Below the pieces are notes generated by a model. It saw only the letters and a list, made by a program, of their open reading frames with translations. It made no database searches and was not told where the DNA came from. A stretch of 52,276 nt of DNA, taken from Gemmatimonadota bacterium (lineage in GTDB: Bacteria > Gemmatimonadota > Gemmatimonadetes > Palauibacterales > Palauibacteraceae). A program made the position numbers and the translations under genes. Shown piece after piece: positions 1 to 52,276 of this stretch. The stretch lies in assembly GCA_022825725.1 (NCBI GenBank), contig JAJDWE010000024.1, positions 1 to 52,276 of the forward strand, written 5' to 3'. The first letter of the stretch is position 1. The number at the start of each line of letters is the position of its first letter.

Positions 1-1
1 A

Positions 2-421
2 TTCGTTGCCAGCCAGCATGCCGCACGGCTGATGGTGCCGTGTCGGCGCGGTCTCATCGTGAACGTCTCGCAGTGGGCAGCGCAGAAGTACCACGGTAAC
101 GTGATCTACGGCGTCTCGAAGGCCGCCACCGACAAGCTCACCGCCGACATGGCCGTCGAGCTGCGCGACCATGACGTTGCCGTCGTATCCCTGTACCCGG
201 GCCTCGTGCGAACGGAAGCGGTGCTCGCGGCCGGGGTCTTCGACCTCGGCAACTCCGAGAGCCCCGAGTTCATAGGCCGGGCCGTGGCCGCGCTGGCCGG
301 CGATCAGGACGTTTGCCGGTGGACCGGACAGGTGCTCGTGGCGGCCGCGCTCGCCGAACACTACGGCTTTGCAGACATCGATGGGCGGTCGCCCCGCCCG
401 CTCACGCTGACCGACGTCTGA
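2..421 (+). CDS. SDR-family oxidoreductase, C-terminal part (gene cut by window start)
   Basis: The reading frame is open from the first bases, so the true start lies outside the window. The visible ~139 residues carry the second half of a classical short-chain dehydrogenase: a strand ending in the catalytic Ser region (IVNVSQWAA), then the YGVSK version of the active-site YxxxK motif, then the usual PGLVRTEA stretch. The N-terminal nucleotide-binding Rossmann half is missing, so substrate and cofactor preference cannot be read. SDRs are NAD(P)-dependent cytoplasmic oxidoreductases. Nothing nearby indicates its pathway. Confidence 0.85.
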   Translation, partial: FVASQHAARLMVPCRRGLIVNVSQWAAQKYHGNVIYGVSKAATDKLTADMAVELRDHDVAVVSLYPGLVRTEAVLAAGVFDLGNSESPEFIGRAVAALAGDQDVCRWTGQVLVAAALAEHYGFADIDGRSPRPLTLTDV

Positions 422-523
422 CGCAGGAGCAACGCGGCGCGGCCTCGCGGCTGCTATGGCTCACGGCTGGGTCGATTGAAACCCAACGCAAGGCGATGGT
501 GTACCTATAGGTCAAGGCGGCGC

Positions 524-552
524 TTGACACCGTTTCCTACGCGGCATAACGT
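524..552 (+). promoter_or_regulatory. sigma-70-like promoter of NYN gene 1 leader
   Basis: TTGACA at 524-529 is a perfect -35 box, followed by a 17-base spacer and TAACGT at 547-552, a -10 keeping the first, second and last consensus bases. Transcription would start near 559, just before the conserved AAGACT motif of the leader. The promoter of the second NYN gene has the same geometry: its -10 ends 12 bases before AAGACT, against 11 here. Confidence 0.55.
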
Positions 553-558
553 CCCCGC

Positions 559-651
559 CAACAAGACTTATAAGCGGCCCCTGTGCGCCGGGGCGACCCA
601 TTCTTGGTCGTCTACCTAACGGACGCAGGGGCCAATTTTCATCTACCTACC
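559..651 (+). ncRNA. structured leader RNA of NYN gene 1 (copy 1 of 2)
   Basis: This stretch aligns with 7436-7525, which precedes the paralogous NYN gene. Shared order: CAAGACTYATAA (562-573), outer helix P1 GGCCCCTGTG/CGCAGGGGCC (576-585 with 624-633, one G-U), inner helix P2 (GGGCGACC 591-598 with GGTCGTCT 606-613, two G-U) closed by loop CATTCTT, a CTACC strand (612-616) and a CATCTA-CYACC tail (640-651). Motifs in unpaired strands are kept while helix bases differ and still pair, which argues for a functional RNA. CCTAA (615-619) can also pair with TTAGG (670-674), overlapping the ribosome-binding site, so translational control is possible. It may be a cis-regulatory leader or a separate RNA; only two sequences were compared. 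Confidence 0.6.
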
Positions 652-683
652 CCGTATCCCCCAGCCGGTTTAGGAGGCGCCGC

Positions 684-1319
684 ATGTCTCGTCTTGCGAT
701 CTTGATCGATGGTGAGTTCATGAAGAAGCGGTTAGGGCGAACACTGCGGCGATTCCCAACCATCGCTGATTTCCGGGCGGAACGCCAAGAGATCCTCGAG
801 GCGTATGCCGCTTCGCCGCTTCAACCTGACCCGGATTTGTATCGTATCTTCTACTACACCGCTGAACCGTATACCGGCGAGCAAACCAATCCGCTAGATG
901 GAAGTGTTACACGGTACGGAGATACTCCGTCGTATCGCCGAAATCAATCATTCATCGAAAAGTTGGAACACGAGAATGATGTGGCTGTGCGTCGTGGCGA
1001 ATTGAAGTTCAAGGGGTGGAAGTTGCGACCCAGCATCGCGAACCAGTTGATTAGTCCGCCCACCAGTACCGGGACAGTTGTTGCGTCGGACCTTCAACCC
1101 GATTTCAAGCAGAAGGGCGTTGATATGCGGATTGGCCTTGATATTGCGACGCTCGCCTTGAAACGCCTCGTCACGGATGTTGTAGTGGTGACAGGTGACT
1201 TGGATATGATGCCTGCGCTCAAGCTGGCACGTCGTGAGGGACTACGCGTCTACCTGCATATGATGGGAGCTCGTGGTCGGTCTCAACTTCGTGCACACGC
1301 GGATCAGGTGATCGGATAG
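684..1319 (+). CDS. NYN-domain (LabA/DUF88-like) putative ribonuclease, paralogue 1
   Basis: This 211-residue protein is built almost entirely of a NYN (PIN-like) nuclease fold. LIDGEF places the first acidic residue at Asp9; KGVDMRIGLDIA (about 144-155) gives Asp147 and Asp153; VTGDLD (169-174) gives Asp172 and Asp174. These match the metal-binding acidic cluster of the family, so it should be an active metal-dependent ribonuclease in the cytoplasm. No membrane segment or extra domain is visible. AGGAGG at 672-677 supports the start. The paralogue at 7537-8172 has exactly the same length and shares long identical blocks. Coding bases are clearly more AT-rich than neighbours, suggesting acquisition by transfer. 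It follows a conserved structured leader RNA, so RNA-mediated control or a toxin-like role is possible; the RNA target is unknown. Confidence 0.85.
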   Translation: MSRLAILIDGEFMKKRLGRTLRRFPTIADFRAERQEILEAYAASPLQPDPDLYRIFYYTAEPYTGEQTNPLDGSVTRYGDTPSYRRNQSFIEKLEHENDVAVRRGELKFKGWKLRPSIANQLISPPTSTGTVVASDLQPDFKQKGVDMRIGLDIATLALKRLVTDVVVVTGDLDMMPALKLARREGLRVYLHMMGARGRSQLRAHADQVIG

Positions 1320-1383
1320 CTTTGGCAGGATCGAGGCATCTCGGAGACGAATTCTGTCCGGGTCGCGGGCCTCGCCCCCCTGG

Positions 1384-1818
1384 TCAGATGCGCTGGTGGT
1401 CCGCTCGCCAGTCCTCGACAGCCTCCTTGATGCCCTTCCGGCTCGTCAGCTCCCCCGCGAGGACCCGGCGTACCAATCCGGGCAGTTCCGCGTCCGACGC
1501 GAAGCGCAGAGCGATGAGCTGGTCCGTCGTCAGCTGCTCGATTTCGCCCTTCAGGTCGTCCGGCAGCGTCCTTTCCAGGCGGAGGCGCTCCTCCAGGCGG
1601 ATCACCCGGTCCTGAACGCCCAGTGAGAAGCGCCGCGCAAGAGGAAGGCCTATCGCCGTACAGGCGGCGACCACGAACAGCGCCAGCGTCTCTGCGCTGT
1701 AATCCACGACAACCCGGTATCCGACGCCTACCGTAGCCGCGATGGAGAGAAGGCACGCTGCGATGAACAGCAGCGGAGGGCGCCTGGCGTGGTTCGCGTA
1801 GCTCTGCGGCTCGGCCAT
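1384..1818 (-). CDS. DUF6526 membrane protein
   Basis: The 144-residue protein opens MAEPQSYANH, carries two hydrophobic segments (about residues 15-32 and 42-62), and continues with the charged stretch VQDRVIRLEERLRLERTLP. This order of signature elements is what I recall for the DUF6526 family: a short N-terminal tail, a two-helix membrane hairpin and a long cytoplasmic helical tail. Function is unknown. It is a single gene convergent with the NYN gene and divergent from the amidohydrolase. Confidence 0.8.
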   Translation of the reverse strand: MAEPQSYANHARRPPLLFIAACLLSIAATVGVGYRVVVDYSAETLALFVVAACTAIGLPLARRFSLGVQDRVIRLEERLRLERTLPDDLKGEIEQLTTDQLIALRFASDAELPGLVRRVLAGELTSRKGIKEAVEDWRADHQRI

Positions 1819-1963
1819 TGCAAATTCCGGGGTCTCGGGGGCATGTCACGGGCGGGAGTAATGCGCGGTCGGGTGACGTCGGCGCAAGCCGGGATCCGCT
1901 GGCGATCCGTCGAGCGGCCGGGCTATGGTGTCCATCGGCGCCGCCCGCCACCCGGAGGACCCC

Positions 1964-3424
1964 ATGGCCGCCTCGAGAGACTCCGCCGCCCACCCCGTCC
2001 ACACCGCGGCCGCCGTGCTCCTCGCGCTGCTCGCCTCGGCCGGCCCGGTGGAGGCCGCCATGGCCACCCAGGAGATCCTCATCCGCGGGGGCACCGTCGT
2101 CACCTCGGAGCGGCGGTTCGACGCGGACGTGCGGGTGCGGGACGGGACCATCGTCGAGATCGGGACCGGATTGGCCGCGGGGGCCGGCGCCCGCACGATT
2201 GATGCCACCGGGCTGCTCGTCATGCCGGGCGGCGTGGATCCGCACGTCCACCTGGGGGGACGCACCCGCGACGACTACTTCACCGGGTCGCAGGCGGCGC
2301 TCGCGGGAGGCATCACCACCATCTCGAACTTCGCCTTTCCCGCCGGAGAGCAGAACCTCGCCGAGGCGATCGAGCGCGAGGCGGCGCTCATCGGTGAGCA
2401 CGCGATCGCGGACGTCATCCTGCACGCGGGCATCACCCCCCGAACCGAGCAGGCCGAGATGACCACCCTCGGCGCCGAAACCGGCCAGACCAGCGCCAAG
2501 ATCTTCATGGTGTGGACCACGTTCGACGCCGCAGTGCCCAACCACCTGGCGACCATGGCCGAGGCGGGGCGCGCCGGCATCCTGACGATGGTGCACTGCG
2601 AGGACTGGCCCATCCTGGCCCACGCCATCGCCGAGCTGACGGCCGCCGAGCGCACCTCGCTCGAGTACTTTCCGGACAGCCGGCCCGTGCTCGCCGAAGT
2701 CGTCGCCTGCCAGCGCGCGGTCGCCATGGCCGAGGCCACCGGGGCGCCCATCTACGCGGTTCACGTCTCCTCCGAGGGCGCGCTGCGGGTGCTGCGGGAG
2801 GCCCGGGACCGGGGGCTCGACGTCTTCGTCGAAACCCGCCCCATCTACCTCCACTTCACCCGCGAGCGCTTCGAGGGCCCGGACCGCGGGCTCTACGTGG
2901 GACAGCCGCCGCTTCGCGAGCAGGGCGATCAGGACGCCCTGTGGGCGGGCATCGCCAGCGGATCCGTGCACGTCCTCGCCACGGACCACGTCGCGTATCG
3001 CCGCGAAGAGAAGATGGACCCGTCGCAGACCATCTCCAGTCATCGGGCCGGCCTGAGCAACCTCCAGGTGGTGCGGCCGATGCTCTATTCCGAGGGCGTC
3101 GTCCGGGGACGCATCTCCGAGGAGCGCTTCGTGGCGGTGACCTCGACCAACGCCGCCAGGCTCTTCGGCCTCTATCCGTGCAAGGGCACGATCGCCGTGG
3201 GCTCGGACGCCGACATCGTCCTCTGGGACCCGGACGAGACGCGCACGATCCGCGACGAGGACATGTTCTCCGGCGCCGGCTTCTCGGTCTACTCCGGGTG
3301 GGAAGTCACAGGCTGGCCCGTGATGACGCTCCGCCGCGGCGAAGTGGTGTACGAGAACGGCGAGATCCTGGCGGGCCCGGGCACCGGTGAACTGCTCCGC
3401 CGCGGAAGGTGGCAGACCCCGTAG
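1964..3424 (+). CDS. dihydropyrimidinase/hydantoinase-like cyclic amidohydrolase
   Basis: This is an amidohydrolase of the D-hydantoinase/dihydropyrimidinase type, which hydrolyses cyclic amide rings such as dihydrouracil or hydantoins using two metal ions. GVDPHVHLGG carries the HxH metal site, SAKIF the lysine that is normally carboxylated, followed by MVHCED, YAVHVSS and LATDHVAY for the other ligands. The core begins at ATQEILIRGGTVV. Three starts are possible: 1925, 1964 and 2060. GGAGGA just upstream favours 1964 and adds an Ala-rich hydrophobic N-terminus resembling a signal peptide; 2060 also has GGAGG 7 bases upstream and gives a typical cytoplasmic length of ~454. No pyrimidine-catabolism partner lies adjacent, so the substrate is open. 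Confidence 0.88.
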   Translation: MAASRDSAAHPVHTAAAVLLALLASAGPVEAAMATQEILIRGGTVVTSERRFDADVRVRDGTIVEIGTGLAAGAGARTIDATGLLVMPGGVDPHVHLGGRTRDDYFTGSQAALAGGITTISNFAFPAGEQNLAEAIEREAALIGEHAIADVILHAGITPRTEQAEMTTLGAETGQTSAKIFMVWTTFDAAVPNHLATMAEAGRAGILTMVHCEDWPILAHAIAELTAAERTSLEYFPDSRPVLAEVVACQRAVAMAEATGAPIYAVHVSSEGALRVLREARDRGLDVFVETRPIYLHFTRERFEGPDRGLYVGQPPLREQGDQDALWAGIASGSVHVLATDHVAYRREEKMDPSQTISSHRAGLSNLQVVRPMLYSEGVVRGRISEERFVAVTSTNAARLFGLYPCKGTIAVGSDADIVLWDPDETRTIRDEDMFSGAGFSVYSGWEVTGWPVMTLRRGEVVYENGEILAGPGTGELLRRGRWQTP

Positions 3425-3439
3425 CTCCCGACCCGACCT

Positions 3440-3613
3440 TCAATCAGCCGCGTCGACCAGCGTTCTCACCTCACGCTCCGGCTGAGCGAGCAGAGTTCGC
3501 CCGCCACCCAAGCGGTCCGAGAGGGCGACTTCGAGTTCACCGCGCGTGAGGATTTGATCGCCGGAGGCGTCCGCTGATCTGGGCGAGGAACCCGATCCGC
3601 AAGGAGATGTCAT
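3440..3613 (-). CDS. possible 57-aa ORF, unrecognised
   Basis: A minus-strand ATG ORF fills the gap between the amidohydrolase and the DUF6941 gene. Its C-terminal part (LTRGELEVALSDRLGGG, later EREVRTLVDAAD) has a balanced charged/aliphatic composition that looks coding, but I recognise no family. It may be a real small protein, a fragment of a decayed gene, or chance in GC-rich DNA. Confidence 0.25.
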   Translation of the reverse strand: MTSPCGSGSSPRSADASGDQILTRGELEVALSDRLGGGRTLLAQPEREVRTLVDAAD

Positions 3614-3678
3614 CACGCCGATGCCCCGTTACGTTGGGAGCCGCCACCGATCACCGTAAACAACAGGAAGAGATCACC

Positions 3679-4074
3679 ATGAAGGTTCCTCTGGCTGTTC
3701 TGGCTGACAGCGCCAACGTCAGCCAGGAAGGCAAACTCAACATCATGGGCATCTTCACCCAGATCAATGCCCAGAGCCTTCCCCTGCGTTACCCTCACAT
3801 GACGTTGGTCTTCACCTTGGAGGCGCAGGTACCCGAAGGGGGGCGGCAACACCAGGCGGTCATCAATTGCATGGACGAGGACGGTGGCAAGCTGTTCGAG
3901 GCCAATGCCACGATCGATGTCGACATCAAGGATCCCGGCAAGCCTGCCACGATCAACCAGATCATCAACTTCCAGATGATGGAGTTTCGTCGGGAGGGCG
4001 ACTACTCGTTCAACATCCTGGTGAACAATGAGCTCAAGCGGTCTGTTATCCTGACGGTCAAGCTGGTAGGCTAA
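3679..4074 (+). CDS. DUF6941 family protein
   Basis: A 131-residue soluble protein starting MKVPLAVLADSANVS; AGGAAGAG before 3679 supports this ATG over the longer frame from 3607. The pattern resembles DUF6941, a beta-rich family of unknown function: AVLADSANVSQEGKLNI near the N-terminus, a conserved aromatic HMTLVF, and a closing strand SFNILVNNELKRSVIL. No signal peptide or membrane segment is visible. Six bases separate its stop from the next gene, so it is probably cotranscribed with the HicA/HicB-like pair. A link to that toxin-antitoxin unit is only suggested by spacing. Confidence 0.75.
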   Translation: MKVPLAVLADSANVSQEGKLNIMGIFTQINAQSLPLRYPHMTLVFTLEAQVPEGGRQHQAVINCMDEDGGKLFEANATIDVDIKDPGKPATINQIINFQMMEFRREGDYSFNILVNNELKRSVILTVKLVG

Positions 4075-4080
4075 CATCCG

Positions 4081-4335
4081 TTGCCTCGAAACCTGAAACT
4101 ACTGGAGCGACTACGTAACAAGACGGAGGCGCGCCGGGACACGATCATCCGTCTGCTGTTGTCGTTCGGATTTGAGAGACGGGAGGGAGGCAACCACACG
4201 GTATTCACCTATCAGGAAATCATGATCCCTATTCCGCACGAGAGGCAATTGGGGCCTCGTTACGTGAAGACCGTGGTCAAGAGGCTTGATCAGATCATGA
4301 GCAGCGAAAAGGGGAGACGAGATGCTGGCAACTGA
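4081..4335 (+). CDS. hicA: HicA-like mRNA interferase toxin
   Basis: An 84-residue basic protein with a TTG start. The centre reads GFERREGGNHTVF followed by IMIPIPHERQLGPRYVKTVVK, the HicA layout: a dsRBD-like fold with a catalytic His in a GG-S/N-H motif, then a second strand with Pro-His before the last helix. HicA toxins cleave mRNA on ribosomes and are neutralised by HicB. The next gene, HicB-like, begins 14 bases inside this one, the usual toxin-first overlap. It is slightly longer than minimal HicA proteins because of an N-terminal basic helix. Confidence 0.75.
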   Translation: MPRNLKLLERLRNKTEARRDTIIRLLLSFGFERREGGNHTVFTYQEIMIPIPHERQLGPRYVKTVVKRLDQIMSSEKGRRDAGN

Positions 4336-4702
4336 TCCTCGACATGGATACCACATCACGGTGGAGGAGGGACGGTTCTCCGATGGGACCGCGTATTACA
4401 CGGCCGTCGCACCGGAGCTGCCCGACTGCCTCTTCCAAGCCGACACGCCGACGAAGGCCAAAGAGGGTCTTTACGATGTCATCTCTCATTTGGTCCAGCT
4501 GACCCTGGAACAAGGGAAGGCGCCCCCGAGACCCGTGCTCGCGCGGTGCACGAGTGTCGCATTTCAGCAGACCAACGTTACCACAGGGTTCTCAGGCTCA
4601 CCGAGTGTCGCCGACCAACCTTCAGCAATCTCCATCCCGCACTCCACGGCTCCGCAGACGACGGTTCTTAGGCAAGAGGGCGAAGAGTTGCTCGCGGTTT
4701 GA
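4322..4702 (+). CDS. hicB: HicB-like antitoxin
   Basis: The first ~65 residues form a degraded RNase-H-like HicB fold: YHITVEEGRFSDGTAYYTA, then APELPDCLFQADT, then a helix KAKEGLYDVISHLVQLTL. This module binds and blocks HicA. The C-terminal ~55 residues are Ser/Thr/Pro-rich and show no obvious helix-turn-helix or ribbon-helix-helix DNA-binding domain, so autoregulation may differ from the classical case, or the tail may be degenerate. It overlaps hicA by 14 bases, giving translational coupling. Confidence 0.75.
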   Translation: MLATDPRHGYHITVEEGRFSDGTAYYTAVAPELPDCLFQADTPTKAKEGLYDVISHLVQLTLEQGKAPPRPVLARCTSVAFQQTNVTTGFSGSPSVADQPSAISIPHSTAPQTTVLRQEGEELLAV

Positions 4703-4825
4703 CGCCAGCGGGTAGTACCGTTCGGCAATCTCGACTCAGCCGGTCGGCATACGGCCATTCAAGTGTACGCCTCAGGTCGTCCTCTACTGCAATAGGCCTT
4801 CGGGTGCAGCAAGACGCTGGGGTAA

Positions 4826-4858
4826 GGGCCCCGAGGGCGTTCTTCGTCCTCGGGGCTC
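4826..4858 (+). other. strong 14-bp hairpin upstream of SLC13 gene
   Basis: Bases 4826-4839 pair with 4845-4858 (two G-U pairs) around a TTCTT loop. The hairpin lies 120 bases after the hicB stop and 47 before the permease start. No T-run follows, so it would be an imperfect intrinsic terminator. The bases just before it, GCAGCAAGAC (4806-4815), are identical to the 5' end of the leader of the second NYN gene, but the other leader motifs are missing. Confidence 0.4.
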
Positions 4859-4904
4859 TTGGGTTCCGGGAACCGCTCAATCCGAACGGGAGGCGGAGGA
4901 CGGG

Positions 4905-7256
4905 GTGAATTTCGAGGTTTTCGTCGTCGGGGGGATTCTCGCGGTCGCGGTCGTCCTGTTCGTCACCGAGCGGATCCGGGTGGATCTGGTCGCGTTGATG
5001 GTGATGCTGGGACTCGTGGTGACCGGCATCCTCGAGGGCGAGCAGGCGGTCATGGGCTTCGCCAACGAGGCGGTCATCACCATTGCCTCGGTCCTGGTTC
5101 TGAGCGGAGCGCTCACGCGGACCGGGGTGGCTCATTTCATTGGCCAGCGCGTTCTGGCTGCATCGGGCGATGGCGTCGGCCGCCTCGTCGCGGTGATGAT
5201 GGCCACGGTGGGCCTCCTGTCGGGAATCATGAACGACATCGGGATCACGGCCCTCATGCTGCCGGTCGTGCTGGATATGGCCCGCCGCACGGGGACGCCG
5301 CCGTCCAAGCTGCTCATGCCCCTGGCCTTCGGATCCCTGCTCGGCGGGATGACGACCCTGATCGGAACCGCGCCGAACATCCTCGTGAACGGGGCGCTGC
5401 AGGACGCCGGGTTCGAGCCGTTCGGGATGTTCTCGTTCACGCCCGTCGGGCTGACCGCGCTCGCGGTCGGAATCGTCTACATGACTTTCCTGGGCCGGCG
5501 GCTGTTTCCGGACCGGGATCCGAAGAAGGAATCGACTCCCGCGGATCTGGGGGGACTCTACGACCTGCGTGGCCTGATCGGCATGCTGAGAGCCCCGGAC
5601 AATTCGACCCTGGCAGGCAAGACGCTTCAGCAAAGCCGGTTGGGCCAGGCCCTGGGCCTCAACGTGGTCGCCGTGCAACGGAGCGGGGAGATGATCCTCG
5701 CTCCCGGGACCGACTTCGTTCTGAGCGGGGGAGATGAGCTGGTTGTCGAAGGCACCCTCGAGCGGTTCGAAGCCCTGCGCGCATGGAAGCACCTGGAGAT
5801 CGAGTCGAGGGATCGAACGCTGGAGCGGATCGCCGATGCCTCGATCGAGGTGGCGGAACTGGAGTTGGCGGAAGATTCCCCGCTGATGGGGCAGACCGTT
5901 CGCGAGGCGAATCTGCGACGGACCCGAGGCCTGCACGTGCTCGCGATTCTGCGGGGCGATCGGGCTCATCGCACGGGATTGCGGCTGATGACGCTCGCTC
6001 CGGGGGACCGCCTGCTGGTTGCGACGAAGAGCGGGCGCCTCGCCGCACTGGGGCAGACCATTGGAGCCGTCCATTCCGTGCCGGCGGGAGAACTGCTTCC
6101 CCGCTACCGGCTGGAGCGCCGGATTCAGAGCGTCAGAATCTCGGAAGAATCACTGCTCGCCGGCCAGCTGCTCGCGGAAACCCGGTTGGCCGACGCATTC
6201 GGCTTGACGGTGGTGGGGATCCTGCGGGCCGATGAAGAGCTGCTCATGCCGGATCCGGACACGAAACTCGAGGGTGGGGACGTCCTCCTGCTCCGGGGAC
6301 GGTTCGAGGATCTCGAGATTCTGGGGGGGCTCCAGGGATTGACGGTGGGAGACAACCGTCCCCTGGACTTCAGCCGGTTGGAGTCCGACACCGTCGGCCT
6401 GGCGGAGGCTTCGCTTTCTCCGCGCACGACGTTCGCGGGAAAGACGATCGAGGAACTCAAGTTCCGCAAGAACTACGGGGTTTCCATCCTTGCGATATGG
6501 CGGAATGGAAAGATCTACCGGAGCGGGCTCCCGCGAATGGAACTGCTCCCGGGCGATGCATTCCTGCTCTACGGCGACAGGAACAAGCTCGCGCTCCTCG
6601 TGGAACACCCGGACTTCCTCGTCATGACCGAAGGGGCGGCGGAGGTGGTGCGAAGCGGGAAGGCTCCGGTCAGCGCCGTCATCATGGCGGGCGTCCTGGC
6701 TTCGGTGGTCTCGGGCCTGCTGCCGATCTTCATCGCGGCGCCGATCGGAGCGGTCGCGATGGTGCTGACGGGGTGTCTCAACATCGAAGAGGCCTATCGG
6801 TGCATCGAGTTGAAGGCGGTGGTCCTGATCGCGGGGATGCTGAGCCTGGGACTGGCGATGCAGGAATCCGGAACGGCCGCGCTGGTGGCCGAGGCGGTGT
6901 TGGGATCTCTCGCGGACTTCGGTCCTCTGGCGGTGGTGGCGGGACTCTTCCTGATCACCGCGCTGTCCGCTCAGATGATGCCGACGGCGGCGGTGGCGGT
7001 CCTCATGTCGCCGATTGCACTCAGCACGGCCACGAGTGAGGGACTCTCGCCCCAGGCGCTGATGATGACGGTGGCGGTGGCGAGTTCCTGCGCCTTCATG
7101 AGTCCGGTGGGACACCCGGTGAATCTGCTGGTGATGGGTTTCGGCGGATACCGATTCGTCGATTTCATCAAGGCGGGATTCCCGCTCCTGGTCCTGGTCA
7201 TGGCCGTGGTCCTGACCGTCCTCCCCCTCGTATGGCCGCTCGTGCCCGCGGGCTGA
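4905..7256 (+). CDS. SLC13/DASS-type transporter with central TrkA-C domains
   Basis: A 783-residue inner-membrane permease with a GTG start preceded by GGAGGCGGAGGA. Residues ~1-200 are hydrophobic helices with the SNDIG-like motif GIMNDIGITALMLPVV and a later TLIGTAPN, both typical of divalent anion:Na+ symporters (sulfate, dicarboxylates). The middle (~210-580) holds several TrkA-C/RCK-C modules such as LEIESRDRTLERI and DRLLVATKSGRL, and the last ~200 residues form the second membrane half (MPTAAVAVLMSPIAL). This split architecture is known for the SLC13-TrkA-C subfamily. The RCK-C modules presumably sense a ligand. It stands alone; sulfate or a dicarboxylate is the best guess for substrate. 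Confidence 0.9.
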   Translation: MNFEVFVVGGILAVAVVLFVTERIRVDLVALMVMLGLVVTGILEGEQAVMGFANEAVITIASVLVLSGALTRTGVAHFIGQRVLAASGDGVGRLVAVMMATVGLLSGIMNDIGITALMLPVVLDMARRTGTPPSKLLMPLAFGSLLGGMTTLIGTAPNILVNGALQDAGFEPFGMFSFTPVGLTALAVGIVYMTFLGRRLFPDRDPKKESTPADLGGLYDLRGLIGMLRAPDNSTLAGKTLQQSRLGQALGLNVVAVQRSGEMILAPGTDFVLSGGDELVVEGTLERFEALRAWKHLEIESRDRTLERIADASIEVAELELAEDSPLMGQTVREANLRRTRGLHVLAILRGDRAHRTGLRLMTLAPGDRLLVATKSGRLAALGQTIGAVHSVPAGELLPRYRLERRIQSVRISEESLLAGQLLAETRLADAFGLTVVGILRADEELLMPDPDTKLEGGDVLLLRGRFEDLEILGGLQGLTVGDNRPLDFSRLESDTVGLAEASLSPRTTFAGKTIEELKFRKNYGVSILAIWRNGKIYRSGLPRMELLPGDAFLLYGDRNKLALLVEHPDFLVMTEGAAEVVRSGKAPVSAVIMAGVLASVVSGLLPIFIAAPIGAVAMVLTGCLNIEEAYRCIELKAVVLIAGMLSLGLAMQESGTAALVAEAVLGSLADFGPLAVVAGLFLITALSAQMMPTAAVAVLMSPIALSTATSEGLSPQALMMTVAVASSCAFMSPVGHPVNLLVMGFGGYRFVDFIKAGFPLLVLVMAVVLTVLPLVWPLVPAG

Positions 7257-7400
7257 AGCCGCGCAGTCTCTGAACGTCCTGATACGGTGAAGACCGCCAC
7301 CTGAAGCGTTGACCTCGGCGAGGCCGGGGGTCAGGCGATCTCCGCATTTGTGCACCCGGCAGAGGCGCGATGTGGTGGTTCGTCTTCCGGGAACCGAGAG

Positions 7401-7429
7401 TTGTATCACATCCCTGCGCCGCGTTATCT
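7401..7429 (+). promoter_or_regulatory. sigma-70-like promoter of NYN gene 2 leader
   Basis: TTGTAT (7401-7406), a 17-base spacer and TTATCT (7424-7429) form a good promoter. Transcription would begin near 7436, five bases before the conserved AAGACT element. The spacing relative to the RNA motif agrees with the promoter of the first NYN gene to within one base. Confidence 0.6.
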
Positions 7430-7435
7430 TGCTTC

Positions 7436-7525
7436 GCAGCAAGACTCATAACGGCCCCCGGATGGGTTGGGCGTCCATCGCCCGGCTACCCCAAACATCT
7501 CGGGGGCCACTTGCATCTAGCCACC
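7436..7525 (+). ncRNA. structured leader RNA of NYN gene 2 (copy 2 of 2)
   Basis: This copy has CAAGACTCATAA (7440-7451), outer helix GGCCCCCG/CGGGGGCC (7453-7460 with 7501-7508) extended by GATG/CATC (7461-7464 with 7496-7499) after a one-base bulge, an inner hairpin GGGCG/CGCCC (7469-7473 with 7479-7483) with loop TCCAT, the CTACC strand (7486-7490), and the CATCTA-CYACC tail (7514-7525). The inner helix differs in sequence and in loop from copy 1 but occupies the same position. CCCC (7489-7492) may pair with GGGG (7533-7536) between the Shine-Dalgarno site and the start codon. The leader ends directly against AAGGAG (7526-7531), so it must form part of the mRNA unless processed. Confidence 0.6.
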
Positions 7526-7536
7526 AAGGAGAGGGG

Positions 7537-8172
7537 ATGATGCGTTTCGCGGTGCTGATCGATGGCGAGTTCATGCGGTACAGGATGCAGGAAAAGTTGG
7601 GCCAATTCCCCGAAAGAGGAGATTTCGAGAAGTTCTGCACGGGCCTTGTGGCCAGGTATCATTCGGCGTCAGAAGGCTATGCTGCGGGGAAGCCCGCGCC
7701 ACCACGTGGAGCGTCACACTTGTACCGCATCTTCTTCTACACAGCGAACCCTGAAGTTGAAGATTCGAGGCATGCACCAACAGATGTTGAACCGGCCCGT
7801 CGGTTGATCGCGGACCTGGAACGAGAATCCAACGTAGCGGTTCGACGTGGCACTTTGACGTTTCGGGGGTGGAAGCTCCGGCCCGGAGTTATCAAGCGCG
7901 AAGTCCCGGCTGACAAGTCCATCAAGATCCAAGGATCAAAGATCAAGCGTAATTTCAAGCAGAAGGGCGTCGACATGTTGATCGGACTGGACATCGCGAC
8001 GTTAGCCCTGAAACGGTTGGTCAGCGACATCGTTGTCGTTACGGGCGATCTCGACATCGTTCCCGCCTTCAAGCTGGCCCGAACGGAAGGTCTTCGAGTT
8101 TATGTGGACATGATGGGGAGTGAATCGGTAAGTGAGAAACTCCGAATTCACTCCGATTGTGTGCTAGGTTGA
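7537..8172 (+). CDS. NYN-domain (LabA/DUF88-like) putative ribonuclease, paralogue 2
   Basis: A 211-residue NYN/PIN-like protein, the same length as the paralogue at 684-1319. Acidic site residues are kept: Asp9 in LIDGEF, Asp146 and Asp152 in KGVDMLIGLDIA, Asp171 and Asp173 in VTGDLD. Shared blocks include HLYRIFFYTA/DLYRIFYYTA, NVAVRRG, FRGWKLRP and FKQKGVDM; the region 70-95 and the C-terminus diverge. The frame is open back to 7309, but AAGGAG (7526-7531) and the leader RNA place the start at ATG 7537 (or 7540). Composition is less GC-rich than most neighbours. As for paralogue 1, a ribonuclease controlled by its leader is the best reading; the target is unknown. Confidence 0.87.
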   Translation: MMRFAVLIDGEFMRYRMQEKLGQFPERGDFEKFCTGLVARYHSASEGYAAGKPAPPRGASHLYRIFFYTANPEVEDSRHAPTDVEPARRLIADLERESNVAVRRGTLTFRGWKLRPGVIKREVPADKSIKIQGSKIKRNFKQKGVDMLIGLDIATLALKRLVSDIVVVTGDLDIVPAFKLARTEGLRVYVDMMGSESVSEKLRIHSDCVLG

Positions 8173-8425
8173 GCACAAGTTCGGCAATCGCCTGACATCC
8201 GGCCTCGCCGAGGGCAGCGCTCCAGGCGCGGCCGTCCCACCTTCGTCTTCCGGTGCTCGTTCTCCCGACATCCCACCCGCCTCGCGCCCTCCTCTGCAGC
8301 GTGGAGCGCAGCACATGCCCTGACCTCGTAGAATCGTTCCCCTCGCTGCACACCGCCCGTCGATTCCCGTACTCGGGAGCACTCGGCGGGTGACCCTGAA
8401 CTCAGCTCATGAGGAGAGTGCATAT

Positions 8426-9079
8426 ATGAGAGTCCGTCTTGCCCTGCTGGGCCTTTTGACTTCGGTCCTGGCGGGGTGCGCGAGCATTCCGAACGAAGCG
8501 CCGGAGTTGTCGCAGGCCCTCGGCCAGCGCCTCAGGGCTCTAGAGAACGCCAACATCACGCTCCTGCAGCGGTACTTCGATCTCAAGCGCCGTGAGGTCG
8601 ACCGCTTCATCGACGATACGTTCGTGCCGGAGTTCGCCCGGACGATCTTCAGCAGGCGGGACGTCGCCGCGGAGTGGCGCCGCATCGTCGAGAGCGACAG
8701 CGAGGCCGAGCGCGTCCGGTTTCTGGTCGACGCCGGGCCGGCGCTGCAGCAGGAGATCAACCGGATGCGCGTCGAGCTCGTGGCGCCGCTCGATGAACTG
8801 GAGCGTCTCATCCGCCGGAGCATCGAGCGGGAGTACGACGAGGCGGCGGCGATCAACAACACGCTCACCAGCTTCCTCTGGTCGGCGGCCGAGGTCGCCG
8901 AGAACCGTGACCGCTTTCTCGAGGCCGCGGGTGTGACGGAAGACCGGGTCTACGGGGTGATCGACGGGGTCGACAATGCCGTGTCGAGCCTCCGCGCGGG
9001 TGTGGACGACGCCGCCGAGTATCTACGCAGGATCGAAGCGGCCAAGGCGATCATCACGGGCACGGAACCGAATGAATAG
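8426..9079 (+). CDS. predicted lipoprotein with long helices, function unknown
   Basis: The 217-residue product starts MRVRLALLGLLTSVLAGC, a lipoprotein signal with Cys18 as the predicted lipidation site. The mature part is almost entirely charged helix with coiled-coil character (RLRALENANITLLQRYFDL, later ELERLIRRSIEREYDEAAA), with no enzymatic motif seen. GAGGAGAG before 8426 supports this start over 8390. It is followed after 10 bases by a small protein gene and then an exported arginase-family gene, so all three are probably one transcript acting at the cell envelope. Confidence 0.8.
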   Translation: MRVRLALLGLLTSVLAGCASIPNEAPELSQALGQRLRALENANITLLQRYFDLKRREVDRFIDDTFVPEFARTIFSRRDVAAEWRRIVESDSEAERVRFLVDAGPALQQEINRMRVELVAPLDELERLIRRSIEREYDEAAAINNTLTSFLWSAAEVAENRDRFLEAAGVTEDRVYGVIDGVDNAVSSLRAGVDDAAEYLRRIEAAKAIITGTEPNE

Positions 9080-9089
9080 GAGAACGAGC

Positions 9090-9350
9090 ATGGGCCTGAA
9101 CTGGAGCGAGATCGCCGCGGAGGCCAGGCAGGAGACCGCGCGTGACCTGGCCGGCGACATCTCGTCGCTGACCACGATGACGGATCGCGAGATCAACGAA
9201 CTCTTCCCGAAACCCGGCGACAAACAGCGGCTGGCGGAGCTGATGGAGATCGTGAACGGCGCCGGCTCGCGCAACGAGAAGATCAACGGCATCGTCGACA
9301 ACATCGAGGACCTGGCTGGCGTGATCCTGAAGGTCGTCGCAAAAATATAG
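9090..9350 (+). CDS. small acidic/helical protein, function unknown
   Basis: An 86-residue protein beginning MGLNWSEIAAEARQE, with AGGAG upstream. It is soluble, helical and ends IVDNIEDLAGVILKVVAKI. No motif is recognised. The centre (TTMTDREINELFPKPGDK) looks like a conserved loop. It sits between the helical lipoprotein and the arginase-like gene with gaps of 10 and 2 bases, so translation is likely coupled. It may be a cytoplasmic partner of the lipoprotein. Confidence 0.7.
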   Translation: MGLNWSEIAAEARQETARDLAGDISSLTTMTDREINELFPKPGDKQRLAELMEIVNGAGSRNEKINGIVDNIEDLAGVILKVVAKI

Positions 9351-9352
9351 CC

Positions 9353-10606
9353 ATGAAATTCGACCCATCTGCCACCGCCCTCGTCCTCTGCGGCCTGCTG
9401 CTGGCTGCCTGCGAGGTTCCACCGCCGGAAGAGGCCGAGGTCGCGCCCTTTGAGACGCCGGCCGACACCGTAGCCGCGGCTGCAGCCGACACCGGCGAAG
9501 CCGCCGCAGAACGGGAGCCTCTCCCGGCCGACTCCGCCATCATCCGGCTCGACGCGAGCGACCCCAACCTCGCGGTGTGGCGCGACCGCGACATCTCCGG
9601 GGATCCGCCTCGGGAACCCGGACCCATCGAGGTCGGATCCGTCCTCACCTTCTTCGGGCTGCCGATCGCGCGTACGACCGAGGACCTCGTCGCGGGCGAG
9701 GTCGAAATCGCCTTCCTGGGGGCCCCGGTCGACATGGGGGTGGGGTTCCGCGGGGCGGGCGAGGGACCGACCGCGCTCCGCGCCATGCGGCGCAGCGTGG
9801 GCAGCATGGAGACGATGATCTCGTGGCGGAGCGAACTCACGGCGGTCGATTACGGCAACGCGCCCATCGACAACCTGAGCGTGGAGCGCAGCATGCCGCC
9901 GATCCGCCGCATGGTGCGCGAGATCGCGGAGACCGGGGCCATCCCCGTGATCATCGGGGGAGACCACTCGATCGAGTTCGCCAACGTGGCGGGACTCGCG
10001 GACGTGTACGGCAAGGAGAACGTCGGCGTCATCCACTTCGACGCGCACTACGATGCGGGGGACGCCCGGCACGGCCACCTGATCTCGCACGCGCAGCCGG
10101 TGCGTCGCCTCATCGATGAAGGTCACATCCTCGGCCGGAACTTCATCCAGGTGGGGCTGCGGGGCAGCTGGCCGGGGCCGGAGGGGTTCGAGTGGATGCG
10201 GGAGAACGGCCTCCGGTACCACACGATGGCCGAGATCGACCGGGACGGCTGGACGAACGTCATGCGGGAGGTGCTCGACCAGGCGAACGAGGGTCCGGAA
10301 TACCTTCACATCTCCTTCGACGTGGACGTCATGGATCCGGCCTACACCTCGGGAACGGGGACGCCGGTGCCGGGAGGACTGACGCCCCGGGAGGTGTTCT
10401 ACATGGTCCGCGGGCTCTGCTCGGAGAACAACGTGGTGGGCTTCGACCTCGTCGAACTCAACCCGCTCGTCGACCCCGGCTACACGACCGTGCTGAACGC
10501 CAAGCAGATCGTCGACGAGTGCATGACGGGGATCGCCCTCCGGAAGCTCGGCCTCGGAAACCGCGACTACCTGAGCCCCCTGACGCGCAGCGACGGCCGC
10601 CGGTAG
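9353..10606 (+). CDS. arginase/agmatinase-family lipoprotein
   Basis: A ureohydrolase-fold protein of 417 residues. MKFDPSATALVLCGLLLAAC is a lipoprotein signal (Cys20), followed by an ~80-residue Ala/Glu/Pro-rich linker, then the catalytic domain. Both-manganese-site motifs are intact: IIGGDHSIEF, HFDAHYDAGD and SFDVDVMDPAY followed by TGTPVPGG. Family members hydrolyse agmatine, arginine or related guanidino compounds to urea and an amine. Most are cytoplasmic, so export with a lipid anchor is unusual and suggests action on periplasmic or extracellular substrates. It is last in a three-gene operon and convergent with the serpin gene, 13 bases apart. Confidence 0.9.
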   Translation: MKFDPSATALVLCGLLLAACEVPPPEEAEVAPFETPADTVAAAAADTGEAAAEREPLPADSAIIRLDASDPNLAVWRDRDISGDPPREPGPIEVGSVLTFFGLPIARTTEDLVAGEVEIAFLGAPVDMGVGFRGAGEGPTALRAMRRSVGSMETMISWRSELTAVDYGNAPIDNLSVERSMPPIRRMVREIAETGAIPVIIGGDHSIEFANVAGLADVYGKENVGVIHFDAHYDAGDARHGHLISHAQPVRRLIDEGHILGRNFIQVGLRGSWPGPEGFEWMRENGLRYHTMAEIDRDGWTNVMREVLDQANEGPEYLHISFDVDVMDPAYTSGTGTPVPGGLTPREVFYMVRGLCSENNVVGFDLVELNPLVDPGYTTVLNAKQIVDECMTGIALRKLGLGNRDYLSPLTRSDGRR

Positions 10607-10619
10607 CCGCGGGGCGCCG

Positions 10620-11867
10620 TCAGCCCTCCGGTGGGGTCGCGAGCTTGCCGGCGAAGAGGATGGTGCCGGAGAGGCGTTCCCGAATGAAGAAGAGGAAGGG
10701 ACGGTCGGCGCGAAATACGAGGCCGGCGCTTTCGACGACCGTGACCACCGTGGCGGCGGCCGCCTCCGTTCCCTCCTCGTTGACGTCCACCCAGGACTTC
10801 TGTTTCACCTCGGAGATCCACACGTTGGCCGGCGAGAGCCTTGAGAAATCCGCCGCGGGACTGAACGCGTCGACCATGCCCAGGGCGTGGAGGTCGTCGT
10901 TGAGCGTGCGTTCGTAGGCCATCCGGAAGCGGGGCAGAGAGACCCACAGATCCGTATCGCGGAAGCCCGCGGCGATGTCGTCCCATTCCGCGGCGTCCAG
11001 CGATGCCGCGAGGTCGTCCACCGTTACGCCGTGCTGCGGAAGGAGAAGGGTCATCGAGAACGCGCGGCCCCCGTACGGGAGGTCCACGGCCTGGAATCGG
11101 TCGTTCTCCTGGTAGGGGAGATCCGTCTCGAGCGTCATGAGTGGCACGGTTCGGGTGGAGCCGTCGTCCAGATGGAAGGGTGCGGCCCGGGTGTCGGACG
11201 GATCGAACTGGAGGGTCCACGAACCCTTGAAGTAGATCGCGTTGATCAGGTACATGATGACGGCGCTCGGAATCGCCTCCGGAACGATGTCCTCGATCCG
11301 CCCGCGTGTCGCGTCGCTCACCCACTCGTTGATCCGCGCCGGCGCCGAAGGATTCGCGAAATCGAGTTCCGCCACCTCGGCGCCGAAAGCCTCCCGCACG
11401 GCGTCCAGGAAGTCCGCGTGCACCGGGAAGCCCTGCCGTGTCCACACGGAGTTCCCGATCGCGGTCTCGACGGAGGGATCGAGCCCGACGAGGAGTTCGA
11501 GCAGGGACTTGTAGGAGGCGTTGATCTCTTCCTCGGTGAGGCTCCCGAACTCGAGCGCGTCGCGCATCTGGTTCCAGGTCTCGCCCGCCGCCCCGTTCAT
11601 GGTCATTCCGAGCGCCATCGACGCGGAGAGCGGCGACAGGAAGAGGTTGTCGCCGGGGCGGTTCGCCTGCGCGAGGAGATCGAAGGCGAAGCGGTTGCTC
11701 GCCGCGATGACCTCGACCTCGGCCGCGGTCAGGGCGCGCGGCAGTTCGGTGATCTCCTCCACGCCGTCCGACGGACCGGTGAACGATTCCCCGCACCCGG
11801 CGGGAGCCAACAGAACCGGAGCGAACACCAACAGGAGAAGGGCCCCTGAGCGCTTAAGCCTGGTCAT
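10620..11867 (-). CDS. serpin (serine protease inhibitor) lipoprotein
   Basis: The 415-residue product begins MTRLKRSGALLLLVF and has a lipoprotein signal ending LAPAGC. The rest is a full serpin fold: NRFAFDLLAQANRPGDNLF at the N-terminal helix, NAIYFKGSWTLQFD in the breach/shutter region, and a C-terminal FFIRERLSGTILFAGKL. The reactive-centre hinge reads EGTEAAAATVV, small residues typical of inhibitory serpins that can insert as a strand. It should trap host, prey or own extracellular serine proteases at the cell surface. An in-frame extension to 12083 is non-hydrophobic and disregarded. Confidence 0.92.
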   Translation of the reverse strand: MTRLKRSGALLLLVFAPVLLAPAGCGESFTGPSDGVEEITELPRALTAAEVEVIAASNRFAFDLLAQANRPGDNLFLSPLSASMALGMTMNGAAGETWNQMRDALEFGSLTEEEINASYKSLLELLVGLDPSVETAIGNSVWTRQGFPVHADFLDAVREAFGAEVAELDFANPSAPARINEWVSDATRGRIEDIVPEAIPSAVIMYLINAIYFKGSWTLQFDPSDTRAAPFHLDDGSTRTVPLMTLETDLPYQENDRFQAVDLPYGGRAFSMTLLLPQHGVTVDDLAASLDAAEWDDIAAGFRDTDLWVSLPRFRMAYERTLNDDLHALGMVDAFSPAADFSRLSPANVWISEVKQKSWVDVNEEGTEAAAATVVTVVESAGLVFRADRPFLFFIRERLSGTILFAGKLATPPEG

Positions 11868-12010
11868 TCGCGGGCCTCGGTCGCCTGGTGAACGGCTTCC
11901 CGGCACGGAGCCGGCGTACAGAGAGGAAACGACTCGGCAGCGTTGCAGGTGACAGACCCGAGCGCCTCTCGGTCCCATCCCCCCGAGGCGGCCGCGGGCT
12001 GAGCGGCCGG

Positions 12011-12442
12011 CTAGGCGCGCAGCTTCCGCGATCCGAGCCAGACGCCGACGACCCCGATCACCGGGTTGAGCCAGGTGAGCCATGCCGGCTGGCTGGCGCT
12101 CATGGTCGCCTCCAGCATCGACACGTCATCGGGGCGCGGTCCCGTCGCCACCTCCACCGGCATCAGGGCCGATACCACTCCGAGCACGATCATCATGCCG
12201 ATCAGGATCATGGCGCCCTTGGCATCATGCGCGACCCTGGCACAGACTCGTCCGCCGATGTACGCCCCCGCGAACCCCATCACGATCGAGAAGAATACCC
12301 AGCTGCCGGCTACCTCCCACGTACCCGGCTGGAAGGCGCGCGAGGGGCCCAGCGCCAGCCACACAACCGACGAGAGCGCGAAGAGCACGGCGACGATGGC
12401 GATGTAGCCGACGATCGCGGCAAGAATGTTCCTGAGCATCAT
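12011..12442 (-). CDS. four-helix membrane protein, function unknown
   Basis: The 143-residue protein has about four transmembrane segments: NILAAIVGYIAIVAVLFAL, WVFFSIVMGFAGAYIGG, MILIGMMIVLGVVSAL and WLNPVIGVVGVWLG. Between the last two lies a polar stretch with PRPDD. No family is recognised with certainty. GGAGG precedes a double ATGATG start (12442 or 12439) that overlaps the stop of the upstream PH-like gene. It is the last gene of an overlapping operon that begins with higB-higA. Confidence 0.75.
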   Translation of the reverse strand: MMLRNILAAIVGYIAIVAVLFALSSVVWLALGPSRAFQPGTWEVAGSWVFFSIVMGFAGAYIGGRVCARVAHDAKGAMILIGMMIVLGVVSALMPVEVATGPRPDDVSMLEATMSASQPAWLTWLNPVIGVVGVWLGSRKLRA

Positions 12443-12975
12443 GTTCCTCCCTGAAGTTCGGCGTCGCCCGGAGAGACGGCACGGCGCGCCGGAGGGGCCA
12501 ATCGTTCGTTGTCGGCAGAGTCTGTCGGCAGGCGCGCCACGGCCAGCGACAGTTCCGCCGCGAACTCTTCGGCAATGAGCCGATCCGCGCGCTTGACCCG
12601 CAGAACCAGCTTGGCGGGGTGTTTCAGCTTGAGCCCCTGCTCACCCGCGATCTTCTCGAACGCCAGCAGGTCCGAAGCCGCGATCACCAGCCTGGGGCCC
12701 CCGATGTGCCACCAGCGGCGGGGAGGCACGGCCACGCCCGCCACCTTGGCGAGCGGGATCACGATTTCGCGTACGGGCTCGATCGTCTCGTTCGTCTCCC
12801 AGGTGTCGCCCATCTTCTCGGTTTGCACGGCGAGCCGCCACTGAACGACCAGCTGATCCGCTTCCAGACGCACGAGGCCATGGGCGGTCTCGGTCGTCGA
12901 CTCGTAGCCACCATGCGCATCCCAGAGGTCGGAGCTGCGCTTCAGCGTGAACGGGACGGCGGAGAAGCTGGTCAC
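12439..12975 (-). CDS. PH-like domain protein, function unknown
   Basis: A 178-residue soluble protein starting at GTG 12975, overlapping by four bases (GTGA) the stop of the FitA-like ORF. The middle suggests a PH-like beta-barrel: REIVIPLAKVAGVAVPPRRW, then GPRLVIAASDLLAFEKI and KLVLRVKRADRLIAEEFAAEL. That is a fold-level guess from the alternation of strands and the final helix. The C-terminal ~25 residues are disordered. Overlap with both neighbours implies cotranslation with the antitoxin upstream and the membrane protein downstream. Confidence 0.65.
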   Translation of the reverse strand: MTSFSAVPFTLKRSSDLWDAHGGYESTTETAHGLVRLEADQLVVQWRLAVQTEKMGDTWETNETIEPVREIVIPLAKVAGVAVPPRRWWHIGGPRLVIAASDLLAFEKIAGEQGLKLKHPAKLVLRVKRADRLIAEEFAAELSLAVARLPTDSADNERLAPPARRAVSPGDAELQGGT

Positions 12976-13094
12976 CGAAGGAGCGTACGCAGGATGATAC
13001 GCGTCTCCTCCATCGAATGATGATGCTCGGCGGCGCGGACGCGAAGGCGCGCCTTTAGGTCGTCATCGAGGTGGCGAATCGTGATGCTAGCCAA
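12972..13094 (-). CDS. short FitA/VapB-type antitoxin-like ORF
   Basis: A 40-residue ORF with a TTG start overlapping the end of higA (TTGGCTAG). The sequence ASITIRHLDDDLKARLRVRA then EHHHSMEETRIILRTLLR is the ribbon-helix-helix module of FitA/StbC/VapB antitoxins. It is half the usual length and lacks two residues in the SMEEEARxILR helix, so the toxin-binding tail is gone. Its stop overlaps the next start by four bases, so it may be kept as a translational relay or as an extra DNA-binding subunit. No PIN toxin follows. Confidence 0.5.
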   Translation of the reverse strand: MASITIRHLDDDLKARLRVRAAEHHHSMEETRIILRTLLR

Positions 13095-13392
13095 CCGCTT
13101 GCCGCGGCGTGACTTGCTCGGCGATCTGGCGACCCGCCTCGATCTCCGCCCGGCGAAGCTCCCAGGTCTTCTGAAGGTTCAACCAGAGCTGCGGCGTCGT
13201 CCCGAAGTACCTGGCCAACCGCAACGCGGTATCGGCGGTCACGCCGCGCTGGCCGTTGAGGATCATGGTTACCCGGTTGACCGGCACGCCGAGCGCCTTT
13301 GACAGCGCGTTGGCCGACAACCCGAGTTCTTCGAGTTCTTCGCGCAAGATTTCACCCGGGTGCACCGGTCTCATGCCGCTTCTCACGTTCAT
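13087..13392 (-). CDS. higA: HigA-type antitoxin, XRE helix-turn-helix
   Basis: The ~101-residue protein contains the HigA signature MRPVHPGEILREELEELGLS followed by a helix-turn-helix (NALSKALGVPVNRVTMILNG) and TALRLARYFGTTPQLWLNLQ. HigA neutralises the HigB endoribonuclease and represses its own operon. GAGGGG upstream favours ATG 13392 over GTG 13401. It follows higB with the toxin-first order typical of this family and overlaps the downstream FitA-like ORF. Confidence 0.9.
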   Translation of the reverse strand: MNVRSGMRPVHPGEILREELEELGLSANALSKALGVPVNRVTMILNGQRGVTADTALRLARYFGTTPQLWLNLQKTWELRRAEIEAGRQIAEQVTPRQAVG

Positions 13393-13404
13393 CTCACACA
13401 CCCC

Positions 13405-13683
13405 TCAATGATAATCCACGATCTCGACCTCGTATGGCCCGTCGTCGGTCCAACGGAAGCAGATACGCCACTGCGCGTTGATCCGAATACTGTGCTGGCC
13501 TGCGCGGTTGCCTCGCAGTGTTTCCAGTCGGTTGCTCCGTAGGGCCGCCAAGTCGCCGAGCGTTTCTGCGCTGTCAAGCAGGGTCAGTCGGCGCACGGCT
13601 TGGTCCGAGAACCCCTGGAACGCCGAGACGCGCCGCCCCTCGAAGAAACGCCGCGTTCTCCGGTCCTTGAAGCTTCGTATCAT
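13405..13683 (-). CDS. higB: HigB-type toxin, RelE-superfamily mRNA interferase
   Basis: A 92-residue basic protein: MIRSFKDRRTRRFFEGRRV at the N-terminus, then RLTLLDSAETLGDLAALRSN and the closing block HSIRINAQWRICFRW followed by VEIVDYH. These are the core motifs of HigB, which cuts mRNA in the ribosomal A site. The basic catalytic residues are present. It leads an overlapping operon with higA. GGAG lies just upstream of the ATG. Confidence 0.92.
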   Translation of the reverse strand: MIRSFKDRRTRRFFEGRRVSAFQGFSDQAVRRLTLLDSAETLGDLAALRSNRLETLRGNRAGQHSIRINAQWRICFRWTDDGPYEVEIVDYH

Positions 13684-13691
13684 GTACTCCG

Positions 13692-13720
13692 ATTCTATGC
13701 TCTGTTACGATGTACGTAAA
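13692..13720 (-). promoter_or_regulatory. possible higBA promoter
   Basis: On the minus strand TTTACG (13715-13720) and TAGAAT (13692-13697) are separated by exactly 17 bases. The predicted start of transcription falls only about two bases before the higB ATG, leaving almost no leader. Either the mRNA is nearly leaderless or the real promoter is shifted. Confidence 0.35.
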
Positions 13721-13764
13721 GGGATGTGACTGGCTGCGGGGCAGCGGCTGGGAGCGGACGACTG

Positions 13765-13965
13765 ATGCACAAGTACGAGATCATTCTCTACTGGAGCAAC
13801 GAAGATCAAGTTTTGGTCGCCGAGGCGCCTGAACTGCCCGGGTGCATGGCGCACGGAGACGATCAAGAGACCGCGTTGAGCAACATCAAGGATGCAATGC
13901 AGTTCTGGGTCGACAGGGCACAGGAGTTAGGACGACCCGTGCCGAGCCCAAGGGCGAGCGCCTGA
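13765..13965 (+). CDS. orphan HicB-family protein
   Basis: A 66-residue protein beginning MHKYEIILYWSNEDQVLVAE and continuing APELPGCMAHGDDQETALSN, then a helix IKDAMQFWVDRAQELGRPVP. This is the compact HicB fold without a C-terminal DNA-binding domain. No hicA ORF sits beside it. It could regulate a HicA elsewhere, be a stand-alone member, or be the remnant of a pair. It lies divergent to higB and convergent with the TonB receptor gene. Confidence 0.8.
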   Translation: MHKYEIILYWSNEDQVLVAEAPELPGCMAHGDDQETALSNIKDAMQFWVDRAQELGRPVPSPRASA

Positions 13966-14015
13966 TGTTGGCTTAACCGGCCAGGACACCCCCGCCACCG
14001 CCAGCTCCAACCATC

Positions 14016-16229
14016 TTAGAAGACGACGCGGTAGGAGACGTTGAGGGCTCTGCCGGCCTCGGGCATGATCTCCTTCACCCTCGACAGGTGATGCCGGTAC
14101 TCGGTGTCGCCGATGTTCTCGAGGTGGAGCGTGACGACGTGCAGCCGGCCGGCGAAGGTGAAACGCACGCCGCCCGAGACGCCGAAGATCGCGTATCCGT
14201 CGGTCGGTTCCTCGAACCTTCCCGTCCGCTCCTGGCTCTGCGCCATCCGCGTCTCGGCCTCCACGAACCAGTCCACCGGGGAATAGCCGATCGCAAGGCG
14301 ACCCTGGAGCGGGGGCATGAACGGGAGGGGCTCGTCCGTGGCGCTGAGCGTGCCGCGCACGTACGACGCGACGACCTCCACCTTGAATCCGGCCGGCATC
14401 GACCACTCGAGCACACCCTCGAAGCCGGTCAGGACGGCGTCCTCCCCCACGAACTGGTAGATGGGGAGCCGGACGCGGCTGAGTTTCCCGGTCGCCTGCG
14501 GAAAGATGTAGCCCGAGATCGCGTTGCGGAACCACGTCGCCTCGGCGTTCAGGCGTTGTCCCGTGAGCCGCCCGAACAGGTCGATCCCGAGTCCGGTTTC
14601 CGTCTCGAGCGAGGGATTGCCGACGTCGAATGAATTGGACGCGAGGTGCGGCCCCTCCGAGTAGAGTTCGTGTACATCCGGGGTGCGAAAGGCACGGCCC
14701 ACGCTCCCACCCACGGTGAGGGGGCCGGAGAGCCGCAGAAGCGCACCCAGCGATCCGGAAACCGCGTCGAAGGAACGTGCGCGGATGTGTCCGATGTCGG
14801 AGGACGGGTCCTCCTCGTCCGGTTCCAGTTCGACCCGATCGTAGCGGAGGCCGGCCTCGATCGAGACCGGATCGAGCTGGATCTCCTCGAGGAGATACGC
14901 GGCCTGCGTCCTGCGCCGGGAATCCGGGTTGTAGAGCACGCCCCCGTATCCGAAGTCCTCAAACGAGACTCTCGTTCCGATGGCGCCCGATGTGAACGGG
15001 CCCCATCCCCCGTGCCGAACCCGGGCCTCCCCGCTCACGATCTCGCGCTCGTACATCGCACCGAGGATGCCGGAGGACTCCTGCTCGTGATGCTGGTACG
15101 TCGTGTAGCCCGCATCGATTTCGATCGCCTCCACGCCCTGCCCGGGGCGGATGACGCTGCGGAAGCGGCCCGCGGCCCTCTCCTGCTCCGTGCGCACCGG
15201 GTTCGTGTGGCCGCCGAGGAAGCCTCCGGGGATCCCGTAGTCGTTCCTGAAGACGCGAAATGAGCCGCCCGCGTAGCCCCAGTCGTCCACCCACGAGGTC
15301 CCGGCCGACGCGCTCCACACGTCGGTCTGGGTTCCCGCGAGCCTCCCGATGGGCGTCCGCAGATCCCCGGACTCGCGCTTCGACACCTCGACGCGGAGCG
15401 GGACGTTTTCGGTGATTCCGACGGTCATCTCGCCGCTTCCCCCGACGGCGCGGGTCGCCGACTGTCCCTGCATCGAGGCGAAGCCGGTCGGGCGGTAGGG
15501 CACCGCGCGGGGTATCTCGTCCCGCACCACATTGATCACGCCCCCGAGGACGCTGCTGCCGTAGAGGATCGCGCTCGGCCCGCGAATCACGTCGATTCGC
15601 CGAGCCGTGGAAGGGGAGAGCGCCGAGGCGTGGTCCAGGCCGCTGTTGATGACGTCGCCCACGCGCCGGCCGTCTTCAAGGATGAGGATCCGGTCTCCGG
15701 ACAGGCCGCGGATGACCGGCTGGGCGGTACCCGGTCCCATGCTGTTCACGGCGACGCCCGGAACCGTTGCCACCGTCTTCGCGACGGTGCCGGCCAGCTG
15801 CCGCTGCAGTTCCTCTCCTGCGAAGACGGCGGAGGGCCGGATGGCCTCGTTTGCGACCGTGGGGCTCAGGACTGCCGTGACGACGAGATCGGGCGAAGGA
15901 ACGGCGGCGACTTCAAGGTCGACCGTGGCCGGCTCCCCGTGGCCGACATCGAGGGTCGTCGTTGCATAGCCGAGGCGATCGACCCGGAGCTCGTACTGTT
16001 CGGCGTCCGGCACGGCGATGCGGAACGCGCCGTCTCCGTGCGTGACGGCGCCGCGGCCCGTGCCGACGACCGTGATCGTCGCGCCCGCGAGCGGCATCCC
16101 GCCCTTCGCCGACCGAACGATCCCCTCGAGGACGCCCTCGTCCTGTTGCGCCTGCGCGGCCGACGGCGGCGCGGCGGCGCTCAGGCCCATGCTCAGTATG
16201 AATGGAACTGCGATGAGTCGTTTCATCAT
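14016..16229 (-). CDS. TonB-dependent outer-membrane receptor
   Basis: A 737-residue outer-membrane receptor. MMKRLIAVPFILSMGLSAAA is a signal peptide; residues ~30-115 form a carboxypeptidase-regulatory-like beta-sandwich (GIVRSAKGGMPLAGATITVV); the plug follows with TVPGVAVNSMGPGTAQPVIRG and INVVRD; the remainder is the 22-strand barrel ending in an aromatic residue (RVVF), as needed for membrane insertion. The plug resembles siderophore/heme receptors. A Fur-box-like site ~85-100 bases upstream supports iron control. The open frame extends upstream to 16910 but is not coding there. The ligand is unknown. Confidence 0.93.
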   Translation of the reverse strand: MMKRLIAVPFILSMGLSAAAPPSAAQAQQDEGVLEGIVRSAKGGMPLAGATITVVGTGRGAVTHGDGAFRIAVPDAEQYELRVDRLGYATTTLDVGHGEPATVDLEVAAVPSPDLVVTAVLSPTVANEAIRPSAVFAGEELQRQLAGTVAKTVATVPGVAVNSMGPGTAQPVIRGLSGDRILILEDGRRVGDVINSGLDHASALSPSTARRIDVIRGPSAILYGSSVLGGVINVVRDEIPRAVPYRPTGFASMQGQSATRAVGGSGEMTVGITENVPLRVEVSKRESGDLRTPIGRLAGTQTDVWSASAGTSWVDDWGYAGGSFRVFRNDYGIPGGFLGGHTNPVRTEQERAAGRFRSVIRPGQGVEAIEIDAGYTTYQHHEQESSGILGAMYEREIVSGEARVRHGGWGPFTSGAIGTRVSFEDFGYGGVLYNPDSRRRTQAAYLLEEIQLDPVSIEAGLRYDRVELEPDEEDPSSDIGHIRARSFDAVSGSLGALLRLSGPLTVGGSVGRAFRTPDVHELYSEGPHLASNSFDVGNPSLETETGLGIDLFGRLTGQRLNAEATWFRNAISGYIFPQATGKLSRVRLPIYQFVGEDAVLTGFEGVLEWSMPAGFKVEVVASYVRGTLSATDEPLPFMPPLQGRLAIGYSPVDWFVEAETRMAQSQERTGRFEEPTDGYAIFGVSGGVRFTFAGRLHVVTLHLENIGDTEYRHHLSRVKEIMPEAGRALNVSYRVVF

Positions 16230-16310
16230 GTCCGTCCTGGAAGGCTTCCGGTTGCTCTCGCTCGCTGCGGGTGGTGTCGAGCCGGGGAGTGGACGAGAGC
16301 ATTGCGGCTG

Positions 16311-16330
16311 TAATGATAATGGATTCTCAA
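16311..16330 (-). promoter_or_regulatory. Fur-box-like operator upstream of TonB receptor
   Basis: Read on the minus strand, TTGAGAATCCATTATCATTA resembles the Fur consensus of repeated NAT(A/T)AT hexamers and stands out as AT-rich in GC-rich surroundings. It lies 82-101 bases before the receptor ATG. The same TTGAGAAT core occurs in the site at 18722. Confidence 0.5.
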
Positions 16331-16350
16331 TAAGGAGCAACCGGGGGTGG

Positions 16351-17142
16351 CTACGGCCGCTTGAGCCGCCGGAACCGGAACAGGGCGAGCCACTGGTCGA
16401 AGGTGAGGCTGCGGGGGAGTCCGGACGGATCGAACCGGAGATCGCGACCCAGCCGCTGGATCTGCGGGCGCGTGAATTCGGATCGGAGACACCGCCGGAT
16501 TGAGCGCCCGTCGCGACCGAAGCAACGCCGGATGAAGCGCCGGTAGTCCGCGGCCTCGAATCGGTCCACGAGCGGCCGGGTTCGCCGGGCGAGCCAGAGC
16601 GCGACGGCGTCGACGCGGGGAGGGGGATCGAAGTCGGTACGGCGGAAGCGCCGCGCGATCTCGATCTGCCACCACGGCTTGAGCAGCAGCGAGGACCGCG
16701 TCTCCCGGGAACAGGGACCGCCGGCGAACCGTTCGGCCGCCTCGCGCTGAACCACGAGCCAGGCGTCCCGCGGGAGAGGGTCGGCCTCGACGAGCCGCCG
16801 GACGATGGCGGCCGTCCGGTTGAACGGGATGTTCCCCAGGACCTTGTAGGGGACGTCGGGCAGTTCAAAACGCAGGAAGTCGGAGCGGACGATCGTGACG
16901 CGGTCGTCACCCCGGAAGCGCGTGCGAAGCGTTTCGGCCAGCGATCCGTCGAACTCCACCGCGACGACCTCGCGGCAGCGGCGCGCCAGTTCTCGAGTGA
17001 GAATGCCGCGGCCCGGCCCGATCTCGACGACCAGATCGCTTCGTTCGAGGGGAGCCTGAGCGATCAGGCTAGCCGCAAGCGACCTGCTCCGGAGGAAGTG
17101 CTGCGAGAGGTCCGCACGCCTGGGTGCCCGTTGCCGGGACAC
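16351..17142 (-). CDS. Erm-type 23S rRNA adenine N6-methyltransferase
   Basis: A 263-residue SAM-dependent methyltransferase of the KsgA/Erm superfamily. ADLSQHFLRSR at residues 10-20 matches the N-terminal signature of Erm proteins; VVEIGPGRG (38-46) binds SAM; GNIPFNRTAAIVRRL (103-117) is the catalytic N-I-P-F motif with the Erm-specific R-T-S/A continuation. Erm enzymes methylate A2058 of 23S rRNA and give macrolide-lincosamide-streptogramin B resistance; the paralogous KsgA methylates 16S rRNA. The combination here is closer to actinobacterial Erm than to KsgA. It has no leader peptide or attenuator visible. Substrate is inferred. Confidence 0.8.
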   Translation of the reverse strand: MSRQRAPRRADLSQHFLRSRSLAASLIAQAPLERSDLVVEIGPGRGILTRELARRCREVVAVEFDGSLAETLRTRFRGDDRVTIVRSDFLRFELPDVPYKVLGNIPFNRTAAIVRRLVEADPLPRDAWLVVQREAAERFAGGPCSRETRSSLLLKPWWQIEIARRFRRTDFDPPPRVDAVALWLARRTRPLVDRFEAADYRRFIRRCFGRDGRSIRRCLRSEFTRPQIQRLGRDLRFDPSGLPRSLTFDQWLALFRFRRLKRP

Positions 17143-17296
17143 GGCGAACCATCACGAACGTGGACATGAAATCTCCTGCGCTGCACGTGCGAATCGAAGA
17201 GCCTGCGCACACGACGCTAGGCAACAAGATGCTGGCATGACCAGCCTCCGGGCAAACGTGGCGGTGCTCCCGGTTGCCTGCTAAAGTTAAAGGATC

Positions 17297-17497
17297 ATGA
17301 GCATTAAGGCGGAATACCGGGATGGGGTCTTCGCTCCCCTGCAGAAGGTCGAGGAGCCCACACCCGGCGAGGTCTACGAAGTCTTCTCCGAGGGCGAGCT
17401 ACAGCGGCTTGCGGCGGACGTTCCGTGGTTGAAGGGTTCGGAACGAAGCTTCGAGTTCTGGGAAAACGAGGAGGATGACGTCTACGATAGCCTATAG
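17297..17497 (+). CDS. AF2212-like (DUF104) antitoxin
   Basis: A 66-residue acidic protein starting MSIKAEYRDGVFAPLQKVEE, the DUF104/AF2212 signature (I-x-A-x-Y-x-x-G-V-x-x-P-L). The acidic C-terminal tail (FEFWENEEDDVYDSL) could mask the toxin's active site. It overlaps the PemK-like toxin gene by 23 bases, so the two form a type II module. AF2212-like antitoxins usually pair with PIN toxins; pairing with MazF/PemK is less usual. Confidence 0.85.
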   Translation: MSIKAEYRDGVFAPLQKVEEPTPGEVYEVFSEGELQRLAADVPWLKGSERSFEFWENEEDDVYDSL

Positions 17498-17825
17498 GCA
17501 GGGCGACATCGTTCTCGTCTCCTTCCCCTTCACTGATCGCACTTCTTCCAAGAGACGCCCCGCGCTGGTCCTTTCCCCGGATTCCTTCAATGCCGCTGGC
17601 GAGGATCTCGTGCTGGCGGCCATCACTTCCCACCTCACGGGTGACCCGAACGCGGTGCATCTCCGGTGCCGTGACTTCGCGGAAGGCGGGCTTCCCAAGG
17701 CATCGATGGTGAAGACGACGAAGCTATTTACGATGCACTCTTCGCTCGTTGCCAAGCGAATCTGCGCTCACCAGATCGAGAAGATGGAGGAAATCCTGGG
17801 GTCATTGCGCGGGTTTTTCTCCTGA
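17475..17825 (+). CDS. MazF/PemK-type endoribonuclease toxin
   Basis: A 116-residue SH3-like protein. RQGDIVLVSFPFTD then KRRPALVLSPD and a central LVLAAITSHLTGDPN give the MazF/PemK core; KASMVKTTKLFTM corresponds to the conserved S-x-x-x-x-x-x-I/L strand. MazF-type toxins cut single-stranded RNA at short sites. Start ATG 17475 lies inside the antitoxin gene. Confidence 0.9.
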   Translation: MTSTIAYRQGDIVLVSFPFTDRTSSKRRPALVLSPDSFNAAGEDLVLAAITSHLTGDPNAVHLRCRDFAEGGLPKASMVKTTKLFTMHSSLVAKRICAHQIEKMEEILGSLRGFFS

Positions 17826-17878
17826 ATCGGCTGCGCTTGGATCATTAGGAGGCCCATCGGCACCCTCCTCCTCCCGAA

Positions 17879-17904
17879 GCCTACGGACGGCTTTCTTCGT
17901 AGGC
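17879..17904 (+). other. 7-bp hairpin between toxin and membrane gene
   Basis: GCCTACG (17879-17885) pairs with CGTAGGC (17898-17904) across a 12-base loop, ending seven bases before the next start codon. It could be a weak terminator for the toxin-antitoxin unit or limit translation of the next gene. No T-run follows. Confidence 0.3.
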
Positions 17905-17911
17905 ACGGGGC

Positions 17912-18661
17912 ATGGGCAGGGTCACCGAAGGAGATGTGAGCGGGCTGACGGTCGAGTATCCGGGTGCCGAGAACGCGGGCGGGGCCGGACCGGGAGAAGC
18001 GTCCGGTCGCGTTCGGACGCGACCGGGGCGCTGGCTTCGCCGAGTCGTGAGGTGGGGCGTGACGGCGGTCCTGCTTGCGGTGCTTCCCTTCATCCTCCTC
18101 GTCCGCGGCGGCGTCTTCGCCTGGCAGCAGTGGGGGCTCGGGGCGTGGTCCTCGCTGGCGGTCTCGGCGGCGGCCACCGCGCTGCTCCTGGCGTTCTACG
18201 CGTGGGCGGCGAGTCGGCGGCTGGGGGCGGGGAAGCGCCTCAGGAGGTTCGCGACCCGGATCGCGGCGCTCGCCGCGGCCGCGTTCGTGCTCTACTCGCT
18301 GCTCGTCATCGCGGGCGGGAACGTGAAGTCGGAAGAGGTGCGGGCCGAGTACCTGGGCCTCCATCCTCTGTTGCGGATGGCCGTATCGGTCTTCGTCCTG
18401 GCCGACCCGGACGCCGTGATCACCGATGCGGCGCGCACGCCCGATTTCTACGCCCGCGCGGGGCTTCCGGCCAACGAGTCTTCCCTGCACTTCCGCCAGG
18501 ACGACGGCTTCGTCCATGCGATGGATCTTCGCACGATCAACCGGCCCGCATGGCGGAACTTCGCGGCCGAACTCGCGTTCCGGGCGATGGGCTTCCACAC
18601 GCTCCGCCACGTCGGTACGGCCGATCACCTGCACGTGTCCCTGAGGTCGCCGAGCCGGTGA
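17912..18661 (+). CDS. membrane protein with C-terminal M15/extensin-like domain
   Basis: The 249-residue protein has a disordered N-terminus, three hydrophobic segments (about 47-68, 76-97 and 113-131) and a soluble ~110-residue C-terminus. The C-terminus contains SLHFRQDDGFVHAMDLRT and ends with DHLHVSL. An H...D pair followed by HxH recalls metal-binding M15-type D-Ala-D-Ala peptidases and extensin-like proteins, so a periplasmic peptidoglycan or peptide hydrolase is possible. This is a motif-level comparison only. No operon partner: the Fur-controlled operon begins 107 bases later with its own control site. Confidence 0.6.
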   Translation: MGRVTEGDVSGLTVEYPGAENAGGAGPGEASGRVRTRPGRWLRRVVRWGVTAVLLAVLPFILLVRGGVFAWQQWGLGAWSSLAVSAAATALLLAFYAWAASRRLGAGKRLRRFATRIAALAAAAFVLYSLLVIAGGNVKSEEVRAEYLGLHPLLRMAVSVFVLADPDAVITDAARTPDFYARAGLPANESSLHFRQDDGFVHAMDLRTINRPAWRNFAAELAFRAMGFHTLRHVGTADHLHVSLRSPSR

Positions 18662-18721
18662 TCGAATGCGACCTGCCGGACCCTTGACCTGGCCGGATCG
18701 CCCGTGGATCTTCGGAGCCAG

Positions 18722-18743
18722 TTGAGAATGAATCTCATTCTAA
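18722..18743 (+). promoter_or_regulatory. Fur-box-like palindrome
   Basis: AGAATGA (18725-18731) and TCATTCT (18735-18741) form a perfect inverted repeat around ATC, within TTGAGAATGAATCTCATTCT. This is close to the Fur 7-1-7 type and lies 25 bases before the start of the helix-hairpin-helix lipoprotein gene, well placed to repress the four-gene operon under iron-replete conditions. Confidence 0.65.
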
Positions 18744-18767
18744 TCCAGAGCCAGGAGCCGAGGAAGC

Positions 18768-19478
18768 ATGTCCCGTCATCACCTCGCAACGCTTGCCATC
18801 GCCATGATCCCGGTACTGACGGGCGGCTGCGGCGGGGATGGACATGCGGCAGAGTCCGAACACGCCGCCGCAGAGTCCACCGAGGCCATGGGCGATATGG
18901 ATGCCGCCGATGCGACGGCCGCCCTCCTGAACCCCAACCTCGCCACGGAAGACGACCTGACCGCGGTCCCCGGGATCACGGCGGAGGTTGCCGCGGCGGT
19001 CGTCGGCGGACGGCCCTACCTGAGCGCGGCGGACCTGCACGGAGCGCTTGCGGAGGCGATCGGGGACGAGGCGGCGCTCGCGGCTTACGGCGCGCTCTGG
19101 CTGCCGATCAACCTCAACGACGTGACGACCGACGAGATCCTGCGGATTCCGGGTGTGGGCGATCGCATGGCGCATGAATTCGAGGAGTACCGCCCGTACG
19201 TGGATATGGGCGAGTTCCGCATGGAGATCGGGAAGTACGTGGACGAGGAAGAGGTCGAGCGGCTCGCGAGCTACGTGTACGTCCCGATCGACCTGAACAC
19301 CGCCACCCGCGAAGAGATCATGGCGGTTCCGGGGATGAGCGATCGCATGGCCCACGAGTTCGAGGAGTACCGCCCGTACACCGACATGGACCAGTTCCGG
19401 CGCGAGATCGGGAAGTACGTGGACGAGAACGAGGTCGCGCGGTTCGAGCGCTACGTGACGCTGAACCCCGGGGGATAG
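18768..19478 (+). CDS. helix-hairpin-helix repeat lipoprotein
   Basis: A 236-residue exported protein with signal MSRHHLATLAIAMIPVLTGGC. After an Ala/Glu-rich linker come three helix-hairpin-helix units: NPNLATEDDLTAVPGITAEV (~45-65), NLNDVTTDEILRIPGVGDRM (~115-134) and DLNTATREEIMAVPGMSDRM (~170-189). The second and third are near-copies extending through MAHEFEEYRPY and IGKYVDE, an internal duplication of ~57 residues. HhH units usually bind DNA (ComEA), but strongly acidic surfaces here argue against that, so protein interaction is more likely. It starts a Fur-boxed operon with a PepSY protein and an ABC transporter. Confidence 0.8.
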   Translation: MSRHHLATLAIAMIPVLTGGCGGDGHAAESEHAAAESTEAMGDMDAADATAALLNPNLATEDDLTAVPGITAEVAAAVVGGRPYLSAADLHGALAEAIGDEAALAAYGALWLPINLNDVTTDEILRIPGVGDRMAHEFEEYRPYVDMGEFRMEIGKYVDEEEVERLASYVYVPIDLNTATREEIMAVPGMSDRMAHEFEEYRPYTDMDQFRREIGKYVDENEVARFERYVTLNPGG

Positions 19479-19530
19479 CCGCGGGTCCGGGCGGGGCGCG
19501 GGCTGACGTCGTCCCGGTGGCGTCGATGCG

Positions 19531-20697
19531 ATGATCCGGGCAGTCATTTTCTGGCTGCACCTCGTGGTGGCCGTTGTCGCCGGGGTCGTGGTTCTGATGC
19601 TCGCGGCGACGGGCGTGGTCCTGTCGCTGGAGGAGACGGTGACGGGACTCGCGGAGCGGCGGTACGCCGTGGCCGCGCCGGCGGGTGCGGTACGGCTGTC
19701 TCCGGAGGAGATCGCGGGGGCGGCGGGGTTCACGGCGACGTCGCTGAGCTATCGGTCGGATCCGCGCGCGCCCGTGCGCGTCCACGAGGGGCAGAACCGA
19801 TACGCACGCGTCGATCCGTACACGGGGCGGGTGCTGGCGACGGGACCGGGGGGACTCGAGCGGTTCTTCGAGAGCGTCCACAACTGGCACCGCTGGTTCA
19901 ACGTCTCCGGAGGCTCTGTGCGTCGTGCGCGGGCCGTGACGGGGGCGTTCAATCTCGCCTTCCTCTTCCTGCTGCTCACGGGACCGATCCTGTGGCTCCC
20001 GCGGCCCTTCACCCGACGGGCGTTTGCCAAGGCATTCCTTTTCCGTCGCGGGGAGAGAGGCACCCGGCGCGACCTCAACTGGCACCAGGTGGTCGGGATC
20101 TGGTCCGTCCTGCCGCTGGCCGTGATCGCGGCAACGGGGGTCACTTCGTCGTATCCGGCCGTGGGAGATCGGGTCTATCCGATCGTGGGGAAGGTGGTGC
20201 CCGCCGGGGCATGGCCACTTGAACCCTCGTCCGAAGGAGCAGGTGTCGAGGGAGCGACGATTGCAGAGACGGCGATTGCGGAGGACTCCGCCCGCGGGCC
20301 GGACTCCGCTGGCGCGCCGGACGCGGAGCTGGGGGCCGTGCTCGCAACCGCCGAGGCATGGACGCGGGAGTGGCGGACGCTGACCCTGAACATGCCGCGC
20401 CCCTCGGACGGTGAGGTTCGCGTCGAGGTGCGGGCGGGCCGCGCGGGCCAGCCTCACAGGACCGGCGTTCTCACCCTGGACGCCGCCTCCGGCACCGCGC
20501 GCGCATGGAAATCATTCGCCGACGACACACCCGGGCGACGTGCGCAGCAGTTCCTGCGGTACGCGCACACGGGGGAGTACTGGGGGCTTGCGGGCCAGTT
20601 GCTGGCGGGACTCTTCTCGTTGGCGGCCGTGCTGATGGTGTGGACCGGCCTTTCGCTCGCAGTGCGCCGTCTCCGACGAGGAACGAGGAGAAGATGA
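19531..20697 (+). CDS. PepSY-associated TM protein, iron-regulated type
   Basis: The 388-residue protein has a PepSY_TM layout: N-terminal membrane segment (VIFWLHLVVAVVAGVVVLML), a periplasmic PepSY region around LSPEEIAGAAGF and YARVDPYTGRVL, conserved HNWHRWFNVSG, a second membrane pair, a periplasmic loop (~170-325) and a last helix. Conserved His residues (HNWHRW, NWHQVVG, YAHTGEYWG) recall ferric-reductase-like members that act with siderophore receptors. It follows the HhH lipoprotein by 52 bases and overlaps the ABC ATPase gene by four (ATGA). A role in reducing or releasing iron at the inner membrane is inferred. Confidence 0.88.
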   Translation: MIRAVIFWLHLVVAVVAGVVVLMLAATGVVLSLEETVTGLAERRYAVAAPAGAVRLSPEEIAGAAGFTATSLSYRSDPRAPVRVHEGQNRYARVDPYTGRVLATGPGGLERFFESVHNWHRWFNVSGGSVRRARAVTGAFNLAFLFLLLTGPILWLPRPFTRRAFAKAFLFRRGERGTRRDLNWHQVVGIWSVLPLAVIAATGVTSSYPAVGDRVYPIVGKVVPAGAWPLEPSSEGAGVEGATIAETAIAEDSARGPDSAGAPDAELGAVLATAEAWTREWRTLTLNMPRPSDGEVRVEVRAGRAGQPHRTGVLTLDAASGTARAWKSFADDTPGRRAQQFLRYAHTGEYWGLAGQLLAGLFSLAAVLMVWTGLSLAVRRLRRGTRRR

Positions 20698-21410
20698 CCA
20701 TCGAAAACGGACCCGCGGACCTGAGGCTTCGCGCGCTGGGTGTCGGATATCGCCGGGGGCAGCCGGTCGTGGGTGGACTTTCGCTCGACATCGTGCCCGG
20801 CGAGGTGCTCGCGGTGGTCGGGCCCAACGGCTCGGGCAAGACGACGCTCTTCCGCACACTTCTGGGTGTCCTGACCCCCGTGGACGGCGAGGCCGCGGTG
20901 TCCGGCTCCGACCCGGCGGACTACCGGCGCCGACACGGTATCGGCTACCTGGCGGAAGACACCGTGCTCCCTGCGGGATGGACGTGCGACGGCCTCCTCG
21001 CGCTGGCGGCGGCCGCGGCCGGTCCCGACGCGGATGTCGAGCGGGCGTGTCGCCTGGCCGGGCTGGACTACGACACCGACGGTCCCGCCGACGCGCTCTC
21101 GAAGGGGATGCGGCGCCGGCTGGCCCTCGCCATGGCCCTGATGCGGCCGACCGGGCTGCTCTTCCTGGACGAGCCGGAATCGGGACTGGATCCCGGGCAG
21201 CGCATCCGCCTCCGCAGGCGGATCGAGGAGATTCGCGGCCGGACCACGATCCTCGTCGCCAGCCACGACCTCGGCGAACTCGCGATGATGAGCGACCGCG
21301 TGCTCCTGATCGACCAGGGGCGCGGGCGCATCGTGCAGCCACCGGAAGGCGGGTTCACGCGCGAGTTCCTGGAGACGGAGTTCGTCGGGCTGGAAGGGGC
21401 GGTGTCATGA
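20694..21410 (+). CDS. ABC transporter ATP-binding protein
   Basis: A 238-residue ATPase. Walker A is GPNGSGKTT, the signature is the degenerate ALSKGMRRRL, Walker B is GLLFLDEPESGLD, and the switch His lies in VASHDL. It most resembles ATPases of ABC-2 type exporters. The start overlaps the PepSY stop (ATGA), and its stop overlaps the permease start. Together with the permease it forms a complete two-gene transporter in a probable iron-regulated operon. Confidence 0.93.
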   Translation: MTIENGPADLRLRALGVGYRRGQPVVGGLSLDIVPGEVLAVVGPNGSGKTTLFRTLLGVLTPVDGEAAVSGSDPADYRRRHGIGYLAEDTVLPAGWTCDGLLALAAAAAGPDADVERACRLAGLDYDTDGPADALSKGMRRRLALAMALMRPTGLLFLDEPESGLDPGQRIRLRRRIEEIRGRTTILVASHDLGELAMMSDRVLLIDQGRGRIVQPPEGGFTREFLETEFVGLEGAVS

Positions 21411-22261
21411 ACGGTCCCATGAACATCGTCGCGGCTTCCCTCCGGAACGCGGTGCGGCGCAAGTGGAAGTTCGCGCTGGTGGTTTTCCTGTTGGGCGCCG
21501 GGGTCGTCGCCCTCTCGCACGCCTACGACCTGGCGGGAACGTTCGAACGCATACAGGCCGCGAGCGAGCAGATCGAGAGCGAGGGCACCGAGCCGTCCGC
21601 CGAGGAGGTTGAAGCCATGGCGATCGGCGCGGGAATGTTCGCCCTCTTCGGTCTGTTGAACCTCGCCTTCGGCTTCTGCACGATCCTCTTCGCCTTCCTC
21701 ATGCCGGGCGGGATCGTCGCGGACGAGCGACGCAGCGGTGCGATCATGCTGTGGGCGCAACATCCGATGCCGCTTCGCGCCTTCTATCTGCAGCGATACG
21801 CCGGCATACAGGTCGCGACGCTCGCGGCGCTCGCGGTCTTCGGGCTGACGGCCGCGGTCGCTGACATGCCGCCCCAGGCGGCGCCGACCACGGCACTGGG
21901 AGGCGTGGCAAGCATCTGTCTCACCGGTGTGCTCGCATGCGCGATCAGCTTCGCCATTACCGCGCTCGGCATCCGCCGCGCCGCGCTGGTCGGACTGCTT
22001 TACTACCTGCTCTCGGGCGCTGTGGGATCGCTACTCGAGAATCCCGCCCTGGAGACCGTGGCGGCGGTGGAGTCGGCCCGCGCCGTCCTGCCGTTCTTCA
22101 TCTTTCCCTCGGGAGTCATGAACGATCTCGTCGCAGGTTTCGGGTCCGAGGCTGCCTGGGACTGGGGAGCGACGGGCCTCACCGTCTATCACTTCGCACT
22201 ATGGACCGGCATCGCCTGGCTCGGGCTCCGCCGGCTCGAGAAGCGCCCGCTCAAGCTGTGA
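21407..22261 (+). CDS. ABC-2-like permease
   Basis: A 284-residue integral membrane protein with about six helices: KFALVVFLLGAGVVALSHAY near the N-terminus, an acidic loop with ASEQIESEGTEPSAEEVEAM, then helices including FGLLNLAFGFCTILFAFLM and a conserved ADERRSGAIMLWAQHP turn typical of ABC-2 permeases. It overlaps the ATPase by four bases. Substrate unknown; location in the Fur-boxed operon suggests a metal-, heme- or siderophore-related load. Confidence 0.88.
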   Translation: MNGPMNIVAASLRNAVRRKWKFALVVFLLGAGVVALSHAYDLAGTFERIQAASEQIESEGTEPSAEEVEAMAIGAGMFALFGLLNLAFGFCTILFAFLMPGGIVADERRSGAIMLWAQHPMPLRAFYLQRYAGIQVATLAALAVFGLTAAVADMPPQAAPTTALGGVASICLTGVLACAISFAITALGIRRAALVGLLYYLLSGAVGSLLENPALETVAAVESARAVLPFFIFPSGVMNDLVAGFGSEAAWDWGATGLTVYHFALWTGIAWLGLRRLEKRPLKL

Positions 22262-22268
22262 CGTGAGA

Positions 22269-22316
22269 TTGTCGCCGTTCGCCTACATCTGCGATTTGTC
22301 GCCGTTCGCCGACATC
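22269..22316. repeat. two direct copies of a 21-bp sequence
   Basis: TTGTCGCCGTTCGCC followed by (T/G)ACATC occurs at 22269-22289 and 22296-22316, differing at one base, with a 27-base period. It lies between the convergent ABC permease and CPBP protease genes. Purpose unknown; two copies do not make a CRISPR. Confidence 0.6.
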
Positions 22317-22343
22317 GCCACGAAGGTCCGGGGGCTCCCGGCT

Positions 22344-23207
22344 CTATGCGGCGAAGGGATAGGTGAAGAAGAACAGGTGCGTCAGGTTGAGGAGGAAGTG
22401 CACGAGCATGCCGGCTTCCACGCGTCCCGTGACGTGATAGGCGGCGCCGTAGCCGATGCCGGCGAGCGTGGAGAGAAAGACATACGTCACCCCGCCCGCG
22501 ATGTGCGCAACGCCGAACGCGACGGAGGCGGCGAGTAGCGCCACGAGCGCCGGAGCCGGCACCCTCCCCCGCAGGAATCTCTCCGCGTGCCGCTGTATGA
22601 CGCCGCGGAAGACTGTCTCCTCGAACACACAGGTGATGAGCAGGTTGGACGGGATCCAGACGCCAAGGATCGCCGGCCATTTCGGGTCCCAGGCGTTGTA
22701 CCCCACGACCACCGTCATCGCGAGCGTCGCGACCGTCGCCAGAACGGCGATCGACGCGGTGGCGACGAGCGCGCGTCGCCAGGGTGGGTTCCGTTGCGGC
22801 TGGACAAACACCCAGTAGAGCAGGACGCCCGCGAAGAGCGCGTCGTAGTTCCAGTAGAGCGTGAAGTCGGCCGAGGAGGCCGACACGAATACGCGGTCCA
22901 GCACGAGAACGTTGTGGATCCACGGCACCTGGTTCATGCCCAGCGCCAGGGTGAGGATCACGACGACGCCCCACGCCAGGGTCCGGAGCGCCGTGGGGGG
23001 GTCAGCCCGAACGGCGGCCAGACAGGCGGCGGCGAAGAGCGCGAGCACGGCGACCCCCGCCCACTCGACGATGCCGACGACCACCGCGGCCGCGAGAGAG
23101 AGGGCCATGCAGGCGGGCCCGATGAGCCGGGGCCCTCTCGACATGGCGGACCCGAACGCCACCCAGAGGAACAGGTACGGGAGGGCGTGCGTGAGGTCGA
23201 GCGCCAT
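22344..23207 (-). CDS. CPBP-family intramembrane metalloprotease (CAAX/Abi)
   Basis: A 287-residue inner-membrane protein with about eight helices. The catalytic motifs of the CPBP family are present: EETVFRGVIQRHAERF, FGVAHIAGG and a third block with MLVHFLLNL. Such proteins cleave membrane substrates or prenylated peptides; bacterial members also act in bacteriocin immunity. It begins 8 bases after the SDR gene, so both are likely cotranscribed. Confidence 0.9.
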   Translation of the reverse strand: MALDLTHALPYLFLWVAFGSAMSRGPRLIGPACMALSLAAAVVVGIVEWAGVAVLALFAAACLAAVRADPPTALRTLAWGVVVILTLALGMNQVPWIHNVLVLDRVFVSASSADFTLYWNYDALFAGVLLYWVFVQPQRNPPWRRALVATASIAVLATVATLAMTVVVGYNAWDPKWPAILGVWIPSNLLITCVFEETVFRGVIQRHAERFLRGRVPAPALVALLAASVAFGVAHIAGGVTYVFLSTLAGIGYGAAYHVTGRVEAGMLVHFLLNLTHLFFFTYPFAA

Positions 23208-23215
23208 GGTCGGGG

Positions 23216-24004
23216 TCAGCCGGAGGGCGGCGTGTATCTCCCGTCGATCGCGGTCCAGCCGCCGTCGGCGAACAGGACCGTGCCGGTGACGTATCTGGCG
23301 GCGTCCGAGGCGAGGAAGACCGTCGGGCCGGCCATCTCCGCGGCGCTGCCCCAGCGGTTGAGGATGTTGCGCGCGGCGTAGGCGCCGTACCAGCCCGGGT
23401 TGTCCTTGATCGGGGCCGTGAGCGGCGTGTCGATGACGCCCGGCGCGACCGCGTTCACCCGCACCCCGCTGGGCCCGAGTTCGGCCGCGGCGGTGCGTAC
23501 CATCTGCACGATCCCCGCCTTGGTGGCGGCGTACATGCTCTGCCCGGGCTCGACCACGACCGACCGGATCGAACTGAAGAGGATGATGGAACCCGATCCC
23601 TGCGCGGTCATGAGCCGCCCCGCAGCCTGGATGACGTGCGCGCCGCCCTTGAGGTTGAGGCCCAGCACGCGGTCGATCTCCTCGTCGGTGTAGTCGAGGA
23701 GCGGCTTGCGCACGTTCACTCCGGGGGTGCAGGCCACGACGTCGATGGACCCGCGGGCCACCGTGATGGCCTCGAAGGCGCGGGTGACGGCGGGGCCGTC
23801 CAGGATGTCCAGCCGGACGGAGTCGGCCTCGCCCCCCGACTCCCGGATGGCCGCCGCCGTGCCGGCCGCGGCGTCCTCATCGATATCGAGGCAGGACACG
23901 TACGCTCCCGCCTCCGCGCACCCGATCGCGACTGCTTCGCCGATGCCGGAACCGCCTCCGACGATCGCAGCGGTGCGTCCCTTCAGGCTGAACATCGTGG
24001 TCAT
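23216..24004 (-). CDS. SDR-family oxidoreductase
   Basis: A 262-residue classical SDR: cofactor motif VGGGSGIGEA, acidic DIDED after strand two (favouring NAD), NVRKPLLDYTDEE, active-site SS-x-R then YAATK, and GVIDTPLTAPI. It resembles 3-oxoacyl-ACP-reductase/glucose-dehydrogenase-like enzymes, but the substrate cannot be named. ATG 24004 or 23995 starts the Rossmann strand; the longer frame to 24049 is unlikely. It shares an operon with the CPBP gene and is divergent from the M20 peptidase. Confidence 0.9.
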   Translation of the reverse strand: MTTMFSLKGRTAAIVGGGSGIGEAVAIGCAEAGAYVSCLDIDEDAAAGTAAAIRESGGEADSVRLDILDGPAVTRAFEAITVARGSIDVVACTPGVNVRKPLLDYTDEEIDRVLGLNLKGGAHVIQAAGRLMTAQGSGSIILFSSIRSVVVEPGQSMYAATKAGIVQMVRTAAAELGPSGVRVNAVAPGVIDTPLTAPIKDNPGWYGAYAARNILNRWGSAAEMAGPTVFLASDAARYVTGTVLFADGGWTAIDGRYTPPSG

Positions 24005-24108
24005 GGGGATTCTCTGGCAGGGTTTCGTGTGGTATGGGGCGCGACACAATGTAGGGACCGCACCCGCCGGGCAACCGGCCCGCGCGTCCCCCCGGCCCGG
24101 AGATCCGG

Positions 24109-25407
24109 ATGCACCACGCAGACCCGCCGACCGACCTTCGCCGGGAGGACCGCGTCCTCGCCGAGGTGGAGGCCGCGCGCGACGAGATCGTGGCCTTCAC
24201 GGTGGAGATGATCCGGATCCCCACGGTGAACCCGCCCGGGGAGTCTTACGGGGAGTGCGCCGACCTGATCGGCCGGCGGCTGGAGAGGACGGGGCTGGCG
24301 GTCGAATACGTGGAGGCGGAGGGGCGTCCCGAGCATACCGCCGAATATCCGCGCGTGAATGTGGTGGGACGGGGGGCGGCGCTTCCGGGACGTCCGCGGC
24401 TCCACCTGAACGGCCACTTCGACGTGGTCCCCCCGGGGGATGAGTGGACGGTCGACCCGTTCGCGGGCGCGGTGCGCGACGGGCGCATCGTCGGGAGGGG
24501 CGCGTCGGACATGAAGTCCGGGATCGCCGCCGCGGTCTTCGCGGTCGAGGCGCTGCGGCGGGCCGGCGTCGAACTCGCCGGAGCCGTGGACATCAGCGCG
24601 ACGGTTGATGAGGAGAGCGGTGGCTTTGCGGGGGTCGCCCACCTGTGCGAGGCCGGGATCATCTCGAGCGACGACACCCGGTACGCCATCATCCCCGAGC
24701 CGTTCGGACCCGCCCGCGTGTGCCTGGGGCACCGGGGCGTCTACTGGTTCGACGTCATCGCGCACGGCCACGCGGCGCACGGCAGCATGAGCCACCTCGG
24801 CCGCAGCGCGATCGACGACATGGGCTCCCTCCTGGAGGCCTTCCGCACGCGGCTCGCGCCCGAACTCGCGACGCGGCTTTCTGCGCTGCCCGTGGTGCCG
24901 GAACCCTCCCGGCGTCCCTCGCTGAACGTCAACGCGGTCACCGGCGGCCAGGCCGGCGGGGGGGCGACCCAGTCGCCCTGCGTGGCCGACCGCTGCACGG
25001 CGACCTTCGACCGCCGGTTCATCCCCGAGGAGTCCTTCGACGAGGTCCGCGCCGAGATCGCGCGCCTCGTCGCGGCGGTGGAGGGCGACGACCCGGAACG
25101 CCGGTTCACGATCGAGGAGCGCATGGTCGTGCACCCGACCTCCGCGCCGCCCGGCTCGCCGCTCGTGGCCGCGCTGTCCCGCGCGGTGGAAACGGTCGTC
25201 GGCCACCCCGCGGAACTCGTGGCGAGCCCCGGCACCTACGACCAGAAGCACTTCGCCCGCATCGCCGGCATCGAGCACTGCGTCGCCTACGGCCCCGGAC
25301 CCCTCGAGGAGGCGCACCAGCCGGACGAATCGTGCGCGGTCGACGACCTCGTGGCGTGCACGCAGGTGCTCGCGCTCGCGGCGCTCGAACTGGTGGGCCC
25401 GGCGTAG
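24109..25407 (+). CDS. M20-family metallopeptidase/deacylase (ArgE/DapE type)
   Basis: A 432-residue zinc enzyme with motifs in order: HLNGHFDVVPPG, GRGASDMKSG, TVDEESGG, and a C-terminal DQKHFARI for the last His ligand, with a dimerisation domain in the middle (around HAAHGSMSHLG). Family members remove acyl groups from amino acids or cut dipeptides; ArgE/DapE assignment is by general resemblance. It is monocistronic, and its stop is one base from the remains of a vapC gene on the other strand. Confidence 0.92.
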   Translation: MHHADPPTDLRREDRVLAEVEAARDEIVAFTVEMIRIPTVNPPGESYGECADLIGRRLERTGLAVEYVEAEGRPEHTAEYPRVNVVGRGAALPGRPRLHLNGHFDVVPPGDEWTVDPFAGAVRDGRIVGRGASDMKSGIAAAVFAVEALRRAGVELAGAVDISATVDEESGGFAGVAHLCEAGIISSDDTRYAIIPEPFGPARVCLGHRGVYWFDVIAHGHAAHGSMSHLGRSAIDDMGSLLEAFRTRLAPELATRLSALPVVPEPSRRPSLNVNAVTGGQAGGGATQSPCVADRCTATFDRRFIPEESFDEVRAEIARLVAAVEGDDPERRFTIEERMVVHPTSAPPGSPLVAALSRAVETVVGHPAELVASPGTYDQKHFARIAGIEHCVAYGPGPLEEAHQPDESCAVDDLVACTQVLALAALELVGPA

Positions 25408-25408
25408 C

Positions 25409-25471
25409 CTACGCTTCGGTCACGTCCGCCGCCGGGATCCACGCGCTGGCGTCAACGACCAGCGTCGTCAC
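25409..25471 (-). pseudogene. truncated vapC (PIN toxin) remnant
   Basis: A GTG codon overlaps the stop of the RHH antitoxin gene (GTGA). It opens MTTLVVDASAWIPAADVTE, the start of a VapC PIN domain with its first catalytic Asp in VVDAS, and hits a stop after 20 residues. All later acidic residues are absent; the M20 gene begins its end right there. The toxin has therefore been deleted from this locus. Confidence 0.65.
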
Positions 25472-25734
25472 CCGGACTCCAGCCGGTTCCGGTAGGAGGC
25501 CAGCTCTTCCCTCGCCGAACGGCCCGCCGGCGCACGGCTGAGCGCTTCGTCGGCCGCATCGAGCCAGGAGCGCAGCCAGGCTTCGGGGGCCTCACGGACT
25601 TCCGTACCTTCGTCCTCGCTCAGCCAGCGCCGATAGAGTTGCGTCGTGACTTCGCGGATGGTGAGGCCCCGCAGGGCCGCCTCCGACTTGACCTGCCGGT
25701 ACAGGTCATCCGGGATATCGATGGTCGCCTTCAT
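25468..25734 (-). CDS. ribbon-helix-helix antitoxin (VapB-like)
   Basis: An 88-residue protein with N-terminal RHH: MKATIDIPDDLYRQVKSEAA then LRGLTIREVTTQLYRRWLSE. The C-terminal half, rich in charged and Trp/Leu residues (EAWLRSWLDAADEAL), would bind a PIN toxin. The toxin gene starting inside its stop codon survives only as 20 codons, so this is an antitoxin without its partner, perhaps still a repressor. Confidence 0.85.
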   Translation of the reverse strand: MKATIDIPDDLYRQVKSEAALRGLTIREVTTQLYRRWLSEDEGTEVREAPEAWLRSWLDAADEALSRAPAGRSAREELASYRNRLESG

Positions 25735-25795
25735 GGCACCATGATAGCTGCATTACCGTCCTCCCGTATTCCCGTCAACGTGCCTGTCGCGATGG

Positions 25796-25971
25796 TAGCA
25801 GTCCGTGGCAAAACCCTGCGTCAGCGCCGAGAGTGGTGAGGCGTTCGCGTGACAAGGCGCGACGAGAGAGCATAGCCGTTGCTATGTGACCGAGGAGCAA
25901 CGCAGAGCGAAGCGATTCAGGCGAAATGCATCGCCGCTCGAACGCAGCAGGGCTTTTGCCACGGACTGCTA
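25796..25971. mobile_element. MITE-like element with ~25-bp terminal inverted repeats
   Basis: The ends are inverted copies: TAGCAGTCCGTGGCAAAA at 25796-25813, continuing CCCTGCG, against the complement of 25943-25971 with one inserted base and a short extension. The 176-bp interior codes for nothing but holds a CATAGC/GCTATG hairpin with loop CGTT and purine-rich arms. Long terminal repeats without a transposase suit a miniature non-autonomous transposon. No target duplication is evident. Its right end provides the TAG stop codon of the DUF3667 gene. Confidence 0.65.
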
Positions 25972-26961
25972 GCCGGTCACGAACACCGAGATCACGAACG
26001 CGGGCAGCAATACCAGCGAGTAGAGCATGTACACGCCGACCGACTTCGCCACAGACAGTACCCACCCGTTCTCGTAGTAGCGCCGGAGGGCGATGACGAA
26101 GTAGGGGTACGGAATCAGCAGGCAGCCCGCACGGATCAATCCGCCCAGACCCTCGTCGGGGAGCAGAAGCACGATCGCGTAGACGAGAAACGTGAAGGTC
26201 TGAATGTGGATGGCGAAGACCAGGTGCTCCACGTAGAAGCGCTTCTTTCGAAGATGGAAGATCGCGAGCACCGCACCGAGGACCGGCAGGACGAAGAACA
26301 TCGCAATCGGCATGTTCGCGAGGAGGCGCTGGCGGATGACCGAGGGATCGTGAAGGATGTCGATCACCCCCAACGCGAAGAGCCGCCCGATCCAGTTCCA
26401 CTCCTCGAACTCCTCAGCAGCCCCCGAAAGGACGATTCGTCTCCCGATCTCGCCTTCCGGCCGACGGAGAATGTCGTCGGCCTTCCTCTGCTGCTCCGGC
26501 GGCAGTGCCGCCATGAAGGCCGCGAGGCGCTCTTCCGTCGGGGGCTGGGCTACGGAGTCGGAGGGCTGGGCCACAGCATCTTCCGCGTCTTCCTCGGTCA
26601 TACCCATCGCGCCCACGTTGCCGAAGTCTCCCGCCAGCGACAGCAGGAGGAAGAAGACGAAGCTGGCGAAGATGTAGAGTCTGACGGGAGACACGAAGCT
26701 GACCCGGCGATTGCGGGAGAACTCCTGGGTGAGGCTTCCGGGCTTGAAGAAGAGAAGTCTCAGCGTACGAAAGAGCCTGGAATCCAGTTCGAACATCTCG
26801 CGCAGAAACTCCAGGACGACGGAGCCGAGCGAACGGGCGTAGTGCCGGTCGCTCTGCCCGCACTGAGGGCAGAAGCTCTCCATCGGCGCGTACCCGCAGT
26901 TCGGACAGGCCCGCCCCCCGCCGGTCGCCCTGCTGTCGCGGCCGACCTCCGACGTTGTCAT
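25969..26961 (-). CDS. DUF3667 zinc-ribbon membrane protein
   Basis: The 330-residue protein starts with a zinc ribbon (CPNCGYAPMESFCPQCGQ), then the DUF3667 core SLGSVVLEFLREMFELDSRL and FFKPGSLTQEFSRNRRVSFV, followed by about five membrane helices. ATG 26961 overlaps the stop of the RdhA-like gene (ATGA), so they are cotranscribed. The stop codon is the last three bases of the MITE-like element; the native C-terminus may have been trimmed. Function of DUF3667 is unknown. Confidence 0.88.
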   Translation of the reverse strand: MTTSEVGRDSRATGGGRACPNCGYAPMESFCPQCGQSDRHYARSLGSVVLEFLREMFELDSRLFRTLRLLFFKPGSLTQEFSRNRRVSFVSPVRLYIFASFVFFLLLSLAGDFGNVGAMGMTEEDAEDAVAQPSDSVAQPPTEERLAAFMAALPPEQQRKADDILRRPEGEIGRRIVLSGAAEEFEEWNWIGRLFALGVIDILHDPSVIRQRLLANMPIAMFFVLPVLGAVLAIFHLRKKRFYVEHLVFAIHIQTFTFLVYAIVLLLPDEGLGGLIRAGCLLIPYPYFVIALRRYYENGWVLSVAKSVGVYMLYSLVLLPAFVISVFVTG

Positions 26962-28103
26962 GCGGTGTTCCACCAGAGGGATGGTTTCAGGCGCTCACCG
27001 CGTCCACCAATGCGGTCCAGCCGGAGGGCGAGTCGCCGGAGCGGCGTGCCGGCCATCCAGCGCCACACCCGGCTCCATCGGCGGCGGTAGTCGCGGTTGT
27101 AGGGGCAGACGCGCACGCAGATCGAGCAGTCGGTGTTCTGGTTGGCCCAGAAGCGGAAGCACTTCTCGGCGTCCGTCGTCCACTTCCGGATGCCCTGGAT
27201 GTTCGACCGGTTGTGGACCTGGGTGGACGGTTCGCCGTCGGCGATGGCCCCCGCGGGGCAGCCCTTCGTGCACGCGCGGCAGAGGTCGCACGTTTCCTTC
27301 ACGCCGAATCTTGCGGGCTTGTCGTGGGCGAGCGGCATGTCGGTGAAGACCTTGCCGATCCGGACCCGGGGACCGTACTCGCGGGTGATGAGGAGGCCGT
27401 GGCGCCCGTACTCGCCGAGTCCGGCCTTGATGGCGAGCGGGATGGCCAGCGCCGAGTCGTTCATGCTCGCCACGGCCTGGTAGCCGAGATTCGTGATGTA
27501 CTGGGCGATGGCGAGCAGCACGATCGTATCGCGGGAGTAGGTGGCGCCCGTCGCCGTGCCGCTCAGCGCGGAGGGCGCCGTGCTCAGGAGTTCCCGGTCC
27601 ATGGATTGCGCGATCACGATCACGTTTCCGAGGTCGGTGGAGATCTCCTGCGGCTTCTCGTGCTCGTTCTCGCGGCTGTAGGCGTGCGTGTAGAGCCACC
27701 GCTCGTCGTTGGCGGTGATCCCCACCAGGTCGGCGCCCAGGGTCTTCGAGGCGTGCTTGATCTCGCGCGCCATCTCCTCGGGAGACGACACCGGCAGCGT
27801 GCTGTCCGGGCCCTCGCGAACGGTCGTGTACGGATCCAGGAAACCCTCGCGGCGGTCCTCGCCGTCGCGCAGTTCGGCGAAGACGTCCGTCACGTGCCAG
27901 GACGCGTTGCGCAGCGCGTAGTCGCGCTGGGTGAAGCCGTCGACGGAACGCCAGGTCAGCTTCGGCGTGCGGTACGTCTCATAGAACATGTCCGAGCGGT
28001 GCGTGCGCACCTCCGGGTCCCAGAACGAGCGGCAGAAGATGTCGTCCCGCTGTGAGAAGCGCCGAAAGTCCTCCCGGACGTCGAAGCCGGCTTCCCTGTC
28101 CAT
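26958..28103 (-). CDS. reductive-dehalogenase-like 2x[4Fe-4S] protein
   Basis: A 381-residue protein with a corrinoid-reductase core. GLGEYGRHGLLITREYGPRV (229-248) matches the conserved block of reductive dehalogenases. Cluster 1 is CDLCRACTKGCP (Cys272, 275, 278, 282). Cluster 2 uses Cys315, 326, 329 and 333 (C-x10-C-x2-C-x3-CP), the RdhA rather than QueG spacing. No Tat signal, so it should be cytoplasmic, unlike respiratory RdhA, and it lacks the reductase extension of catabolic NpRdhA. The gene abuts tpa with no gap and overlaps DUF3667. A dehalogenating, corrinoid-linked or other reductive function is possible; epoxyqueuosine reductase is the alternative. Confidence 0.75.
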   Translation of the reverse strand: MDREAGFDVREDFRRFSQRDDIFCRSFWDPEVRTHRSDMFYETYRTPKLTWRSVDGFTQRDYALRNASWHVTDVFAELRDGEDRREGFLDPYTTVREGPDSTLPVSSPEEMAREIKHASKTLGADLVGITANDERWLYTHAYSRENEHEKPQEISTDLGNVIVIAQSMDRELLSTAPSALSGTATGATYSRDTIVLLAIAQYITNLGYQAVASMNDSALAIPLAIKAGLGEYGRHGLLITREYGPRVRIGKVFTDMPLAHDKPARFGVKETCDLCRACTKGCPAGAIADGEPSTQVHNRSNIQGIRKWTTDAEKCFRFWANQNTDCSICVRVCPYNRDYRRRWSRVWRWMAGTPLRRLALRLDRIGGRGERLKPSLWWNTA

Positions 28104-29498
28104 TCAGAGCTCCCGGCAACCGTGTTCGATGCCCGTCTTCACCGCCTCGACGAGCTCGTCGATGTCCGCCCGGGTCACGATGAGGGGCGGCGCGATGGTC
28201 ACGGTGTTGTTCAGGCCGGGAATGCTCCGGGTCGTCCGGCCCACGAGCACGCCCTCCTCGGCGGCCTTTCCCACGACGGCCATCATGACGTCCTCGCTCA
28301 CGGGCGCCTTCGTCGCCTTGTCCTCCACGAGCTCCACGCCGGCGAACAGGCCTTTGCCGCGAACATCGCCGACGTGGTCGTGGTCGAGCAGCTCGCGCAG
28401 CCGATCCTGCAGGTAGACCCCCATCGCGCGGCTGTTCCCGATCAGGTCCTCTTCCTCGATGATGCGCAGGTTCTCCAGCGCGGCCGCGAACCCGGAGGTA
28501 CATCCGCCGTAGGTGCTGATGTCCCTGAAGTAGTGGAACTTCTCGTCCGGATCCGCCAGGAACCTGTCGAACACCTCGCCGCGCACCGCCGCCGCGGAGA
28601 TCGGCGCGTAGGAGCTGGCCATGCCCTTGGCCATCGTCACGATGTCCGGGACGAAATCGTAGTGCTCGAACCCGAACATCGTCCCCGTGCGCCCGAAGCC
28701 GCACACGACTTCGTCGAGGATCAGGATGACGCCATAGTTGTCGCAGATTTCGCGGATGATTGGAAAATATTCATCCACCGGAGGAATGACTCCCCCGCCC
28801 GCGGTGATCGGCTCGAGGATCACGGCCCCCACCGTCTCGGGCCCCTCCTCCTCGATCGCGTCCCCGAGGGCGCGCGCACATTCGATGTCGCAGTCCGGAT
28901 AGGTCTTTCCGAAGGGACAGCGATAGCACATCGCGTGGGGGAACCCCGAAAACCCGTCCGGGAACGGCCCGTAGGCCTCCTTGCGCTCCTCCTGGCCGCT
29001 GGCGGCGAGGCAGGCGATGGTCGTGCCGTGATAGTCGCGATCCCGGTACAGGACCTTCGACTTCCGGTTCCCGTTCAGGTGGGCGATCTGGCGCACCATC
29101 TTGAAGGCCTTCTCGTTGGCCTCGGAGCCGCTGTTGGCGAAGAAGATGTGGTCCAGCCCGGGCATCCACTCGGCCAGCGCGCTCGCGTACTGGGCGGCCG
29201 GGACGGTGCCGACGACGCCCGCGTAGTACGGCAGCCGCTTCAACTGCTCGTAGACGACCCGCGCGATGCTCTCCCGCCCGTGGCCGACGTTCACGCACCA
29301 GACGCCGCCCGAGGCCCCGTCCAGGTACTCCTTTCCGTGGATGTCGCGGACGCGCGCGCCGTGGCCCTCCACGAAGACCTGCGGATCCCGGGTCTCGAGA
29401 ATCCTGTGCTGGAACAGGTGGTGCCAGAGGTGCTTCCGGTCCTTCTCGATGACGTCCTGGACGTCGTAGTCCGCCAGCAACGCCTGTGTCTCGGACAT
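28104..29498 (-). CDS. tpa: class III aminotransferase, probable taurine:pyruvate aminotransferase
   Basis: A 464-residue PLP enzyme. FFANSGSEANEKAFKMVRQ binds the cofactor phosphate, DYHGTT follows, ILDEVVCGFGRTG contains the PLP-ring Asp, and TMAKGMASSYAPISA holds the Schiff-base Lys. Size and the N-terminal VQDVIEKDRKHLWHHLFQ suit taurine/omega-amino acid aminotransferases. On its own the substrate would be open, but it lies 43 bases downstream of an Xsc gene, so taurine + pyruvate to sulfoacetaldehyde + alanine is the likely reaction. GAGGAG precedes the ATG. Confidence 0.85.
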   Translation of the reverse strand: MSETQALLADYDVQDVIEKDRKHLWHHLFQHRILETRDPQVFVEGHGARVRDIHGKEYLDGASGGVWCVNVGHGRESIARVVYEQLKRLPYYAGVVGTVPAAQYASALAEWMPGLDHIFFANSGSEANEKAFKMVRQIAHLNGNRKSKVLYRDRDYHGTTIACLAASGQEERKEAYGPFPDGFSGFPHAMCYRCPFGKTYPDCDIECARALGDAIEEEGPETVGAVILEPITAGGGVIPPVDEYFPIIREICDNYGVILILDEVVCGFGRTGTMFGFEHYDFVPDIVTMAKGMASSYAPISAAAVRGEVFDRFLADPDEKFHYFRDISTYGGCTSGFAAALENLRIIEEEDLIGNSRAMGVYLQDRLRELLDHDHVGDVRGKGLFAGVELVEDKATKAPVSEDVMMAVVGKAAEEGVLVGRTTRSIPGLNNTVTIAPPLIVTRADIDELVEAVKTGIEHGCREL

Positions 29499-29541
29499 CC
29501 GGCTCTCCTCAGCGGGCCGCGGCGGGGGCCGCCACGGCCTG

Positions 29542-31272
29542 CTAGCTCAGGCTGAGATGGGCGTATTTCTCCAGGTGACGCGTGGGCATCGCGAGCGCAT
29601 CGCGGCGGAAGGGCTCCGCGAGCACGTTCGCGCCTCCCTCGACGATGGCGTTGATGACGCACGGCTCGCCGCTCGCCACGGCGTCGCGCACGACGTCCTG
29701 GACGTCGCGGTAGTCGTCGACCGTGTAGCCCCTCGCGCCCATCGACTCCGCCACCTTCGCGAAGTCCGGATTGCTGCGCAGGTTTGTGCCCACGAAGCGG
29801 TTGCCGTAGAAGTCGATCTGGTTCTTCTTCTCGGCGCCCCATTCGTGGTTGTTGATGACGATGGCGATGACCGGGATCTCCTCCCGCACCGCCGTCATCA
29901 CCTCGCTCATCCCGCTGATTCCCCACGCGCCATCGCCCTGAATGGCGAACACGGGAGCCGTCGGGTTGCCGATCCTGGCGCCGAGCGCGGCTCCGTACGC
30001 GAAGCCGCAGTTCCCCCACGTGAGCGCCGCGAGGTGCTGCCGGGGGCCGTCGAAGCGGAGGTATCCGTTGGTGATCGAGCAGGTGTTGCCGATGTCCGTG
30101 GTCACGAGCGCGTCCCCGGGGAGCGCGCGGGTGAATTCCCACAGGAAGCGGCGGGGGTGCATGAGGGCGCTGGTGGATGAGGACCAGTTCTCGAGTTCCT
30201 CGTCCCAGGCCCGCTTCTCCCGGGCGACGTCGGCGATGCGTTCCTCGTTTCGTCCCGGATCGGGCAGCGCGTTCCTCAGTTCGTCGAGCAACTCGGCGGC
30301 GTATTCCTTCACGTCCGCGACGGAGAAGAGCGCGGGGATCTTGCTCATGCCCCACTGTCGGGCGTCCCGGTCGACCTGGATGAGCGTGGCGTCTTCGGGC
30401 CAGTAGGTCATGTCGTACTGCGGCAGCAGGCCGAAGACCCCGAGCCGGGTCCCGAGGGCGAGCACCACGTCGGCCTTGGCGATGGTGCGCATGGCCGCCT
30501 TCGACCCGCAGTAGCCGATCGGCCCGCACCCCAGTTCGTGGCTCCAGGGGAAGGTGTCGTTGTGGAGGTAGGTGTTGACCACCGGCGCGCTCAGGTGCTC
30601 GGCGAGCGCCTCGACCTCCTTAAGGGCGTCCCCCTGGCTCACGCCCCCTCCGGAGACGATGACCGGATAGCGGGCGCCTCTCAGGATCCGGACCGCCTCT
30701 TCGATGTCCCCCTTCGGAGGCCGGCCGGGACCGAGGGAGGGCGTCGCGAAGATCTCCTCCTCGATGTCGCCGTAGAAGTAGTCCCTGGGGATGTTCAGGT
30801 GCGTGGGGCCGAGTTCGAGCTTGGCGCGGTAGAAGCAGCGCCGCGCGAGTTCGCCCATGCGCTCGGGACGGTTGACGCGCACCTGGAAGACGGTCTGGGC
30901 CTCGAACATCGGCATCTGGTCGAGTTCCTGGAAGCCGCCGGTGCCGATGCCGAGCGATCCCGTTTCCGGCGTGATGGCGACCACGGGAGAGTGCGCCCAG
31001 AAGGCCGCCGCGATCGCGGAGACGAAGTTGGCCGCGCCGGGGCCGTTCTGGGCGATGCAGGCCTGGGGCCTTCCCGTGACCCTCGCGAGCCCGTCGGCGG
31101 CGTGCGCGGCCGCCTGTTCGTGCGCGACCGAAATGAAGCGGATGCCCGCATCCGGGAAGAGGTCGAGGGCGTCCATGAACGCCGAGCCCACCAGCCCGAA
31201 TACTTCCGTCACGCCCTCCGCCACCAGCGTCTCGACGAGCGCTTCGGAGGGAGTCATCGTTCTTTTCGGCAC
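29542..31272 (-). CDS. xsc: sulfoacetaldehyde acetyltransferase
   Basis: A 576-residue thiamine-diphosphate enzyme converting sulfoacetaldehyde and phosphate to acetyl phosphate and sulfite. Opening MTPSEALVETLVAEGVTEVF and GSAFMDALDLFPDAGIRF match Xsc; VAHEQAAAH carries the catalytic Glu; LNIPRDYFYGDIEEE is the Xsc-specific block; GDGAWGISGMSEVMTAV with INNHEWGAEKKNQ is the ThDP-Mg site and the Xsc fingerprint. GTG 31272 gives an N-terminus (MPKRTMTPSEA) like known Xsc; ATG 31257 is the alternative. It leads the operon xsc-tpa-rdhA-like-DUF3667. Genes for phosphotransacetylase and sulfite handling are not in the window. Confidence 0.93.
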   Translation of the reverse strand: MPKRTMTPSEALVETLVAEGVTEVFGLVGSAFMDALDLFPDAGIRFISVAHEQAAAHAADGLARVTGRPQACIAQNGPGAANFVSAIAAAFWAHSPVVAITPETGSLGIGTGGFQELDQMPMFEAQTVFQVRVNRPERMGELARRCFYRAKLELGPTHLNIPRDYFYGDIEEEIFATPSLGPGRPPKGDIEEAVRILRGARYPVIVSGGGVSQGDALKEVEALAEHLSAPVVNTYLHNDTFPWSHELGCGPIGYCGSKAAMRTIAKADVVLALGTRLGVFGLLPQYDMTYWPEDATLIQVDRDARQWGMSKIPALFSVADVKEYAAELLDELRNALPDPGRNEERIADVAREKRAWDEELENWSSSTSALMHPRRFLWEFTRALPGDALVTTDIGNTCSITNGYLRFDGPRQHLAALTWGNCGFAYGAALGARIGNPTAPVFAIQGDGAWGISGMSEVMTAVREEIPVIAIVINNHEWGAEKKNQIDFYGNRFVGTNLRSNPDFAKVAESMGARGYTVDDYRDVQDVVRDAVASGEPCVINAIVEGGANVLAEPFRRDALAMPTRHLEKYAHLSLS

Positions 31273-31380
31273 GTCCAGCCTCCAGCGGTGCGAGCGGCAC
31301 GGTTCCGGAAGGAAATCGAGGTCGCCCGTGGCCCCGGCCCGGGCGCGCATGCAACCCGGGGAACGTAGTATAGGCGCGCC

Positions 31381-32814
31381 ATGGGTGTCGACGAACTCAT
31401 CAACAGGGTCATGCGGCCGGTCGCGGACGCGGTATCGGAGTTCATCTTCTTCTCCGTGCCTGTCGGCGGGGCCGAGATTCCGCTCATCGTGGCGTGGCTC
31501 ATCGCCGGGGGCGTGTTCTTCACGCTGTACCTGGGCTTCATCAACGTGCGGGGCTTCCGGCACGCGCTCGACCTCGTCAGGGGCCGCTACACGGACCCGT
31601 CGCAGCCGGGCGAGGTCACGCCCTTCCAGGCGCTGGCGACCGCGGTCTCGGGTACGGTCGGGATCGGGAACATCGCGGGGGTGGCCGTCGCGATCTCGCT
31701 CGGCGGGCCCGGGGCCACGCTCTGGCTGATCATCGCCGGGCTGCTCGGCATGAGCACCAAGTTCGCCGAGTGCACGCTGGCGGTGAAGTATCGCGACACC
31801 CACCCGGACGGCTCCGTGAGCGGCGGCCCGATGTACTACCTGCAGCACGGTCTGGAGCTGAGGAACCTGCCCCAGATCGGGCGCGGCCTGGGGATCTTCT
31901 ATGCCGCCGCCATGGTCCTGGGCTGTCTCGGCATCGGCAACATGTTCCAGTCCAACCAGGCCGCCGCCATCCTGATCGAGGTCACGGGCGCCGAAGACAG
32001 CTTCTTCGGCGACAGGGCCTGGCTGCTCGGCGTCCTCATGGCCGCCGCGGTGGCGCTGGTCATCGTCGGCGGGATCCGGAGCATCGCCCGGGTCACCTCC
32101 AAACTCGTGCCCTTCATGGCCGTGCTCTACGTGCTGTCGGCGCTGGCGATCATCGCGCTGAACGCGGATCGGCTGCCCGGCGCGTTCGCCCAGATCTGGG
32201 AGGGGGCGTTCTCGGCGGACAGCGTCGGCGGCGGCATGATCGGGGTGATGGTCATCGGGTTCCGGCGGGCCGTGTTCTCCAACGAGGCCGGCCTCGGTTC
32301 CGCCGCCATCGCGCACTCGGCGGTGCAGACGGACGAACCGTCCACCGAGGGCTTCGTCAGCCTGCTGGAGCCGTTCATCGACACGGTCGTCATCTGCACG
32401 ATGACGGCGCTCGTCATCATCACGACGGTCTACGATCCGTCGCTGGCCGACGCCGGCATCACCGGCATCGAGATGACGAAGACCGCGTTCGAGAGCACGC
32501 TCTCGTGGTCGCCCGTGCCCCTCTCGGTGGCGGCGGTGCTGTTCGCCTTTTCCACGATGCTCTCATGGAGCTATTACGGCCTGAAGTCGCTCACGTATCT
32601 GACGGGCGAGAATCGAGCGGTGGAAGCCGGCTTCAAGCTGCTCTTCTGCGGGTTCGTGGTCCTGGGCGCGAGCGTGCAGCTGGGCGCGCTGATCGATCTT
32701 TCGGACGCCGTGATCTACGTGGTCGCGATTCCCAACCTGCTCGGCCTGTACCTGCTGGCGCCGGTCCTCAAGCGGGAGATGCACTCCTACCGGGAGCGCC
32801 TCGGACGCTACTGA
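31381..32814 (+). CDS. AGCS alanine/glycine:cation symporter
   Basis: A 477-residue inner-membrane sodium symporter. GFINVRGFRHALDLVRGRY, FQALATAVSGTVGIGNIAGV and GLGSAAIAHSAVQTDEPS are the classic AGCS blocks, with about ten membrane helices. It is divergent from xsc across a 108-base gap. AGCS proteins import alanine or glycine; here taurine, or the alanine made by Tpa, may be transported. ATG 31381 leads directly into the first amphipathic helix. Confidence 0.92.
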   Translation: MGVDELINRVMRPVADAVSEFIFFSVPVGGAEIPLIVAWLIAGGVFFTLYLGFINVRGFRHALDLVRGRYTDPSQPGEVTPFQALATAVSGTVGIGNIAGVAVAISLGGPGATLWLIIAGLLGMSTKFAECTLAVKYRDTHPDGSVSGGPMYYLQHGLELRNLPQIGRGLGIFYAAAMVLGCLGIGNMFQSNQAAAILIEVTGAEDSFFGDRAWLLGVLMAAAVALVIVGGIRSIARVTSKLVPFMAVLYVLSALAIIALNADRLPGAFAQIWEGAFSADSVGGGMIGVMVIGFRRAVFSNEAGLGSAAIAHSAVQTDEPSTEGFVSLLEPFIDTVVICTMTALVIITTVYDPSLADAGITGIEMTKTAFESTLSWSPVPLSVAAVLFAFSTMLSWSYYGLKSLTYLTGENRAVEAGFKLLFCGFVVLGASVQLGALIDLSDAVIYVVAIPNLLGLYLLAPVLKREMHSYRERLGRY

Positions 32815-32839
32815 TCGGGAGCCTCGTCCCGCACGGACA

Positions 32840-35608
32840 TCAGGGGGGCGGCGTCCCGGCCACCCGTTTCTTCTCCTCCTCCAGCGCGTGCAGCGGCACC
32901 CCTTCCGTGATCCACGCGGGCGCGGGCTCGCCCTTCAGGTAGTGCCCGAACCACTCGAGGATGCGGCGGTGGTAGTCCTTCTGGTTCGCCTCCTCGCGGA
33001 AGCCGTGATCCTCCCCTTCGTAGACCAGCAGCACCATCTGTTTCCCGGCGCGGCGGGCGAAGTTGAAGAACTCGGTCCCCTGGTCCCAGTCCACCACGCC
33101 ATCCTCGTTGCCGAAGGCCATCAGCAGCGGCGTCTCCATGTGGTGCACCTCGTGGATCGGCGAATTCCGGCGGTGCGCCTCCGGATCCTCCCAGAAGGGC
33201 ACTTCCATGCGCGCCTGACCGGTCTCCCAGTGGCTCACTTCGGCGATGCCCGGGTTCCAGTGCAGCTGGCCCATGAAGCTCACGAAATCGGTGAGCGGCG
33301 CCCCCGCCACGGAAGCCGCGAAGATGTCGGTCCGCGTGGGCAGGAACGTCGCCTGGTAGCCGCCCCACGAGTGCCCGATGAGGCCGACCGCGTCCGGGTC
33401 CGTCAGCCCCATCTCGACGGCCTTCGCCACGGCCGCGCGCACGGACTCGAGCGCGCTCACTCCCGGATCCCGCGCCCGGTACACGATGTCGGGCAGCAGC
33501 ACCGCGTACCCGTGCTGGGTCCAGGCGGTGTAGTTGTAGTAGTCCCGCTCGCTGGGGACTTCGAACAGGTGCATCTGCGGGGAGAGGATCTCATAGGTGT
33601 ACACGATCGTGGGGACGGCGCGGCCTTCCTCGTGGTTCGGGGGGAGGAAGAGGACGAACTGGAGGTCGCGGCCCGATTCGCTCACGAAGTCGACGAGTTC
33701 AGCGCGGCCCCACGCCACCTCGTCGATGAACGGGTTGATCCGCGTCACCCGAGCGGGGTCGGCGAGGTCGGCCCCCGCGACGAAGTAGTCCGGCGGGTCG
33801 TCGAAGCGCTCGGCGCGGTAGATCAGGACGTCGGCGCTGTCCGCGCGCGTGAGGCCGCCCACCCGAGCGTCCTCCAGGATCAGCGTCTCGGCCAGGTCGC
33901 GGGCCGGCGCGGCGGCCCAGCCGGTTGCGAAGCGGGCGTAGCCGCGCTGCTCCGTCTTCTCGTCGTAGAGGGAGAGGTAGGGGCGCGAGTCGGGGTCGAT
34001 GCCCGGTTCGTCGTCATCGGCGACGCGGGTCAAGCGGTGGGTGACTCCCGTCTCGGCGCCGCGCGTGAGCCGCTCGCCTCCCGAGCCGTCGGGGGCGACG
34101 CGCCAGATGTCGTGCTCGTCGTAGAGCAGGACGGCGCGGTCGTCCTTCAACCAGCCGCCGGGACCGAAGTCGCGCGGGGGGGTGACGTCGGTGGGCGTGT
34201 CGTAGTCGGTGTTGGCGAACCCGGCGGCCAGCCCCGACGTCAGGTCATGCTGCTCGCCGGTGGCGATGTGGAGGCTGTGGTAGGCGGAGCCGTCCCACGA
34301 GAGCAGCCACTCGCCTCCCGCGCTCGGCCACTCGTAGCGCACGCGCGCGAGGAGTTGGCGGCGCTCGCCGGTGTCCGCGTCGACCGCCCACACGTCGTGG
34401 TACGGACGGCCGAACATCGCGCCCCACGGGTAGGGCTCGCTGATGTCCTCCAGCGCGTAGTCCCAGCCGTGCAGGAGTTGCGCGCTGCCCATCAGGTCGG
34501 AGCCGAGCACGACGACGCGGTCGTCGTCGAGGTGCCAGACGGCGAGCAGCGATCGCGCGTCGTCGCGGTCCTCCGACACCTGCTGCTCCGGGAAGAGGCG
34601 GACGTCGCTCGTATGCCAGATCTGCAGGTCCGGGAGGTCGGGTTCGGCATCGGCGCCCGCTTCCGGCTCGGCGGGCCTGAGTCCGAGGGAGATCATGCGG
34701 CCGTCATCCGACCACGCGGGGGCGCGGTGATGGACGACTTCAAGCGTGTCGGGGATGCCGGCCGTGTTCGCGCCGAGGATCATCGTCTCGACGCGGCGGT
34801 CCACGTCGCGCCAGGCCAGGACGTCGTAGGCGGCGCCCTCGGCGGAAGCGGCTTCGCGGGAGCGGAGGGCGGCCAGGTCCGCCGAGTCGTCGCGCCAGCG
34901 GAGGCTCCGGTAGGCCGAAGCGGACGCGTCCGCGGAGCGCAGGGTACCGGCGTCGGCGTCGTACACCTGCACGCCGTTGCCCACATCGGCGCCGGTCGCG
35001 ACGGCGAGCGCAAGCAGGGATCCGCCCGGGCTCCAGGCCATCTCGCTCACGTTGCCGAAGCTGGTCTCCATCCCCGTGGCGAGCGCGACGATGCGGAGGT
35101 CGGCGCCCTTGCCCGCGGGCTCGTCCGGCGGGTAGCCGCGCAGCGCCACGTAACGGCCGGAGGCGTCGAAGCGCCGCTCGGAGACCGCGTCGAACTCGCG
35201 GGTTTCCCCAGTCCCCAGGTCCATCACCGAGGCGTTCTCGCGGATCGGTTCGTCGCTCTCCGCGAGCCGCTCCCGCTCCTCCGGCGACAGGCCGATGGTC
35301 CAGCTCAGCCAGCGCCCGTCGGGGGAGAAGCGCGGCGCCGAGCCCCAGGGGAAGACCCGGACGGAGTCCTCTTCGAGCCGGCGCACGCGGAGTTCCGACT
35401 CCTCGTCCACGCGCGTGACCGTGTAGGCGATCCACTCGCCGAAGGGCGAGAACTCGACGCCGCCCAGCCGCTCCCAGCGGCCGTAGTCGTCGGGCGTGAC
35501 GAGGGGCCGATCCTGGGAGGAAGCGGAGGACGGGACGACGAGCGCGAGACCGCCGAGGGCGGCGAGCGCAGCGAGCATCCGGGACCGGGAGGCCAGGGTC
35601 CGGGTCAT
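32840..35608 (-). CDS. S9-family prolyl oligopeptidase-like exported peptidase
   Basis: A 922-residue protein with signal peptide (MLAALAALGGLALVVPSSASS). The first ~600 residues form a beta-propeller with Asp-rich blades (FSPDGRWLSW type). The C-terminal ~250 residues are an alpha/beta hydrolase: GHSWGGYQATFL carries the nucleophile Ser, FGNEDGVVDWDQG the Asp, and YEGEDHGFREE the His. It hydrolyses short peptides in the periplasm or outside. TAGGAGG, at the stop of the LVIVD gene, serves as its ribosome-binding site, so it is the last gene of the seven-gene operon. Confidence 0.92.
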   Translation of the reverse strand: MTRTLASRSRMLAALAALGGLALVVPSSASSQDRPLVTPDDYGRWERLGGVEFSPFGEWIAYTVTRVDEESELRVRRLEEDSVRVFPWGSAPRFSPDGRWLSWTIGLSPEERERLAESDEPIRENASVMDLGTGETREFDAVSERRFDASGRYVALRGYPPDEPAGKGADLRIVALATGMETSFGNVSEMAWSPGGSLLALAVATGADVGNGVQVYDADAGTLRSADASASAYRSLRWRDDSADLAALRSREAASAEGAAYDVLAWRDVDRRVETMILGANTAGIPDTLEVVHHRAPAWSDDGRMISLGLRPAEPEAGADAEPDLPDLQIWHTSDVRLFPEQQVSEDRDDARSLLAVWHLDDDRVVVLGSDLMGSAQLLHGWDYALEDISEPYPWGAMFGRPYHDVWAVDADTGERRQLLARVRYEWPSAGGEWLLSWDGSAYHSLHIATGEQHDLTSGLAAGFANTDYDTPTDVTPPRDFGPGGWLKDDRAVLLYDEHDIWRVAPDGSGGERLTRGAETGVTHRLTRVADDDEPGIDPDSRPYLSLYDEKTEQRGYARFATGWAAAPARDLAETLILEDARVGGLTRADSADVLIYRAERFDDPPDYFVAGADLADPARVTRINPFIDEVAWGRAELVDFVSESGRDLQFVLFLPPNHEEGRAVPTIVYTYEILSPQMHLFEVPSERDYYNYTAWTQHGYAVLLPDIVYRARDPGVSALESVRAAVAKAVEMGLTDPDAVGLIGHSWGGYQATFLPTRTDIFAASVAGAPLTDFVSFMGQLHWNPGIAEVSHWETGQARMEVPFWEDPEAHRRNSPIHEVHHMETPLLMAFGNEDGVVDWDQGTEFFNFARRAGKQMVLLVYEGEDHGFREEANQKDYHRRILEWFGHYLKGEPAPAWITEGVPLHALEEEKKRVAGTPPP

Positions 35609-35617
35609 ATCTCCCTC

Positions 35618-36925
35618 CTAGGGCTGCAGACGCAGGACGAAGAGGCCCTCGTCCCAGCTGGAAGCCACGAAGATCCCGCTCTCGAACCAGGGGTAGGTGG
35701 ACCAGGAGCCGTCGAACGTCTGGTCGTCACGGTCCGGCACGGTGTCGAAGTAGCCCCGCTCCACGGGATTCGCCGGGTCCGTGATGTCGAGGATGCGCAC
35801 GCCGAACGTGTAGTTGGAGTGATAGATGAGGCCGCCGTGCACGTAGAGGTTGTGATCGACCGCCTCGCTGGGGCCCAGGTGCTCCTTCACGAGAACCGGG
35901 TCGTCGAGGTCCGTGACGTCCCACACGAGCAGGCGCGTATGGGAGACGCGGTTGTTCTTTTCGTCCAACTCATCGTTCTGATAGAAGTACCGGTGGTCCT
36001 CGCTGAGCCACCCCTGATGGACGTAGTCGCGGTCCGCATAGGTGGCGGTCGACAGCGTCACCGGATTCGCCTTGTCCGTCACGTCGAACACGACGATCGC
36101 GGTCTCGTTCGAGCCCATGCAGATCTCGCGCCCCGCATGTTCCGAATCGGGCCCGTGATACACGACGCACTGGACGTCGTGCGTGTACCCGGTGCCGTTC
36201 CAGCCCGTCCCCTCCGCGGCGTAACACCCCGCGAAGCTCGGGCTCTTCGGGTCCGAGAGGTCGATCATGTGCAGGCCGCCCCCGCAGCTTTCGCCGCCGG
36301 AGTGGCTGCCGACGGCGTAGGCGAAGCCGGTCTCCTCGTTGATCGCGATGTTGTGGACCGCGCTCACATCCCGGTAGCGCGCATCCGCCCCCAGCTCCGC
36401 GAACTCCGTGAGCCCGCGAACCCGCGTGAGGTCGAGCACCTGCATCCCGTGGCCCGTGATGTAGTCCGCCACGACGTATGCGTGGTCCGCGTATACCTTC
36501 ATGTCGCGCCAGCCGCTGTGCGAGGTCGCGGAACGCATGAAGGCGATGGGACGCGGCTCGGTCGGCGTCGAGAGATCGACGATGGCGAGCCCGTCGTGAC
36601 GTCCCACGAGCGCGTACTCGATACTCGTCTGCGGATCCGTCCACCCCCAGATGTCGTTCACGGCCCAGTCTCCCTCGGTCCCTGCGGGCGTCCGTCCCGG
36701 GCTCAGGTCGCCCAGTGGTACGTGCGCCGCGAGATCCACCCGATGGCAGGGGAACCCGTCCGCCGAGCCGCCCTCGCAGGGGACGATCTGCGCCACGACG
36801 GGAGGCGGGGGATCGGGCGGATCCGGATCGGGGGGGACGGTCGGGGAATCCTCACATGCGGCAGCGAACAGGACCAGAAGCGGGAGCGTGCCTCGCGCCA
36901 ACGCCTGGATACTTCCGTGAGTCAT
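35618..36925 (-). CDS. LVIVD-repeat, choice-of-anchor-B-like lipoprotein 1
   Basis: A 435-residue protein with lipoprotein signal (ALARGTLPLLVLFAAAC) and a proline-rich linker. The rest is a beta-propeller of LVIVD-type repeats: GLAIVDLSTPTEPRPIAFM, HMIDLSDPKSPSFAG, IVVFDVTDKANPVTL and LVWDVTDLDDPVLV. It resembles choice-of-anchor-B proteins, which carry varied surface anchors. A close paralogue is directly upstream, and ATG 36925 overlaps its stop (ATGA). Function is unknown; binding or surface scaffolding is inferred. Confidence 0.9.
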   Translation of the reverse strand: MTHGSIQALARGTLPLLVLFAAACEDSPTVPPDPDPPDPPPPVVAQIVPCEGGSADGFPCHRVDLAAHVPLGDLSPGRTPAGTEGDWAVNDIWGWTDPQTSIEYALVGRHDGLAIVDLSTPTEPRPIAFMRSATSHSGWRDMKVYADHAYVVADYITGHGMQVLDLTRVRGLTEFAELGADARYRDVSAVHNIAINEETGFAYAVGSHSGGESCGGGLHMIDLSDPKSPSFAGCYAAEGTGWNGTGYTHDVQCVVYHGPDSEHAGREICMGSNETAIVVFDVTDKANPVTLSTATYADRDYVHQGWLSEDHRYFYQNDELDEKNNRVSHTRLLVWDVTDLDDPVLVKEHLGPSEAVDHNLYVHGGLIYHSNYTFGVRILDITDPANPVERGYFDTVPDRDDQTFDGSWSTYPWFESGIFVASSWDEGLFVLRLQP

Positions 36926-38247
36926 CGCTTCAAGCCCGGCCGCAGGCGCAGGACGAAGAGGCCCTCCTTCTTGCTGGTTACGACGAAGAGGCCGCTCTCG
37001 AAGTACGGGTAGGTCGACCAGGAGCCGTCGAAGTTCGTGTCGTCGTGCTCGGGTACGGTGTCGAAATATCCGAGTTCGCGGGGGTTCAGGGGGTCCGAGA
37101 TGTCGAGGATCCGAACGCCGAACGTGTAGTTGGAGTGGTAGATCAACCCCTCGTGGACATAGAGGTTGTGGTCGATCGCGCCGGTGGGACCCAGGTGTTC
37201 CGCGGCCAGGACGGGATCGTCGAGGTCGGTGAGGTCCCACACCAGCATTCGGGTCCGTGAGACCTGGTTGGTGTATTCGTCCGCTTCATCGTTCTGGTAG
37301 AAATATCGGTGGTCCTCGCTTAGCCACCCCTGGTGGATGTACCCGTAATCCGCGTAGCGGGCGGTCGACAGCGTCATCGGATTCGCCTTGTCGGTGACAT
37401 CCGACAGGACGATCGCGTCTTCGTTCGAACCCACGCAGATCTCCCGGCCCGCGTGCTCCGCATCGGGCCCCCGATACACGACGCACTGGACATCGTGCGT
37501 GTAGCCGGTGCCGCGGCGCCCGGTCCCCTCCTCCGCGTAACATCCCGCAAACGTCGGATTCTGCGGACTGGAGATGTCGATCATGTGCAGGCCCGCACCG
37601 CAGGTCTCGCCGCCGGAGTTGCTGCCCACGGCGTACGCGAAGCCCGTCTCCTCGTTGATCGCGATGTTGTGGACGGCGCTCACATCCCGGTAGTGCGCAT
37701 CCGCCTGCAATTCCGTGAACTCCGTCAAGCCGCGAAGGCGCGTGAGATCCAGCACCTGCACTCCGTGCCCGGTGCTTTCGGAGACCACGAATACGTGATC
37801 CGCGTACACCTTCATGTCCCGCCAGCGGCTGTGCGAGATCGCGGACGGCATGAACGCGATGGGCCGCGGTTCGGAGGCCGAGAGATCGACGATGGCGAGG
37901 CCGTCGTGACGCCCGACCAGCGCATACTCCACCCCGGCCTGCGGGTCGGTCCACCCCCAGATGTCGTTCGTGAACCAGCGTTCGCTGCCCCCGTCGGGGG
38001 TGCGACCCGGTGTCAGATTCGGCAGGGACACGCGCCCGACGAGGTCCACGCCCTCGCACGGGAATCTGAACGCCCGGCCCCCCTCGCAGACGGTCACCGC
38101 CGTGGCGACGGGTGCCGCAGGCGGCTCGGGCGGCTCGGGCGGGCCCGCCGGGTTCTCACCGCACGCGAGCGAGAGAACGGCGGGCAGGAGAGCGGCGCCC
38201 CGCGCGGCGGCGGGGAGGTTCCTGCGATTGCGCCCTTCGACTTCCAC
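36922..38247 (-). CDS. LVIVD-repeat, choice-of-anchor-B-like lipoprotein 2
   Basis: A 441-residue paralogue of the next gene, sharing stretches such as INDIWGW-type, HDGLAIVDLS, RDVSAVHNIAINEETGFA and GWLSEDHRYFYQNDE. A GTG start at 38247, eight bases after the NHL gene's stop, gives a lipoprotein signal ending LLPAVLSLAC. The open frame runs further upstream but overlaps the NHL gene. The pair arose by tandem duplication, and both copies look intact, which suggests distinct partners or ligands. Confidence 0.88.
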   Translation of the reverse strand: MEVEGRNRRNLPAAARGAALLPAVLSLACGENPAGPPEPPEPPAAPVATAVTVCEGGRAFRFPCEGVDLVGRVSLPNLTPGRTPDGGSERWFTNDIWGWTDPQAGVEYALVGRHDGLAIVDLSASEPRPIAFMPSAISHSRWRDMKVYADHVFVVSESTGHGVQVLDLTRLRGLTEFTELQADAHYRDVSAVHNIAINEETGFAYAVGSNSGGETCGAGLHMIDISSPQNPTFAGCYAEEGTGRRGTGYTHDVQCVVYRGPDAEHAGREICVGSNEDAIVLSDVTDKANPMTLSTARYADYGYIHQGWLSEDHRYFYQNDEADEYTNQVSRTRMLVWDLTDLDDPVLAAEHLGPTGAIDHNLYVHEGLIYHSNYTFGVRILDISDPLNPRELGYFDTVPEHDDTNFDGSWSTYPYFESGLFVVTSKKEGLFVLRLRPGLKR

Positions 38248-38255
38248 CGGCCGGC

Positions 38256-39425
38256 TCAGTTCGTCAGGAGCAGGCGCGGGCCGAGGAGCCGGTTCGGGTC
38301 GGCGTCCGGCTTGGGGGTGAACTTGTTGATCCAGCCCCCGCTGTAGGACGCGATATACAGGTTGCCGGCCCCGTCCATGTCCATCTGGTGCGGGAGCGAG
38401 AGACCGCCGGGCCAGATCCCGCGCCCGATGGCGCCCGCCGCTCCGTAGGCGCCCCAGTAGTCCTGGAGGACGCCGTCCCGATCGTACTTCAGGACGCGGT
38501 TCAGCGACGCATCCAGCACCCACACGGCGCCGTTCTCGTCGAGCCAGATGTTCACGGGGTCGAAGATGTTCGGCCATTCCTCGATGAACTCGCCGTCGTG
38601 CGTGAACAGTTGGAGGCGCTCGTTCTGGCGGTCCCCGACGTAGACCCGGTCCTCGTCCACGGCGAGGCCGTGCAGGAGATCGAACTCACCGGGGCCGGTG
38701 CCGAGCGCGCCCCACTGCATGATGAACTCCCCGTCCTCCGAATACTTGATGATCCTCGAGTTCCAGTACCCGTCAGCGAGGAGGAAGCTCCCGTCCGGGA
38801 GGAAGGCGAGCTTGGACGGCCAGCCGTAGGTGTACGGGCCCCAGTCGTCCCGGGCGCGGGCGGCTTCGCGCGTCTTCGGGTGATCGCGTTCGCCGAGGCG
38901 CATGACGATATCGCTGCCGTCGTTCGTGAACTTGACGACCTGCATGTGTCCTTCGCCCCCGCCGCTGTCGATGACCCACACGTGCCGGTCGGGGTCGTAG
39001 GGGCTGATGTACACCTGGTGCGGGAGGGTGAAGATCGAGTCCCACTGGGCCCACTGTTCCACGATCTCGCCGTTCCCGTTCGCCACCACGATGTAGTTCG
39101 TGCGGCGGAGGCGCCCCTCGCGGGGGGCCGACCGGTCGGCGGGCCAGTCTCCGCGCGTGACGACGATGATGCGGTCCTCGTGGTCGACGGCGACGCCGGC
39201 CACCTGCCCCCAGCCCCATTCGTCGTCGTGGTCGGGCGCGGACTTCCACCAGCCCGCCACGGGATCGTACGGTCCGGTGCGGTCGTCTCCCCCCTTCACG
39301 ACGGCGCCGTTCAGTGCGCCGGATCCGTCCGTCGTCGCGGCGGCCGCGCGGTCTCCGGCTTCGCACGCCGAGACGGCAAGCGCGGCGGCGAGGGCGAGCG
39401 TCAAGCGACACGGGGGGGTCTTCAT
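38256..39425 (-). CDS. NHL-repeat six-bladed propeller lipoprotein
   Basis: A 389-residue protein with lipoprotein signal (LTLALAAALAVSAC). NHL-type blades follow: VAGVAVDHEDRIIVV, VYISPYDPDRHVWVID, SKLAFLPDGSFLLADGYWN, HGLAVDEDRVYVGDRQNERL and LPHQMDMDGAGNLYIAS. It resembles the propeller of peptidyl-alpha-hydroxyglycine amidating lyase, but catalytic identity is not shown. It lies between the ankyrin and LVIVD genes with gaps of 28 and 8 bases. Confidence 0.9.
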   Translation of the reverse strand: MKTPPCRLTLALAAALAVSACEAGDRAAAATTDGSGALNGAVVKGGDDRTGPYDPVAGWWKSAPDHDDEWGWGQVAGVAVDHEDRIIVVTRGDWPADRSAPREGRLRRTNYIVVANGNGEIVEQWAQWDSIFTLPHQVYISPYDPDRHVWVIDSGGGEGHMQVVKFTNDGSDIVMRLGERDHPKTREAARARDDWGPYTYGWPSKLAFLPDGSFLLADGYWNSRIIKYSEDGEFIMQWGALGTGPGEFDLLHGLAVDEDRVYVGDRQNERLQLFTHDGEFIEEWPNIFDPVNIWLDENGAVWVLDASLNRVLKYDRDGVLQDYWGAYGAAGAIGRGIWPGGLSLPHQMDMDGAGNLYIASYSGGWINKFTPKPDADPNRLLGPRLLLTN

Positions 39426-39453
39426 GCGGTCTCCATCGTCCGAGGGGTTGCCG

Positions 39454-41436
39454 TCAGCGCGAGTTCGGCCTGCCGCTGCCGGACCGCTTCTCCTCCTGAT
39501 CCGTCGCGGCGGGGGCCCACGGGTCGTCGATGCCGGCGCCGGGGCACGAGTCGCCCGTGTCCAGGAAGTGCGTGTGCAGGCACTCGAGCGTGGAGCCGAG
39601 ACGCGTCAGCAAGTCGACCGTCTCCGGGAACGGGACGCGGGTGAAGAACCCGGCGCGGCCGCCGCGCGCCATGTCCGCCGTGGACTGCCCGAGGCGGGTG
39701 ATCGCGGTGACGTCCCCGCCCTGCGACACGAGGTATTCGATGAGTTCGTTGTCGCCGCGCGACGCGGCGTAGTGCATCGGCGTGTAGAGCCAGGAGTCGC
39801 GCTGGTCGACGTCCGCGCCGAGTTCCTCGATCAGGTACTTCACGGCGGGGATGAACTGGTCGGGCCGGTTGCGGACGCTGAACGCGCCCAGGCCCAGATA
39901 ACCTCCGCCCGCGGCGGCGTGGATCGGCCAGGCGTTGGGCGCGCCCTCCGGGATCCAGGGCAGCGCGGAGTCCTCCTGCTGACGGCCGTCCTGCTGACGG
40001 CGCTCCCGCATTCCGACCTCGGGCCAGCGCGTGGGGATGTGCGGATCCGCGCCGTGCGCGACGAGCAGCTTCATCGCCTCGAGATCCTGGGCGAAGGCCG
40101 CCCGCCAGAACGGCGTCGCCCCCGTGAGGTCGATCCCCATCTTCGTGAGGCCGTATTCCCAGTACCAGAGGTGCGTGTTCAGGCGCGGGTTGGGATCGGC
40201 TCCGGCCTCGAGCAGCGCGCGGAGCACCTCCATGTGCCCGGCGTCCTGCAGGTCCTGCGCGCGCGGCTGCGGGTAGTTGGACTTCGGGGCCCACTGCGTC
40301 TGGAGGATGGCGAAGAGGGGCGTGGCGCCGTCCGTCGAGGCGGCGAGATCGGGATCGGCACCGCGCTCGATGAGGGCGAGCGCCAGGTCGAACTGGCCGT
40401 TGAGCGCCGCCATGAGCAGCGGGCTCGTGGCGTCCGCGCTCACCTGGTCGATGTCCGCGCCGCCGTCGAGGAGCGCCGTGGCCGCTTCGATGTGGCCCTC
40501 GCGGGCCGCGTGCAGCAGCGCGGTCATGCCGCCGGTCCGGCCGACGAGCACCTCGCGGTACGGGGGACGGATGAGGTCGGGACCGCCCGGATAGTCGGGC
40601 CCCGTGCGGCCGAGCGAATGTGCGCTGACCTCGCCGACATCGTAGCCGGAGCGGAGGAACTCGCGCTGGGCGCGGATGGCCGCCTGCACGCGGGCCGGGC
40701 CGGGCTCGCCCGGCCACTCGGCGTCGGGATCCACCTCGGGCCCGTACGGTCCGAGCGTCTCCGGCGGCGCGCCGATCAGGTCGCGCATGCGGCGGTTGGC
40801 TTCCCGGTCCAGCGCCAGGCTGGGCAGGACGTCGACCACGGCGGTCGCGATGCCGGGGTCGGCGCCGGCTTCGAGCAGCGCGGCCGCGGCGGCCGGCCGG
40901 TTCGCGGCGGCGGCGAACATCAGGGGGGTCTGCCCCGCCGACCCCTCCCGGGCGTTCGGATCCGCGCCGTGGTCGAGCAGCGCGGCCACGGCCGACCGGC
41001 CGTCTACGGCGGCGGCGGCGAGGTGCAGCGCGGTCACGCCGCTGTTCGTCGTCGCGGCGTTCGCGGCGGCCCCGGCCTCGAGCAGGAGCGCGACGACGGG
41101 CCCGTGCCCTCCGCGGGCAGCGAGGTGCAGCGGCGCATAGCGGCCGATCCGCGTCCCGGCGTCCACCGCCGCACCCGCATCGATCAGCGCCGCGGCGACG
41201 TCCGCGTGGCCGCGCTCGGCGGCGAAGTGCAGCGCCGTCATCCCGTCGCCGCGCGCCGCACTCACGTCCGCCCCATCCTTCACGAGCGCCCGCACGACCT
41301 CCGCCGCCCCGTCGCGCGCCGCTTCGAGCAGCCGGTCACCGGAGCTGGCTGCTCCATCCTGCGCGACCGAGCCCGCCGGGAGGAGGGCCGACAGCAGGAG
41401 CGCGACCGCGAAGCGCCGCCTCATCCCGTTCCTCAT
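39454..41436 (-). CDS. exported ankyrin-repeat protein
   Basis: A 660-residue protein: signal peptide (FAVALLLSALLPAGSVAQ), then two ankyrin arrays (about 33-190 and 290-620) with canonical units such as DGMTALHFAAERGHADVAAA and GMTALLHAAREGHIEAATAL. The spacer (~200-285) and the Cys-containing C-terminus (ECLHTHFLDTGDSCPG) are non-repeat. ATG 41436 overlaps the DUF1552 stop (ATGA). Ankyrin proteins next to DUF1592-DUF1552 genes recur in soil and marine bacteria; the role is unknown, presumably protein binding in the periplasm. Confidence 0.9.
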   Translation of the reverse strand: MRNGMRRRFAVALLLSALLPAGSVAQDGAASSGDRLLEAARDGAAEVVRALVKDGADVSAARGDGMTALHFAAERGHADVAAALIDAGAAVDAGTRIGRYAPLHLAARGGHGPVVALLLEAGAAANAATTNSGVTALHLAAAAVDGRSAVAALLDHGADPNAREGSAGQTPLMFAAAANRPAAAAALLEAGADPGIATAVVDVLPSLALDREANRRMRDLIGAPPETLGPYGPEVDPDAEWPGEPGPARVQAAIRAQREFLRSGYDVGEVSAHSLGRTGPDYPGGPDLIRPPYREVLVGRTGGMTALLHAAREGHIEAATALLDGGADIDQVSADATSPLLMAALNGQFDLALALIERGADPDLAASTDGATPLFAILQTQWAPKSNYPQPRAQDLQDAGHMEVLRALLEAGADPNPRLNTHLWYWEYGLTKMGIDLTGATPFWRAAFAQDLEAMKLLVAHGADPHIPTRWPEVGMRERRQQDGRQQEDSALPWIPEGAPNAWPIHAAAGGGYLGLGAFSVRNRPDQFIPAVKYLIEELGADVDQRDSWLYTPMHYAASRGDNELIEYLVSQGGDVTAITRLGQSTADMARGGRAGFFTRVPFPETVDLLTRLGSTLECLHTHFLDTGDSCPGAGIDDPWAPAATDQEEKRSGSGRPNSR

Positions 41437-42857
41437 CTCGCGCCGCTCCCCGGGGCCGCCTCGCCCGTGAATTCGAGCGGAAAGATCCCGTCGCTGTCGC
41501 CGAAGGTGGCCATCTCCGGGTGTCCGATCTTCCGCATGAGGCTCACGAACGCGTTCGCCATCGGGGTCCCGTCCGGCGCCCGCAGATGGACGCCGCCCTC
41601 GAGCGCCCCGTTGGCCCCGCCCATGAGCAGCAGCGGGGCCCGCCGGTGGTTGTGGAGGTTCCCATCCGCCATCGGCGACCCCCACACGATCGCCGTCTTG
41701 TCGAGCAGCGACGCGTCGCCCTCCACCGTGTCCCGCATTTTTTCCAGGAAGTACGCGACCTGCCCGAGCCGATACGTGTTGATCTTGTTGAAATCCATGA
41801 TGTCCTCGGGGACGTTCCCGTGGTGCGAAGCCCCGTGGACGGACTTCGTCGTCCCGCTTTCCGGGAAGGTCCGGTTGGACTGGTCGAAGCCGGTCTTGAA
41901 GGTGATGATGCGCGTGAGGTCGGTCTGCAGCGCGAGCAGTTGCAGGTCGAACATCAGCTGCATGTGTTCCTCGAAGGAGTCGGGGACCCCGGAGGGCGCC
42001 TCCGGCATCTCCCGTTCCTCCCCGCTCGAGTTGCGCGCCTCGACGAGCTGGATCCGGCGCTCGATCTCGCGGATGTGCTCGACGTATTCGTCCAGCGCGA
42101 CCCGGTCCGCCGCGCCCAGCGTCCTCCTGAGCCGGGCGACCTCGGTCGCGATCCAGTCGATCATGCTGCGATCCGTGCGGCGCCGCGCCGCGCGGTCCTC
42201 GGCCGAGTCCCCGGCGCCGAACAGGCGTTCGAACACGACGCGCGGCTCCCGGATCGCCGGCAGCGGCTGGTTCGGCGACGCCCACGCGAGCGATGTCGTG
42301 TATGCGCAGTGGTAGTTGTACGCACAGCCCCCGCCGCGATCGATGCCCTCGATGCAGAGTTCGAGCGAGGGGAGCACCGTCTCCCGCCCGAAGCGCTGCG
42401 CGTGCAACTGGTCGAGCGAGGTGCCGAGGAAGATGTCGGAGCCCTGCGTCTGCTTCGGATGCGCCTGGGTGAGGAACACGGCCGTCGACCGGTCGTGGTC
42501 GCCGCCGATCTCCTCTGCCCGGAACGCTTCCGCCGAGCGGCAGTCCGTGTTGCTCACGATCGTCGTGTACTCGCGGAACGCCTCCAGCGGCTTGAGCTGG
42601 CTGTCCGTCACGAGTTCGAAGTCGCGGCCCGTCGCCGCGGGCGCGAACAGGTGACGGTCGTCGCCCCAGTCGCTCGAACCCGCCACCCCCATCGACTCCT
42701 CGATGCAGACGAGGCGCGTGAACTCCGCCGCCTTCATCGGGTCGGCCCAGAGCCGCCCGGCGGGGACCATCGCGTCGAGCAGGGGCAGCGCGACGCTGGC
42801 GCCGGCCCCCCGGAGAAAAGTGCGGCGCGAGAGGTGTGTACCGGTGATGTAGTTCAT
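41433..42857 (-). CDS. DUF1552 protein, sulfatase-like, exported
   Basis: The 474-residue product begins HLSRRTFLRGAGASVALPLL, a twin-arginine signal (SRRTFLRG), followed by the DUF1552 body: GVAGSSDWGDDRHLFAPAA, GSDIFLGTSLDQL and HHGNVPEDIMDFNKINTYRL. DUF1552 proteins belong to the alkaline-phosphatase-like group and almost always sit beside DUF1592/1588/1585 proteins. Start overlaps the DUF1592 stop. Tat export suggests folding with a bound cofactor. Confidence 0.9.
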   Translation of the reverse strand: MNYITGTHLSRRTFLRGAGASVALPLLDAMVPAGRLWADPMKAAEFTRLVCIEESMGVAGSSDWGDDRHLFAPAATGRDFELVTDSQLKPLEAFREYTTIVSNTDCRSAEAFRAEEIGGDHDRSTAVFLTQAHPKQTQGSDIFLGTSLDQLHAQRFGRETVLPSLELCIEGIDRGGGCAYNYHCAYTTSLAWASPNQPLPAIREPRVVFERLFGAGDSAEDRAARRRTDRSMIDWIATEVARLRRTLGAADRVALDEYVEHIREIERRIQLVEARNSSGEEREMPEAPSGVPDSFEEHMQLMFDLQLLALQTDLTRIITFKTGFDQSNRTFPESGTTKSVHGASHHGNVPEDIMDFNKINTYRLGQVAYFLEKMRDTVEGDASLLDKTAIVWGSPMADGNLHNHRRAPLLLMGGANGALEGGVHLRAPDGTPMANAFVSLMRKIGHPEMATFGDSDGIFPLEFTGEAAPGSGAR

Positions 42858-45355
42858 GAGCCTGCTCCACTTCCCGTGCGGTCTTCCGTTGCCACCTCAT
42901 CGTCCACCGCGGGCGCGGGACGCGCCATCCGGAAGGGGTCGCTGTTCACGACGCCGAGGATGAACGAGGACAAGCGGTAGTCGTTGGCTTCCGCTTCGCG
43001 TGCGATGGCCCGGATCCCGGGCTGGTCGAAGTACTCCGCGCGGCGTCCCGTCGCGTACGCGAGCAGGTGCGCGGTGAAGTTCCGGACAAGCGGGATCGGC
43101 CGCTTCATGAGGACGTGGACGAGTTCCGCCGGCGTGCTCACGTCGGTCCCGTCGTAGTAGGTCCCCCGCGTATCGAGCGCGACGCCGTTCTCGCGCACGC
43201 GCACCCGCCCCGTCACGTCGTAGTTGTCGAGCGCGAGCCCGATCGGGTCCATGAACCGGTGGCAGGCGCGGCACGTCGGACTGGCCGCGTGCATCTCGAG
43301 CCGCTCCCGCGTCGTCAGCAGCCGCCCCGACCGGGCGGATTCCGTCTCGTCGAAGGCGGGGATGTCGGGCGGCGGGGGCGGAGGCGGCGTGCCCATGAGC
43401 ACCTCCATCACCCACTTCCCGCGCAGCACCGGCGACGTGCGCGCGGACATCGACGTGAGGAGCAGCACGCTCCCGTGTCCAAGCACCCCGCGCCGGCTGT
43501 GGTCCGGATAGCTCACCCGCCGGAACTCGGGTCCCGACACCCCCGGGATCCCGTAGTGGCCGGCGAGGCGCTCGTTCAGGAAGGTGTAGTCCGCCGTGAA
43601 CAGCTCGAGCAGGCTCCGGTCCTCCCGGACGAGGTGATCGAAGAAGAGTTGCGTCTCCCGCACCAGGTCCTCGCGAAGCTGACCGGTGAAGTCCGGGTAG
43701 AGGTAGGGCTCGGGCTGGTTGTCCTCCGCGTCTTGCAGCCGCAGCCACTGCGAGGCGAAGCGCGTCGAGAGCGCCTCCGCGCGCGGGTCCGCGAGCATCC
43801 GGCGCACCTGCCCCTCGAGGACCGCCGGATCCGAGAGCCGCCGCTCCGCGGCCAGCGTCAGCAGTTCGTCGTCCGGACTCGCCGCCCAGAGGAAGAACGA
43901 GAGACGCGAGGCGAGGTCCACGTCCGCGATCCGGTAGCTTTCGCCGGGCGCGACCTCGGACGGCGCCTGCTCGAGACGGAAGATGAAAGAGGGGTTGGCG
44001 AGGATCGCCTGGAGCGCGGTCCGGACGCCGATCTCGAAACCGTCCTCCGCCGCGGCGTCGTCGTAGAAGGCCATGGGCCCCGCGAGATCGTCCTCCGTAA
44101 TCGGCCGCCGGTACGCCTCGCGCCCGAGCCGGGTCACGATCGCCTCCGCGCACGCCCGAGCCTCCGCCGACGCGACCGGCGCCTCCGCCTCGGCCGCCTC
44201 CGCCGGCCCATCCTGACCGGGATGGCAGTGGAAGATCTTCCGCCGGCTCGCCGTCCCGGAGAGTCCGGAACTGCGGCGGGGACCCGTGATCATCAGCTCG
44301 CTCAGGTGGGGGAGCGCGGTGATCCCGTAGTTCGCCCATGCCTGAGAGTCCTCGCCGCCGACGAAGGACCAGCCGGGCGTCTTCAGGCGGTCCTCGTACG
44401 GTCCCTCGATCGTGCGCACGAACGCCGCCGCGACCTGGCGCTGGCCCGCCTTCACGAAGATGGGTTCCGTGCGGATCGGCACCGTCGAGCGCCCGCCGTG
44501 CTCGAGGCCGAGGAGGGCGACCCCTTCTCCGTCGATCGAGATGTCGACGTCCTGGAAGCCGGTCCCCTGCCCGAAGAGCGTCTCGACCGAGACCACGTAC
44601 TCTCCGTCCACCGGGAAGTCGTGGGTCACGACCATCCCGCCGCGCGTCCCGTACGGCGTGCCCTCGATGTGATCCCAGGCATGCTGCGAGACGTCGATCG
44701 GGTTCGTGTACTTGGCGGTCTTCGAGAGGGCGGCCGGGTTGCCGACGGCTATCCGGCTCACCTCCGTGGCGGCCCTGAGGTAGGCCTCGAGGAGCGTGGT
44801 CGAGAGGCCCTGCGCGTCCGACATGTTGTCGAAGGCGCCGAGGTAGGTGTCCGCCGGAAGCCAGCGGCCGGCGTCGATCTCGAGGTCGAGGAGGTCGCGG
44901 ATCACGCGCTCGTATTCGGCCCGGTTCAGCCGCTGGAAACGCCGGGAGCCGGGGTTCCGGTCGCGGGCGGCCTCGCGGTCGACCACCGTCTCGAGCGTCT
45001 CGACGAGGGCGAGGAGCGTGTCCGGCGAGGGGCGCCGCTGGCCCGGAGGCGGCATCATCCCGGCGCGGAGCTTCCGGATCATCTTCTCCGCCGTGGGGGC
45101 CCGCTCGTGCGCCGCCTCCACGTCGAACGTCTCCAGCGTGAGGTTCCCGCGCAGGAGGCGCTCGTTGTGACAGCGGACGCAGTAGCGCTGGACGACCGCC
45201 GTCAGATCCGCCGTGTCCGCGAGGGCAGCGACGTCCTGCACCGCGAGCGCGGGCGGCGGCGCGACCGGCGCTGCGGCGGGCGCACCGCTCCCGGTCGGCC
45301 CGCCGACCACGGCGAGCCAGAACCACAGGATGGCGCCTGCGCCAAGTGTTTTCAT
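42854..45355 (-). CDS. DUF1587/1592/1588/1585 cytochrome-like exported protein
   Basis: An 833-residue periplasmic protein. After a signal peptide, VVQRYCVRCHNERLLRGNL has a CxxCH heme-c site (Cys59, Cys62, His63). Then LNRAEYERVIRDLLDLEIDA (DUF1587), the DUF1595/1592 region with ILANPSFIFRLEQ, DUF1588 with RRGVLGHGSVLLLTSMSART, and C-terminal DUF1585 with TCRACHRFMDPIGLALDNYD, a further CxxCH. This multi-domain layout is abundant in Planctomycetes and Gemmatimonadota-like genomes. It heads the seven-gene exported-protein operon. It may shuttle electrons to an oxidative step; substrate unknown. Confidence 0.92.
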   Translation of the reverse strand: MKTLGAGAILWFWLAVVGGPTGSGAPAAAPVAPPPALAVQDVAALADTADLTAVVQRYCVRCHNERLLRGNLTLETFDVEAAHERAPTAEKMIRKLRAGMMPPPGQRRPSPDTLLALVETLETVVDREAARDRNPGSRRFQRLNRAEYERVIRDLLDLEIDAGRWLPADTYLGAFDNMSDAQGLSTTLLEAYLRAATEVSRIAVGNPAALSKTAKYTNPIDVSQHAWDHIEGTPYGTRGGMVVTHDFPVDGEYVVSVETLFGQGTGFQDVDISIDGEGVALLGLEHGGRSTVPIRTEPIFVKAGQRQVAAAFVRTIEGPYEDRLKTPGWSFVGGEDSQAWANYGITALPHLSELMITGPRRSSGLSGTASRRKIFHCHPGQDGPAEAAEAEAPVASAEARACAEAIVTRLGREAYRRPITEDDLAGPMAFYDDAAAEDGFEIGVRTALQAILANPSFIFRLEQAPSEVAPGESYRIADVDLASRLSFFLWAASPDDELLTLAAERRLSDPAVLEGQVRRMLADPRAEALSTRFASQWLRLQDAEDNQPEPYLYPDFTGQLREDLVRETQLFFDHLVREDRSLLELFTADYTFLNERLAGHYGIPGVSGPEFRRVSYPDHSRRGVLGHGSVLLLTSMSARTSPVLRGKWVMEVLMGTPPPPPPPDIPAFDETESARSGRLLTTRERLEMHAASPTCRACHRFMDPIGLALDNYDVTGRVRVRENGVALDTRGTYYDGTDVSTPAELVHVLMKRPIPLVRNFTAHLLAYATGRRAEYFDQPGIRAIAREAEANDYRLSSFILGVVNSDPFRMARPAPAVDDEVATEDRTGSGAGS

Positions 45356-45459
45356 GCGCCGCCCTTCGAAGAACAGGGATGCGCGTGACCGCGCTTCAAC
45401 CCATCAACTTAAGAAAGAAGGCGCCCCGCCGGGAAGAGGTTCCGCGATTCCGGGACGGG

Positions 45460-45699
45460 TCAGCCGAGGTGTCGCGTACGCCCTTCCAGCGCCAGCTGGT
45501 AGTCGATACGCCGGCGCAGGTGCGTGTCGAAGCACCACTCGCACGTGGCGCGCCAGCGACCTCGGCCGGGGATGCGGTCGTCTTCCGGAATCTCGGCGCC
45601 GTGGGGGCAATCCGGCTCGTGGTGATGCACGGGACTGAGCCGCGCGTGCCATGGCGGCATGCCGATGGTGGGCCTTTTGGAACTCGTCACCGCGTTCAC
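45460..45699 (-). CDS. small putative zinc-finger protein
   Basis: A 79-residue ORF from GTG 45699, overlapping the stop of the 44-aa ORF. It has potential zinc ligands: HHHEPDCPHGAE followed by CEWCFDTHLRRR. Spacing suggests a two-part zinc finger or a fragment of an HNH-like protein. ATG 45660 is an alternative start. No family recognised. With its neighbour it may be a remnant of phage or plasmid DNA. Confidence 0.5.
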   Translation of the reverse strand: MNAVTSSKRPTIGMPPWHARLSPVHHHEPDCPHGAEIPEDDRIPGRGRWRATCEWCFDTHLRRRIDYQLALEGRTRHLG

Positions 45700-45830
45700 G
45701 GCAGCCTCACCTCCGGCCGCCGCGCATCCAGGTTGGCGATCTGCGACTGAAGATCGGCCATGTCGTGGCGAACGTGGATCAGGGATTCGCGGGCCGCCAC
45801 GATGAGGATGTCGGCAGTGCGTTCGTCCAT
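45696..45830 (-). CDS. 44-aa ORF, unrecognised
   Basis: ATG 45830 opens a helical, amphipathic 44-residue ORF (DILIVAARESLIHVRHDMAD). Its stop shares GTGA with the next start. A further ORF in another frame (45779-45919, TTG start, KLEHDAIRAELADRVADERV) overlaps it by 52 bases. Such packed small ORFs suggest mobile DNA. Coding status is uncertain. Confidence 0.35.
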   Translation of the reverse strand: MDERTADILIVAARESLIHVRHDMADLQSQIANLDARRPEVRLP

Positions 45831-45973
45831 CGGTCAACCCTCTCATCTGCAACCCGGTCGGCGAGTTCCGCCCGGATCGCATCGTGTTCCAGCTTATGGA
45901 AACGTGCGGAGGGCGGCAAAAGGTACCAACGTCGCCCCCAGGGTAGCGGCCGGGATCAACGGAGCATCAAGAG

Positions 45974-48256
45974 CTACGGGCGAGACCGGCCCGGCGCTCT
46001 CAACTGGTCGGCCGAAGGAAGACCTCGGGAGACGAGCACCTCGAGGTCGGCCGCGTCCGGGAAGAGGGACGCGACGGAGGCCGGATCCGCCGCGGCTCCG
46101 GCGAGCGTGCCGAGGCCGTCATGGCCACCGTCGAGGGTCGCAAGGTCGCGCACGATCCCGCGTACCCGGCCCGTCCGGGGGTCGCGGAGGATCGCGGCCG
46201 GCGGACCGCTCGCACCGCTCAGCGTCGCCATCCCTCCGGGCGCGGAGAGCACGACTGTCGCCAGCCTGTCCCTCCACGCCGGCGACACGGGCAACGCGAA
46301 GGCGAATCCCGACTCTCCGTCGCTGTCCCCGTCCGCGATCTCCTGCATGTCGAAGTTCAGCGAGAACAGCGTCTCGCCGTCGGCGGCCGTTCCGGTCAGC
46401 GTGTACGGCCCCCCGGACCGGGGAAGCTCCGGCGGAGCGTCGACGACGAAGGCCGGCTCCAGGAACGGCACGCCGTCGGCGTCGGCGCCGCCCCACAGCA
46501 GGAGGGTCCGCGCGGCATTGGCCCGCGCGCCGGCAGTTTCACCTTCCTCGCGGAGGCGGTGGTCGAGCGCCTTGGTGAAGCTGAAATCGCTGATCCAGCG
46601 CGGCCGGCAATAGGACATCAGGTCGGGGAAACGCGGATCGACCAGTGAACTGTCGGCGCCGTTGAAGCCCCACGCACCGATGGTTCCGCCGCTGTTCGGG
46701 TAGGCGGGATCCGGACCGCCGGCGCCCCCGCAGGGGGCATGCCGGAGGCTCATGTTGTGTCCGAGTTCGTGCGCCACCGTCGAGGAGTCGAGACGCGAGA
46801 TGCTGATCCGGCCGCCGATGTATCCCCGACCCCAAGTGTTCAACTCGTCCGTGAGATAGGGGGGGAGCCCGCCCATGTAGTAGCCGGTTCCGCCCTCGAG
46901 CACGCGAATCGCGCCGATCTCCGTCATCAACGCGGTGCTCGTCTGTGCCGTGGTGTAGATGGCCTCGCGCACGTCCACGGTGAACTCGGCGATGGGCAGC
47001 CACTGTCGCGACGGCTCGAACATGGTGTCGTCCTCCGTCAGATCCCGGACGCGACTCAGAAAGTCGTCGGACGGCTCCGCGGGGCGGACGACGGGCAGAT
47101 ACGTCAGGTGCAGCGGAGGCAGCGTTCGCGCGTCGATGGCCTTGCGGCCGGTCTCGGGGATCCGCCTCGCGATGCCGTGGCCGAGGCCGAGCGTCTCGTC
47201 CGGGTCGACTTCGACCACGAGTTCCAGGCCGGGTTGAACGATGGCGGCCGGGACTGCGGCGTTCGCCGACGTGTCGAGTCTGCCCTCCTCCACCCGGTGC
47301 GGGACCGTGCCTGCCGGGACCGCGATGTCGACGGTGTGCACCTCTTCGTCCCCCAGGTAAAATCGGGCGCGCACGGGCGGAAAGGCGACCGATTCCCCGG
47401 CTGGAGCCGTGAGGAACACGCGCAGCAGGGCCGGCCGGTCCGCCACCAGTGGAACCGGGAACCGGAACGATTGCACGGCCTGCGTGAGGTAGGCGGGGGA
47501 CACCTCGTTCTCGCAGAGAGCCACGCGCCGGCTCTGCAGCGCACCGAGCCAGGCCAGGAATTCGGGATCGGCGGGGGCGCACAGGCCCGTGCCGCCGGCA
47601 TGAAACGTGGTGAGGAGCCCGAGATCCTTCAGGCCCGCCGGGAGGACCCCCGACAGGTACGGGTTCGCGTTCAGGTACAGTTCCGTCAGCGCGACGAGAC
47701 CGGACAGTTCCGCCGGCACCGGGCCGGACAGCGCATTCCGCGAGAGAATGAGCTCGTTGAGCGACGTCAGTCTCCCCAGACCGGCAGGGATCGGGCCGGT
47801 CAGTTCGTTGTTCTCCAGCCTCAGTTCCCTGAGCGCCGGGAGGTCCCCGAGAGCCGACGGAATCGAATCCGAGAGGCCGTTGCCCCAGAGTCCCAGGATC
47901 CGGATTTCCGGGAGCCGGCCGATCTCTGCCGGGATCGGACCGGTCAGGTGGTTACGGTTGGCGTAGAATTCATGCAGCCTGGAGAGGTCGCCGATCTCCG
48001 GCGGGATGGAGCCCGCCAGATCGTTGTGGCCCAGGTACAGGATGCGAAGCTCGGAGAGTTGGCCGAGTTCGGGCGGAACTAGATCACATTCGTCCAGTGC
48101 GTTCCACGGACATCCACCAGTAGTCTTACAAGACGCTATGGGACAGTAGCTTACGGAGATAGCGCCAACGCACCGTGTCCCTTGAAGTCCAGCGGATTCC
48201 GGTGTATTCTTCCTTATGTAGTGATTTCTTATGTGATACACAACGGGAAGGAACAC
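45974..48256 (-). CDS. LRR-metzincin protease, 5' end lost to element insertion
   Basis: From about 48085 downward the frame encodes plant-type leucine-rich repeats (LGQLSELRILYLGHNDLAGS onward, about six), a linker, and a zinc protease with HELGHNMSLRHAPC (HExxHxxxxxH, metzincin), plus a beta-rich C-terminus. Upstream of VPPELGQL the sequence (Cys-rich, ending MFLPVVYHIRNHY at the start) is unlike LRR capping regions and overlaps the integrase promoter. No signal peptide remains. I infer that an integrative element replaced the signal and N-cap. A shortened protein may still be made but would probably not be exported. Confidence 0.8.
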   Translation of the reverse strand: MFLPVVYHIRNHYIRKNTPESAGLQGTRCVGAISVSYCPIASCKTTGGCPWNALDECDLVPPELGQLSELRILYLGHNDLAGSIPPEIGDLSRLHEFYANRNHLTGPIPAEIGRLPEIRILGLWGNGLSDSIPSALGDLPALRELRLENNELTGPIPAGLGRLTSLNELILSRNALSGPVPAELSGLVALTELYLNANPYLSGVLPAGLKDLGLLTTFHAGGTGLCAPADPEFLAWLGALQSRRVALCENEVSPAYLTQAVQSFRFPVPLVADRPALLRVFLTAPAGESVAFPPVRARFYLGDEEVHTVDIAVPAGTVPHRVEEGRLDTSANAAVPAAIVQPGLELVVEVDPDETLGLGHGIARRIPETGRKAIDARTLPPLHLTYLPVVRPAEPSDDFLSRVRDLTEDDTMFEPSRQWLPIAEFTVDVREAIYTTAQTSTALMTEIGAIRVLEGGTGYYMGGLPPYLTDELNTWGRGYIGGRISISRLDSSTVAHELGHNMSLRHAPCGGAGGPDPAYPNSGGTIGAWGFNGADSSLVDPRFPDLMSYCRPRWISDFSFTKALDHRLREEGETAGARANAARTLLLWGGADADGVPFLEPAFVVDAPPELPRSGGPYTLTGTAADGETLFSLNFDMQEIADGDSDGESGFAFALPVSPAWRDRLATVVLSAPGGMATLSGASGPPAAILRDPRTGRVRGIVRDLATLDGGHDGLGTLAGAAADPASVASLFPDAADLEVLVSRGLPSADQLRAPGRSRP

Positions 48257-48258
48257 CC

Positions 48259-49428
48259 ATGACGAAACGACCTAGGACACTCTCCGCCGCGTTCGTGCGG
48301 ACGGTGGGCCGAACCGGCGTGTACGGCGATGGTCGGGGCGGGCGGGGGTTGAGCCTCCGGGTGTACCGGACGGTCGACGGCCGGATCACCAAGACGTGGC
48401 GGCAGCGCGTCAGGATCGGCGGGCGGCTGACCTCGATCGGCCTCGGGCCGTATCCCGAGGTCACGCTCGCCGAGGCTCGCCGGAAGGCGCTGGACAACAG
48501 CCGCATGGTCCGCCAAGGCCGGGACCCGCGCGGGCGCGGCGTGCCGACGTTCGCCAAGGCCGCCCAGCGGACCATCGAGCTTCACCGCGACTCATGGAAG
48601 GAGGGAAGCCCTCTCCCCCAGCAGTGGGAATCGACGTTCCGGCGTCACGCCGCACCGCTCCTGGACAAGCCCGTGGACCGGATCACGAGCGCGGACGTGC
48701 TCAGGTGCCTCTCGCCGATCTGGAGCACCATGCCCACAGCCGCCCGGAAGGCCAAGCACCGGATCGCCGCCGTCTTCCGCTGGTCCATTGGGAAGAACTA
48801 CCGCCGGGACAATCCGGTCGACCGTGCGGTCGCGGCGCTGCCGAAACAGAACGGCAGCCCCGGGGGCCACCACCGCGCGTTGCCGCACGGCGATGTCGGG
48901 GCGGCACTCGCGGCGATCCGCCGGGTGGGAAAGGGGAGCCCGCCGGCGTTGTGCGTCGAACTGATTGCGCTGACGGCGGTTCGTCCCGGCGAGGCGCGCG
49001 GCGCCCGCTGGGACGAGATCGACGTGGACGCGGCCAGGTGGACGATTCCGGCGTCGAGGATGAAGGCGGGCCGCGAGTTCGCCGTCCCGCTCAGCACGGG
49101 CGCGCTGGACGTGCTGGAAAGGGCGCGCAAGCTGTCGGCCGGGTCGCCGCTGGTGTTCCTGTCGCAAACCGGAAGGGTGCTCGCGCCGAAGACGGTGTCG
49201 AGCGTGCTCCGGCTCGCCGGTGTGGACTCGACGCTGCACGGATTCCGGTCGAGCGCGCGGTCGTGGATGGCTGAGTCCGGTGTTCCCGCCGAGGTCGCGG
49301 AGGCCTGCCTCGCCCATGTCCCGAAGAGCAAGATCGTTCAGGCGTATCAGCGATCCGACCTGCTGGAGAAGCGCGCCGAGGTCGTGCAGGCGTGGAGTGA
49401 TTACCTCACATCGCGCGATACGCCGTAG
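48259..49428 (+). CDS. P4-type tyrosine integrase
   Basis: A 389-residue site-specific recombinase. N-terminal VGRTGVYGDGRGGRGLSLRV and GLGPYPEVTLAEARRKALDN form the arm-binding region of P4-like integrases. Catalytic residues: Arg in LTAVRPGEARGARWDEID, H-x-x-R in HGFRSSARSW, His in CLAHVPKSK and Tyr in VQAYQRS. ATG 48259 follows GGGAAGGAA; the frame is open back to 48175. It would insert and excise the element at its left end. Confidence 0.93.
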   Translation: MTKRPRTLSAAFVRTVGRTGVYGDGRGGRGLSLRVYRTVDGRITKTWRQRVRIGGRLTSIGLGPYPEVTLAEARRKALDNSRMVRQGRDPRGRGVPTFAKAAQRTIELHRDSWKEGSPLPQQWESTFRRHAAPLLDKPVDRITSADVLRCLSPIWSTMPTAARKAKHRIAAVFRWSIGKNYRRDNPVDRAVAALPKQNGSPGGHHRALPHGDVGAALAAIRRVGKGSPPALCVELIALTAVRPGEARGARWDEIDVDAARWTIPASRMKAGREFAVPLSTGALDVLERARKLSAGSPLVFLSQTGRVLAPKTVSSVLRLAGVDSTLHGFRSSARSWMAESGVPAEVAEACLAHVPKSKIVQAYQRSDLLEKRAEVVQAWSDYLTSRDTP

Positions 49429-49537
49429 GTTGTCGCAACGTTCCGGGGCGGACAGCTTTGTTGGAGGGAGCCCCGAAGAATCGATCGCCAGAGCCAGCCA
49501 GACGCATCTCGACGAACGGCGTGGCGGCCAGAACCCG

Positions 49538-50056
49538 ATGGAATTGACCATGACAACGCGACAGCATCCGCTCCACCACCTGAGGCACGGTCAGGCCTTA
49601 GCCCTCCAGTACGCGGCTCAAATCCTGATCAACTCACAGCGTGACCCTCGCCGTGCGTTGTCAGGTGCGCAGTTGGCCGCCACGAACGCCGTCAATACGA
49701 CGGCTCTCGGTTGCCAGTACGCCGCCCGCATCCTGTTGCCGTTTGTCGTGGAGCTCGCTCTGAAGGCGCTGATCGGCAAGCACAACAACGACCAAGGTTC
49801 GTGGGGGCACCACCTGTCCAAGTTGTACGACGAGCTACCCGCGAACGTGCAGGCCGAGTTGGAGCGCGATTTCGCACACATCAAGCGGACAGAGATGCCC
49901 GCTGAAACGAGGTTGGCGCGGGACATTCTGGCAGATCACCACCACGACTTTCCGGACTGGCGCTATCTCGATGATCCGAACAAGCTGGTGAGCGGCCCGG
50001 TCGATACTCTGCAGTACGTCGCGTGCTCGATCCTCAACGTCTACAACTCAACGTGA
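49538..50056 (+). CDS. HEPN-like protein (element cargo)
   Basis: A 172-residue helical protein. Central block ILLPFVVELALKALIGKH then GHHLSKLYDELPANVQAELE resembles the ELxLKALL...GHDLxxLFxxL pattern of HEPN-type proteins seen in integrative elements. The N-terminus adds a helix with HLRHGQALALQYAAQI. No clear R-x4-6-H RNase motif is seen, so nuclease activity is uncertain. It follows the integrase and is convergent with the repressor. Possible defence or abortive-infection cargo. Confidence 0.65.
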   Translation: MELTMTTRQHPLHHLRHGQALALQYAAQILINSQRDPRRALSGAQLAATNAVNTTALGCQYAARILLPFVVELALKALIGKHNNDQGSWGHHLSKLYDELPANVQAELERDFAHIKRTEMPAETRLARDILADHHHDFPDWRYLDDPNKLVSGPVDTLQYVACSILNVYNST

Positions 50057-50109
50057 GGCTGCCCACGGCTCCCGCTGCTTGACTGGGTTCGCGCCACCAC
50101 CTGCGTGGC

Positions 50110-50823
50110 CTACAGCCGCCGTGAGACCCAGACGGCGCGGCCGACGACGCGGACCTCCTCGGCGGGACGTTCGTAGCTGTCGTACTCGGGGTTGAGTGAC
50201 TTGAGCACCACCCTGGGCGGGTCGGAGTGGGGTACGTGCTCGATCCGCTTGGCGACGAGTCCCATGCCGTCCCAGATCACGAAGACGCCGGGCGGCACCG
50301 GCACTTGGCGGCTCACGTCGATCAGGATGCGGTCGCCGCTCGATAGCAGCGGCTCCATCGAGTCGCCGTCGACCGCGATCATTTGCAAGTCCTCGGGCTT
50401 GGCCCGGAACTCGTGGCGGATCAGGGGATCGGCGAACAGCCACATGTCCCTCGTCCGCTCGAACTCGTCGTTCCAAGCTCCCGGACCCGCCGACGCGCGG
50501 ATATCGATCTCGGGCACGGCGCTGTAGCCCCTCGGGGCGGCGTGCGGTGCGACCACGGGCGGTTTCCGGCGCGCTTTGCGGCTGAAGCCCCGGTCGTGCT
50601 TGAGCAGGTCGGGGCTGCACCCCAGATGCTCCGCCAGCGCCTCCCGGTCGTCCTCGCCCAGCACGCGGGGCGTGCCCCGATGGACGAACTGGTGCAGGTA
50701 GGCAGGGTTGCGCTCCATGGCGCGCGAGGCCGTGCGCAGGTTCGTGCGGCTGTCGGCCACCAGCCTGAGCAGCCTCCGGCGCACCGGGTCCAGTTGATCG
50801 GTGTCTTTCCTTCTTCGTCCCAT
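50110..50823 (-). CDS. S24-family repressor (LexA/CI-like)
   Basis: A 237-residue protein. The first ~70 residues form a helix-turn-helix (ASRAMERNPAYLHQFVHRG); the C-terminal half is an S24 peptidase with the catalytic dyad Ser155 in DGDSMEPLL and Lys192 in LVAKRIEH. Such repressors cleave themselves after DNA damage and release the element's genes. Start ATG 50823 is divergent from the small regulator-alpA pair, and the 193-base region between them should hold the operators. The C-terminal DEFERTRDMW segment is the usual linker. Confidence 0.9.
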   Translation of the reverse strand: MGRRRKDTDQLDPVRRRLLRLVADSRTNLRTASRAMERNPAYLHQFVHRGTPRVLGEDDREALAEHLGCSPDLLKHDRGFSRKARRKPPVVAPHAAPRGYSAVPEIDIRASAGPGAWNDEFERTRDMWLFADPLIRHEFRAKPEDLQMIAVDGDSMEPLLSSGDRILIDVSRQVPVPPGVFVIWDGMGLVAKRIEHVPHSDPPRVVLKSLNPEYDSYERPAEEVRVVGRAVWVSRRL

Positions 50824-50826
50824 GAG

Positions 50827-50970
50827 TGGGAAAATACCTACTTCATGCGGCCAGAGCAACCGGGTTCCCGATACGGCGTAGGCGGTTTTTGGCCCGGCTG
50901 GCGATGATCTCCAGAAATCCGGTTCCGTATCCCGTTGTCTCTCAAACGACGTGGGAAATAGCCGATTTCC
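50827..50970. promoter_or_regulatory. probable repressor operator region
   Basis: Between the divergent repressor and regulator genes, GTGGGAAAATACCTACT (50826-50842) resembles GTGGGAAATAGCCGATTTCC (50951-50970), the latter containing the palindrome GGAAAT-N5-ATTTCC. ATACGG (50871-50876) is also repeated in inverted form, CCGTAT, near 50926. These AT-rich palindromes are the likely binding sites of the S24 repressor. Confidence 0.4.
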
Positions 50971-51016
50971 TACTCCCTTGCGGCGCTTGCCACCACTGTG
51001 TTTGGGTGGATGGGCA

Positions 51017-51265
51017 ATGGAGAGCCTGACGAAGCACTTCGAGCGCCGCGTGGCCGCGTTCCTTCAGCGCGTACGGATGTCCCCGTCGGAGTTCGGGGAG
51101 CGCGCGGTCGGGGACCGGAACTTCCTGGGCGACGTGCGCCGGGGCCGTTCGCCGAGGCTGGCGACCGCGGACCGGGTTCTGGCGTTCATGGAGGCTTTCG
51201 GCCGGAGTCGCGAATCGGACGGTTCCCGGGATTCATCAATCAGCGAAGGAGGTAGGAAAGGATGA
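51017..51265 (+). CDS. small element-encoded regulator, XRE-like
   Basis: An 82-residue basic protein: HFERRVAAFLQRVRMSPSEF then GERAVGDRNFLGDVRRGRSP and ATADRVLAFMEAFG. This looks like a Cro/XRE-like helix-turn-helix variant. Its stop overlaps the AlpA gene start (ATGA), so both are cotranslated. It probably counteracts the S24 repressor or controls excision. No firm family assignment. Confidence 0.65.
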   Translation: MESLTKHFERRVAAFLQRVRMSPSEFGERAVGDRNFLGDVRRGRSPRLATADRVLAFMEAFGRSRESDGSRDSSISEGGRKG

Positions 51266-51489
51266 CGAGCACGACCGAGCGCAAGACACTGTTGCGGGTA
51301 CGCTTCCTGCGGCTGCCGGAGGTGCTGGAGCGCACCGGCCTGTCGCGGAGCACGATCTACGTGCGGCTGGAGCAAGGGCTCTTCCCGAGGCCCGTGTCGT
51401 TGGGCGCCCGCGCGGTGGGCTGGATCGAGTCGGAGGTGGACGAGTGGATCCGCCAGCGGATCGAGGATAGCCGGGACGGCGCGGCGTGA
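51262..51489 (+). CDS. AlpA-family excisionase/transcriptional activator
   Basis: A 75-residue MerR-like winged helix protein. FLRLPEVLERTGLSRSTIYV then FPRPVSLGARAVGWIESEVD followed by EWIRQRIE are the AlpA signature. AlpA proteins in P4-like elements switch on integrase or serve as directionality factors for excision. It overlaps the upstream regulator gene. Confidence 0.9.
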   Translation: MTSTTERKTLLRVRFLRLPEVLERTGLSRSTIYVRLEQGLFPRPVSLGARAVGWIESEVDEWIRQRIEDSRDGAA

Positions 51490-51861
51490 GACAGGTTTCC
51501 GGCAGCCGTCGCTCAACGGGTCGGGGGTGCCACTGGCGGAGCCCGATACGGCTCCGGGACGGCGCTGGAAGTCTTGGGAAACCGCCTCGATTCGGGCGGT
51601 TGACACGGTCGGAATCAGGCTTCTCCGTGTACGGTATGGAGACTCCGCCGACCCGAGATTCCCAGCGCCGCAAGCCGTCCGGCGCGCTTCCCCAAGGGCT
51701 GGCTGACGGCCTTAAGGTCCGTAAGCCAGCACACGCGATGTTGAACATCGCGGCTGGCGAGGGGATGCTACGCCCCCCTTCGAACCCCCGGCCTGTCGCG
51801 CCGCTGGCGGAGCAGCGGCCGCGCGGAGGCGAGGCCCCCGAACCCCGTCGTCGGTGCGCTC
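51490..51861 (+). other. structured non-coding region before mobC, candidate oriT
   Basis: This 372-base gap has no convincing gene. It contains a 7+4-bp hairpin (51698-51709 with 51719-51730), a 9-1-9 perfect palindrome CGCGATGTTGAACATCGCG (51734-51752) flanked by CCAGC/GCTGG, and a GGGG-ATGCTACG-CCCC hairpin (51763-51778) followed by TTCGAACCCCCGGCC. A cluster of inverted repeats directly before mobC suits an origin of transfer. TTGACA at 51600-51605 has no good -10. Confidence 0.4.
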
Positions 51862-52119
51862 ATGGCTGAGCATCGCACCGTGATGGTCGCCGCGCGCGTC
51901 ACGCCCGCCGAGCACGCTGCTTGGCGGAAAAAGGCGGCCGCGGCGGGCGTCTCCCCCTCGGCGCTGCTTCGCGAGGCGATGGCGCGGACGCGGACCTGGA
52001 CCGCTCCGGCCCAGGCCATCGAGCGCGAGCGCACCCGCCAGATCGCTCGCATCGGCAACAACCTGAACCAACTCGCGCGCTGGGCGAGCATGCGCATTCC
52101 CGTGTGGATCTGTTTGTGA
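51862..52119 (+). CDS. mobC: MobC-like relaxosome protein, probably frameshifted
   Basis: An 85-residue protein with N-terminal RHH (VMVAARVTPAEHAAWRKKA) and the MobC hallmark RIGNNLNQLARWA. Normal MobC continues ~30-40 residues after ARWAN. Here frame 1 ends ARWASMRIPVWICL and stops, whereas the +2 shifted frame continues HSRVDLFVIVELTELPARIP to a stop at 52163, which fits MobC much better. A single-base indel near 52085-52092 is likely. MobC helps the relaxase nick oriT; no relaxase is visible before the window end. Confidence 0.75.
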   Translation: MAEHRTVMVAARVTPAEHAAWRKKAAAAGVSPSALLREAMARTRTWTAPAQAIERERTRQIARIGNNLNQLARWASMRIPVWICL

Positions 52120-52169
52120 TCGTTGAACTTACGGAATTGCCGGCCCGAATTCCCGCTGATTGATTCCCG

Positions 52170-52276
52170 CTACTTCGACTTCCCGTCGCGCACCCTTCTG
52201 CGGGCGTCCAGCGCCTTCCTGAGCTGTCCCTCATCCGCTCTCATGTAGCACTGAAGGACGGTCTTTGCCGTTTTCC
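52170..52276 (-). CDS. C-terminal end of a second tyrosine integrase (partial)
   Basis: The minus-strand frame open to the window edge ends KTAKTVLQCYMRADEGQLRK then ALDARRRVRDGKSK. K-T-V-x-x-C/V-Y matches the catalytic Tyr segment of phage-type integrases. It belongs to a second recombinase, facing opposite to the first. The rest lies outside the window. Confidence 0.6.
   Translation of the reverse strand, partial: KTAKTVLQCYMRADEGQLRKALDARRRVRDGKSK

Follow-up and report, generated by a model that had tools for sequence, protein, structure and literature searches.

The window analysed here (52,276 bp) is a whole contig, C84, of a 3.49 Mb draft genome in 84 contigs (97.7% complete); all the data are draft metagenome bins. 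It carries the 3′ part of an LRR gene directly beside a tyrosine integrase gene, and the 5′ part lies on a second contig of the same genome, C38. We consider it highly probable that an LRR lipoprotein-type gene was split site-specifically by an integrative, probably mobilizable element with a P4-type integrase. Close relatives of this integrase are found mostly at the same LRR codons, so that a repeated protein motif, rather than a tRNA gene, seems to be their usual landing site. The initial annotation had described a gene decapitated by an integrative element, an observation confirmed and an interpretation supported here; it did not recognise LRR codons as the usual target of close relatives of the integrase.

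The two parts of the gene and its intact orthologues

The LRR-bearing frame reported at 45974-48256 on the minus strand was confirmed as an open frame with Pfam LRR_1, LRR_8 and LRR_4 matches. It has four long homologues in its own genome, at 45-50% identity. The 3′ part proper (45974..48076, minus strand; alignment and Pfam) comprises LRRs, a putative metallopeptidase and a C-terminal region, and has neither a start codon nor a signal peptide of its own. LRR homology does stop at VPPELGQL, as stated earlier, and beyond it the frame enters the region before the integrase; the boundary, however, is a 10-bp repeat at 48067-48076, a few bases to the left of the position near 48085 first given. 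The predicted direct repeat was likewise found, at these same coordinates rather than within 48085-48170. A search of the window for tRNA and tmRNA genes found none, and the inserted-into sequence is a protein gene, as had been claimed.

The metzincin zinc motif is HExxHxxGxxH. The translation of the split gene contains HELGHNMSLRH, in which the glycine is absent, and its product gave Reprolysin_3 (E 0.0012) and Peptidase_M66 (E 0.0014) matches, both below Pfam cut-offs, and three PDB matches at E 1.2 or worse. These similarities suggest the label “metzincin” only weakly. NCBIfam type III effector and internalin matches to the LRR region fell far below their cut-offs and were set aside as general LRR similarity. 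A small ORF at 45460-45882 (minus strand), without a Pfam match, can be aligned beside DUF1592 in two other genomes (G005 and G008).

We reached C38 by searching the genome for the core sequence of the junction. It encodes an LRR gene on the minus strand that starts at 5726 and is cut after TGSIPPE at 4886-4895; this is the 5′ LRR fragment that had been predicted to lie beyond the right end of the element (C38:4886-5726). By eye, the fragment has a lipoprotein-like start and about five LRRs, and it includes a Big_2 (Ig-like) domain. It ends in the 10-bp repeat seen in the window, and the sequence beyond this repeat is a right end from the window element's family. Left of the cut are a Vsr-type endonuclease, a transposase zinc ribbon, a C-5 methylase match and an HNH protein.

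Junction alignment places the repeat, GTTCGGGCGG (gene strand CCGCCCGAAC, in the codons P-P-E), at 48067..48076 of the window and at C38:4886-4895. On the gene strand, C38 reads ..GGTTCGATC CCGCCCGAAC CAATCATTG, the intact gene of G008 reads ..GGTTCGATC CCGCCCGAAC TCGGCCAACT, and the window reads GATCTAGTT CCGCCCGAAC TCGGCCAACT. The attL core in the window, AGTTC-GGGCG-GAACT (48066..48080), consists of short inverted arms around a 5-bp centre, and this centre, GGGCG, agrees between C84 and C38.

Two sister species each have one unbroken gene, in one frame without stops (G008:C73 and G005:C47). The C38 part is 93-94% identical to these genes over residues 1-280 and the window part is 89% identical from its residue 1, and the two parts abut on the orthologue with a 12-base overlap. 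One side of the intact gene is flanked by GSDH and an amidohydrolase, as is the C38 part (Pfam), and the other by DUF1592, DUF1552 (Pfam) and an ankyrin protein (by eye), as in the window. The gene could instead be a natural short variant that starts inside the frame and was never decapitated, given that the frame is open up to a GTG at 48256. We give this reading hardly any credence: the N-terminus of the orthologues matches the C38 part, and the extension past the core up to this GTG is element DNA that is not conserved. At junctions of the same orientation, the corresponding frame hits a stop within 1-27 codons in 22 of 31 cases and stays open in nine, the window's among these. The idea that the element supplies a conserved “new head” to the cut gene was rejected on the same count.

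The locus was surveyed in nine species: the window's own and, out of sixteen other genomes, the eight whose GSDH neighbour is most similar. Three of the nine have a cut gene (the window's own genome, G007:C2 and G002:C5). In the latter two, element-like sequence resembling the right end follows the codons PPE; G002:C5 rests on little sequence, because its contig stops about 40 bases later. In five species (G005, G008, G009, G010 and G012), the gene is covered by one uninterrupted frame of 933-1055 residues, with a more diverged 5′ part, matching that of C38 only in part, in the last three. In G001 (L254, G001:C19), no LRR match was found between GSDH and DUF1592, which are only about 1.4 kb apart. 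Two tandem LRR-metallopeptidase-like frames occur in G008 (L249:7052-12876, G008:C73) and G010 (L252:2399-8225, G010:C44), and the locus therefore varies by duplication too.

C84 and C38, unjoined in the assembly, we infer to be opposite ends of a single element. Of the six integrase matches in the genome, C84 has the only left end of orientation A (the gene's 3′ part beside the integrase), which is the type that the flank of C38 needs, and the core centres of the two contigs agree. Alternatively, each contig carries the end of a different element: one of these would have split the gene, and recombination between elements would later have rearranged it. This is unlikely, though the middle of the element is absent from the assembly, other integrase fragments exist in the genome (on C27, C36, C4 and C52), and the right end on C38 is similar to those of L129 and L096, other integrases being closer than theirs to that of the window. 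We found no contig in the genome that continues C84, the last 177 bases of which match other contigs only at 70-82%. The end of L058 is matched at 100% by C38:1-138, in the wrong direction for linking the two, and this was taken as a shared repeat.

Genes and ends of the element

The left end of the element (48077..48258) contains, by eye, spaced TCCA-type repeats, which are probably integrase arm sites, and the integrase upstream region, and can be aligned in close relatives. The integrase (48259..49428, plus strand) has P4-type architecture, with Arm-DNA-bind_3, Phage_int_M and Phage_integrase domains each above Pfam cut-offs. Its motifs VRPGE (241), HGFR (327), LAH (351) and AYQR (362) we take to be the catalytic R, HxxR, H and Y of tyrosine integrases. 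It is followed by an ORF without a Pfam match (49538..50056, plus strand; tested as 49220-50056), for which we chose the later start because the longer form overlaps the integrase. Next come an S24-peptidase-type repressor (50110..50859, minus strand; PF00717, E 9.6e-13), a small ORF without a Pfam match (50951..51265, plus strand) and a NikA-like/MobC mobilization protein (51862..52119, plus strand; Pfam). The contig ends at 52276, inside the element and shortly after this gene, which encodes the only mobilization protein of the window. The element is probably mobilizable.

Eight relatives have both ends and a repeated core, and are 5.8-7.8 kb long. Three of them (L257, L120 and L080) have the orientation of the window (A), in which the gene reads away from the integrase, and five (L071, L078, L093, L096 and L129) have the opposite one (B), in which it reads into the integrase. 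Their cores are GTTC-N5-GAAC or close variants, and a single base distinguishes the centres of the two cores in L120 and L080. The sequence TGCATA-N5-AGTG(A/G)TAC occurs in nine of nine aligned right ends (the eight complete elements and C38). Relaxases were detected in L129, L257 and the incomplete L251, and methyltransferase matches in these three and C38; the two complete relatives that were annotated (L129 and L257) thus carry both. No excised or circular form of an element was encountered.

In the reading that we prefer, recombination within the P-P-E codons of one LRR (chromosomal GATCCCGCCCGAACTCGG) would leave CCGCCCGAAC at both ends of the element. In orientation A, as in the window, the 3′ part of the gene would stay beside the integrase, with the 5′ part beyond the right end, here on C38. 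In orientation B, the 5′ part would run into the integrase end and stop 6 or 13 codons on. The window integrase presumably performed the insertion, and the split gene has presumably lost its function. As the arms are inverted repeats, only the core centre sets direction, and the GTTC-N5-GAAC arms may let a site be entered either way. The centre CGCCG, for example, is found both in B junctions (CCG CCG GAA) and in the A junctions L121 and L109 (gene CCG GCG GAA). Of the 32 B junctions, 26 have the stop of the reading frame 6 codons past the motif and five have it 13 codons past, with one unplaced; these positions may merely reflect conserved integrase sites.

LRR fragments between two outward-facing integrases were found at seven distinct places and in G007:C42 (L258), eight in all, with the facing pairs L068/L172 and L083/L176 counted once as the same places. 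Such fragments could be cargo by which elements graft new repeats onto host LRR genes, which we regard as highly unlikely: none of the eight complete elements has an LRR between its two cores by a motif test, and the two parts of the gene split in the window are collinear with a host orthologue. The simple reading of the facing pairs is that of separate insertions into one LRR gene.

Insertion sites of related integrases

Palauibacter and a second family of the class have integrases 72-94% identical to that of the window, as do bins labelled Gammaproteobacteria, Acidobacteria and Binatia, which may represent misbinned contigs. Among the matches listed (80 of 277 in one search and part of those in two others), we identified 111 distinct upstream junctions, each with 330 or more upstream bases, an integrase match beginning at residue 12 or earlier, and a distinct 120-base key. 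Loci L132-L162 were left out of the count, and the C27 junction was outside the limits. Flanks translated in six frames were searched with a profile of 57 repeat units, taken from loci L001-L020 (the window gene included), L249 and L250; a simple motif search had missed junctions. Viral contigs, with no close integrase relative (best identity 40%), and phage records, with no DNA match, were left out of the counts.

For integrases at least 78.5% identical to that of the window, 62 of 72 junctions among the matches listed abut LRR coding sequence by the profile, 30 in orientation A and 32 in orientation B. At four more (L167, L081, L110 and L178), the core translated by eye reads (I/L)P(P/S)EL. 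The proportion was one of seven at 60-78.5% identity among the matches listed, and none of 32 below 60%, from the same searches and thus the same genus, class and bins. Nine of the 72 junctions and three of these 32 controls come from integrase matches of fewer than 200 residues. No two of the 63 LRR junctions share a 75-bp flank. All 31 A junctions and 31 of the 32 B junctions have a P(P/A/S)E(L/M)-type motif in frame at the distance expected from the integrase; in 62 of the 63, the cut falls at a single codon position, at the codons of (I/V)P(P/A)EL. The codons of (I/V)P(P/A)EL in LRR genes are very probably the usual attB of the close relatives. An automatic core table placed 49 of the 63 junctions and missed 14 B junctions; because its pattern required TC-N5-GA, its base composition is weaker evidence of preference. 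In the window's own genome, a degenerate attB pattern (at most one mismatch) gave eight matches, compared with two for a reversed control, and seven of the eight fall within the genome's LRR matches.

LRR genes might be hit without any preference, simply as abundant and dispensable targets, and they are indeed numerous, with matches at 40 places in the window's genome. This would account neither for the absence of LRR junctions among the 32 less related integrases nor for the single codon position of the cut, and we consider it very improbable. The same low probability applies to an assembly or binning chimera at the window junction. The genome is a draft of 84 contigs and contigs often break inside these elements, but 61 other close relatives are joined at the same codons, a matching second end is present in the same genome, and the eight complete elements elsewhere have both ends on one contig.

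A tree of 74 integrases, built with a quick method, groups the 55 LRR-targeting rows, without exception, in a single clade of 65 rows (SH-aLRT 100). The ten other rows of the clade, including a subclade of six, are at other sites. The fewest orientation changes on this tree is nine, with many inner branches weak. Six of the 72 junctions are non-LRR by both tests (L131, L070, L087, L090, L052 and L095) and, given these and the six-member subclade, LRR targeting is not universal. L095 lies in a non-LRR gene (named by eye) other than that of L087 and L090, and L070, L052 and L131 lack the LRR core, the latter two coming from short integrase matches.

Several of these other sites have features of their own. 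L087 and L090 lie in a beta-barrel-like gene (by eye), at codons EFYRNF (GTTCCGGTAGAAC and a variant), with the same core geometry. The integrase of L070 is 84% identical to that of the window, and its upstream region is unrelated and without a core. The six-member subclade (L029, L038, L097, L100, L104 and L182; 72-77% identity) has a non-LRR target, and most of its members have a sequence like GCAGATCGTGCAGTCC beside the core.

Implications and comparison with known integrases

Integrases usually keep to single, highly conserved sites. By targeting the codons of a repeated motif that a large gene family shares, the clade described here has numerous potential sites in each genome, and most of its insertions split an LRR gene. 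How a recombinase tracks a protein motif through its DNA could be tested in this system, which may also be a source of LRR-protein variation in uncultured symbionts. For annotators, truncated LRR genes in these bins may be split rather than short. A larger role, in which the elements shuffle LRR blocks and so drive the variation of surface LRR proteins in sponge and coral symbionts, is conceivable but rather doubtful. Were it true, one LRR gene would offer several near-equivalent sites about 72 bp apart; insertion, excision at another repeat and recombination between elements would delete, invert or swap LRR blocks; and the eight LRR fragments between outward-facing integrases would represent intermediate stages.

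P4-type integrases with an Arm-DNA-bind_3 (DUF4102) N-terminus have the same domain order as the window integrase. They commonly insert at tRNA genes, which is usual and not obligatory; the window integrase differs in its LRR codons and in the lack of a tRNA in the window. Integrative and mobilizable elements (IMEs) resemble the window element in site-specific integration with direct repeats and in combining an integrase with a mobilization protein, as the annotated relatives combine an integrase with a relaxase; the 5.8-7.8 kb length of eight relatives is likewise in keeping with IMEs. This family differs in its LRR-codon target and in the methyltransferase, HNH or Vsr-type cargo of the members examined. 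Tn916 and CTnDOT have low-specificity conjugative transposon integrases. They share an apparent tolerance of differences in the core centre, but the present family keeps to a single codon position within a single protein motif.

No LRR-targeted integrase is described in the sections available to us of the literature searched (PMC4482086, PMC4755523, PMC10469786, PMC8813620, PMC8546597), subscription journals and preprints being outside the search. The initial annotation had called a protein-gene target unusual for a P4-type integrase, which fits the tRNA preference; yet other integrases that target a protein gene, dusA, have been published (Farrugia et al., 2015; PMC4482086). These dusA-associated integrases are the nearest published parallel that we found, in strategy and not in family: the parts of that paper available to us give Rci as their closest relative, and the target of the window element is not dusA. 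As described there, dusA islands are likewise entered by tyrosine recombinases into a conserved stretch within a gene and combine diverse cargo with a shared integrase (PMC4482086). They target one housekeeping gene, to which the island supplies a new 5′ end (PMC4482086), whereas the family described here enters a repeated motif of a multigene family in either orientation and splits the gene without a conserved new 5′ end.
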